From a virus, in IMG/VR virus record IMGVR_UViG_3300025308_000331, positions 1 through 38,549 of that record: 38,549 bases of DNA; one strand, 5' to 3'. Positions 1 through 38,549 of this stretch are shown here, piece after piece. Every line of letters begins with the position of its first letter. Position 1 is the stretch's first letter. The position numbers and the translations under genes were made by a program. The notes under the pieces are model-generated. The model searched no databases. It was not told where the DNA came from and saw nothing but the letters and a program-made list of their open reading frames with translations.

Positions 1-1041
1 TCAAGCCCGCACTGCCTTTTTGGCGGTGCGGGCTTTTTGTTTTTTGGATGTGGTCTTTACCAACTGGCTGAGCTTGTCCAGGGCAGTGCGCTGCTGCTCG
101 ATCTGCAGGTGCGCATAACGTTGGGTAGTCTGGGTGTTGCTGTGGCCAAGGATCTTGCCAATGGTGTAGAGGTCGACGCCCAGGCTCAGCAAAATGCTGG
201 CGCAACTGTGGCGCAGGTCGTGAAAGTTGACGTGCTCCATGCCGGCGTCCACACGGGCACGGCGCCAGGCGCTCTTGACACCGTCGACGGTGATGGTGAG
301 AGGGAAATGCTTGAGCCACGGCCGCAGGGCCGGGATGATGGGCACCACGCGCGGCCGCAGCGTCTTGGTGTGGCTGCTTGGGATGGTGATTTCATTGCGG
401 CCAATGTGCTCCGCCCGGATCTGGAACAATTCGCCACGTCGGGCCCCTGTGAGCAGGGCGGCCCAGATGGCCGCCTGGGCTTGTTCGCTGCAGTGGCTGG
501 CGATGGTGCGCACCTGGTCGACGGTGAGGAAGACCTCGCGCTTGTTGTTGACGGCGACAGTCTTGATGCGCAGGCCGTAGTTTTCCGGGGTGAGGTTCTG
601 CTCCCAGGCCAGGGCCAGGCCTTTCTTGGCCGTGGCCAGGCTGCGGTTGATGGTGGCTGCAGCGTAGGCGGGGGCCTTCTTGCCGGTCTTCGGGTCTTCA
701 ACCAGGCGGCTCATGTCCTTGATGACGTGAGCTGCAAACTCGCGCGCCTGGCTGGCGGTGTATTTCACGGCCCAGGGACCGAGGCGCTGGGCGTGGTGCT
801 TGGAGGTGTCGGCGCTGCGTAGGCGCGCAGCATGCTGCGTGTATAGGGCCAGGACGGCCGTCATGGGCGGGTCACCAGGCACTGAGACTTGTGCGCCCTT
901 GGCCATGGCGCCACGCAGCTGAGCCTCGATCAGCTGGGCATCACGCGAAGATGTGTTTTCCGGCAGGATGCGGTGAATTCGTTGGCCGCGGACCATAAGG
1001 CCGACGTGCCGACGCCCTTGTTTGTCTTGCCAGATTGACAT
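1..1041 (-). CDS. int: Tyrosine recombinase (phage integrase)
   Basis: 346-aa site-specific recombinase that would integrate and excise the prophage. The catalytic set is visible: Arg201 in TGARRGEL, Lys226, the HDLRH box (His274, Arg277), His300 in LGHS and the nucleophile Tyr309 in QRYAHL. The N-terminal half (about 60-160) looks like a SAM-like core-binding domain, and the tail is Lys/Arg-rich. The stop codon is the first three bases of the window, so the attachment site probably lies just outside. The start at 1041 has AAGGTG upstream on the coding strand and lies inside the 3' end of the excisionase-like gene. It is the last gene of the leftward operon. Confidence 0.95.
   Translation of the reverse strand: MSIWQDKQGRRHVGLMVRGQRIHRILPENTSSRDAQLIEAQLRGAMAKGAQVSVPGDPPMTAVLALYTQHAARLRSADTSKHHAQRLGPWAVKYTASQAREFAAHVIKDMSRLVEDPKTGKKAPAYAAATINRSLATAKKGLALAWEQNLTPENYGLRIKTVAVNNKREVFLTVDQVRTIASHCSEQAQAAIWAALLTGARRGELFQIRAEHIGRNEITIPSSHTKTLRPRVVPIIPALRPWLKHFPLTITVDGVKSAWRRARVDAGMEHVNFHDLRHSCASILLSLGVDLYTIGKILGHSNTQTTQRYAHLQIEQQRTALDKLSQLVKTTSKKQKARTAKKAVRA
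3..35 (+). terminator. Terminator-like hairpin in the end of int
   Basis: Perfect 10-bp inverted repeat (arms 3-12 and 26-35), followed on the plus strand by a T-rich run from 34 to 45. It is embedded in the last codons of the integrase. In the plus direction it has the form of a rho-independent terminator and could block transcription crossing the prophage edge towards int. Function is inferred from structure only. Confidence 0.5.
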
Positions 1042-1205
1042 GGTTGGTGCACCTTGAGCCAGTTCTTTACTTCGTCCAGGTTGTAGCGTTTCGACCTGGC
1101 ACCCACGGGCGTGAATGGTAGCCCATCATGCTCAAGCCGGCGAATGGTGGACTCGCTCACGCCCAGGGCGGCGCAGAGCTGCTGGCGAGTTAGTTCGGTT
1201 GACAT
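930..1205 (-). CDS. Excisionase-like / AlpA-type HTH protein
   Basis: 91-aa protein whose first 55 residues form a MerR/AlpA-like winged helix-turn-helix (TRQQLCAALGVSESTIRRLE, then a basic wing and an EVKNWLK helix). This is typical of phage excisionases and small DNA-binding regulators. The frame stays open past the integrase start, giving a 112-bp overlap in another frame, comparable to the xis/int overlap in lambda. The C-terminal residues after about 55 may be only a by-product of that overlap. Its position directly before int supports a role in controlling integration direction. AlpA-like transcription factor is the main alternative. Confidence 0.7.
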   Translation of the reverse strand: MSTELTRQQLCAALGVSESTIRRLEHDGLPFTPVGARSKRYNLDEVKNWLKVHQPCQSGKTNKGVGTSALWSAANEFTASCRKTHLRVMPS

Positions 1206-1212
1206 GGTCACT

Positions 1213-1539
1213 TCAGGCGTCTCCAAACATATCCACAGTGTGCTCACACCGCGGCGCTGATGTGGCTTGACCGGCCGGCACGTAGGCCGTGCACATGGGT
1301 TGGCCATCTTTGCCGTAGACCCACTCCTTGGCCTCGCCGGCGAAACTGGCCGCGATGATGGTGCAGACCTCGTCGTCGTCGCACTCATCCAGCTCCACGC
1401 CGTCGCGCATGGCGCGATCTCTGGCGCACTGGCGGCACCACTCAGACATGAATATCTCGCCCTCGGTGCCATTGCTCGGCTCGTAGCGTTGGCCGGCCTG
1501 CTCGACGTAGAGCTTGGCCAGATCTGCGGGGAATGTCAT
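1213..1539 (-). CDS. Conserved-looking phage protein, unknown function
   Basis: 108 aa, start chosen at 1539 because GGAGG lies six bases upstream. It contains a CRQCARDRAMRDG segment with a Cys-x-x-Cys pair, then an acidic DECDDDE stretch, and further cysteines near the C terminus (MCTAY, RCEHTV), so a small metal-binding fold is possible. No catalytic motif is recognised. It lies between the HTH gene downstream of the reverse transcriptase and the excisionase-like gene, in the same direction as the rest of the early operon. Confidence 0.7.
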   Translation of the reverse strand: MTFPADLAKLYVEQAGQRYEPSNGTEGEIFMSEWCRQCARDRAMRDGVELDECDDDEVCTIIAASFAGEAKEWVYGKDGQPMCTAYVPAGQATSAPRCEHTVDMFGDA

Positions 1540-1693
1540 GGCTTGCCTCCGCCGGAAATCCAGCAAGATGACGCCGAAAATTCAACGCGAGATATTCGGG
1601 CATCACTTTGGAGGTGCCGAATGCCAAAAATCATGCCTACTGAATGGCTCCGCTTGGCTGGGCTGCTGTCCCGCCTTGTGGTCAATGTTCTGA

Positions 1694-1990
1694 TCATGCT
1701 GCAGCACCTTCCTGATTGGATGTAGTCGGTCTCATGACTGGCCGGTGTTCACTGCGGCTCTTGTTCCTTGGCCGCTCACAGTGCGGTGGCGGCACCACCA
1801 CGCGCCACACAGCGCGATCGCCAAAGCCGTTGCTTTCCCAGTGGTGGATATAGGCATCGGGCATCTTGTGCAGCATGACCAGGGTGGTGGCTCTTTGAGC
1901 GCCGATCTGCCGCGCGATCGCAGGTGTGCTGAGTCCATCCGGGTAGGCGCGCAGCAGTTCACGGGTTTTTGTCATAGCTCGGCCGCTCAT
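1694..1990 (-). CDS. Small winged-helix protein coupled to the DGR reverse transcriptase
   Basis: 98 aa. The N-terminal 65 residues read as a winged helix: helix TKTRELLRAYPDG, helix-turn-helix STPAIARQIGAQRATTLVML, then a tryptophan-containing wing (HHWESNG, AVWRVVVPP). The C-terminal 30 residues are basic, polar and probably disordered. Its ATG overlaps the stop of the reverse transcriptase as ATGA (1987-1990), implying translational coupling. It could be a local regulator, a nucleic-acid-binding helper of retrohoming, or an ordinary phage gene that lies downstream by chance. Nothing in the sequence decides between these. Confidence 0.7.
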   Translation of the reverse strand: MSGRAMTKTRELLRAYPDGLSTPAIARQIGAQRATTLVMLHKMPDAYIHHWESNGFGDRAVWRVVVPPPHCERPRNKSRSEHRPVMRPTTSNQEGAAA

Positions 1991-3369
1991 GGTTGTTTCC
2001 TGTAAATCTTCGAAAGGTCCCCAGCCACCGCGTGCCCACGCCGGCGCAGCAGCCGGGCCACTTGCGCCTGGTCGGCGTGGCTGTGGGTGGCCTGGCGCAG
2101 CAGGCCCAGGTAGCTGTTGCCGGCGGTGTGCAGGTCTTCGGCCGGCATGCGCTCCAGGCGGCGCAGGGCCGTGGCCAGGGTGCGCGGCCGTGTGGTGCGC
2201 CGCCATGGCTTGATGACGTGGCCAACGAAGTCGATACCGCGGGCAATGGGCTGCAGGATGGTCTTGCTGGGGTTGGCGCGGGCGCCCAGGTACTGGGGCA
2301 GCCAGGCCTCGATATCTGCGCGCGCCTGGTTGAGCCACTGGGGTGACTCGTGCAGCAGGATGAAGTCGTCCACGTAGCGCACGTAGTGCCGGGCGCGCAG
2401 CTGGTGCTTGACGTGCTGGTCCAGCGCGTCAAGGTGGACGTTGGCGAAGAACTGGCTGCTCAGGTTGCCGATCGGCAAGCCCGTGTCCGCCGGCGCGTTG
2501 AACAGGCTCTTGTGGGGCGGCACCAGGGCCAGCTTGGCCGGGCTTCCGCGCAGCTCGACGTCGGTGCGCGGATCATGAAAGAGGATGGTGCGTGCCAGAG
2601 CCAGCCACCAGGGTTCGTGCACACGTTTGGCCAGCTGGGCCAGCAGGACGGGCTTGCTGATGGCCACGAAGAAGTTGGCCAGGTCCATCTTCAGGTAGTG
2701 CGCCGGGCGGCTCCAGTTTTGGGTGATGGAGCGCACGCTGTGCTCCAGCTGCAGGGCGGCGTACAGGGTGCCACGGCCTGGGATGCAGGCGCAGCTGGTG
2801 GCCACGAAGCCGGCATGGAAGCGCGGGGCAATGTGGTTGTACAGCAGGTGGTGCACGATGCGGTCGGCGAACTGGGCGGCCCACACCTCGCGCGGCCTGG
2901 GGCGGGTAACCACAAAGCAGATGCTGCGGCCAGGCTGGTAGGTGCCGTCGATCAGGCGCTGATACAGCGCCCAGAGGTTGGCCTCCAGCGCCTGCTCGAA
3001 TTGCAGGGCGCTGGCGGTGTTGCGCTTGTTGGCGCGGCAATCGAGGTAGGCCTGCACCAGGGCCTCGAACGAACACGGTGCGGTTGAATCTGCGGACGAA
3101 ACGAGCGGCACCGCCAGACCAGGACTTGTCGTTGTTGTTGGTGTTGCCGTTGTTGAAGTTCTGGTTCCAGGCGTTGTTGCGCGAGTACTGCGTCGGTGTT
3201 TGCTATCCACGTCGCCCTGCCGAAGGCGGGTGCCGATCGGCGGGGAAACTGCGCCGGACCAGGCCTGCCCTGGGGCAGCGGTATCCGTGGTGCGCATGTC
3301 CGTGGCCTTGTGGGCCAGGGGCAAGACCAGATTCAATTGACGTTCGGGCATGAGAACCTTGGATTTCAT
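1987..3369 (-). CDS. Diversity-generating retroelement reverse transcriptase
   Basis: 460 aa from the ATG that overlaps the stop of the Avd-like gene as ATGA. Residues about 101-460 are a group-II-like RT: motif A MDLANFF (Asp229), the DGR-type box GLPIGNLSSQ (297-306), catalytic YVDD (332-335) and the thumb-side NPSKT and GIDFVGHVIKP. DGR RTs copy the TR RNA into cDNA with errors at adenines, and the cDNA then replaces a VR. Residues 59-94 are the TR read in another frame, a Thr-rich stretch, and residues 1-58 show no known domain. An alternative start is GTG at 3057 with GAGG upstream, giving 356 aa, near the usual size of this family. The RT assignment is firm; the start is not. Confidence 0.95.
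   Translation of the reverse strand: MKSKVLMPERQLNLVLPLAHKATDMRTTDTAAPGQAWSGAVSPPIGTRLRQGDVDSKHRRSTRATTPGTRTSTTATPTTTTSPGLAVPLVSSADSTAPCSFEALVQAYLDCRANKRNTASALQFEQALEANLWALYQRLIDGTYQPGRSICFVVTRPRPREVWAAQFADRIVHHLLYNHIAPRFHAGFVATSCACIPGRGTLYAALQLEHSVRSITQNWSRPAHYLKMDLANFFVAISKPVLLAQLAKRVHEPWWLALARTILFHDPRTDVELRGSPAKLALVPPHKSLFNAPADTGLPIGNLSSQFFANVHLDALDQHVKHQLRARHYVRYVDDFILLHESPQWLNQARADIEAWLPQYLGARANPSKTILQPIARGIDFVGHVIKPWRRTTRPRTLATALRRLERMPAEDLHTAGNSYLGLLRQATHSHADQAQVARLLRRRGHAVAGDLSKIYRKQP
3088..3193 (-). repeat. DGR template repeat (TR)
   Basis: 106 bp, identical in length to VR1 and VR2. Read on the minus strand in the VR frame it has ten AAC codons plus a variable TAC and GAC, the adenine-rich codons that DGRs diversify, then a stretch of about 33 nt without any adenine encoding the constant SWSGGAARFVR end. 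It lies between the Avd-like gene and the RT catalytic core, the usual DGR order, but here within the open frame of the RT. Identity to the VRs stops abruptly at both ends. It has no downstream hairpin, unlike the VRs. Confidence 0.95.
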
Positions 3370-3728
3370 GCTGCTGACGTTTTTTCGGTGAGCTTGATCC
3401 ACCCGCCGCCTTGCGCACCCACGGCCTCCATCAGCTTGATGGCCTGTGCCCACTGCCCGGTGCTGACCAGGCGCTCGTCATTGCAGAAGCGCAGCAGCAG
3501 CTTGAGCCGGTCCAGGTGCTTGTGCATCAGCCGGATGGCTGTCACACGCGCCTGGCCCGTGGCTTCGTTGGCCTCGGCAATCTGCAGCACCACCTCCACG
3601 CCCAGGGCGTGCACGTCGCTGCCCGTGGTGTGCTTGAAGTCCTTGCGCATGTTTTTCTTGCATTGCGCCATCAGGCGCAGCAGGTCATACGCCGGCTTGT
3701 AGATGTTGAGCGTGGAGTAGTGGGCCAT
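3366..3728 (-). CDS. avd: DGR accessory variability determinant (Avd-like)
   Basis: 120 aa, almost wholly alpha-helical and strongly basic, with YKPAYDLLRLMAQCKKNMRK at residues 10-29 and later helices (RVTAIRLMHKHLDRLKLLLR). This matches the four-helix-bundle Avd proteins that assemble as pentamers, bind the RT and TR RNA and are needed for mutagenic retrohoming. Its size is close to the Bordetella phage Avd. The stop overlaps the RT start as ATGA. No clear ribosome-binding site precedes its ATG (ACACCCAC), which may keep expression low. It lies just downstream of the VR1 hairpin. Confidence 0.9.
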   Translation of the reverse strand: MAHYSTLNIYKPAYDLLRLMAQCKKNMRKDFKHTTGSDVHALGVEVVLQIAEANEATGQARVTAIRLMHKHLDRLKLLLRFCNDERLVSTGQWAQAIKLMEAVGAQGGGWIKLTEKTSAA

Positions 3729-3749
3729 GTGGGTGTAAAAGTGCGGCGG

Positions 3750-3768
3750 CCCGGCGCTGCGCGCCGGG
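3750..3768 (-). repeat. Hairpin downstream of VR1
   Basis: Perfect 8-bp GC stem (arms 3750-3757 and 3761-3768) with a 3-nt loop, GCA on the minus strand. It lies 35 nt beyond the end of VR1 and just after the target gene's stop. In studied DGRs a stem-loop or cruciform just downstream of the VR, absent from the TR, marks the recipient site for retrohoming. The same loop and core stem follow VR2. There is no U-run after it in the direction of transcription, so a terminator role is less likely. Confidence 0.8.
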
Positions 3769-3777
3769 TTAAAGGGT

Positions 3778-4323
3778 TCAAGGGATCAAGAGTTCAAGGG
3801 CAGATCTGCGGACGAAACGAGCGGCACCGCCAGACCAGGACTTGCCGTTGGAGTCGGTGAGGCCGTCGTAGAAGTACTGGCCCCAGGCGCTGCCGCGCGA
3901 GTACTGCGTGCTGGTCCAGTACCAGAGATCCGGGTCGAAGGCGTCGCAGCCGTTGGCCGCCAGGTTATGCATCTCGCGCAGCGATGGGATGTACAGGTCG
4001 GTCAGGCCGCCAATGCCTTGGACCAGTGGGGCCACCACGGGGTGCTCGTCGGCGTTGGCCAGCAGCGCCTGGGTGTTGGCCAGGCCGTCCCACTGGCAGG
4101 CCGCGCCGGGCTCTTCTTTGCCTGCGCCGCCCCAGGCGACCTTGCGCAGCTCGAACTCGGGGCCGTGCGGCACGATGATGGCGTAGTCCGCCTGGCCAGA
4201 GCCGGGCTTGGCGCGCTGCAGCGCCCAGAAGGCGCCGCCGAGGTGAGGCAGCATGGTGCCGAGCGGCGGCAGCTTGATGCCGCTGTGCTGGCCGGTGGGG
4301 ATCTCGATGGTTTCAGTGCTCAT
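3778..4323 (-). CDS. DGR target protein 1, DUF1566/C-type-lectin-like
   Basis: 181 aa with AGGAG five bases before the ATG. The second half resembles the DUF1566 / C-type-lectin-like fold of many DGR targets: QWDGLANTQALL, LYIPSLREMHNL, then LWYWTSTQYS leading into the variable region (residues 139-173). In the VR the diversified codons cluster around conserved AW, QYF and DG residues and end in the constant SWSGGAARFVRR. Differing surface residues would alter binding of an unknown ligand. No signal peptide or membrane helix is seen, so the protein is cytoplasmic or virion-borne. The N-terminal 85 residues have no recognised domain. It is a paralogue of the gene at 4384-4896. Confidence 0.9.
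   Translation of the reverse strand: MSTETIEIPTGQHSGIKLPPLGTMLPHLGGAFWALQRAKPGSGQADYAIIVPHGPEFELRKVAWGGAGKEEPGAACQWDGLANTQALLANADEHPVVAPLVQGIGGLTDLYIPSLREMHNLAANGCDAFDPDLWYWTSTQYSRGSAWGQYFYDGLTDSNGKSWSGGAARFVRRSALELLIP
3804..3909 (-). repeat. DGR variable repeat 1 (VR1)
   Basis: 106 bp aligned without gaps to the TR. There are 14 differences, in 10 of the 12 adenine-bearing variable codons, and every one falls where the TR has A on the coding strand. Examples are AAC to GGC, TAC, GAC, CTC and TCC. Non-adenine positions are identical. This is the fingerprint of adenine-specific mutagenic retrohoming and shows that the locus has been active. Confidence 0.95.
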
Positions 4324-4348
4324 GGTTGCTCCTGTGGAAAAAATTGGA

Positions 4349-4365
4349 CCGGCGCTGCGCGCCGG
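4349..4365 (-). repeat. Hairpin downstream of VR2
   Basis: Perfect 7-bp GC stem (4349-4355 and 4359-4365) with the same 3-nt loop as the VR1 hairpin, again starting 35 nt after the VR end. It shares the 7-bp core and loop exactly with the copy at 3750-3768, so the hairpin appears to have been duplicated with the VR cassette. Proposed role: recipient-site structure for retrohoming. Confidence 0.8.
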
Positions 4366-4383
4366 AAAAAAGGATTCAAGGGC

Positions 4384-4896
4384 TCAAGGAATCAAGGGGA
4401 ATCTGCGGACGAAACGAGCGGCACCGCCAGACCAGGACTTGTCGCTGTAGCCGGTGTTGCCGTAGAGGAAGTACTGGCTCCAGGCGTAGTCGCGCGAGCA
4501 CTGCGTGCTGGTCCAGTACCAGTAGTCGGTGTCGAATGCCTCGGCCGCATCGAGCAGGGGCTTGAGGTTGCCGTGCTGCAGCAGCGCACCCACGCGGGCG
4601 GGGACGTACCAGTCATCAAAGCCGCCGCTGCGGCAGGCCAGGGCGGCTTGCCCCAGGGGGCTGCCGGCTTCAGCCATGGCGCGGGTATTGGCCAGGCCAT
4701 CGGATGCGCTGGTGGCGCCAGGAACATCCTTGTAGTCCGGCAGCCAGACGAGATCCTTGACAAAGCAATCGGCCGCAGGGCCGGTGACTTCGCCATACAG
4801 CTTGCCGTCGACCAGCAAGACGCCGTGGAAGAAGCCGCCTTCGACCAGGTGGCCGAGGGCGGGGATGGAGAGTTTCAGGGTTTCGGGTGCGTTCAT
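4384..4896 (-). CDS. DGR target protein 2, DUF1566/C-type-lectin-like
   Basis: 170 aa, GGAG six bases before the ATG. It matches the DUF1566 pattern more fully than its paralogue: SDGLANTRAMAEAG, GGFDDWYVPARVGALL, then DYWYWTST and the variable region (residues 131-166) with the constant SWSGGAARFVRR end. The N-terminal 60 residues (HLVEGGFFHGVLLVDGKLY) look like a beta-rich extension. No secretion signal is seen. It is the promoter-proximal of the two targets and shares the TR, 3' spacer and hairpin with the other. The ligand is unknown; sensing, adsorption or anti-defence roles are all possible. Confidence 0.9.
   Translation of the reverse strand: MNAPETLKLSIPALGHLVEGGFFHGVLLVDGKLYGEVTGPAADCFVKDLVWLPDYKDVPGATSASDGLANTRAMAEAGSPLGQAALACRSGGFDDWYVPARVGALLQHGNLKPLLDAAEAFDTDYWYWTSTQCSRDYAWSQYFLYGNTGYSDKSWSGGAARFVRRFPLIP
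4401..4506 (-). repeat. DGR variable repeat 2 (VR2)
   Basis: 106 bp, gap-free against the TR, with 12 differences that all lie at TR adenines. One changes the TAC codon to TGC, giving a cysteine in place of the invariant-looking tyrosine. The pattern differs from VR1, so the two targets were diversified independently. The 33-nt adenine-free end is identical in TR, VR1 and VR2. Confidence 0.95.
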
Positions 4897-4923
4897 GGTG
4901 TGCTCCGGTTGGTGGGGAAAGGG

Positions 4924-5430
4924 TTAAGCGGCTTGCAGGGCATGGAAGTCGCGCATGAGGGTGACCTTGTCGCCGTTGGCCTTGATGTGGGCTTGGGCGG
5001 CATCAACGGCGGCCAGGAACTCGGCGCGGCCGAGCTGGTTGACCTGGAAGGTGTGCAGATCCACAAAGGTCTGCACCGCGTCCAGCTCGTAGTAGTGCAG
5101 GGCGGTTGGCTTCCACTGCCCGCTGGCCATGGCGCGGTCGTAGACGGCCTGCAGGGCCTGCGTGGCAGTGTTCAGGTGCTCGGACAGGCCGCGCACGATG
5201 CCCTGGTGCTCGATGGCCTTGGCCACGTCCACGGCGCCGGCGATGATGGACCACTGCAGCTCAGTGGCCACGCCTTCACGCAGGGCCTGGGCAGCCTGGC
5301 GCAGCATGTTGAGCACTTCCTCGTGGTCTGCTGCAGCTGGCTTGGCGGCACGGTGCAAGGCGATCTCCAGCGTGTTGACGGCGATCAGCCGCGGGCGGTA
5401 GGCCTTACGGGGTTTGTGGCTGCGGCTCAT
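4924..5430 (-). CDS. Helical phage protein, unknown function
   Basis: 168 aa from an ATG that overlaps the stop of the DUF550 gene as ATGA. It begins with a basic patch (MSRSHKPRKAYRPRLI), followed by long alanine- and leucine-rich helices (HEEVLNMLRQAAQALREG, IVRGLSEHLNTATQALQAVY). The basic N terminus could bind nucleic acid. Similar helical proteins with a KPRKAYRP-like start are, as far as I recall, common in Burkholderiales prophages without a function. It is the last tightly coupled gene before the DGR cassette, which starts after a 27-bp gap. Confidence 0.75.
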   Translation of the reverse strand: MSRSHKPRKAYRPRLIAVNTLEIALHRAAKPAAADHEEVLNMLRQAAQALREGVATELQWSIIAGAVDVAKAIEHQGIVRGLSEHLNTATQALQAVYDRAMASGQWKPTALHYYELDAVQTFVDLHTFQVNQLGRAEFLAAVDAAQAHIKANGDKVTLMRDFHALQAA

Positions 5431-6590
5431 GCTGCACCTCGCGTCGTGGCCTCGTTGATGCAGTTTTCGCACTCGTGCTGGTCGTCATCGTCCAGCGGCA
5501 TGGGCAGGGTGCCGGCACCCAACAGGCCGAAGACAGCGCCCAGGGCACGCGTGTGTTGCATGCAGGCGTAGGTTGGGCCGTTGACGGTATTGACCAGGAA
5601 CGCGGCGGGGTACTGTGGGCCGGCAAGTTCCGGCGCATCGACGGTGCGAACGTGCTCGATGGCCTGGTCTACCGGCATGGTGTGCCAGTCAGGCCACTGG
5701 CGGCCTTCGTTCTTGGTTTGCTTGGCCACCAGGGCGGTGATGATCTGTTCGGGTGTGGCACCGGTGCGCCAGGCGCCATCGAGCGCGAGGATGGCAACGT
5801 CGATCCACTCGCTCAGATCCTCCGGCTTGGCCAGTACCTCGATCAGTTCCTTGCGAATGTGGTCCACCACGCCCTGGGTGCGCATGCCGGGGCCGAAGGT
5901 GCGGGCGCTGAAAGCCTGCTGGCGTGTGAGGTGGGCGACCAGGTCGAAGGTGATGGGGCGGCCCTTGTCTGCCAGTTCGTCATCAACCTCGGTGTCGCCC
6001 AGGTACTGCCCACCCTCTCCGGGGTAGTCGGTACACCAGGCGAGGAGGCCTTTTTCGTGCCGGGCGATCGATACCTCGGTGTCGTGGCCACCGAAGAACG
6101 CGACCAGCTTCTCGGCCTGGCGCAGGGTGATGATCAGATCGGCGGCGATCGCGGGCTGGGGCTTTTCAAGGGGCTTGGGATCAACGCCAGCAGGAAGGTG
6201 GAGCATCCCTTCGTCTTTCGCGGCGTGCTGCCAGCAGTACAAGCCAGCGGGTGCGGGTGCGCCGTCCGTATCCTTTCCGAGGAGTTTCCACTGGAAACTC
6301 AGCCGCGCCTTGTTGTCGCCACCGCCCATGCCATCAATGGCATAGCGAAGCTGGCCGACGCTCATGGTGACGGGAGGGAGCAGGTGCACGACGCCATGTG
6401 GCATGACGTTCTGACCAGCATCAACGGCTTCGATTGGCGCATGAGCGGCCAATTTCTTTGCAGCCATTTCGACGAGACAGTCCTCCACCGTGTCACCTTC
6501 GATGGCTCCGACCGTGGTGGGGTTGCCCAGCGCTTTGCTGAGAGCAAGGATGTGCATGCGCTTGATGGGGGTGGTGTCGCTCGGTTTCAT
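5427..6590 (-). CDS. DUF550 (MazZ-like dATP/dGTP diphosphohydrolase) domain protein
   Basis: 387 aa. Residues about 225-310 match DUF550, a MazG-superfamily all-alpha nucleotide pyrophosphohydrolase domain. The metal-binding acids are visible as E248-x-x-E251 and E261-x-x-D264 (KELIEVLAK, LSEWIDVAILALDGAWR), followed by the family's KQTKNEGRQWPDW. Such domains hydrolyse dGTP/dATP to monophosphates and in some phages support base-modified DNA. The 220-residue N-terminal part is not recognised and the last 60 residues have a Cys pair (ECENC). No PurZ-like adenylosuccinate synthetase is in the window, so 2-aminoadenine synthesis is not supported. Both ends have ATGA overlaps. Confidence 0.8.
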   Translation of the reverse strand: MKPSDTTPIKRMHILALSKALGNPTTVGAIEGDTVEDCLVEMAAKKLAAHAPIEAVDAGQNVMPHGVVHLLPPVTMSVGQLRYAIDGMGGGDNKARLSFQWKLLGKDTDGAPAPAGLYCWQHAAKDEGMLHLPAGVDPKPLEKPQPAIAADLIITLRQAEKLVAFFGGHDTEVSIARHEKGLLAWCTDYPGEGGQYLGDTEVDDELADKGRPITFDLVAHLTRQQAFSARTFGPGMRTQGVVDHIRKELIEVLAKPEDLSEWIDVAILALDGAWRTGATPEQIITALVAKQTKNEGRQWPDWHTMPVDQAIEHVRTVDAPELAGPQYPAAFLVNTVNGPTYACMQHTRALGAVFGLLGAGTLPMPLDDDDQHECENCINEATTRGAA

Positions 6591-8716
6591 GCCACCACCT
6601 CCAGTTGACCGGCGTCAAAGGGCATGGCACCGCCACGCTTGAGCTTGACGGAGTAGACGCCGTCGCCCATGTCTTTGCCGATGGTGCCGTCTCGCCCGGC
6701 CCATTTGGCGGCGATGGGGCCGAGCTGGGCTTTGTCGGTGATGACGCGCACTGCCTGGCCAACGCTTAACGTGGCGGCCTTTGTGGGCGCTTTCTGGACC
6801 TTGTGGGATGTCAGCGCCTCGCTCGCCTTTTCGTCGGCGGTCTTGGGGAAGGGCCACGCTGCCATGGGGTTCATGCCGCCTGGCTTAGCGGGCGGCGCCA
6901 CTGCGCCCTTGGGCGCAGAAGCTGACCCCTCGATGCCCTGCAGCGCGTCAGCGATGCCTTGCTTTGCTTCCTCGGCCGAGATCTTCGCCGCGCGAGCGGG
7001 AGCGGTCGACGGCTTGCCCTTCGTTCCGCTCTTTCCCCCCGCACCCGCCTTAGCTTGCGCAGCAGGGGCGTTCGCGGTGGGCGCTTTTTTCTCCGGCTTG
7101 GGGTAGACGCGGTCTTTCACCTCGGCCTCGATGCGTTTGGTGACTTCCTTGAGCCTGTTGCCGTGCACGGCCTTGGTGACCAGATCGAAGCCTTCGCCGC
7201 TGCGGTTGTGCATGAGGAAGAGCAGGTGCAGCAGGTCGGGCAGCGAGTCCTTCTTCACCATCTCGGCCAGGCCGTGAGATGCCCCTACGCTGCCGACGTC
7301 CAGGATTTTGCTGACGGCTGCTGCAGCGTCTGAGTCCAGGCTGTGGGCGGCCTGCCTGGCCAGCATGCGATGCACTTCGATGTTGAAGTGGCCCAAGCCA
7401 ACGCGAGCGCCGTCGTCCATGCCTTCATTGGCCTGGATCAGTGCCCACGTTTCGGCGATGATCTGCGCCCGCACCTCGCGGTGGAACTTGGCATCCAGGC
7501 GGGCCTTCTCCTGGCTGGCCTTCTCGTCCAGCAGATCCTGCACGCCGGCGGGAGCGGCCTTCTTGTCGGCCTTGGCCTGCGCCTGGATCTCCTTCAGCAG
7601 GGTGTTGGCCACGTCATTGGGCAGGCAGGCCTCCAGCAGCCCCTTCTTGCTCGGGTGCTCCAGCATGGTGGGCTTGATGCCCTTTTCGTCCATGAGCTTG
7701 CCGATGAGTTTGCGCAGGGGTTCGCCGGTGGGGCTGTCTTCCTTGTTGTCCAGGCGTTTGTAGCCCTTGTAGCCGCCTTTGTAGTTGTTCACCTGCAGCT
7801 CGCGGGCCTCGCTGCCGGCAATGACGGTCTGGCCTTTGGCCTCGGCCTCTTTCACGAGCAGCTTGGCGGCGGCTTCTTCCTTCTTGTGGAAGCAGGGCGG
7901 GTCTGTGCACACGTCGGCACTCTTGACGTCGTGGAAGATGTCGGGGTTGGCGCCGGTGCGCTTGCTGCATTCTTTGCAGCTGCCGACGCCGGGCACCAGA
8001 TCCACCACGGTGATCTTGAACCGGGCGTCTGACAGCTTGAGCATGTAGCTGTCTTGCGCGAGCTGCTGGGCGCGGCGGAAGCTCATGGGTTCGCGGTCGT
8101 AGCCTTGGCCGCGCAGAACTTCCTGCAGGAACTTGGCCTGTTGCTTGCCGTCTGGAATGCGGGCCGCCAGCATGGCCACGCTGGCTTCGATCTTGCCCTC
8201 GCGCAGGGCGGCGCGGCCTTCGGTGCCCAGGTCGAGCAGCTTGAGGCGGTTGTAGACGTAGGTGCGGCTCTTGCCGATTTTCTCGGCCACGTCTTCGGGC
8301 TTGAGTTCCTTGTTGTGATCCATCAGGCACTGGTAGCCTTCGGCTTCCTCCAGCTCGGACAGGTCGCGGCGCTGGAGGTTCTCGATGATCTGGATCTCCA
8401 GCACCTGGTCGTCGGTGAGGTCCTTGATCATCACGGGGTATTCGTCCACGCCGCCAATCTCGCAGGCGCGGTCGCGGCATTCGCCACAGACAATCTCGTG
8501 GGTGACGTTGCGGGGGGTATCAGGCACGCGCCAGGCGGGCAGGGGGCGCAGCAGCAAAGGCTGGTGCACGCCGCTGGCCTTGACGCTGACGGCCAGCTCC
8601 TGCAGGTAATCTGCGGGGAAGGTCTTGCGTGGGTTGGTGGTGCTGCGGACGGCGTTTGCCCGCTTGAACATTGCGAACTGGGTGCCAGCGGCCTGGGTGG
8701 GCGGGTTCTTGGTCAT
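6587..8716 (-). CDS. ParB/Spo0J-like nuclease-family protein with zinc-ribbon-like insert
   Basis: 709 aa from the ATG that overlaps the upstream stop. Residues 20-110 are a ParB/Srx-like N-terminal domain, where the usual GERR-type CTP-binding box appears as CGECRDRAC (77-85). Then come the ENLQRRDLSELEEAEGY box (112-128) and a helix-turn-helix (EDVAEKIGKSRTYVYNRLKL). After it come cysteine clusters (SCKECSKRTG, VCTDPPCFHKKE) that probably bind zinc, a long helical middle, an Ala/Pro/Lys linker and a C-terminal SH3/KOW-like domain (residues about 645-709). Phage ParB-like proteins act in DNA binding or nicking, or as regulators. No ParA partner is nearby, so plasmid-type partition is unlikely. 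Confidence 0.85.
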   Translation of the reverse strand: MTKNPPTQAAGTQFAMFKRANAVRSTTNPRKTFPADYLQELAVSVKASGVHQPLLLRPLPAWRVPDTPRNVTHEIVCGECRDRACEIGGVDEYPVMIKDLTDDQVLEIQIIENLQRRDLSELEEAEGYQCLMDHNKELKPEDVAEKIGKSRTYVYNRLKLLDLGTEGRAALREGKIEASVAMLAARIPDGKQQAKFLQEVLRGQGYDREPMSFRRAQQLAQDSYMLKLSDARFKITVVDLVPGVGSCKECSKRTGANPDIFHDVKSADVCTDPPCFHKKEEAAAKLLVKEAEAKGQTVIAGSEARELQVNNYKGGYKGYKRLDNKEDSPTGEPLRKLIGKLMDEKGIKPTMLEHPSKKGLLEACLPNDVANTLLKEIQAQAKADKKAAPAGVQDLLDEKASQEKARLDAKFHREVRAQIIAETWALIQANEGMDDGARVGLGHFNIEVHRMLARQAAHSLDSDAAAAVSKILDVGSVGASHGLAEMVKKDSLPDLLHLLFLMHNRSGEGFDLVTKAVHGNRLKEVTKRIEAEVKDRVYPKPEKKAPTANAPAAQAKAGAGGKSGTKGKPSTAPARAAKISAEEAKQGIADALQGIEGSASAPKGAVAPPAKPGGMNPMAAWPFPKTADEKASEALTSHKVQKAPTKAATLSVGQAVRVITDKAQLGPIAAKWAGRDGTIGKDMGDGVYSVKLKRGGAMPFDAGQLEVVA

Positions 8717-9300
8717 TGAGGCTGCTCCTGTGTGGTGGGGTTGTCCAGGCCAAGGTAGGTGCGCCATGGCACCTTCTTGTCTTTGACCAGGAAGCCCCAT
8801 GTGCCGCGCTTACGGCCGGTGATGAAAAGCGTCCAGACGCCGCCGGGGCTCACCTCGCTGATGCGGTGGTATTGGCCGAAGAGCAGGCGGCCGGTGTAGC
8901 CGGCGTTGCGCTTGTAGATCTCGCGCAGGCGACGGTCCACAAGTCGGGTGGTCTCGGACGGCGGTGCATATTCGTCGAAGGGGCGCTCTTCGCGGTACCA
9001 GCCGCTCAGCACGATGGTGCGGGCGTTCCACGGGTGGTCGTGCAGGTCACGGTCCTGGTCGGCGCGGCAGATATGGTGGATACGCGCGCTAGGCAGCCAC
9101 GGGATGCGGGCCGGCGTCTGTTCGTCATTGGCGTCGCGGCCGTAGGGGTTGAACAGCCACCAGCGGCCCATGTAAACGCTGCTGCCGTCTGCGCTGGTGA
9201 TGTGGGTGTACGGGGTGCGCTGGGCACGGCGAATGATCCAGTCCACCAGGCGGGGGTGGCTGGCCAGGGTGCGGGCGATGATTTGCCAGAGGGTGCTCAT
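8713..9300 (-). CDS. Cupin-like metal-binding phage protein
   Basis: 195 aa, start at 9300. The centre carries a cupin-type metal motif, RDLHDHPWNARTIVLSGWYRE, with the two histidines of an HxH box, and a later strand set (YHRISEVSPGGVWTLFITG) whose histidine could complete the site. The protein would be a small beta-barrel enzyme or sensor. Its substrate is unknown. It lies between two unknown small genes and the ParB-like gene, with an ATGA overlap to the latter. Confidence 0.7.
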   Translation of the reverse strand: MSTLWQIIARTLASHPRLVDWIIRRAQRTPYTHITSADGSSVYMGRWWLFNPYGRDANDEQTPARIPWLPSARIHHICRADQDRDLHDHPWNARTIVLSGWYREERPFDEYAPPSETTRLVDRRLREIYKRNAGYTGRLLFGQYHRISEVSPGGVWTLFITGRKRGTWGFLVKDKKVPWRTYLGLDNPTTQEQPQ

Positions 9301-9302
9301 GT

Positions 9303-9551
9303 TCAGGCGCTCCTCTGGCTGGGTGCAACGCTGCCGGGCACAACGCGATCGCGCGTGCGGTGCACGGCGTCTATATCCACCTCGGCCAGCAGGGGCGTGG
9401 TGCCGGACCACTGGCGCTTGGTGGTGGTGATGATGTCCAGCGCGGCGGACTGGGCGGCGCTGCAGGGGGCACCGATGGCGGGTTTGAAGTCAGTGTGGAT
9501 GGCCACGCCGCCGGCGGGTGTGTCTGTGAGGGTGATGGTTACGGTTGGCAT
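9303..9551 (-). CDS. Small phage protein, unknown function
   Basis: 82 aa, start at 9551, overlapping the upstream gene by 13 bp. It starts with beta-like strands and a glycine pair (TVTITLTDTPAGGVAIHTDF), then PAIGAPCSAAQSAALDIITT. I recall this pattern in short proteins of many GC-rich phages without known function. The C-terminal 25 residues are polar. Confidence 0.65.
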   Translation of the reverse strand: MPTVTITLTDTPAGGVAIHTDFKPAIGAPCSAAQSAALDIITTTKRQWSGTTPLLAEVDIDAVHRTRDRVVPGSVAPSQRSA

Positions 9552-9883
9552 GGGGCTTCCTCTTGTGCTTCGGGGATGACGTGGATGTGGCTGGCGGTGG
9601 CGCCGAGGCGCACGCTCACCAGTGGGGCCTGCACGGTGACGCGCATGCCACGCTTGAGGCGGTGGGCTGCAGCGCGGGCCTGTTCGTGCGATGCGGCTGG
9701 GAATGGCTGCTCGACATGCATGGGGGTGTGCAGGGCGTTGTCGAGCTCGATGTCCATGCAGAGCACGGGCACGGTGTGGCCCTGGCCGTCCAGCACCTTG
9801 GTGCGGGCTTCGGCCTGGTGGAGCAGGGTGCCGGTGTATTCCATGACCGGCGTGCCCTGTGCAGACGTGTGCACGGCGCTCAT
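9539..9883 (-). CDS. Possible OB-fold (SSB-like) phage protein
   Basis: 114 aa, start at 9883 overlapping the upstream stop as ATGA. The strand order (VMEYTGTLLHQAEARTKVLD, TVPVLCMDIELDN, KRGMRVTVQAPLVSVRLGA, ASHIHVIP) suggests a small OB-type beta-barrel of the kind seen in single-strand DNA-binding proteins. No signature residues confirm this. The operon setting with ParB- and nucleotide-metabolism genes would suit a replication accessory protein. Confidence 0.6.
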   Translation of the reverse strand: MSAVHTSAQGTPVMEYTGTLLHQAEARTKVLDGQGHTVPVLCMDIELDNALHTPMHVEQPFPAASHEQARAAAHRLKRGMRVTVQAPLVSVRLGATASHIHVIPEAQEEAPCQP

Positions 9884-10188
9884 GGCAGTGCAGCCAGCAA
9901 GGTGGCGCCCCATTCGCGCACGGCATCTGCCGCCTGGTGCGGGTTGCCCATGAGCCAGAGGCCGAAGCCCATGCCGAAGGCGATGCACACCACCAGCAGC
10001 ATCCAGCAGGCGCAGAGCGCAAGGGCACCTTCGGCGCGGAAGAACTCGTCGCCCAGGTCGACGATGGGCATGTCGCTATGGGGGCGGGTGGTGTCCACCT
10101 GTGCGCCGCCATTGCGGGTGTGCAGGTGGGCTCGTACAGGGCAATCTGCGCCCCGGGTGCATTGGCCGAAGTCGTTGCAGCAGTTCAT
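9880..10188 (-). CDS. Small membrane protein with N-terminal cysteines
   Basis: 102 aa, start at 10188. It opens with a cysteine-bearing head (MNCCNDFGQCTRGADCPVRA) and has one strong transmembrane helix around residues 60-85 (ALCACWMLLVVCIAFGMGFG). It overlaps both neighbours by 4 bp. The upstream gene product also has a transmembrane helix, so the two may meet in the inner membrane. Function unknown. Confidence 0.7.
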   Translation of the reverse strand: MNCCNDFGQCTRGADCPVRAHLHTRNGGAQVDTTRPHSDMPIVDLGDEFFRAEGALALCACWMLLVVCIAFGMGFGLWLMGNPHQAADAVREWGATLLAALP

Positions 10189-10751
10189 GGCTGTGCTCCT
10201 GCCAGTCGCACGGCGTAGGGTTTGAGACCGTGGCGGGGGTTGCACTGGATGGCGCCGCTGCCGAGCTCTTCCCACTCGGCATTGCCACAGATGGCGCGGG
10301 CCATGACGTTCAGGCGCTGGCGTTGCTGCTCACCGCGCTGGGCGTCTTCAAGATCCTGGGCGACGGCCACCTCGGTGCTGTGGTCGCTGATGGTGAAGGT
10401 GTCCAGGTGAAACGAACTGGCCAGGAGGAGGCCCAGCAGCACCGCGGCGAAGATGCTAAGTAGCAGGCTCAGCAGCGGGGTGTAGATGTTGCCGGCCTGG
10501 GCACGCTGGGGGCGGTGCATGTCGCGGGCACAGGGCCAGCCACGGCGGTGGATGTCTTCGGGCGCAATGCCAAAGTCCTCCAGGTCCCCGGGGTGCATGC
10601 TGGTAAGGTGCAGCGCGCCGGGGCAGGTGCCCAGGCTGGGGTGCCAGTCGTCAATGACGTGGCGGCACTTGAACTCGACCTGCAGGGCGGCTTTTTGCCG
10701 GGTCTTGCCCCAGCCCTGGGGGGCGCTGAGGATGATGGTGGGGGCGCTCAT
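10185..10751 (-). CDS. P-loop-like membrane protein, unknown function
   Basis: 188 aa. The N terminus has a Walker A-like loop (ILSAPQGWGKTRQKAAL, residues 7-23) followed by an acidic VIDDWHP, so part of a P-loop NTPase fold is likely, although it is too short for a full one. A transmembrane helix follows (YTPLLSLLLSIFAAVLLGLL, about 90-110) and then a hydrophilic C terminus. It could be two ancestral units joined: a truncated P-loop domain and an Rz-like membrane unit. The 4-bp overlaps with both neighbours tie it to the operon. Confidence 0.65.
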   Translation of the reverse strand: MSAPTIILSAPQGWGKTRQKAALQVEFKCRHVIDDWHPSLGTCPGALHLTSMHPGDLEDFGIAPEDIHRRGWPCARDMHRPQRAQAGNIYTPLLSLLLSIFAAVLLGLLLASSFHLDTFTISDHSTEVAVAQDLEDAQRGEQQRQRLNVMARAICGNAEWEELGSGAIQCNPRHGLKPYAVRLAGAQP

Positions 10752-11344
10752 GCCGGCACCTCTGTGCGCAACATCAGGTCGGCGCTGCTCAGGCGGAGAT
10801 TGCTGGGCTGTGTTTCATGCTCCACCAGGTAAACATCGAAGTGCGTGGTTTCCCGTGTGTAAGGAAGCCGCACACCGTGATGGCGGATGGCTTCCAGCTG
10901 CCCCGGGTCCACGCTGCGCGGCTCAAGTCGCTCGCTGAGGTTGATGGCCTTCACGCCATCTCCGGCAAGGCCTAAGATCAAGCGGCGCGCCAGCAGGCGC
11001 CTGCCGCTGCCCTGTGGCCCTACAACATGAATGAACGAGGAAGCCGATGACAAACGACGAGATGGAGACCCGCATCCTGCGCCTTGAGACGCGCCTTGCA
11101 GCGACTCAGGTGCTATTGCATACCTTTTTGCCAGCCACAGTCCCAGACCGACGTCATCAGATCCTGCGGCAGTTCGGGCAGTACTGCGCTGCCACGGAAG
11201 CTGATCTGAAGACGCAAGGCGTTCCTGAGGCTGACCGGCGGTGGCAGCTTGCAGAACTGGCGCAGATGTATTCGGCCTTGGACGGCGCGCTGAATTTGCT
11301 CCAGGAATGGGAAGCCAAGAAAAAAAGCGGCTGAGGTGCTTCAT
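10748..11344 (-). CDS. Putative P-loop protein overlapping an antisense gene
   Basis: 198 aa if it starts at 11344, where its ATG overlaps the upstream stop as ATGA. The C-terminal half (from about residue 103) looks genuine: SSFIHVVGPQGSGRRLLARR carries a Walker A-like GxxGSGRR, then VKAINLSERLEP and FDVYLVEHET. The N-terminal half is Ser/Arg/Pro/Ala-rich and exactly opposite the plus-strand gene at 11047-11334, so it may not be translated, or it may be an old coding segment now serving the other strand. Its partner at 10185 has a similar P-loop start, suggesting paralogy or a shared complex. Confidence 0.5.
   Translation of the reverse strand: MKHLSRFFSWLPIPGANSARRPRPNTSAPVLQAATAGQPQERLASSDQLPWQRSTARTAAGSDDVGLGLWLAKRYAIAPESLQGASQGAGCGSPSRRLSSASSFIHVVGPQGSGRRLLARRLILGLAGDGVKAINLSERLEPRSVDPGQLEAIRHHGVRLPYTRETTHFDVYLVEHETQPSNLRLSSADLMLRTEVPA
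11047..11334 (+). CDS. Antisense-oriented small helical protein
   Basis: 95 aa on the plus strand inside the leftward operon. The amino-acid make-up is natural and amphipathic (MTNDEMETRILRLETRLAAT, LAELAQMYSALDGALNLL), and AGGAAG sits a few bases before the ATG. This makes it a better protein than the opposite frame. No clear promoter is seen. If expressed, its transcript would be antisense to the early operon and could lower its expression. Function unknown. Confidence 0.6.
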   Translation: MTNDEMETRILRLETRLAATQVLLHTFLPATVPDRRHQILRQFGQYCAATEADLKTQGVPEADRRWQLAELAQMYSALDGALNLLQEWEAKKKSG

Positions 11345-11772
11345 GCCGACACCTCGACCAGGTTGCCGAAGTCGTCGCAGACCATGTCGCCCAGGTTGCG
11401 TTCCCACTTGATGCCTGCGGCGTCGACCAGCTCCATGTAGCCAGCCCAGTGTGCGGGGGACCACCAGCCGGCCATGACGCGGCTGTTACGCCAACTCTCG
11501 GGTTCTTCGCGGCGGCGGTACAGGCGCACGTTGCCGCCCCGGCCGTCACGGATGTGGATGTCGTCACCCTCGATGTGGATACGCTTGGTGTCGGCATCCA
11601 GTGGGTGCAGGACGGTGATGCCGTCCTTGGCGCTTAAGTCTTCGAGCAGCTTGGACCGGGCTTCGGCCTCGATCTGCTGGATCAGCTTGGTAGCTGCAGG
11701 GCTGAGAGCTACCGGAGCGCTATGGCCCCGGGGCACGCCGCGCCTGGCGCGCGGTTGTGTGGATGTCTGCAC
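11341..11772 (-). CDS. First gene of the leftward operon, unknown function
   Basis: 143 aa with a GTG start at 11772, preceded by AAGGAG at six bases. The basic N terminus is followed by a helix (AATKLIQQIEAEARSKLLED) and a beta region (KRIHIEGDDIHIRDGRGGNV). Then comes a tryptophan-rich segment (SWRNSRVMAGWWSPAHWAGY). No family recognised. As promoter-proximal gene it would be made first after derepression. Confidence 0.7.
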   Translation of the reverse strand: MQTSTQPRARRGVPRGHSAPVALSPAATKLIQQIEAEARSKLLEDLSAKDGITVLHPLDADTKRIHIEGDDIHIRDGRGGNVRLYRRREEPESWRNSRVMAGWWSPAHWAGYMELVDAAGIKWERNLGDMVCDDFGNLVEVSA

Positions 11773-11812
11773 TTTTCGCTCCTTGCCCGCCTTGGGGTGG
11801 CGGGTGGAGCGA

Positions 11813-11841
11813 ATATTACTAAATGGTGATTTTCAAGTCAA
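11813..11841 (-). promoter_or_regulatory. Leftward early promoter (PL-like)
   Basis: Reading leftwards: -35 TTGACT (11841-11836), 17-bp spacer, -10 TAATAT (11818-11813). This is near the sigma-70 consensus with ideal spacing. The predicted transcript would start about 35 bases before the GTG of the gene at 11772. Operator-like sites lie over the -10/spacer and just upstream of the -35. Confidence 0.85.
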
Positions 11842-11855
11842 CACTATTTAGTAAT
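11815..11855. promoter_or_regulatory. Operator pair at the leftward promoter
   Basis: A perfect 10-bp inverted repeat (ATTACTAAAT at 11815-11824, ATTTAGTAAT at 11846-11855). Seen as decamers, the sites are ACTAAATGGT (11818-11827, over the -10 edge and spacer) and ACTAAATAGT (minus strand, 11843-11852, upstream of the -35), with centres 25 bp apart. They resemble ACCAAATGGT and ACCAAAAGGT in the repressor/Cro region, also 25 bp apart, so the same regulator probably binds both places. Confidence 0.7.
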
Positions 11856-11872
11856 TTATTTGTTTGAGGGTG

Positions 11873-12391
11873 TCAGCGGCTTATGGCGTCGCAGTTTCTC
11901 AGCTGCGGGATTCCTAGGAAGAAGCCGTCACCACGGCAAATGACGTGGACTCTGGAGCCGCGCTTGACCATGGTCACGGCTTCCATCACGGGGTAGCCCT
12001 TCATGGTGACGACCGCTGGGCCGGCGCCCTCCATGCCACTGATCACAAGAACCTTGGCGTCAAAGCGAGCCATGGCGGTGCCATATTGCCTGCCTGACCG
12101 GATCGACAGCACGATAGTGCCGCTTGCGTTCTTGCTGACCGACTCGACGGTGCCACTCACGAACAGGAACTTGTCCTTGAACTTTGAGTCGGCCACAACC
12201 TCATTGCTTTGGTACTCGCTGATCAGCTTGCCCGCGCTCACCTCGATGAGTTTGCCCGCCTTCAGATCGGCGCCAATCTTCTGAACAAACTCTTTGGTCT
12301 GTGGAGTGTCGTATTTGGGTTCGGCACTTGCCACGATCGCGCAGGTGACCGCCAGCACTAAAGCCAGAGCGCACTTGATTTTTCTATTCAT
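11873..12391 (-). CDS. Secreted OB-fold-like protein (tRNA_anti-like), probable moron
   Basis: 172 aa, GGGAG five bases before the ATG. A clear signal peptide (MNRKIKCALALVLAVTCAIV, cleavage near ASA-EP) directs it to the periplasm. The mature part fits the small OB-fold family called tRNA_anti-like: ISEYQSNEVVADSKFKDKFL, VSGTVESVSKNASG, then a C-terminal pair of cysteines (VICRG, RNCDAIS). It lies between the repressor and the leftward promoter, the classic place for a lysogen-expressed cargo gene. What it binds is unknown. Confidence 0.75.
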   Translation of the reverse strand: MNRKIKCALALVLAVTCAIVASAEPKYDTPQTKEFVQKIGADLKAGKLIEVSAGKLISEYQSNEVVADSKFKDKFLFVSGTVESVSKNASGTIVLSIRSGRQYGTAMARFDAKVLVISGMEGAGPAVVTMKGYPVMEAVTMVKRGSRVHVICRGDGFFLGIPQLRNCDAISR

Positions 12392-12478
12392 TCGGTCTCC
12401 CTGTTTTCTTATTTCCCAACGAACCTCGCCCGGTTGTTTTTATACGATGCAAAACAAAAAACTTGGCCGCTGAATAGG

Positions 12479-12958
12479 TCAAGCTGCGTGAACCTTTGCG
12501 GATTTTGACGCGGGCACGGTGTGTTTTTCTTTGGTAGGTGGTTCGCGGCTTTTAATCTGCAGCAGAACATATTTTTCAATGTCCGCACGCTGGTCCTCAT
12601 CCAGCAGCTCGTACTGCGCTGGCCGGATCTTCTTGAATGGCCAAGCCAAATAGGGCGCGGGGGATGGCTCACGGAGCTCAAGTGTTAGGGGGCCAGCCAC
12701 CTCAGGCGTATCCAGGTAGTTGATCGGCATGCCTGCGCCCTTTTCGATGGCGCGCGCCTTCTTCTCCCCAAAAGATTTCTGACGAAGTAGGCCAGACAGC
12801 TCGCTCTGGCTTAGTTCATAGCCGTTGCGTGCGCAGCTAACCAGAAATTCGGATTGCAAGCCCTGGCAGTGGGCACTGATCCAAGCGCGCAGCTTTGTGC
12901 GGCGGGTGTCGGTGACGCTTTCGGTGTTGCCCGGCTGATTCATTGGTTTGATTCTCAT
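12479..12958 (-). CDS. Phage repressor-like HTH protein (short CI type)
   Basis: 159 aa from the ATG at 12958; an alternative ATG is at 12943. Residues about 15-75 form a helix-turn-helix (RTKLRAWISAHCQG, YELSQSELSGLLRQKSFGEK). The C terminus carries a conserved-looking WPFKKIRPAQYELLDEDQ segment. No LexA/CI-type Ser-Lys autoprotease is present, so induction is unlikely to follow RecA-stimulated self-cleavage. Divergent from a Cro/YdaS-like gene across three operator-like decamers. It is the best candidate for the lysogenic repressor. Confidence 0.8.
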   Translation of the reverse strand: MRIKPMNQPGNTESVTDTRRTKLRAWISAHCQGLQSEFLVSCARNGYELSQSELSGLLRQKSFGEKKARAIEKGAGMPINYLDTPEVAGPLTLELREPSPAPYLAWPFKKIRPAQYELLDEDQRADIEKYVLLQIKSREPPTKEKHTVPASKSAKVHAA

Positions 12959-12966
12959 AACCAATT

Positions 12967-13016
12967 ACCGAAAAGTAAAACACCAAAAGGTATTGCAAGT
13001 GATATCACCAAATGGT
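12967..13016. promoter_or_regulatory. Repressor/Cro operator region
   Basis: Three related decamers lie between the divergent regulators: ACCGAAAAGT (12967-12976), ACCAAAAGGT (12982-12991) and ACCAAATGGT (13007-13016). The centres are 15 and 25 bp apart. The two outer-right sites have the same 25-bp spacing as the pair at the leftward promoter. Confidence 0.65.
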
Positions 13017-13021
13017 AAAGT
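12993..13021 (+). promoter_or_regulatory. Rightward promoter of the cro-like gene, probably leaderless
   Basis: -35 TTGCAA (12993-12998), 17-bp spacer, -10 TAAAGT (13016-13021). The ATG at 13028 is only six bases after the -10, so transcription should begin at or next to the start codon, and no ribosome-binding site is present. The operator at 13007-13016 fills the spacer and touches the -10. Confidence 0.65.
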
Positions 13022-13027
13022 TGCTGC

Positions 13028-13303
13028 ATGGACCAATTGCTTTCGTACTTAAACGGCCTGTCACAGGAAGACAGAGAGGCTTTTGCCCGTCGTTGCGGCT
13101 GCAGCGTGGGATATCTGCGCAAAGCGGTTTCAGTAAAACAGCGCCTGGGTGAGGGCCTGTGCTTGCGAATAGGTATCGAGTCCTCTGGAGCGGTCAAGCC
13201 AGAGAGCTTGCGCCCTGACGTGGATTGGGAATACATGCGAACGGCGCTCATCGGAGAAGGGGCCGTCAAGCTCAATTCAGCAGGGGAGGCCGCAAGTGCG
13301 TGA
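13028..13303 (+). CDS. Cro/YdaS-like DNA-binding protein
   Basis: 91 aa. It has the layout of the YdaS/Cro family: an N-terminal helix (MDQLLSYLNGLSQEDREAFA), a recognition region (CGCSVGYLRKAVSVKQRLGE), and the typical end LRPDVDWEYMR. Such proteins oppose the CI-type repressor and favour the lytic programme. It is divergent from the repressor across shared operators. The start is fixed by the ATG immediately after the predicted promoter. Confidence 0.85.
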   Translation: MDQLLSYLNGLSQEDREAFARRCGCSVGYLRKAVSVKQRLGEGLCLRIGIESSGAVKPESLRPDVDWEYMRTALIGEGAVKLNSAGEAASA

Positions 13304-13368
13304 AATCCGCCCAACCAAAGTCAAAGCCGGATGGCTTGAGTCCATCCAGTCTGAGATGACGCGAATGC

Positions 13369-13635
13369 TCAGTGTTGCAAGCGGGACATCAGGGCCGACC
13401 AGTCCGGGCCCGCTGTCGAATCTCGAATTCCGGCAGCAACCTGCCGAGCGGCCATCTGGATCAGCTCGCGGTTCTTCGCTCCTTCTGGAACGTTTGCTGC
13501 GGTTTCCTCGAACGATGTGGCGAGTACTTCGCGACTCAATTCCGTTTTGTCGGCGATGACGTTGGAGAGATGCACGATGCAAAGCTGCATTCCGGCAAAC
13601 AAACCGCCAATCACGTCGAATTCTTGTTTTGTCAT
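13369..13635 (-). CDS. Small helical phage protein, unknown function
   Basis: 88 aa, start at 13635 with a near-perfect AAGGAGG six bases upstream. Sequence (MTKQEFDVIGGLFAGMQLCI, then ELSREVLATSFEETAANVP) predicts mainly helices. It runs against the flanking regulators and points at the end of the cro-like gene. No recognised domain. Confidence 0.75.
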   Translation of the reverse strand: MTKQEFDVIGGLFAGMQLCIVHLSNVIADKTELSREVLATSFEETAANVPEGAKNRELIQMAARQVAAGIRDSTAGPDWSALMSRLQH

Positions 13636-13884
13636 GGGCGCCTCCTTGGGTGTGCTGGTTGGGGTGAGAGCCGCCAGTGTAGCCAAGTGGGGCGCCCGCC
13701 TTTTCCCCACCCGCCGCCACCAAAACTGGCGTGCCCGAACGGTTGAATGTCTCCCCCTGGTCGCGCGCGGGAAGGTGCGCGGTCATTGGTACGCCGGGGC
13801 GGCGGGTGCTTTTTGCTTTGTCCATGGCTGCAGTCTGCTGGCCATGACGCGATTTGTCTTTAACAACGAGGAGGCACACCTGTC

Positions 13885-14352
13885 ATGAACGTCATTGATG
13901 CTACGACCGCTGTGGTCGACGACTATCCAGGTGGGGCGGCTTCGCTGGCCCCGAGGTTGGGCAAGGGCGCTTCAACGCTGAGTCATGAGGTGGCGGAGAA
14001 GCATGGCGCAAAGCTGGGCATTCGCACTGCTGCCCGCATCACCAAGCTGACGGGTGATACACGGATATTGCAGGCCTTCACCGAGGAGTGCGGCTACACG
14101 GGCATCTTCATTCCCCGCCTGGCGGACTCAGCGCCGGCGGACGGTGTGGAGTTCATGACCAAGATGATCAAGGAGCTGTCAGACGTGGCCACGTCTTTCG
14201 GCCAGGCCCTGGCCGACGGCAAGGTGACGCCGAACGAGCGCGATGGGTTCATGCGCGAAGCCAGTGAGCTGATGGCGGCAGTGCAGCGGACCTGCGAGTT
14301 TGTTGAGGTGGTGCACGCCAATTCCAAGCCGGCCGGCGAGGTGAAGGCATGA
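13885..14352 (+). CDS. Phage regulatory protein CII-like (CP76 family)
   Basis: 155 aa with GAGGAGG upstream. The opening matches the CP76/CII-type regulators (ATTAVVDDYPGGAASLAPRL, GKGASTLSHEV), in which the first helices form the DNA-binding part. The rest is helical (TRILQAFTEECGYTG, FMTKMIKELSDVATSFGQAL). These proteins act in the lysis/lysogeny choice and early transcription. It heads the rightward early operon and overlaps the next gene as ATGA. Confidence 0.8.
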   Translation: MNVIDATTAVVDDYPGGAASLAPRLGKGASTLSHEVAEKHGAKLGIRTAARITKLTGDTRILQAFTEECGYTGIFIPRLADSAPADGVEFMTKMIKELSDVATSFGQALADGKVTPNERDGFMREASELMAAVQRTCEFVEVVHANSKPAGEVKA

Positions 14353-14681
14353 GGCCCGCAGGCGAGATCCGGCAGGCCATCCTCCAGGCCGCGGTGGATT
14401 TGATCGAGGAGATCCGCCAGTCGAGCAAGGAAGGCCGCAAAGGCCCCACGCTGGCTGAGATAGCCGCGCGGGCTGGGGTGGCCCGCAAGGATGCACGGAT
14501 GTGCGTTGCAAATTGCAAGCGCGCCGGTGCGCTGCAGATTGTGGGTGAGTTCCGTGTGCCCAAGCGAAACCGGCCAGCAGCCGAATACGCGCCCGTGCAG
14601 CGGGGCGACTTGTTTGACACCATGCCGGCAGATTCTGGTGCAGCTGTCTTGGGCATGTTCATGCAGAGCTGGGCGAGGTAG
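14349..14681 (+). CDS. Winged-helix early protein
   Basis: 110 aa, start in the ATGA overlap with the CII-like gene. A helix-turn-helix is visible at about 36-60 (PTLAEIAARAGVARKDARMC) followed by a short wing (AGALQIVGEFRVPKRNRPA). Its position directly before the primase/helicase suggests a replication-initiation helper or a local regulator. No catalytic residues are seen. Confidence 0.75.
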   Translation: MRPAGEIRQAILQAAVDLIEEIRQSSKEGRKGPTLAEIAARAGVARKDARMCVANCKRAGALQIVGEFRVPKRNRPAAEYAPVQRGDLFDTMPADSGAAVLGMFMQSWAR

Positions 14682-14689
14682 CCGAGTTC

Positions 14690-16969
14690 ATGACCAATGG
14701 ACGTACCCCGGCCACAGATCGGGAATCCTGGCGCACGGTTCGACCGGTACCAGACGATGCACCTCAGCCTGCGTTTCGCCACTCGCACTACCAGCCGTCC
14801 GAACTGGCCGATAAATCGGTCTACATGCTCGATGGCGAACTGTTGGGTTATGTCGTGTGGTTCCGCAGCAGCTCAGGCGCGAAAAAAGCGCTGCCTCATA
14901 CCTGGTGCGAGAGTACCCGTGATGGCACCTTCAAGTGGCATTGGCGACAGTTTGATGAACCACGCCCGTTGTTCCTGGCCACGCGCGAGTTGCCAGGGCC
15001 GTGTACTGTGGTGTTGGTGGATGATGAGCCTACGGCAGGCGTTCTGCAGCAGGCGCTTGACGAAGCGGCCGATGGGGTCTACAGCGTAGTCACCTGGCCG
15101 GGCGGTGGCAAGGCGTGGCGCAAGGCGGACTGGTCCTGGCTGAAGGGGTGCGCCGTTCTGCTGTGGCCCAGCAGTGACGCGGAACATGCACCGCTGAATC
15201 GTACCGAGCGTGCGGCCATGGGGGATGACATGGCCCGCGCCATCCTGCAGCACGAAAAGCCTCTGCTGCCACTGCGTCGTCAACCCAGCTATCTTGTCAT
15301 GCGCGCCTTGGGCGAGCACCTGCGTTCCCAGCAGGCCTGCAATGTGGCTATGCTGCAGATTCCCGAGCCTGGTGCGGTGAAGCATGGCTGGAACGCGAGT
15401 GACGCCATTCTTTACGATCAGTGGCCCGGCGTTCGCCTGCTCAATTTCTTGGCCAGCGCGCAGCCCTTGCTGGATGCCGCTGAAGCCGGATCTACCCCAA
15501 CAATTGCTGCCGCGGGGGATGGTGGTGGTCGTGGCGCGCTAAAGGCCGAGGCCAGGCGATGGCAGGACTGCCTGCTGCTCACCGAGAAGGGCCTCGTCAA
15601 GGCCGTGCGTGAGAACATCGTCATCGCCATGGACGGTCTGCCGTCTGATGGCATTGAGGGGGTGGAAGAGGCGAAGGGCCTGGTGCGCTTCAATGAATTC
15701 ACCAATAACGTCGAGAAGACCCGCGCCACCCCATGGGGTACGCCGGCCGGCGTGTGGGAGGAGCACGACGAGCTGTTGATGGGTGAGTGGCTGGTGCGCA
15801 CGCAGTACCTGCCCAGCATGCCGCGCACCGCATTGGAAGAGGCGGTGCTGATGATTTCGCGCCGTAATGCCTACCACCCTGTGCGCGAGCGCATGCTGGC
15901 TTTGCGTGGCCGCTGGGATGGTAAGCGCCGTTTGCCGATCTGGCTGCAACGCTCCTGCCTGGCTGAGGACTCGCTAAGCCCGGACGATGAGAATCTGCGT
16001 CAGTACCTGGCCCGGGCGGGAACATGGTTCATCCGCGCGATGGTGGCGCGTGTGCTGCCCTTAGAGAAACGCAGCGGCCGCACATACCGGGGCCCTGGAA
16101 CCAAGTTCGATTACATGCTCGTCCTGGAGGGGACCCAGGGAGCGGGCAAGTCGAGCATCGCCGGCCTCTTGGGCGGTGAACATTTTGCAGATACCGGGTT
16201 GACGCTGGGCGACAAGGATAGCTACCAGAACATCCAAGGGGTGCTGGTATATGAGTGGGGCGAGTTGGATGGCCTGGCGCGCGCGGATCTGACGCGCGTC
16301 AAAAGTTTCATCTCCAGCTCTAAAGACCGGTTCCGCGCCAGCTTTGACCGCCGGCCGAAGGACTACCCGCGCCAAGTCGTTTTTGTCGGCACCACGAACG
16401 AGCGCCACTACCTCAGTGATCCGACGGGCAATCGTCGATTCTGGCCTGTGGCCTGCACCCGTGATCTGGATCTGGACTGGCTGAGCGAAAACCTGGACCA
16501 GATGCTGGCCGAAGCTCTGAACGACCTGGACCGAGATGCTCGCTTCTGGCCCACGCGCGAGGAGCAGCGCCTCCTGTTTGACCCTCAGCAACAGGTGCGG
16601 GTGCTACAGAACCCGCTGGAAAGCAATATCCGCCGTTACCTGTATGACCAGGATCAAAAGGTCGGCCAGTTCGGGGTGAACGGCGCGCTGCTGGAACGCG
16701 TCACGCTCATCGAGCTGCTCACAGCCATCGGCTACACCGTGGATAAGCAAACCCCGGTGCTGGCCAAACAGGTGGCGGCCGTCATGCATTCCCTGGGCTG
16801 GGAACTCAAGCGTTCCAGCAAAGCCAAGGGCGGCGATGACCAGGCTCGCCCGTACTACTACCACCGGCCCAAGGACGCGCTCGATTCGGGCGCGCCGCAG
16901 GCTACATCTTCTTCGCCCACAACGCAGGGCGATCAGCCGGAGAGGCCCGACGATGCTCCCCCATTTTGA
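14690..16969 (+). CDS. VapE-type primase/helicase replication protein
   Basis: 759 aa. The C-terminal half is a virulence-associated-E/SF3-like P-loop domain: Walker A GTQGAGKSS (about 481-489), then an acidic VYEWGELDGL acting as Walker B and RVKSFISSSKDRFRASF, with TTNERHYLSDPTGNRRFWPV as the sensor/arginine region. The N-terminal half (about 90-260) contains strand-helix units (TVVLVDDEPTAGVLQQALDE, CAVLLWPSSDAEHAP) reminiscent of a Toprim-like primase unit. It should unwind and prime phage DNA. It is the only replication enzyme visible in the window. Confidence 0.9.
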   Translation: MTNGRTPATDRESWRTVRPVPDDAPQPAFRHSHYQPSELADKSVYMLDGELLGYVVWFRSSSGAKKALPHTWCESTRDGTFKWHWRQFDEPRPLFLATRELPGPCTVVLVDDEPTAGVLQQALDEAADGVYSVVTWPGGGKAWRKADWSWLKGCAVLLWPSSDAEHAPLNRTERAAMGDDMARAILQHEKPLLPLRRQPSYLVMRALGEHLRSQQACNVAMLQIPEPGAVKHGWNASDAILYDQWPGVRLLNFLASAQPLLDAAEAGSTPTIAAAGDGGGRGALKAEARRWQDCLLLTEKGLVKAVRENIVIAMDGLPSDGIEGVEEAKGLVRFNEFTNNVEKTRATPWGTPAGVWEEHDELLMGEWLVRTQYLPSMPRTALEEAVLMISRRNAYHPVRERMLALRGRWDGKRRLPIWLQRSCLAEDSLSPDDENLRQYLARAGTWFIRAMVARVLPLEKRSGRTYRGPGTKFDYMLVLEGTQGAGKSSIAGLLGGEHFADTGLTLGDKDSYQNIQGVLVYEWGELDGLARADLTRVKSFISSSKDRFRASFDRRPKDYPRQVVFVGTTNERHYLSDPTGNRRFWPVACTRDLDLDWLSENLDQMLAEALNDLDRDARFWPTREEQRLLFDPQQQVRVLQNPLESNIRRYLYDQDQKVGQFGVNGALLERVTLIELLTAIGYTVDKQTPVLAKQVAAVMHSLGWELKRSSKAKGGDDQARPYYYHRPKDALDSGAPQATSSSPTTQGDQPERPDDAPPF

Positions 16970-17278
16970 CCAGCGAGGGTGCGCGCAAGCCGTGCGTGGC
17001 ACCGAAAAGGTCAGGGCGGCTTGCTCGGTGACGCCCATGTAGCGCCGTATCGACCGAGACCGGGCGCGCCCGGATGTCCACGTGTCCACGTGCCTGCAGT
17101 GATTTCTCAAAGCGGCGATTGGCTGTTAGAGCGGTCCATGGCGGAGCTTTGCCTCCGCGGCAGCGTGGTCCAAGCGTCCAAACGTTTGCACAGCTATGCA
17201 GACAGGCGCAGCGTGGGTGGCAGCGGGCGCGCGCGGGGTGGTGTGAATTTTGGCTTTTCAATGAAAGGACGTGGACAG
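16970..17278. other. 309-bp region without a convincing gene
   Basis: Open frames exist on both strands but look GC-driven and have no ribosome-binding sites. It holds a short direct repeat (GTCCACGT twice at about 17075-17091) and a 6-bp hairpin (17141-17146 with 17153-17158). Because it directly follows the replication protein, a replication origin or regulatory leader is possible, but no iteron array was found. The last 20 bases carry the ribosome-binding site of the next gene. Confidence 0.4.
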
Positions 17279-17626
17279 ATGGACAACAAGGCAAAAAACA
17301 ACTGGTCTTGGCTTCCTTCGGCCATGCCAAATGTTGCGGGAATGATGAAGGAAAAGCGCGCGCTCTACGGTGATGCTCACATTGACGAGTGCTGGCGGCG
17401 CGGTGTGGTGCTCGGCGAGCCGGGATGGTTCTTTGCCCGTGAGGGCCCATTGGCAGTGGGCACACCGCCGCCTGGTAAGAATGGCAGCAGCATGTTCGAG
17501 CAGATCGCGTTCGTATCTCCCGCGCTTTTACTGATCGCGGCGCGGCCTGGTTTTGTGGAAGAGGTGGTGGATGGAGTAGTCCAGCTGGTGCCTGTGGTGG
17601 AGGAGGGCGGCGATGGCACGCATTGA
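17279..17626 (+). CDS. Early/middle phage protein, unknown function
   Basis: 115 aa, start at 17279 with AAAGGA nine bases upstream. Sequence begins MDNKAKNNWSWLPSAMPNVA and continues with an aromatic and cysteine-bearing core (IDECWRRGVVLGEPGWFFAR), then helices rich in Val. No family is recognised with confidence. It overlaps the putative late regulator by 14 bp, so the two are probably co-translated. Confidence 0.7.
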   Translation: MDNKAKNNWSWLPSAMPNVAGMMKEKRALYGDAHIDECWRRGVVLGEPGWFFAREGPLAVGTPPPGKNGSSMFEQIAFVSPALLLIAARPGFVEEVVDGVVQLVPVVEEGGDGTH

Positions 17627-18044
17627 CTGGATCCAGTACCGGCTCAAAAACTGGGCGCTGTGGAAGGTGAGCGGCAGCAGCGGTGGCTTGGGCTTCTCGC
17701 GCCAGGCGGCTTTCCTCGCCATGCATGTGGACTGCAATCGGGACAGCCCGCTTCCGATCGACGACATCGACGCGGAGAAGATGGACCGAGCTGTGGAGTC
17801 GCTCAAGCTCGGCAAGGGCCACCTGTACAAGACCCTGCAGCTGCACTACATCAAGGGCATGAGTATCAGGGGCGTTGCGCAAGAGATGGCCCGCGCGGTA
17901 TCCACCATCCACGCCCACCTGGACCAGGCAGACCACGCCCTGCAGGCCTGGTTCAATGCCCAGGCAGAGGCGCGTGATCGCAAGAACGAGCGGCCGGTGT
18001 TGAAGGCAAGGCCTGGTACGCGCCCGCAGCGTGTGCGCGAGTAG
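17613..18044 (+). CDS. Putative late-gene regulator (antiterminator Q-like)
   Basis: 143 aa. The middle contains a sigma-region-4-like helix-turn-helix (YKTLQLHYIKGMSIRGVAQE, then MARAVSTIHAHLDQADHAL) with a basic tail. This arrangement, and the position just before the hairpin-rich leader of the late operon, fits phage antitermination Q-type proteins. A simple transcription activator is the alternative. Confidence 0.7.
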   Translation: MARIDWIQYRLKNWALWKVSGSSGGLGFSRQAAFLAMHVDCNRDSPLPIDDIDAEKMDRAVESLKLGKGHLYKTLQLHYIKGMSIRGVAQEMARAVSTIHAHLDQADHALQAWFNAQAEARDRKNERPVLKARPGTRPQRVRE

Positions 18045-18054
18045 TTGCAGGGGT

Positions 18055-18082
18055 TTTACTACATAGAGGTTTTAGGTACATT
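18055..18082 (+). promoter_or_regulatory. Possible late promoter
   Basis: TTTACT (18055-18060) and TACATT (18077-18082) with a 16-bp spacer, each matching four of six consensus bases. It lies between the putative late regulator and two hairpins preceding the structural genes. It is weak by sequence, as late promoters that depend on an activator or antiterminator often are. Confidence 0.35.
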
Positions 18083-18129
18083 TCAGGCAGGCTGTTTATT
18101 GGTGTCACCGCACTGATCTAACAACTCCC

Positions 18130-18161
18130 AAGCCCCTGCAGGCCGCTACTTGCAGGGGCTT
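18130..18161 (+). terminator. Leader terminator before the late operon
   Basis: 11-bp perfect stem (18130-18140 with 18151-18161), 10-nt loop, followed by TTCC. It is terminator-like with a short U tract. Placed after the possible late promoter, it could be a tR'-type terminator overridden by the Q-like protein. Confidence 0.6.
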
Positions 18162-18209
18162 TCCTCATACACAACCCAGCCGAGTGGCGCCCATGGGTTC
18201 TGTGACTAA

Positions 18210-18237
18210 AGCGCCGAGGGGTTCGCTCCTCGGCGCT
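18210..18237 (+). repeat. Second strong leader hairpin
   Basis: Perfect 10-bp GC stem (18210-18219 with 18228-18237) with an 8-nt loop and no U tract. It may be an RNA element of the late leader or part of the DNA-packaging region that usually lies near the terminase genes. Confidence 0.55.
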
Positions 18238-18311
18238 GATGTCTTAGTACCAGCAAGCGTCGATGTTCTGTTGCGAAATGCCCAGACCATCCCCTCGACG
18301 GGGAAGCCTCC

Positions 18312-18671
18312 ATGCCCATATCCGCACCACGCCCCTGCATCTACCCAGGCTGCAGCGCCCTGGTACGTGACGGCTCAGGCCGATGCGAGAAGCACCCGCG
18401 CCCTAGTTGGTCGAAGCAGCCGAATGCCCCGAAGCGCGTAACTGGACGGCGTTTGCAGGCGATGCGCGAGTCGCTGTTCAACAGAGATCCGCTATGTGCG
18501 GAGTGCAGGCGACACGGTCGTGTGCGACTTGCCACTCAGCGAGATCACAAGGTGCCATTGGCTGAAGGTGGAACTGACGACTCAACCAATGAACAAGGGT
18601 TGTGTGACGACTGTCACAAAGAGAAGACCTTAGCGGAAGCCTTGCGTGGTCGCATAAGAGCAGCAGGGTAG
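18312..18671 (+). CDS. HNH endonuclease
   Basis: 119 aa. Zinc-type HNH nuclease: CxxC pairs (LCAECRRHG and LCDDCHKEK) surround the active-site segment QRDHKVPLAEGGTDD and the Asn of DSTNEQGL. Small HNH proteins beside terminase genes take part in DNA cutting at cos sites in HK97-like phages (HK97 gp74). Its location just before the small terminase gene supports that. A start at 18312 gives a cysteine-rich N-terminal segment (CIYPGCSALV, GRCEKH) that may bind a second zinc. Confidence 0.9.
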   Translation: MPISAPRPCIYPGCSALVRDGSGRCEKHPRPSWSKQPNAPKRVTGRRLQAMRESLFNRDPLCAECRRHGRVRLATQRDHKVPLAEGGTDDSTNEQGLCDDCHKEKTLAEALRGRIRAAG

Positions 18672-18815
18672 GGGGGATGCAATCTCTGGCCGCCCTTGAG
18701 CGGAAACCGACCGCTTAGTCAAATTTTTTCATGCGGGAGTATTGGGGAGGGGGGTACCCCTCAGTCTCAGTATCGGGCTGGTGCACACGTCTGCACCTCT
18801 GTTTTGGAGATTCTT

Positions 18816-19364
18816 ATGGGGCAGCGAGGTCCGAAGCCGTTGCCGAGCAACGTGCATATGCTGCGCGGCAATGCAAGCAAGAAAGCGCTAGGTTCCCTGG
18901 TTGACGAGTTCCGCCCGGAGGTCGAGATCCCGGGATTTCCGTCATGGATATGGCCGGAGGCCAAGAAGGAATGGAAGCGGATATCGGTCGAGCTGGAACG
19001 CTATGGCCTGGTCTCGAAGCTCGATCGCGCTGCGCTGGTTCTGTACTGCCAGGCCTGGGCCAAGATGGTGTGGGCCGAGCAGATGCTCACGCGAGCTATG
19101 CAGGCTGCCGAGAGGGCAAGGAAAGAGGCTGAGGCCGCTGGCCAGGAATACACCGGCGGCGACGGCCTGATGGTCAAGACGGCTGGTGGAAACTTCACTT
19201 ATTCACATCACTGGGTGGTCGGCAAACATGCCGCTGCCGAGGTCAAGCGCTACCTGGATCTCTTCGGGCTGTCGCCATCGTCCCGCACGCGGGTGACCAC
19301 CAGTGACAACCGACAAGGAAGCCTGTTTGAGGAAGGCTCACAGGACGAATGGAACGCGCTGTAG
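18816..19364 (+). CDS. terS: Terminase small subunit (P27 family)
   Basis: 182 aa from the ATG at 18816, with GGAG seven bases upstream. It starts with the family's GQRGPKPLPSNVHMLRGN pattern and continues with LDRAALVLYCQAWAKM helices and a long charged helix. It recognises phage DNA for packaging and hands it to the large subunit. It overlaps the large subunit gene by 16 bp. Confidence 0.9.
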   Translation: MGQRGPKPLPSNVHMLRGNASKKALGSLVDEFRPEVEIPGFPSWIWPEAKKEWKRISVELERYGLVSKLDRAALVLYCQAWAKMVWAEQMLTRAMQAAERARKEAEAAGQEYTGGDGLMVKTAGGNFTYSHHWVVGKHAAAEVKRYLDLFGLSPSSRTRVTTSDNRQGSLFEEGSQDEWNAL

Positions 19365-21070
19365 AACCCTCCAGCTTCGGCGACATCGCCACGGCATATG
19401 CCGAGGATGTCGTGGCCGGGAAGATCGTAGCCTGCAAGTGGCACCGCCTGGCATGCCAGCGTCACCTAAAAGATCTTGATCGCTCGCGCAACGGCGCGAT
19501 GCCGTATGTGTGGAATCCCGAGCTGAAGGACAGCAAGGGAAAGCCGTACCACCCAGCTGAGCGGATCTGCAAGTTCGCCGAGCTGATGCCGCACATTAAG
19601 GGTGACTGGGCGGCGAAGGGCCAGCTGATTAAGCTGGAGCGGTGGCAGATCTTCATCCTGGCAAGCATCTTCGGCTGGGTGCACAAGGACAGCGGCAAGC
19701 GGCGCTTCCGCGTTGCCGATGTGATCGTGCCGCGCAAGAATGCGAAGTCCACGCTCGCGGCCGTGATTGGCCTCTACATGCTGGCGGTCGATGGAGAGTT
19801 TGGTGCAGAGGTGTACTCTGGCGCGACCTCAGAAAAGCAGGCGATGGAGGTGTTCAAGCCTGCATTGTTGATGACCCGCAGCACGCCTCGGTATAGGCAG
19901 TCCTACGGTGTTACAGCCAATGCCTCAAATCTGTCGGTTGCCGAAAACAACTCGAAGTTTGAGCCGGTGATCGGTAAGCCCGGCGACGGTGCATCGCCCA
20001 GCTGCGCGATCGTGGATGAATACCACGAGCACAAAACATCCGAACTCTTCGACACGATGAAGACCGGGATGATGGCCCGCAAGCAGGCGCTCCTTTTGGT
20101 GATTACTACGGCCGGCGCGGACATCTCCGGTCCGTGCTACCTGCACCAGGTCGAGCTGCAGAAGATTCTGGAAGGCGTAATCGAGAACGACCAGCGCTTC
20201 GGCATCATCTTCACCGTCGATGAGGACGATGACTGGACGACCGAGGCGGCGCTGATCAAGGCGAACCCGAACTTCGGCGTATCGATCGAGCGCGATGTGA
20301 TTCTGGGTGACTTGCGCGATGCCATAGCAGACCCGCGCAAGCAGAACATCTTCAAGACCAAGCACCTGAATATCTGGGTGGCGGCAGCGTCACCGTGGTT
20401 GAACCTGTTCAACCTGCAGAAGGCCGGCGACAGCAGCATCACTCTGGAGACTCAGCCGTGGGACGGAAGCGTGATCGGCCTGGACCTAGCCAGCAAACAG
20501 GACATTGCCAGCGTCGTGGTCCTGTGCTGGGCAGACGAGGAGGAAAAGCGCTACTACACAGCTATCTCGCGCAACTATGTGCCAGAGGCTGCGCTTGAGA
20601 AGCCAGAAAACGCGCACTATCAGGCGTGGGTGAATTCGGGGCACCTGATCGCTACGCCCGGCAACATGATCTCACTGTCTCAGATCGAAGAAGACGTGGT
20701 GGAAATTACGCGCCAGATCAGTGTGCGCGAGGTTGCCAAAGACCCATGGGGTGGTCACCAGATGGGCGCCAACCTGGAAGAAGAAGGCATCACTGTGGTG
20801 GACATTCCCCAGCAGGTGCGCTACCTGAGTGACCCCATGAAGGAAATTGCCGCCCTAGTTGATTCAGGGCGTTTCCATCACGATGGCAACCCGGCCTATG
20901 TCTGGATGCTCAGCAACGTCGAGGTCAAGGAAGACCGGAACGAAAACGTATTTCCTCGCAAGGCCAGAGCCAGCAACAAGATCGACGCTGCAATTGCCAC
21001 GATCGTGGCAATGAACAGGGCCTTGGCCGCAGACGGGCCGCAAGAGAAATCCTTCTGGGAAACATCATGA
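19349..21070 (+). CDS. terL: Terminase large subunit
   Basis: 573 aa packaging motor. ATPase motifs: Walker A-like VPRKNAKSTL (about 127-136) and Walker B CAIVDEYH (about 218-225). The C-terminal RNase-H-like nuclease starts at IGLDLASKQD (about 376), and a later acidic position is plausible at KIDAAIATIV. Length and motif order fit HK97-type terminases, which cut at cos sites. It ends in an ATGA overlap with a small membrane gene. Confidence 0.95.
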   Translation: MERAVEPSSFGDIATAYAEDVVAGKIVACKWHRLACQRHLKDLDRSRNGAMPYVWNPELKDSKGKPYHPAERICKFAELMPHIKGDWAAKGQLIKLERWQIFILASIFGWVHKDSGKRRFRVADVIVPRKNAKSTLAAVIGLYMLAVDGEFGAEVYSGATSEKQAMEVFKPALLMTRSTPRYRQSYGVTANASNLSVAENNSKFEPVIGKPGDGASPSCAIVDEYHEHKTSELFDTMKTGMMARKQALLLVITTAGADISGPCYLHQVELQKILEGVIENDQRFGIIFTVDEDDDWTTEAALIKANPNFGVSIERDVILGDLRDAIADPRKQNIFKTKHLNIWVAAASPWLNLFNLQKAGDSSITLETQPWDGSVIGLDLASKQDIASVVVLCWADEEEKRYYTAISRNYVPEAALEKPENAHYQAWVNSGHLIATPGNMISLSQIEEDVVEITRQISVREVAKDPWGGHQMGANLEEEGITVVDIPQQVRYLSDPMKEIAALVDSGRFHHDGNPAYVWMLSNVEVKEDRNENVFPRKARASNKIDAAIATIVAMNRALAADGPQEKSFWETS

Positions 21071-21255
21071 AAATCACCGACCTTTTTGTGCGAACCGGCA
21101 ATGCGATCGCCGCGCAAGCGCCAGACGCCCTGATGGTCGCAGGCGCAGGTGCCGTGTCCTACGGCGTGTACCTGGTCAGCGTGCCGGCTGGCTACATCGT
21201 GGCGGGTGCATTCCTGCTGGTCGGTGGCTGGCTGCTGGCCCAAGGGAGCCGCTGA
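21067..21255 (+). CDS. Small membrane protein between terminase and portal
   Basis: 62 aa with two closely spaced hydrophobic stretches (ALMVAGAGAVSYGVYLVSV, YIVAGAFLLVGGWLLAQ). It overlaps terL by 4 bp and the portal gene by one base. Function unknown; its strict position suggests a role in head assembly or DNA entry. Confidence 0.7.
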   Translation: MKITDLFVRTGNAIAAQAPDALMVAGAGAVSYGVYLVSVPAGYIVAGAFLLVGGWLLAQGSR

Positions 21256-22511
21256 TGGGGGCCTTTGCGCGCGCCGTTGTTGAGCGCAAGAGCGCCGGTT
21301 CTGCCGATGGATACCCAGCCATTCTGTCGGCCATCCTTAACGGCGGCCGTCGCTCCAAGGCGGGCGCGACTGTGAACCGCGAGACAGCCTTCCGGGTGTC
21401 GGCGTTCCTGGGCTGCATCCGTGTTATCAGCGAGGGCATCGCGCAGGTGCCCTTCAAGCTGCTGCGCGAGATGCCGTCGGATGTCTCCCGATACCCGAAG
21501 ATCATCCAGGCGAAAAGCGATCCACGCTATGACCTGCTGTACCGCAAGCCCAACGGCTGGCAGAGCAGCTTCGAGTTTCGGGAGACCATGGCGATCCACG
21601 CCGCAATGGGCAACGCCTACGCGTTCAAGAACGTGGTTTCCATCAGGGGTGAATCACGCATCGCGGAGTTGATCCCGATTGATTCCGCCCGCGTCACGCC
21701 GACACAGCATCAGGACTGGAGCATCACCTACAAGGTGCGCAGTGACTCCGGCGCTACGCAGGAATTCCCGCAGGAGGCCATCTGGCACGTGCGTGGACCT
21801 AGTCTGAACGGCTTCATGGGCATGGACATGCTCAACCTGGCGCGCGAGGCGCTGGGCCTGGCTATCGCCACCGAAGAGTCGCATGCCAAGCTGCATGCCA
21901 ATGGCGTGCAGCCCTCAGGCATCTATTCGATCGAGGGGACGCTCGACGCCGACAAGTACCAGAAACTCAAGGAATGGATCGAGAGGGAGCAGGTCGCTGC
22001 CGACAGCAAGGGCAGCGTCATGATCCTCGACCGCAATGCGAAGTTCATCTCGCAGGTCATGAGCGGCGTCGACGCGCAGCACCTGGAAACCCGCCGCGAG
22101 CAGCTTCGCGAGGTGTGCCGATTCATGCGCGTCATGCCCATCATGCTGGGCGACGCCGACAAGACCGCCACCTACGCGAGTGCCGAGCAGATGTTCCTGG
22201 CGCACGTCATCCACACACTGATGCCCTGGTACGAGCGCATCCAGCAAAGTGCCGACGTGAACTTGTTGACCGACGCGGAGCGAGCCGATGGGTTCTACAC
22301 CAAGCTGGTCGAAGCGGGCCTGTTGCGCGGTGCCATGAACGATACCGCCAACTTCCTCGACCGTCTCACTCGTGGCGGGACCATGGTACGCAATGAGGCG
22401 CGAGCAAAGCTGGATCTCGACCCGCTGCCCGGTCTAGACGATCCGCTCACCCCTACCAACATGACCACCGACCCGACCGGCGCCCCCGCCGGCGCAAGCA
22501 CTGGAGCCTGA
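21255..22511 (+). CDS. Portal protein (HK97 family)
   Basis: 418 aa, typical length for the HK97-type portal that forms the dodecameric channel for DNA entry and tail attachment. Recognisable segments: TAFRVSAFLGCIRVISEGIA, VPFKLLRE, WHVRGPSLNGFMGMD, and the late RVMPIMLGDADKTATYASAE. The C terminus is Pro/Thr/Gly-rich and probably flexible. Confidence 0.95.
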   Translation: MGAFARAVVERKSAGSADGYPAILSAILNGGRRSKAGATVNRETAFRVSAFLGCIRVISEGIAQVPFKLLREMPSDVSRYPKIIQAKSDPRYDLLYRKPNGWQSSFEFRETMAIHAAMGNAYAFKNVVSIRGESRIAELIPIDSARVTPTQHQDWSITYKVRSDSGATQEFPQEAIWHVRGPSLNGFMGMDMLNLAREALGLAIATEESHAKLHANGVQPSGIYSIEGTLDADKYQKLKEWIEREQVAADSKGSVMILDRNAKFISQVMSGVDAQHLETRREQLREVCRFMRVMPIMLGDADKTATYASAEQMFLAHVIHTLMPWYERIQQSADVNLLTDAERADGFYTKLVEAGLLRGAMNDTANFLDRLTRGGTMVRNEARAKLDLDPLPGLDDPLTPTNMTTDPTGAPAGASTGA

Positions 22512-22513
22512 CC

Positions 22514-23227
22514 ATGAACACCATTGAGCACAAGCGGGTCAACTTGATCGACCTGGTGATCGAGAAAAAAGACGGTGCACCCGAAGGCGAGATGCGCTTC
22601 AAGGGCTACGGCGCTGTCTTCGGCAACATCGACAGCTACGGTGACGTGATCGAGGAGGGCGCTTTCAGTAAGACGCTGAAGGAAGCCCGTAAGACCGGCA
22701 CCTACCCCGCCATGCTGTTGCAGCACGGCGGCTGGGGAATGAGCGCGCAGGACCTGATGCCGGTTGGTGTCTGGGACACGCTGGAAGAAGACCAGAAGGG
22801 CCTGGCCAGCGAAGGTGTTCTGGCACCCATTCAGCGCGGCGTCGAAGCCTATACCCTAATGAAGATGAAACCGCGGCCGGCCATCACCGGCCTGTCCATC
22901 GGCTACATCCCCCGCAAGTTCTCCATGGGCACCAAGCCCGATGAGCCGCGCCGCAAGCTGCATGAGGTGGAGCTGGTCGAGATCAGCCTCGTCACTTTTC
23001 CAGCCAACGGCAAGGCCCGTATCTCAAGCGTGAAGTCTGGCATGGACTTCACCGAACGCGAATTCGAGCAGCTCATGCAGGACGCTGGGTTGTCACGAAA
23101 GGAAGCCCGCATCGTCATCAGCCAAGGCTTCCGGCACCTCAAGGCCATGCAGGACGCTGGCAGTGCGGAGCTTGACGACATTGTTGCCGCCATCAAGCAC
23201 AACACCGAACTACTTCAACGAACCTGA
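22514..23227 (+). CDS. HK97-type prohead protease
   Basis: 237 aa. Pattern of the herpesvirus-assemblin-like serine proteases: FKGYGAVFGNIDSYGDVIEE at the start, catalytic His in LLQHGG, Ser in ITGLSIGY and the conserved ELVEISLVTFPANGKA. It should remove the N-terminal delta domain of the capsid protein during maturation. The C-terminal helices (FTEREFEQLMQDAGLSRKEA) are a common extension. Confidence 0.95.
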   Translation: MNTIEHKRVNLIDLVIEKKDGAPEGEMRFKGYGAVFGNIDSYGDVIEEGAFSKTLKEARKTGTYPAMLLQHGGWGMSAQDLMPVGVWDTLEEDQKGLASEGVLAPIQRGVEAYTLMKMKPRPAITGLSIGYIPRKFSMGTKPDEPRRKLHEVELVEISLVTFPANGKARISSVKSGMDFTEREFEQLMQDAGLSRKEARIVISQGFRHLKAMQDAGSAELDDIVAAIKHNTELLQRT

Positions 23228-23239
23228 AAAGGAACCATC

Positions 23240-24604
23240 ATGCAATTCTCTCGTAAAAATCTGACGTTGGCCTTCCTGGCCATCGTCGCCGTCATGGCTG
23301 TCGCTGCACTGCTCGGCCATCCCGTGGTCCCGCCAGAAGCCCTCGCAGGCTTGGGCATGCTGCCCATGGCCATGAGCGGCGAAATCGATGCGAAGGAGAT
23401 CAAGGCCGCGCTGGACAAGCAGGCCGAGGTCTGGGGCGAATTCACTCGCAAGAATAACGAGCTGCTCGCTGCCAAGGCCGAGGGCAAGGCTGTCGCCGAT
23501 CTGCAGGCAACCGTGGAAAAACTGAATGGCGAGCTGACCAAACTCGGCACCGACCTGGTCGACATCGCTAAAAAGTCCAACCGCCCGGCCATCAAGGACG
23601 CCAATGGCAACGACCTGACGGAAGAGCAGATCGCCTACAAGCAAGCCTTCGGCAACTTCATCCGCAAGGGCGGCAGCGAATCTGCTCTGGCGGGCTTGGC
23701 TCGCAAGGCTTACAACAGCGGCTCGATCCCCGATGGCGCAGTGCTCGTGCTGCCCGAGATGGACAGCGAAATCATCCGTGTGGTCGGTGTCGTCTCCGCC
23801 ATCGGTCGCTTGGCCACCATCAAGACGATCGGCTCCGATACGTACAAGAAGTCGGCCAAGAAATCCGGCATGACGGCGCGCCGCGTGGGCCCTGGTGCCA
23901 ACGGCGGCGAGACCCCCGCTCCGCAGTTTGCTGAGCTGGAATTCACCGCCCACACGGCCGAAGCCGAGCCGTGGGTCTTCAACGAGACGCTCGAAGACGC
24001 CGTCATCAATGTGGAGATGGATCTGGCCGACGAAGCTGCCATTGCTTTCTCTGAGCTGGCAGGCGTTGAGTTTGCCCGCGGCACGGGTGTTGGCGAAGCC
24101 CGAGGCATTACCGCCTACGATACCGTTGCCAACAGCAGCTACAGCTGGGGCAAGATCGGTTTTATCAAGTCTGGCGCCAGCGCAGATTTCGCTGCTACCA
24201 ATCCGGGTGATGCAATCATCGACCTGCAGCACTCGCTCAAGTCGCAGTACCGCCCCGGCGCCGCATTTGTCATGGGCGATGCCACGCTGTCCAAAGTGCG
24301 CCAAATGAAGGACGGCACCGGCAACTTCTACCTGTGGCAGCCGGACCCGCTTGCCGGATTCGGTGGCCGCCTTCTGGGTAGCCCGGTGGAAATCGACGAC
24401 AACATGCCGACGATCGCTGCGAGCAGCTTCTCCATTGCCTACGGCGACTTCAAGCAGGGCTATGTGGTGGTCAACCGCAGCGGCACCGTGTTGATCCGCG
24501 ACAACCTCACGGCTAAGGGTAAGACGAAGTTCAACTTCCGCCGTCGTTTCGGTGGCGGTGTGCAGAACTTCGAGGCCATCAAGCTGATGAAGTTCATCAA
24601 CTGA
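23240..24604 (+). CDS. Major capsid protein (HK97 fold) with a hydrophobic N terminus
   Basis: 454 aa. A delta-domain coiled coil (DAKEIKAALDKQAEVWGEFT and following) is followed by the mature capsid part, with ELEFTAHTAEAEPWVFNETL and FVMGDATLSKVRQMKDGTGN typical of the HK97 fold. The first 30 residues are unusual: KNLTLAFLAIVAVMAVAALL is a strong hydrophobic helix resembling a signal anchor. It would be lost with the delta domain if the protease acts as in HK97. Confidence 0.95.
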   Translation: MQFSRKNLTLAFLAIVAVMAVAALLGHPVVPPEALAGLGMLPMAMSGEIDAKEIKAALDKQAEVWGEFTRKNNELLAAKAEGKAVADLQATVEKLNGELTKLGTDLVDIAKKSNRPAIKDANGNDLTEEQIAYKQAFGNFIRKGGSESALAGLARKAYNSGSIPDGAVLVLPEMDSEIIRVVGVVSAIGRLATIKTIGSDTYKKSAKKSGMTARRVGPGANGGETPAPQFAELEFTAHTAEAEPWVFNETLEDAVINVEMDLADEAAIAFSELAGVEFARGTGVGEARGITAYDTVANSSYSWGKIGFIKSGASADFAATNPGDAIIDLQHSLKSQYRPGAAFVMGDATLSKVRQMKDGTGNFYLWQPDPLAGFGGRLLGSPVEIDDNMPTIAASSFSIAYGDFKQGYVVVNRSGTVLIRDNLTAKGKTKFNFRRRFGGGVQNFEAIKLMKFIN

Positions 24605-24629
24605 TCAGCCTGAAGCCTTGACACCCTGA

Positions 24630-24657
24630 CGCCGCCGGCCTCCACCGGCGGCGTTTT
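24630..24657 (+). terminator. Terminator after the capsid gene
   Basis: 9-bp GC stem (24630-24638 with 24645-24653), 6-nt loop and four Ts. It probably reduces transcription past the highly expressed capsid gene. Confidence 0.7.
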
Positions 24658-24697
24658 GCTTCCAAGACCCCATCAACCCGAATTCAAGGATACCGCC

Positions 24698-25120
24698 ATG
24701 AAAGACCTCATGAACAAGATCCACGTCATGCGTGCGATCTCTCCCGCCAGCGTGGCCGACAACACCGCACAGGTCAGCCAGATCATCGATCGCCAGGGCT
24801 TCGAGTCGCTGACCTTCGCCATTGCCACCGGCTCCCTGGCTGATGCCGACGCCACCTTTGCCGTCCTGGTGGAGCATGGTGACGCCGCCAATCTGAGCGA
24901 TGCCGCCGCCGTGGACGATGCTGACCTGCTGGGCACCGAAGCCCTGGCCAGCTTCGCCTTCGGTGACGACGACGAGACCCGCAAGATCGGCTATATCGGC
25001 AACAAGCGCTACACGCGCTTGACCATCACGCCGGGCGCAAATGCCAGCGCGGCTCTGGTAGCTGCTGTGGCCATCCTGGGCCATCCGCAGATCGTGCCTA
25101 CGCCCAACCCGCCGGTCTGA
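24698..25120 (+). CDS. Probable head protein (decoration-like), unknown
   Basis: 140 aa, AAGGA seven bases before the ATG. Beta-rich and acidic in the middle (FAIATGSLADADATFAVLVE, ADLLGTEALASFAFGDDDET) and ending in a hydrophobic alanine-rich strand. It is set between two terminators directly after the capsid gene, which suits a separately dosed virion component such as a decoration protein. No family is recognised. Confidence 0.7.
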   Translation: MKDLMNKIHVMRAISPASVADNTAQVSQIIDRQGFESLTFAIATGSLADADATFAVLVEHGDAANLSDAAAVDDADLLGTEALASFAFGDDDETRKIGYIGNKRYTRLTITPGANASAALVAAVAILGHPQIVPTPNPPV

Positions 25121-25140
25121 TCTCGCAGGCCTGTTTCGTG

Positions 25141-25175
25141 AAAAGCCCTCCCGCCCCAAAGCGCGAGGGCTTTTT
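25141..25175 (+). terminator. Rho-independent terminator
   Basis: 10-bp stem (25141-25150 with 25165-25174) ending in a T run (25171-25175). Separates the capsid/decoration unit from the connector genes. Confidence 0.8.
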
Positions 25176-25198
25176 GCCAAGCAACCGGACACCTCACC

Positions 25199-25780
25199 AT
25201 GCCCACCATCAAGATCACCGACACGCCGACCGACAGCGAGTGCGTGACCCTGGCTGAGGCCAAGGCGCATCTGCGCGTTGACGTGTCGGATGACGACGCC
25301 CTGATCGGCGCACTTATCAGTGCAGCCCGGCAAGAGGCAGAGCACCACATGCTGCGCACTCTGGTGGAAACGGTCTGGGAGCTCCAGCTCGACGCCTTCC
25401 CGGCCGGCGAGTGCATACGTTTGCACAACCCGCCGCTGTTGTCCGTCACGCACGTGAAGTACTACGCCGACGGCGTGCTGCAGACGCTCGACGCCTCGGC
25501 CTATGTGCTGGACTCTGCCAGCGAACCCGCGCGCCTAGTGCTGGCCAGCGGCCATAGCTGGCCAGGCACCGACAGCAGACCCGGCGCCGTGCAGGTTCGC
25601 TACGTGGCCGGCCTGGCGAAGGCGGACAAGGCCAAGGTGCCCGAAGTCATCAAGGCCTGGATCAAGTTGCGCGTCGGCACGCTTTACACCCACCGCGAGC
25701 AGCTCGCAACCGGTGTGAGCGTGGCCGAGATCCCGTTCGTCAACCACCTGTTGGACCCGTACCGGGTCTGGGGTCTCTGA
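25199..25780 (+). CDS. Head-tail connector (HK97 gp6 / phiE125 gp8-like)
   Basis: 193 aa. The start TLAEAKAHLRVDVSDDDALI and the helix LISAARQEAEHHMLRTLVET are typical of the adaptor that binds below the portal. The middle is beta-rich and the end WIKLRVGTLYTHREQ is conserved in the family. Gene order (portal, protease, capsid, then this) supports the call. Confidence 0.9.
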   Translation: MPTIKITDTPTDSECVTLAEAKAHLRVDVSDDDALIGALISAARQEAEHHMLRTLVETVWELQLDAFPAGECIRLHNPPLLSVTHVKYYADGVLQTLDASAYVLDSASEPARLVLASGHSWPGTDSRPGAVQVRYVAGLAKADKAKVPEVIKAWIKLRVGTLYTHREQLATGVSVAEIPFVNHLLDPYRVWGL

Positions 25781-25782
25781 CC

Positions 25783-26136
25783 ATGAACGTCACACTACCG
25801 CATACCGGCGAGCTCAACCGCCGCGTGCAGATCCGGCTGCAGACCGATGCAGCTAACGCTGGCTTCGGGCTCACCGCCTCATACAGCACCGGCATTGCCC
25901 GCTGGGCAAAGAAGGAGCCGGTGCGCAGTCTGGAGCTGCGGGCCGGCGTCAACACCGGCGAGCTGCCGACCGACCTCTTCTGGTTCCGCTGGGGCACCGG
26001 CACCAAGCCGGAAGACTTCACCACCAGCCACGTGCTGGAGCTCGACGGCAAGCGCTACCGCGTGCTGGACTCGATCGACGTAGGCGACCTGCGGCAATTC
26101 ACCCGTGTCTCTGCCAAGTACCTGGGAGCGGTGTGA
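25783..26136 (+). CDS. Head closure / head-tail adaptor protein
   Basis: 117 aa, all-beta pattern with the family's GELNRRVQIRLQT opening and ITARWxK-like segment (STGIARWAKKEPVRSLELRA). It would close the head-tail interface. It shares one base with the next start (TGATG). Confidence 0.85.
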   Translation: MNVTLPHTGELNRRVQIRLQTDAANAGFGLTASYSTGIARWAKKEPVRSLELRAGVNTGELPTDLFWFRWGTGTKPEDFTTSHVLELDGKRYRVLDSIDVGDLRQFTRVSAKYLGAV

Positions 26137-26573
26137 TGGACAAGCAGACATCGACAGGCGCCGTCGGCGGCCTGCTGCTCGAAGTCGGCCTGGAGTTTCA
26201 CAAGACCATCGACTACGACCGCAGCAAGATGCGGCGGGCGCTGCGCTCTGGCGCTGCGGTGGTCACCAAAGAATCGCGCCGTCTGGTTTCGCGCCGCGCC
26301 GTCTCGGCGCCTGGCGAGTACCCGGGCATGCAGAGCGGCCGGATGCGGCGTGCCATTGGCACCGTTTCGCGCGGACGCAAAGGCGGGTGGATCAAGGTCA
26401 GCGTGCGCACCATCAAGGGCAGCGACTTTTACCCCGCCTTCCTCCACCACGGCAGCCCCAAGACGGGCTTGGCGCCGCGAGCCAACTTCGTGGCCGATGC
26501 ACTGGCCAATAAACGCGACGGCATACGCAGCGAGATCCGCGCAGAGCTTGCCGATTCACTTGTACCGAGGTAG
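26136..26573 (+). CDS. HK97 gp10-like tail/neck protein
   Basis: 145 aa from the ATG at 26136. A strongly basic centre (KMRRALRSGAAVVTKESRRL) and the segment ISVRTIKG-like WIKVSVRTIKGSDFYPAFLH followed by GLAPRANFVADAL match neck/tail-completion proteins of the gp10 type. Confidence 0.85.
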   Translation: MDKQTSTGAVGGLLLEVGLEFHKTIDYDRSKMRRALRSGAAVVTKESRRLVSRRAVSAPGEYPGMQSGRMRRAIGTVSRGRKGGWIKVSVRTIKGSDFYPAFLHHGSPKTGLAPRANFVADALANKRDGIRSEIRAELADSLVPR

Positions 26574-26575
26574 CC

Positions 26576-27160
26576 ATGCAGCTCGAACCCATCATCCAGG
26601 CGCTGCGTGCCCGGTGCACGGACTTTTCCCAGAGGGTTGTCGGTGCCGCCGAGTTCAAGATGCTGGAAGAGTCCACCAACCTGGCTGTGCCCAGCGCCTT
26701 TGTCATCCCGCTGGACGACAACCCCGAAGACAACACCAGCGCCAACAGCATTCGCCAGTCGCTCACGGACAGCTTTGCCGTCATCGTGGCCATCAGTAAC
26801 ACGGCAGACGAAAAAGGGCAGGGCGCCACCGCCACGGTGCACTCCCTGCGCATCGCCCTCTGGGCCGCGCTGCTGGGCTGGCAACCGGGCGCCGACTACG
26901 ACGGCATCACCTACCAGGGTGGCCAGCTGCTGCGCATCACCCGTGCGCGGCTCTGGTACCAGTTCGAGTTCGGTGCCGCCATGGAGATCGGCCCCTCCGA
27001 CGGCTACCAGGCAACGGCGCTGGCCAGCCTGCCGCATTTTGATGGCGCCACCGTGCAGCTGGACGCCGCCGATCCGCGAGACCCCAACACCCCAGGCACC
27101 GGGCCGGACGGCCGCATCGAGGCCAAGTTCACCGTGCCGCGTACCGGCAATTTTGAGTAA
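26576..27160 (+). CDS. Tail terminator (gp37-like)
   Basis: 194 aa. The opening MQLEPIIQALRARCTDFSQR, the central DSFAVIVAIS strand and the later RITRARLWYQFEFG resemble the Gp37-type tail terminators of Mu-like tails, which cap the tube and join it to the head. It marks the border between head and tail modules. Confidence 0.8.
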   Translation: MQLEPIIQALRARCTDFSQRVVGAAEFKMLEESTNLAVPSAFVIPLDDNPEDNTSANSIRQSLTDSFAVIVAISNTADEKGQGATATVHSLRIALWAALLGWQPGADYDGITYQGGQLLRITRARLWYQFEFGAAMEIGPSDGYQATALASLPHFDGATVQLDAADPRDPNTPGTGPDGRIEAKFTVPRTGNFE

Positions 27161-27175
27161 CCAGGAGTTCCCACC

Positions 27176-27376
27176 ATGTTCATCAAACCCACCGAAGGCC
27201 GAAGCGTCGTAGATCCGGCCCGTGGCGACACCCTGCCGCCCGAAGGGCGCGAGGTCGAGCCCACCCAGTACTGGCAGCGCCGCCTCAACGATGGCGACGT
27301 GGTCGAGTCCACCCCCGTCACCCAAAAAGCGGCAGACGCCGCCCCCACCAGCAAACCCCAAGGCAAAAAGGAGTAA
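27176..27376 (+). CDS. DUF2635 family small tail-module protein
   Basis: 66 aa. Matches the short DUF2635 pattern found just before Mu-type sheath genes: MFIKPTEGRSVVDPARGDTL, PPEGREVE and YWQRRLNDGDV, with a lysine-rich end. Function not established; its conserved position suggests a tail-assembly role. Confidence 0.85.
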   Translation: MFIKPTEGRSVVDPARGDTLPPEGREVEPTQYWQRRLNDGDVVESTPVTQKAADAAPTSKPQGKKE

Positions 27377-27382
27377 GCCGCC

Positions 27383-29047
27383 ATGCGCAACCTCTTCATC
27401 GCACCCGTCGGCCTGGCTACGCTCCATGCCTTCATGATCCGCCACCGCTGGCAGATCCTCTTCACCGTTGCCGTGCTGCTGGCAGCGGTGCTGGGCACCC
27501 TGTACCACCCCGGTGCCGGCGTGGCCGTCATGGCCGTGGGCGCCATTTCGTTCAGCAACATCCCCACCGGCGTGCGCGTTCCGCTGTTCTATGCCGAGAT
27601 GGACAACAGCCAGGCCGGCTACTTCACCCAGAACAAGCGCGCCTTGCTGGTTGGCCAGATGCTCAGCACGGGCACGGCCGCTGTCAACACGCCCATGCTG
27701 GTGAGCACCACCGACCAGGCCAAGGCACTCTTCGGCGTCGGCTCCATGCTGGCCCGCATGCACGCCAAGTACCGTGCGCAAGACTCGTTTGGCGAGGTCT
27801 GGTGCATTGCCGTGGCTGACGCCGGCGCCGGTGTTCAAGCCACCGGCACCATCATCGTGGCCGGCCCAGCCTCTGCTGCCGGCACCATCGGCCTGTACAT
27901 CGCCGGGCAGCGGGTCCTGGTGCCGGTGGCTGCGGCCGACGCATCCACGGCCATTGCCACCGCCATCAATGCGGCCATCAATGCCGCCACGGATCTGCCC
28001 GTCACCAGTACCGTGCTGGCCAGCACCGTCACGCTCACCTGCCGCTGGAAAGGCACCACGGGCAACGACATCACCGTGCAAGACAGCTTCCGCGGCCAGG
28101 CAGGCGGCGAAGTGCTGCCGGCCGGCGTGGCGCTCACCTATTCGGGCAGCGGCTTCCTGGCCAGCGGGGCCACAAACCCCACGCTGACGGGTACCGTCAT
28201 CACCGCCATGGGGGATGAGGAGTACGACTACGTCATCCACCCCTACACCGACAGCACCAGTCTGGACGCCTTTCAGACCGAGATGAACGACACCGTGGGC
28301 CGCTGGTCCTGGAGCCGCCAGGTCTATGGCCACTGCTACACCGCTCTGCGTGGCACGCTCAGTGCGCTCACCACGGCCGGCGCCCTGCGCAATGACCCGC
28401 ACCACACCATTGCTGGCATCGACGCAGATTGCCCCAACCCCAGCTGGGAATATGCAGCCGCCTACGGTGGCGCCAATGCCTTGGGCCTCAACGCCGACAC
28501 CGCACGCCCCACCCAGACCCTGCCGCTCACCGACATCCTGGCGCCGCGTGCCGGCAAGCGCTTCCTGCTCACCGAGCGCCAGAGCCTGCTCAACTACGGC
28601 ATTGCCACCAGCTTCGTCTCTGGCGGCGTGCTGCGGGTGGAGCGCGCCATCACCACATACCAGAAGAACGCCTTCAACCAGGCAGACCCCAGCTACCTGG
28701 ACAGCGAGACTCTGCACACCCTGACGGAAGTCACCCGCCGCCTGCGCAGCCGCATCACCCAGAAGTACCCGCGCCACAAGCTGGCCAACGACGGTACCCG
28801 CTTCGGTGCCGGCCAGGCCATCGTCACGCCCAGCGTCATCCGCGGCGAACTGCTGGCCGAGTACGCAGACATGGAGCAGCTGGGCCTGGTGGAGAACGCT
28901 GAGCTGTTCGCTAAGTACCTGATCGTCGAGCGCGACGGTACCAACCCCAGCCGCCTCAACGTCCTGTTGCCGCCCGACCTGGTCAACCAGCTGCGCATCT
29001 TCGCGGTGCTCAACCAGTTCCGCCTGCAGTACCCGGCCACCGCCTGA
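27383..29047 (+). CDS. Contractile tail sheath protein (Mu gpL-like) with N-terminal hydrophobic extension
   Basis: 554 aa. From residue about 55 it is a standard sheath (ISFSNIPTGVRVPLFYAEMD, LVGQML, later DYVIHPYTDSTSLDAFQTEM and the C-terminal LAEYADMEQLGLVENAE). The first 50 residues carry a hydrophobic helix (ILFTVAVLLAAVLGTLY) not expected in a sheath. AAGGAG nine bases before the ATG at 27383 supports this long start. An internal ATG near 27530 would give a normal sheath but lacks a ribosome-binding site. Confidence 0.9.
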   Translation: MRNLFIAPVGLATLHAFMIRHRWQILFTVAVLLAAVLGTLYHPGAGVAVMAVGAISFSNIPTGVRVPLFYAEMDNSQAGYFTQNKRALLVGQMLSTGTAAVNTPMLVSTTDQAKALFGVGSMLARMHAKYRAQDSFGEVWCIAVADAGAGVQATGTIIVAGPASAAGTIGLYIAGQRVLVPVAAADASTAIATAINAAINAATDLPVTSTVLASTVTLTCRWKGTTGNDITVQDSFRGQAGGEVLPAGVALTYSGSGFLASGATNPTLTGTVITAMGDEEYDYVIHPYTDSTSLDAFQTEMNDTVGRWSWSRQVYGHCYTALRGTLSALTTAGALRNDPHHTIAGIDADCPNPSWEYAAAYGGANALGLNADTARPTQTLPLTDILAPRAGKRFLLTERQSLLNYGIATSFVSGGVLRVERAITTYQKNAFNQADPSYLDSETLHTLTEVTRRLRSRITQKYPRHKLANDGTRFGAGQAIVTPSVIRGELLAEYADMEQLGLVENAELFAKYLIVERDGTNPSRLNVLLPPDLVNQLRIFAVLNQFRLQYPATA

Positions 29048-29083
29048 GCGGCCTGGCGTCCACAAACACCACAGGAGTAAATC

Positions 29084-29443
29084 ATGGCAAAACGTGTTGC
29101 AGGCATCTGCTACATCAAGGTCGACGGCGAGCAGCTCGAAGTGCAGGGCGGGGTGGAGTGCCCCATCCTGGCCGTCAAGCGCGAAACCGTCATGAGCGTG
29201 GCCGGTCCCGCCGGCCTCAAGGAAACCTCGCTGCGGCCCTACGTCAAGGTCAACACCATCTTTGTTGAAGGCTTCCCCCTGGAGAAGCTGAGCAACGGCA
29301 CCGACATGACCGTCACCGCAGAGTTTCCCAACGGCAAGGTCTACACCCTCAGTGGGGCCTTCCTTGAGGGTGAGCCCGCTGCCAAGGCTGAAGACGGCAC
29401 CATCGAGCTGGAGTTCGGTGGCAAGAAAGGCATCTGGCAATGA
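29084..29443 (+). CDS. Tail tube protein (Mu gpM-like)
   Basis: 119 aa, all-beta, with the family pattern VAGICYIKVDGEQLEVQGGV, ETSLRPYVKVNTIFVEGF and GKVYTLSGAFLEGEPA. It polymerises to form the inner tube inside the sheath. It overlaps the chaperone gene as ATGA. Confidence 0.95.
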   Translation: MAKRVAGICYIKVDGEQLEVQGGVECPILAVKRETVMSVAGPAGLKETSLRPYVKVNTIFVEGFPLEKLSNGTDMTVTAEFPNGKVYTLSGAFLEGEPAAKAEDGTIELEFGGKKGIWQ

Positions 29444-29757
29444 GCGGCACCACCATCAAGCTCAGCAAGCCCATCAAAGCGCACGGCGAAGAGGTAAGCG
29501 AGATCACCCTGCGTGACCCCAGCACCAAAGACATGATCGAGCTGGGCCTGCCCACGCTCATCGTCATTGGAAGTGATGGCAAAAGCACCGGCGTGGAAGT
29601 ACGCCAGGCAGTGGTGGCCCGCTACATCATGAAGCTCGCCGCCATCCCACTGGGTGCGGTCGAGTCCATGAGCATGTATGACTTTTCGGTCTGCACGGCC
29701 GCAGTCATGGGTTTTTTCGGTCAGGGCGCTGGCGAGGAAGAGACGCCGGCGAGCTGA
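29440..29757 (+). CDS. Tail assembly chaperone, short form
   Basis: 105 aa. The pattern (IKLSKPIKAHGEEVSEITLR, DMIELGLP, VVARYIMKLAAIPL) matches the Mu gp41-like chaperones that bind the tape measure protein before tube assembly. A slippery heptamer near its 3' end allows a longer product. Confidence 0.9.
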   Translation: MSGTTIKLSKPIKAHGEEVSEITLRDPSTKDMIELGLPTLIVIGSDGKSTGVEVRQAVVARYIMKLAAIPLGAVESMSMYDFSVCTAAVMGFFGQGAGEEETPAS

Positions 29758-29891
29758 CCGACCGCGTCTTCGAAGTCGCCCAGTTCTGGCAGGTCAGCCC
29801 GGCTGAAGTGCTGCGCCTCTCGCTGGCTGACTTCGAGCTCTGGGAAAGCCAGGCAGTCCGCCTTACCAACAAGTACAACCCCCAGGAGTGA
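29440..29891 (+). CDS. Tail assembly chaperone, predicted -1 frameshift product
   Basis: A canonical slippery heptamer GGGTTTT lies at 29709-29715 in the correct phase (G GGT TTT) within a run of six Ts. A -1 shift there leads to an open frame that continues past the short form's stop as ELTDRVFEVAQFWQ, SPAEVLRLSLADFELWE and NKYNPQE, ending at 29891 just before the tape measure gene. The fused protein would be about 150 aa, the G/GT-type arrangement common in tailed phages. Confidence 0.8.
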
Positions 29892-29894
29892 ATC

Positions 29895-31436
29895 ATGGCC
29901 AATGACAACTGGCAGCTCAAGGCCATCTTGAGCGCGGTGGACAAGATGACCCCCGTCCTCAAGAACGTCAGCACCGCGGCCAGGAGCACCCGCAAGTACC
30001 TGGCAGACGTTGGCTCCAGCTCCATGAAGCTGGCGCAGCAGGTTGGCGTGCCCCTGGGCCTGCTCAGCGGCGCCGCTGGCGCTCTGAGCGTGGCTGGGCT
30101 CAAGAAAGTCGTCACCGACTTCACGGACGAGACGAGCCGCATCTCGGACAAGTCCAAGGCGCTGAGCATGACCACGGACGATTTTCAGCGTCTGGGCTTC
30201 ATGGCCAAGATGTCCGGCACCGACATCGAGGCTATGGGCGGCTCGCTGAGCATCCTTAACAAGCGCATCGCCGAGGCCGCCGCCGGCAAGAACAAGGAAC
30301 TGGCTGGCCTGCTCAGCCGTGCCGGCATCTCCATGCGCGGCGCCAACGGCCAGCTGCGCAGTGGCGTGGATCTGTTGCCCGAGGTGGCTGACCTGTTCCA
30401 GAAAAACGGCAATGCAGCCGTGCAGGCCCGTATGGGTAACGCCCTCTATGGCAAGAGCTGGCAGACCATGGCGCCATTGCTCAGCGAAGGCAGTGATGGC
30501 ATCAAGGAGCTGAATGATCGTTACCGAGCGCTGGGTCTCGGCATTGAAAACAGTGCAATCAAGGCGGGTGACGCATTCGGAGACAAGCTGGACGAGAACC
30601 GTGCAGTCATCAACTCCTATGCCTACACCATCGGCGCCAAGCTCATCCCGGTGCTTGGCCCGATGCTGGAGAAGTTCACGATGTGGGCGGTTGAAAACCG
30701 CGAGCTGATTGCGACCAACGTCTCGAAGTACCTGGCCGAAATCGCCGAGAGCCTAGCCACAGTAGATTGGTCAGCGATGATCAAAGGCGTCAGTGATCTG
30801 GTCAAGGATGTAAAAGAGTTCGTGAACTGGATTGGTGGCGCGAAGAATGCGCTCATCGCCCTGGTGCTGGTGATGAACGCGCAGGCCATAGTTGCAGCCA
30901 TATCCTTGGCCGGCTCTATTGGACGGCTAGGTATTCATCTCACAGCCTTGGCGCTCAAAGCGTTGGCACCTGTCGCACCGCTGCAAACCATGACTGTCGG
31001 TATGAAGGGTGCCGAGCTGCGAGCGGCGTCCCTCACCAACACGATGGGGCGCCTGACTGCGGCTAGTGGTTTGATGACGGCGGCCATGGCTGGTTGGGAG
31101 ATCGGCAGCTGGGCCTACGAAAAATTCATCGCGGGAACTGACTTCGGAGACAAGATAGGTTCTGGCGTCGCTAGCACTCTTGCTTTCTTCGGTAATGACG
31201 AAGCGAAAGCGGCTCTTGCCGTAAACGAAAGCCAACCTCAGCCGGGAGCTCAGTCGATCCCGATGTCTAAGCAACCGTTGGTTGGACCTCAGGCCAGGGG
31301 CAGGGTCGATGGGGAGGTAAAGATCAACATCAGCGGCCTGCCGCCTGGTTCCCGTGTGGAGCAGGTGTCGGGCAGTGGTGACATGCCAATCAATCTCAGT
31401 GCCGGCTATAGCAGCGCGGCGCTTGGGATGCCGTAG
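29895..31436 (+). CDS. Tail tape measure protein
   Basis: 513 aa. Long helical protein with hydrophobic segments (VPLGLLSGAAGALSVAGL, ALIALVLVMNAQAIVAAISL) and the conserved tape-measure stretch DDFQRLGFMAKMSG, KRIAEAAAGKNKELAGLL. Tail length follows its length; 513 aa predicts a short tail of roughly 75 nm by the usual rule of about 0.15 nm per residue. The C-terminal third has lower GC than the rest. Confidence 0.9.
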   Translation: MANDNWQLKAILSAVDKMTPVLKNVSTAARSTRKYLADVGSSSMKLAQQVGVPLGLLSGAAGALSVAGLKKVVTDFTDETSRISDKSKALSMTTDDFQRLGFMAKMSGTDIEAMGGSLSILNKRIAEAAAGKNKELAGLLSRAGISMRGANGQLRSGVDLLPEVADLFQKNGNAAVQARMGNALYGKSWQTMAPLLSEGSDGIKELNDRYRALGLGIENSAIKAGDAFGDKLDENRAVINSYAYTIGAKLIPVLGPMLEKFTMWAVENRELIATNVSKYLAEIAESLATVDWSAMIKGVSDLVKDVKEFVNWIGGAKNALIALVLVMNAQAIVAAISLAGSIGRLGIHLTALALKALAPVAPLQTMTVGMKGAELRAASLTNTMGRLTAASGLMTAAMAGWEIGSWAYEKFIAGTDFGDKIGSGVASTLAFFGNDEAKAALAVNESQPQPGAQSIPMSKQPLVGPQARGRVDGEVKINISGLPPGSRVEQVSGSGDMPINLSAGYSSAALGMP

Positions 31437-31449
31437 AACCTACAACGCA

Positions 31450-31470
31450 AAGCCGCCCATCAGGCGGCTT
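31450..31470 (+). terminator. Weak terminator after the tape measure gene
   Basis: 8-bp stem (31450-31457 with 31463-31470), 5-nt loop, then CTTTATT. It lies 11 bp before the next start and may attenuate baseplate expression. Confidence 0.6.
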
Positions 31471-31480
31471 CTTTATTGCC

Positions 31481-32695
31481 ATGGCCACATCCAAACTCTC
31501 CGACAAGCTACGCCCAGCCAGCTTTCGCGGCGTGCCTTTTCATGTGGACGACTCCGGCATCGGCGTTGGCCGCCGTGGTGAGTTGCACAGCTACCCCCAG
31601 CGCGACAAGCACTGGGTGGAAGACCTGGGCCGCGCCGCGCGCGAGTTGACGGTTGAAGGCTTCCTGGTCGGCCCCGACTATGTGGAGCAGGCCAACCGCC
31701 TGCTCGCCGCGTTGGAAGAGTCTGGCCCCGGCGCGCTGGTGCATCCGTGGTTCGGCACGCTCACCGTCAGTCTGGCTCCGAACGAGCTGGCCCGGGTGAA
31801 CTTCAACAACCAGCTGGGGCAGGCGCGCATCTCCATGCCCTTTGTGGAGTCTGGGGAGCTGGAGTTTCCCAGCGTCACCGGCTCCACGCCGGCGCAGTCG
31901 CGCCTGGTAGCCGCCGGCCTGGAAGACGCCGCGGTGGCCGACTTTGCCGACACGTTCGACGTGGCCGGTTACCCCGACTTCGTGGCCACCACGGCAGACG
32001 CCGACATTGCCCGCGCGTTCAGCCTCACATCCAGCGGCAGCGTGCCCGGGCTGGACATGCTGGGCTTCTCTGGCAAGCAGGCCGGCAGCCTGGCACTGGC
32101 GCGCAGCCAGTTTGGCAGCCCGCTGAGCCTGGGGCAGACCATTGCCGGCTACCTCAGCGCGGCAGGCCTGAGCAGCAGCTGGACGGGCGCCGCACTGCGC
32201 TGGGCGCCCCTGGCGCTGGCCCTGGTGCGGCTGGCCGGGCTGGGCAGCCTGGCAACGCCAGCAAGCCCGGCGGTGTACACGCCGTCGCGCCAGCAGGTCT
32301 GGCGCAACGCCAGCGCCACCAACACCCTGGTGCGCCAGGTGGTGTTGGCGCAGGCAGTGGGCGCGGCCAGCCTGGCGCCGGCGGCGGTGTATGACGAGAC
32401 GGTGGGCCTGCGCAACAGCCTGTCTGCCGCGCTCGATGCCGAGGCGCTCAACGCCTCAGACCGCAGCTACACCGCGCTCATGGACGCGCGTGCAGCCGTG
32501 TGGCGTGACCTGACAGAGCGCTCACGCGACAGCGCCCGCCTGACCACCATCACCCCGCCCACCACCGAGCCGGCGCTGGTGGTGGCTTATGACTTCTATG
32601 AAGACGCCGCCCGCGAGGGCGACATCGTTGCCCGCAACGGCATCCGCCACCCCGGCTTCGTGCCGCCCACCCCGCTGAAGGTACTGACCCGATGA
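31481..32695 (+). CDS. DNA circularisation/tail protein (Mu gpN-like)
   Basis: 404 aa. N-terminal 90 residues match the DNA circulation N domain (LRPASFRGVPFHVDDSGIGV, GRRGELHSYPQRDKHWVEDL). In Mu gpN is a baseplate/tail-hub component. The C-terminal half is Ala-rich and helical. ATGA overlap with the next gene. Confidence 0.9.
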   Translation: MATSKLSDKLRPASFRGVPFHVDDSGIGVGRRGELHSYPQRDKHWVEDLGRAARELTVEGFLVGPDYVEQANRLLAALEESGPGALVHPWFGTLTVSLAPNELARVNFNNQLGQARISMPFVESGELEFPSVTGSTPAQSRLVAAGLEDAAVADFADTFDVAGYPDFVATTADADIARAFSLTSSGSVPGLDMLGFSGKQAGSLALARSQFGSPLSLGQTIAGYLSAAGLSSSWTGAALRWAPLALALVRLAGLGSLATPASPAVYTPSRQQVWRNASATNTLVRQVVLAQAVGAASLAPAAVYDETVGLRNSLSAALDAEALNASDRSYTALMDARAAVWRDLTERSRDSARLTTITPPTTEPALVVAYDFYEDAAREGDIVARNGIRHPGFVPPTPLKVLTR

Positions 32696-33909
32696 ACACC
32701 CCGGACACAGCCAACCAGGTGCGGCTGCTGGTGGGTGGGGTTGAGTACGGCGGCTGGAAGTCGGTGCGCATCGAGGCCGGCATCGAACGCCAGGCCCGCA
32801 GCTTTACCCTGCAGGTGACAGACCGCTGGCCCGGGCAGACGGACGTGCCGCGCCGTGTGCGACCGTTCGATGCCTGCCAGGTCTACATCGGTGCAGATCT
32901 GGTGCTCACCGGCTACGTGGACGCCACCCCCGTCAAGTACACCGGCAAGAGCATCACAGTGGGCGTCAAGGGCCGCAGCAAGACGGCCGATCTGGTGGAC
33001 TGCTGCCCCATGGGCGCAGACGTTGCCATGGCCACCGCAAGCGCCCAGTGGAGCGACCTGGTGGGCTTGCCAGACGTTGCCCGCGTGATCGCCCCGCCGG
33101 CGCGCAGCGCCGCGCAGTGGCGCAACCAGAAGCTGGAGGAAATTGCCGCCGCTCTGGCCGCGCCCTACGGCGTGCGGGTGGTCACCGAGGTGGACACCGG
33201 TCGCCCGATCGCCGAGCACCAGGTGCAGGTCGGCGAGAAGGTGTTCGAGAGCATCGACCGCATGATGCGCCTGCGCCATGTGCTCAGCACCGACAACGCC
33301 GCCGGCGACCTGGTCTTCATCGACGTGGGCAGCACCGGCCGCGCGGCCACCGCCATCGAGCTGGGCGTCAACGTGCTGGAGGGTAACGCTGAGCTGGACT
33401 TCAAGGAAGTTTTCAGCGAGTACATCGTGAAAGGGCAGCGCGCCGGCAATGACGACCAGTTTGCCGACGACGTGGCAGAAGAAGAGGGCGAGGCGCTGGA
33501 CGACGACGGCATAGACGGCGGCGTGGCCACCACCACCGACAGCCGCTCCCGCCGCCGCCGTGTGCTGGTGCTCAAGCAGACCGGCCAGGCAGACGAGGGC
33601 ACCTGCAGCGACCGTGCCGAGTACGAGCGCGCCAACCGCGCTGCCAAGGCGCTGCAGACCACCTACACGGTCAATGGCTGGCGGCAGCAGAGCGGGGCGC
33701 TGTGGCAGCCCAACCTGTTGGTGCAGGTGCGTGATTCTCTGATCGGGTTCGATGGCGAGATGGTCATCGCCGAATGCGCCTGGGTGCTGGACGCCACCGG
33801 CATGCGAACCGAGCTGAAGGTCGGCCCGGTGGACGGCTACCGCAGCAAGGCGGCCAAGGCCAGCAAGAAAAAGGGCGGCGGCGCCTCTTGGGTAGACGTA
33901 AAGAGGTGA
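32692..33909 (+). CDS. Baseplate hub protein (Mu gpP/gp44-like)
   Basis: 405 aa. VRLLVGGVEYGGWKSVRIEA and the LTGYVDATPVKYTGKSITVG strands give the T4 gp27-like hub domain; later SEYIVKGQRAGNDDQFADDV and the C-terminal AECAWVLDATGMRTELKVGP follow the family. It joins the tube to the spike. The acidic stretch at about 260-285 (EEEGEALDDDGIDGG) is probably a flexible loop. Confidence 0.9.
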   Translation: MNTPDTANQVRLLVGGVEYGGWKSVRIEAGIERQARSFTLQVTDRWPGQTDVPRRVRPFDACQVYIGADLVLTGYVDATPVKYTGKSITVGVKGRSKTADLVDCCPMGADVAMATASAQWSDLVGLPDVARVIAPPARSAAQWRNQKLEEIAAALAAPYGVRVVTEVDTGRPIAEHQVQVGEKVFESIDRMMRLRHVLSTDNAAGDLVFIDVGSTGRAATAIELGVNVLEGNAELDFKEVFSEYIVKGQRAGNDDQFADDVAEEEGEALDDDGIDGGVATTTDSRSRRRRVLVLKQTGQADEGTCSDRAEYERANRAAKALQTTYTVNGWRQQSGALWQPNLLVQVRDSLIGFDGEMVIAECAWVLDATGMRTELKVGPVDGYRSKAAKASKKKGGGASWVDVKR

Positions 33910-33915
33910 ACGCAT

Positions 33916-34464
33916 ATGAATGATCTGGCAAGGCTGATGGCGCCCTACGTGCGCCGGCTGAGCAACATGCTGGCGCGCGGCAAGGTGCTGGCGGTGAATG
34001 CCGCCAGCAAGATGCAGACCCTGCAGCTGGGCCTGCTGGCCGGTGAGCGCAAAGACGGAGTGGAGCACTTCGAGCCCTTCGGCTTCACCAGCTGCCCGCT
34101 GCCGGGTGCCGAACACGTGACGGTGTTTATGGATGGCGACCGTTCCCACGGCATCACCATCGTGGTAGCAGACCGTCGCTACCGCTTGCTGGGCTTGCAG
34201 CCCGGCGAGGCGGCACTGCATGACGACCAGGGCCAGAAAGTGCACCTCACGCGCAACGGTATTGAGATTGTTACAGCAAAGGATCTGCGCGCGGTGGCGA
34301 AGAACATCAAGCTGCACGCCACTGAGTCCTTCGCTTGGGACGTGGCTGGCTTTGGCGAGAGCTACAAGTACACCGGCGGCACCAGCTGGGAGCACAAGAC
34401 CTGGCGGACCGGCGCCACCGTGACGGCGGTCCCGCAGTCCATCAACCCGCCTGAAGGCCCCTGA
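33916..34464 (+). CDS. Baseplate spike protein (Mu gp45-like)
   Basis: 182 aa. Membrane-piercing spike of the contractile tail: an OB-like N-terminal domain (RGKVLAVNAASKMQTLQLGL, EHFEPFGFTSCPLPGAEHVT) then a beta-helical part (HLTRNGIEIVTAKDLRAVAK). The usual C-terminal HxH iron-binding tip motif is not evident. Confidence 0.9.
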   Translation: MNDLARLMAPYVRRLSNMLARGKVLAVNAASKMQTLQLGLLAGERKDGVEHFEPFGFTSCPLPGAEHVTVFMDGDRSHGITIVVADRRYRLLGLQPGEAALHDDQGQKVHLTRNGIEIVTAKDLRAVAKNIKLHATESFAWDVAGFGESYKYTGGTSWEHKTWRTGATVTAVPQSINPPEGP

Positions 34465-34466
34465 CC

Positions 34467-34910
34467 ATGATCAACGATCAACCGCTGACCGTCGTGATAG
34501 ACGGCCGGTCGTTCCCGCTCGGCCTGGACGGCGCAGACCCGCTGGTGCGCGCCGTGGTGGTGAGCCTCTTCACCTGGCGCCGCGCCAACGCAGACGACGA
34601 GCTGCCCGGCGACCTGCGCATGGGCTGGTGGGGCGACAGCTACGCCACCGTGCCCAATGACCGCATTGGCTCGCGGCTGTGGCTGCTTTCTCGCGCCAAG
34701 CAGGTGCCGGAGACCATCACCCGCGCGCGTGAGTACGCCGAAGAGGCTCTCAAGTGGCTGGTGGACGACGGCGTGGCCGCCCGCGTGCAGGTGCAGGCCG
34801 AGCGCATGGGCGTGGACGGCCTGGCGCTGGGGGTGCAGGTTTTCAAGACCGCGGGCAAGCCTGCGGTGATTGTGCGATTCACGGACGTTTGGGAGTTCCT
34901 CCATGTATAG
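34467..34910 (+). CDS. Baseplate wedge protein (Mu gp46 / W-like)
   Basis: 147 aa. GP46-type pattern: VVVSLFTWRRANADDELPGD, RMGWWGDSYA and GSRLWLLSRAKQVPETITRA. It overlaps the next gene by 8 bp. T4 gp25-like role in the wedge is known for the family. Confidence 0.9.
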   Translation: MINDQPLTVVIDGRSFPLGLDGADPLVRAVVVSLFTWRRANADDELPGDLRMGWWGDSYATVPNDRIGSRLWLLSRAKQVPETITRAREYAEEALKWLVDDGVAARVQVQAERMGVDGLALGVQVFKTAGKPAVIVRFTDVWEFLHV

Positions 34911-35952
34911 CCGCCCCACGCTGGCACAGATCATCGAGCGGGTACGCACCGATGTGCTCACCCGCCTGAGCACAGACGACGTGCTGCGCCGCTCTGACGC
35001 CGAGGTGTACGCCCGCGTGATCGGCGCTGTCACCCACGGGCTGTACGGTTTCATCGACTGGCTGTCCAACCAGCTCATCTACGACACCGCCGAGCGCGAG
35101 TACCTGGAGCGCTGGGCAAGCATCTGGGGCATCAGCCGCGAGGCCGCTGCAGCGGCCACCGGCTCGGTGACCTTCACCAAGCAGGCGGGTGCCGTCATCC
35201 CCGCCGGCGCGCTGCTGCAGGCGCTGGACGGCGTGCAGTACATCACCACCGCAGACGCCACCGAGAGCAGCCCCACTAGCGCCGCAGCACCCGTTGCAGC
35301 GGTGGTGCCTGCAGCGGCCGGCAACCGTGCCACGGGCCAGACATTGACCCTGGTGTCACCCATCGCCGGTGTGCAACCCGGCGCGTTGGCCAGCGCCCTG
35401 GTGGGCGGTGCGGACGAAGAGCTCGACGAATCCCTGCGCGCCAGCCTGTTGCGCCGCATCCAGCAGCCGCCGCAGGGCGGCGCGGCTGACGACTATGTCA
35501 CCTGGGCGCTGGAGGTGCCTGGTGTCACCCGCGCATGGTGTTACCCGCATGAGATGGGGATCGGCACCGTGACGGTACGGTTTGTGCGCGACAACGACGT
35601 GAGCCCCATCCCCGACAGCGGTGAGGTGGCTGCAGTGCAGGCATACATCGATGTTCGCCGCCCTGCAACAGCAAAGCAACTGTATGTGGTGGCGCCGGTG
35701 GCGGTGCCGCTGAACTTCAGCATTTCCGGTTTGGTGCCGGACACGCCCACGGTGCGCGCCGCTGTGGAGGCCGAGCTGGCCGACTTGCTGCTGCGCACCG
35801 CGCAGCCGGGCGGCACCATCCTGCTCAGCCACATTCGCGCGGCGATCTCTGCCGCCGCGGGTGAGAGCGATTACACGCTGGTCGCTCCCACGGGCAACGT
35901 CACCAACACGGTGGGCAGCATGAGCACCATGGGGACCGTGTCATGGCCCTGA
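34903..35952 (+). CDS. Baseplate J-like protein (Mu gp47)
   Basis: 349 aa from the ATG at 34903, with GGGAG upstream. The N terminus (RPTLAQIIERVRTDVLTRLS, DTAEREYLERWASIWGI) and the middle SVTFTKQAGAVIPAGALLQA, GVTRAWCYPHEMGIGTVTVR are typical of baseplate J, the main wedge component. It overlaps the next gene by 10 bp. Confidence 0.95.
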   Translation: MYSRPTLAQIIERVRTDVLTRLSTDDVLRRSDAEVYARVIGAVTHGLYGFIDWLSNQLIYDTAEREYLERWASIWGISREAAAAATGSVTFTKQAGAVIPAGALLQALDGVQYITTADATESSPTSAAAPVAAVVPAAAGNRATGQTLTLVSPIAGVQPGALASALVGGADEELDESLRASLLRRIQQPPQGGAADDYVTWALEVPGVTRAWCYPHEMGIGTVTVRFVRDNDVSPIPDSGEVAAVQAYIDVRRPATAKQLYVVAPVAVPLNFSISGLVPDTPTVRAAVEAELADLLLRTAQPGGTILLSHIRAAISAAAGESDYTLVAPTGNVTNTVGSMSTMGTVSWP

Positions 35953-36533
35953 CCGCAGAAGACTACCTGCGCCAGCTGCAGGCGCTGCTGCCCCCAGGCC
36001 CCGCCTGGCCGCAAGACGACGACGCCCCCAGCACCCGGCTGTTGGCTGGCCTGGCGGCCGAGCTGGCCCGCGTGGACGGCCGTGCGCGCCAGTTGCTGCA
36101 AGAGGCAGACCCCCGAGCCACCAGCGAGCTGTTTTCCGACTGGGAACGCGCGGCCGGCCTGCCGGACGCCTGTGCCGTGGCCTTTGGTGGCCCGCAGACC
36201 AGCGCCCAGCGCCGGGCAGCCCTGGTGGGCAGGCTCACCACGCTGGGGGGGCAGTCTCGGGCGTACTTCATCGGCCTGGCCGCCGCGCTGGGCTACGACA
36301 TCACCATCACCGAGTTCCACGAGCACACCGTTGATGACGATGTGGACCACCCGCTGATGGGCGAAGACTGGAACTTCGCCTGGCAAGTCAACGCCGCTCT
36401 CGACACCGTGCACGAACTCACCGTTGACGACACCGTTGACGACCCCCTTGCCTGGTGGGGCAACGCCCTGCTGGAGTGCGTCATCGAGCGCGTGGCGCCG
36501 GCGCACACGATTGTTCTGTTCAGTTACACATAA
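35943..36533 (+). CDS. Tail protein gp48-like (DUF2313/YmfQ)
   Basis: 196 aa. Family pattern YLRQLQALLPPGPAWPQDDD, SELFSDWERAAGLPD and QRRAALVGRLTTLGGQSRAY. It links the wedge to the tail fibres in Mu-like baseplates. The C-terminal 60 residues include a repeated TVDD segment (HTVDDDVDHP, TVDDTVDDP). Confidence 0.9.
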   Translation: MALTAEDYLRQLQALLPPGPAWPQDDDAPSTRLLAGLAAELARVDGRARQLLQEADPRATSELFSDWERAAGLPDACAVAFGGPQTSAQRRAALVGRLTTLGGQSRAYFIGLAAALGYDITITEFHEHTVDDDVDHPLMGEDWNFAWQVNAALDTVHELTVDDTVDDPLAWWGNALLECVIERVAPAHTIVLFSYT

Positions 36534-36545
36534 GGAGCACAGCTC

Positions 36546-37505
36546 ATGGATCGCGTTTACGCATCGAACGTTTCGGCCACGCCGCCATCCCCGCCCGCCA
36601 GCCCGGCAGTGGGGTACCCCCGGTCGGGGAACCCGAGCACCGCCACCGAGGCCACCAAGACGGGGCCGTACTGGGTCTACATGATCACGGAGAGTCTGCG
36701 CAAGCTCATCGTGGATGCCGGCCTCACGCCTGACCATACCAATCTCAACCTGGTCAGCCAGGCAGTGCAGGCCATGATCGCCGGCGGTTCGGCGAACGAC
36801 TACAAGACCAGCGTCCGCTTCACCACTACCGGCAACATCACGCTATCCGGCCTGGGCACGCAGGCCGGTGGTGACTGGGGCGCGGCGCTGACTGCCGGCG
36901 ACCGGATTCTGCCCAAAGACCAAACCACGGGTAGCGAGAACGGCATCTATATCGCCGCTGCTGGAGCCTGGACACGCGCCACCGATGCCGATGGCGTGGG
37001 CGAGCTGACCAGCGGCTCCGTCGTTGCGGTCGAAGAAGGCGCGACACTGGCCGACAGCCAGTGGATGTTGACGACGGACGGAGCGATCACTATCGGAACG
37101 ACTCCATTGGCATTCGTCGAAAAGGGATCTCCCTTTGCCTCAGCTGCTGAGGCGCGGGCTTTCGCTGTTGGAAATAAGTCCATTTCCCCTTTGACCCTGG
37201 GTCAGGCTTTTCAGGGCTCTAATCAATCGATTGCAGCCGCGGGATATCAGAAGCTCCCGGGCGGCTTAATTCTTCAGTGGGCCACACTGACAACTGACGC
37301 CAGCGGGTTCGCAACGATCACCTACCCGATTGCATTCCCTACTGCCGCGCTTGTTGCCATCCCGGGTGGCGCTGATACGAACTATTACGCCATCCGAGAG
37401 ACGAACAGGACCAGCACAACGCGGACCTATCACCTGACAGTTTCAAGCACCGGAGCCAATGCGCCGGCCGGTATTGGCTTTGGCGTTATTGCGCTCGGCA
37501 CTTGA
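36546..37505 (+). CDS. Tail fibre protein
   Basis: 319 aa. After a short virion-binding N terminus it contains a common fibre module (TTGNITLSGLGTQAGGDWG, DRILPKDQTTGSENGIYIAA, ADSQWMLTTDGAITIGTTPL). The C-terminal module (GYQKLPGGLILQWATLTTDA, SGFATITYPIAFPTAALVAI) is a gp53-like tip found on many unrelated phages. GC drops around 37,140-37,290, consistent with a swapped tip. No DGR variable repeat is present here. Confidence 0.85.
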   Translation: MDRVYASNVSATPPSPPASPAVGYPRSGNPSTATEATKTGPYWVYMITESLRKLIVDAGLTPDHTNLNLVSQAVQAMIAGGSANDYKTSVRFTTTGNITLSGLGTQAGGDWGAALTAGDRILPKDQTTGSENGIYIAAAGAWTRATDADGVGELTSGSVVAVEEGATLADSQWMLTTDGAITIGTTPLAFVEKGSPFASAAEARAFAVGNKSISPLTLGQAFQGSNQSIAAAGYQKLPGGLILQWATLTTDASGFATITYPIAFPTAALVAIPGGADTNYYAIRETNRTSTTRTYHLTVSSTGANAPAGIGFGVIALGT

Positions 37506-37529
37506 ACGCTCGATTAAAGGGTATTAAAA

Positions 37530-38000
37530 ATGTTCTATTCCAAGACCACTGGCGGCTTCTACGATCTAGCCATTCACGGCGGAAACATTCCGCAAGATGC
37601 CGTGGAGATCACGTGCGAACAGCACGCTGCTCTGATGGCCGCGCAGGCAAGCGGGAAGCGCATCGAGGGCGATGCGAACGGTGCACCAATCGCTATCAAC
37701 CCGCCAGAGCCGTCACAGGCTGAACTGATCGCTGCGCGCCTTGTCCAGGTACGCGAAGTCCGCGAAAAAATTCTCAATCGCCTGGGCGGCATCGCCGGCC
37801 GTGCAGACCGAGGAGGAGACGCCGTACTGGTTGGTGCATGTGACACGGCTGCCGTCGCCCTGCTGGATATCACGGTAAACCTGCCGGCAACGCTGGCCGC
37901 AGTCGAGGCCGAAGTGACGAACCGTTATGGCGTCATAGCCCTGACTGCAATCAATGCCGCACCCAGTTTGGCCGCAGCGTTTGCGAGTATCGATCTGTGA
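37530..38000 (+). CDS. Tail fibre assembly protein
   Basis: 156 aa. The start MFYSKTTGGFYDLAIHGGNI, PQDAVEITCEQHAALMAAQA is the Caudovirales tail fibre assembly pattern; the C-terminal half is helical. It acts as a chaperone for fibre trimerisation and lies directly after the fibre gene as usual. Confidence 0.85.
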   Translation: MFYSKTTGGFYDLAIHGGNIPQDAVEITCEQHAALMAAQASGKRIEGDANGAPIAINPPEPSQAELIAARLVQVREVREKILNRLGGIAGRADRGGDAVLVGACDTAAVALLDITVNLPATLAAVEAEVTNRYGVIALTAINAAPSLAAAFASIDL

Positions 38001-38290
38001 TCAGCCTGCTCATCCTTTGGCCGCTGTACATCATCGGCGTTCAATACGATCGCGGTGGTTGGTGGCGCCTGCTGATGCCGATCACGCTGGTAGCGCTGGT
38101 GCTCGATGTCTGGCTCAACTTCACCGAGTTGGCCTTGCTCACCTGGGACTGGCCGCGTAACGAAGATGAGCTGACCTTCAGCAACCGGCTCAAGCGCCTG
38201 GTGCATGACGGCGGCTGGCGCGGCAGCTTCGCGCGTTTCGTGGCTCGCGGGATGCTTGATCCATTCGCCCCCGGTGGACGACACGTTTGA
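37997..38290 (+). CDS. Small membrane protein
   Basis: 97 aa, GTG start overlapping the previous stop as GTGA. Two hydrophobic segments (LLILWPLYIIGVQYD and LLMPITLVALVLDVWLNFTE) then a charged cytoplasmic tail. The location before a holin-like gene suggests a role in lysis or late membrane events, but no lysis family is recognised. Confidence 0.7.
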   Translation: MISLLILWPLYIIGVQYDRGGWWRLLMPITLVALVLDVWLNFTELALLTWDWPRNEDELTFSNRLKRLVHDGGWRGSFARFVARGMLDPFAPGGRHV

Positions 38291-38310
38291 GCTGAAAAGC
38301 AACTGTATCG

Positions 38311-38333
38311 AGCCACCTTCGAGTGGCTTTTTG
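38311..38333 (+). terminator. Terminator before the holin-like gene
   Basis: 6-bp stem (38311-38316 with 38323-38328), 6-nt loop, followed by a T-rich run. It would end the tail operon transcript. Confidence 0.65.
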
Positions 38334-38363
38334 TTTTCCCCCACAAGAAGCGAGGAGGGCTTC

Positions 38364-38549
38364 ATGGCTGAACCAGCTTCAACCACCGCCGGCGTTACGT
38401 TCATTGCCGCAACAGCCACCATACCGGTGCTGACCATTCTCGGCGTGCCGCTCGGCCTGCGCGTTGACCTGCTGGTGGCCGGTTTTGCTGGCGCGCTGGT
38501 TGCCATCATCCTGCTAAATACCGTGCCGGCCATGGGTGACACATGGGTG
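38364..38549 (+). CDS. Holin-like protein, cut by the window edge
   Basis: First 62 codons only. GGAGG upstream and two hydrophobic segments (TFIAATATIPVLTILGVPLG and DLLVAGFAGALVAIILLN) fit small phage holins, which permeabilise the inner membrane to release the endolysin. Its place after the tail fibre genes is the normal lysis position. The endolysin presumably follows outside the window. Confidence 0.65.
   Translation, partial: MAEPASTTAGVTFIAATATIPVLTILGVPLGLRVDLLVAGFAGALVAIILLNTVPAMGDTWV

Follow-up and report, generated by a model that had tools for sequence, protein, structure and literature searches.

The window, an entire IMG/VR record of 38,549 nt, carries at 1987-4896 a complete diversity-generating retroelement (DGR) with one template and two targets, as an earlier note on this DNA had proposed. 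A reverse transcriptase (RT), an Avd accessory protein, a template repeat (TR) and two variable repeats (VR1 and VR2) are all present, and all parts lie on the minus strand (Table 1). TR, VR1 and VR2, which the note had given as 106 bp each, were compared in register by script and indeed align over 106 nt. About 15 nt separate the end of the TR from the start of the RT core.

Table 1. Parts of the cassette and associated elements, with their positions in the window.
Feature	Position	Strand	Basis
Tyrosine integrase of the prophage, adjoining host tRNA-Val(CAC)	1..1041	-	PF00589 E 4.5e-23; host junction in L119
Conserved core of the DGR RT; its uncertain start codon may be GTG 3109-3111, within TR, or one lying further upstream	1987..3072	-	RVT_1, phrog_1423, Brt identity, start codon survey
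Clamp helix 3' strand, CAGAUUCAA; final 5 nt of TR and 4 nt of flank	3084..3092	-	Covariation with RT-15
Template repeat TR	3088..3193	-	In-register repeat comparison
RT-15 RNA (RF03018), apparent structured 5' module of the template RNA, ending at TR start	3191..3382	-	Rfam cmscan; covariation
RT-15 junction	3198..3326	-	Closing helix P2 3326-3321 with 3203-3198; hairpins P3 3320-3300, P4 3295-3251, P5 3249-3211
Clamp helix 5' strand, UUGAAUCUG	3328..3336	-	Covariation with TR 3' boundary
RT-15 helix P1, hairpin across avd stop codon	3348..3371	-	Alignment covariation
Avd accessory protein	3366..3728	-	PF22296, phrog_3206
Possible target hairpin: perfect GC-rich inverted repeat some 30 nt downstream of VR1	3750..3768	-	
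Target protein 1 (Lcl_C/DUF1566-like), VR1 near 3' end	3778..4323	-	Profile matches
Variable repeat VR1	3804..3909	-	In-register comparison with TR
Possible target hairpin: perfect GC-rich inverted repeat some 30 nt downstream of VR2	4349..4365	-	
Target protein 2 (Lcl_C/DUF1566-like), VR2 near 3' end	4384..4896	-	Profile matches; fold match
Variable repeat VR2	4401..4506	-	In-register comparison with TR

Prophage setting and proteins of the cassette

The virus that carries the cassette is integrated in a groundwater bacterium of the genus Curvibacter. The first 11,640 bases of the window are identical to a contig end of the MAG Curvibacter sp. GWA2_64_110, and the sequence of this contig continues from the prophage into chromosomal DNA, with tRNA-Val(CAC) directly outside the integrase end. 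The description of the element as prophage-borne is thereby supported; the integrase lies at the host attachment site, with the junction seen at the integrase end only.

The RT matches RVT_1 (E 2.3e-13), phrog_1423 “Reverse transcriptase” (E 1.7e-111) and the solved RT chain 8ub7 (E 1.7e-38). Both motifs named in the earlier note, YVDD and the DGR-type GLPIGNLSSQ, are present, the latter containing the GxxxSQ pattern (in IGNLSSQ). Identity to Brt of Bordetella phage BPP-1 is 31% over most of the RT length, which together with the PHROG and Avd matches places the enzyme inside the DGR group rather than outside it. Avd exceeds the cut-off of bAvd PF22296 and matches phrog_3206 “Avd protein of DGR” (E 2e-26), in agreement with the Avd-like gene proposed before; it falls below the cut-off of the NCBIfam Avd model, and a sequence search against solved structures returned no match for it.

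The two targets are paralogous C-type-lectin-like proteins of the Lcl_C/DUF1566 kind. By sequence their match to Pfam Lcl_C is weak and below cut-off. The predicted structure of target 2 (pLDDT 94.6) finds as its best PDB match the C-terminal domain of Legionella Lcl (probability 1.00, E 7e-4), followed by the Bacteroides fimbrial protein BACOVA_04982, which has been likened to the DGR targets of Bacuni phages (PMC8143477). Both target genes lie near the integrase and far from a predicted tail fibre gene (36546-37505), inside which a scan of the whole window found no VR. In BPP-1 the target site includes a GC-rich hairpin 4-34 bp downstream of the VR with a 7-10 bp stem and a GRNA loop (PMC3240598). 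The inverted repeats downstream of VR1 and VR2 have stems of 7-8 bp and no GRNA loop. Such a hairpin was dropped as a lineage-wide feature, because its enrichment is only modest (26/188 versus 97/1395).

RT-15 and its pairing with the template repeat

Between avd and the TR lies a full-length match (1-192) to the Rfam family RT-15 (cmscan E 7.7e-39, 157.8 bits against a gathering threshold of 82), which overlaps the avd stop codon. Rfam lists RT-15 as an sRNA gene named for its RT association only, a candidate structured RNA that carries no DGR label. The family was reportedly first listed by Weinberg et al. 2017, a work outside the literature covered here, within which no paper on RT-15 RNA was found.

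An Rfam scan placed RT-15 at the TR in 23/23 stretches carrying this RT, the window included. Matches were above threshold in 13 relatives and in nine further relatives with this RT, among them relatives with a closed upstream RT frame. In 20 whole genomes all 23 above-cut-off matches sit in DGR loci; these are the loci already gathered plus two further places (L132 and L133), which a check showed to lie beside a DGR RT and TR-VR pairs. When 369 genomes of the class were searched with Rfam, the window's own host MAG was the only match. Wherever coordinates were compared, the TR starts within about 2 nt of the RT-15 3' end, and in Polaromonas (L037/L092) a foreign, PAPS-reductase-like gene separates the TR from the RT while RT-15 stays fused to the TR.

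In an alignment of 52 diverse loci, helices P1-P5 are paired in 96.6% of cells, a value reached in 0/500 shuffles. Changes on both sides occur in 33/41 pairs, compared with 14.9 in shuffles and 11-17 in slid controls. The helices of the Rfam entry recur in the window, where P2 is weak, with only 4/6 of its pairs forming. A conserved ATGA at the end of avd was considered as the RT start and rejected, since it is one strand of the covarying helix P1; an ATG in the RT frame overlaps the avd stop in only 41/108 loci.

Could the spacer and the TR instead be conserved as code for an RT N-terminus, with the TR as a coding stretch inside the RT gene? In 100/108 loci the RT frame runs open across both, the other two frames being mostly closed in the spacer, and start codons downstream of the TR are seldom seen. 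Among 87 open-frame loci a spacer landmark lies at 14 different distances from the RT core, each divisible by three, a count that is itself conditioned on the open frame. Against this, substitutions in the spacer are distributed over the codon positions at 0.317/0.319/0.357, compared with 0.196/0.165/0.487 in the RT core. The conserved spacer was thus rejected as an RT N-terminus for want of codon periodicity. Several relatives, moreover, have a closed frame or an ATG of their own and yet keep an intact RT-15. We regard the coding explanation as unlikely and read the region as RNA first, possibly also partly translated, with the RT start left unsettled. The continuity of the frame is kept as a side observation: translation through the region may occur in many members alongside an RNA role.

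Column pairs between RT-15 and the TR with its 3' flank were scanned in one alignment, with held-out loci as a counter-check. The scan revealed one further helix with strong covariation, nine pairs joining columns 65-73 to columns 368-376, which we call the clamp. In the window, UUGAAUCUG (3336-3328) pairs with CAGAUUCAA (3092-3084). Neither its number of paired cells nor its covariation score was reached in any of 500 shuffles, and slid controls were all far lower. In the 41 held-out loci the most informative clamp pair was kept in 40, compared with a shuffle maximum of 30 (2000 trials), and G-to-C contrasts agreed in 6/6 independent contrasts on a maximum-likelihood RT tree (sign test 0.03). 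Pair 68-373 is unpaired in 22/50 sequences. The minimum-energy fold of the window contains all nine clamp pairs and lacks P2; folding of single sequences strongly predicts the clamp in only 22% of loci, and in 0% once the 9-mer is scrambled. The Rfam model does not include the clamp, as it stops at the TR and leaves UUGAAUCUGG unpaired. Other RT-15/TR pairings from the same scan had a high conservation score alone, with no covariation, and were not adopted.

RT-15 might also be a regulatory element or a separate sRNA that controls avd-RT expression and lies outside the template RNA. Its location within the presumed avd-RT mRNA, across the avd stop codon, would suit such a function, as would its listing in Rfam. 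Such a role is hard to reconcile with the Polaromonas case, in which RT-15 remains with the TR and not with the RT, with the near-exact meeting of the RT-15 3' end and the TR start, and with the covariation between RT-15 and the TR 3' boundary. A purely regulatory RT-15 is accordingly improbable, more so than the coding explanation. RT-15 rather appears to be the structured 5' part of the template RNA in this DGR lineage.

Adenine-specific exchange and concerted evolution

TR and VR1 differ at 14 positions (A>G 8, A>T 4, A>C 2), TR and VR2 at 12 (A>G 6, A>T 5, A>C 1). All 26 differences fall on template adenines, exactly as the earlier note had claimed, and non-adenine mismatches between the TR and either VR number zero. 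With adenines making up 30 of the 106 nt of the TR, the chance that all differences fall on A under random placement is 1.4e-9 for VR1 and 3.9e-8 for VR2. No further VR exists in the whole window, the next-best place having 35 non-A mismatches. The same note saw independent outcomes in the two VRs. This is fair, as VR1 and VR2 differ from each other at 14 positions, yet incomplete, because, of the seven adenines replaced in both VRs, five became the same base in each; by our own estimate from the observed base bias, this sharing is not significant (about p 0.1).

Another Curvibacter prophage (L113) is about 90% identical to the window over this region. Its TR equals that of the window to the base, all four VRs of the two phages are different sequences, and all depart from the shared TR at A only. 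Among related prophages the VRs are hence not fixed. In a third phage (L002) the TR is changed at 9 positions relative to the window TR, and at the 8 sites where the L002 TR is not A both of its VRs match their own TR (8/8). These comparisons show that TR and VRs evolve in concert between phages through repeated homing; retrohoming has recurred across lineages. Together with the adenine-only pattern they bear out the claim of past mutagenic retrohoming into both paralogues.

The cassette could still be a fossil, its VR differences old and the system no longer working in this phage. The sole second copy of the window sequence, in the MAG (L082/L119), is identical to the window, so that no diversification is seen within one population. 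Nevertheless, RT, Avd and both targets are intact, no non-A difference has accumulated between the TR and the VRs, and L113 combines an identical TR with different VRs, which makes a defunct system very improbable. The target genes are paralogous and their VRs share five identical substitutions, but ordinary paralogy, or conversion of one gene by the other, is already refuted as the source of the repeats by the adenine-only pattern, since conversion would not restrict differences to template adenines, would leave the third copy beside the RT unexplained and does not account for repeat identity that stops at the borders.

Scans of 117 related loci showed that the order target-target-avd-TR-RT is usual and that a second, sometimes a third, more distant VR is often present. 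Two targets served by a single TR are the rule in the lineage (over 100 loci). The isolated Burkholderia phage Magia and Pseudomonas phages Cruim01 and Haboob are more distant from the window. They belong to the same RT lineage (63-66% identity) and have RT-15 at the TR and two VRs; existing annotation describes the Magia targets as lectin-fold possible DGR targets and the Cruim01 RT-15 as misc_RNA.

Architecture of the template RNA

Our results combine adenine-only exchange, TR and VRs evolving in concert, RT, Avd and targets of DGR families or folds, and a covarying RNA structure with a clamp. We read the locus, with a probability of about 90%, as a complete DGR in a Curvibacter prophage in which an RT-15 and TR template RNA with a clamp serves to rewrite two C-type-lectin-like targets. 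One transcript would carry RT-15 and the TR. RT-15 adopts a branched fold immediately 5' of the TR and, since one of its strands pairs with the TR 3' boundary, the TR is looped out with both ends held by the RNA module. An RT-Avd complex, which RT-15 may recruit or bind, would copy the transcript with errors at adenines. The clamp at the TR 3' end could set the cDNA start and may supply the primer; cDNA synthesis may stop at P2, which adjoins the TR 5' end. The cDNA would then replace VR1 and VR2 in the two paralogous proteins and alter residues on their presumed binding face, with which the targets may bind ligands on hosts or competitors.

The likeness to BPP-1 (avd-TR-Sp-brt, mtd) extends to the RT, to Avd, to adenine-specific transfer from TR to VR, to a C-type-lectin-fold target and to the temperate phage. 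BPP-1, in contrast, has its TR directly after avd and a structured spacer, RF03022 (2750-2882 of AY029185), between TR and brt, whereas in the window the structured RNA lies between avd and the TR, on the opposite side of the template. It also has one tail target instead of two small target proteins on the integrase side. An Rfam scan found no RT-15 in BPP-1, and RF03022 had no match in window positions 1-6000 at E up to 1. A BPP-1-like 3' spacer hidden in the RT coding sequence was likewise rejected, as four-fold sites in codons 1-60 vary about as they do elsewhere (0.48-0.56). The BPP-1 spacer, 3' of its TR, recruits bRT-Avd and supplies the priming adenine (PMC12875486); in the lineage of the window the same tasks are therefore presumably carried out from the opposite side of the TR. 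That the RT-15 strand at the clamp acts as primer (near 3328-3326, in the 3' direction into the TR), retron-like and in place of a BPP-1-type 3' spacer, is a tentative suggestion that we hold to be rather doubtful. Retrons possess a structured 5' RNA module with the template 3' of it, and base pairing between 5' and 3' strands holds the ends. The RNA layout of the window is alike, whereas its RT and accessory protein belong to the DGR type, and nothing in the window points to branched priming.

DiGReF includes cassette classes with two VRs and with a TR that overlaps the RT ORF at its 5' end (PMC3521204), and DGRs with multiple VRs are known (PMC6642488); as far as the available parts of these sources go, they resemble the window in two VRs per TR and in a TR within an open RT frame. 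Neither layout classification, in the same parts, mentions a structured RNA located 5' of the TR. Since two targets per TR are ordinary in the lineage and known elsewhere, the cassette itself is not novel. It is one more DGR, and the RNA result matters more. The architecture of the template RNA, with RT-15 5' of the TR and a clamp, is apparently an undescribed variant within the literature covered, to which Weinberg et al. 2017 does not belong. RT-15, an Rfam family known by association only, would gain a role, and the structured module of a DGR template RNA could lie on either side of the template. With about 290 nt for RT-15 and TR, separable from the RT gene in Polaromonas, the lineage may offer a compact natural system for testing how mutagenic cDNA synthesis starts and ends.

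Reading frame and arrangement of the RT-15/TR module

The RT frame of the window runs uninterrupted across the TR and the spacer between avd and TR (1987-3453). In the 87 relatives (open-frame loci), the distance from the spacer landmark to RT takes 14 lengths, all of which are multiples of three. In Polaromonas (L092, 4862-5944, and also L037) a PAPS-reductase-like gene is interposed between TR and RT, so that here the RT-15/TR module and the RT gene are found naturally apart. The Polaromonas genome that holds locus L086 also carries another DGR with RT-15, a more distant one (L132, 6492-6671; RT 57% identical).

Targets, hairpins and the prophage record

The two hairpins that follow the VRs of the window are near-identical to each other, and the related loci L002 and L003 likewise carry GC-rich hairpins after their VRs. 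Extra VRs 3-6 kb upstream of RT in several relatives (L006, L008, L019, L045, L054, L058, L073, L097, L098, L105) are remote further targets of the same TR. The right prophage end was probably cut off, since the record stops at 38549, ahead of any clear lysis module.

Hairpins and early-region gene of the window
Feature	Position	Remark
GC-rich hairpin after VR1	3750-3768	~30 nt past VR1
GC-rich hairpin after VR2	4349-4365	~30 nt past VR2
ParB-like protein, 737 aa	6587-8800	phrog_4715; early region

Rfam naming of DGR RNAs

Unlike RF03022 of BPP-1 (L129, 2750-2882), which is named a DGR RNA in Rfam, RT-15 (window 3191-3382) is entered there only under its association with an RT. Further RT-n families in Rfam might be DGR RNAs too.
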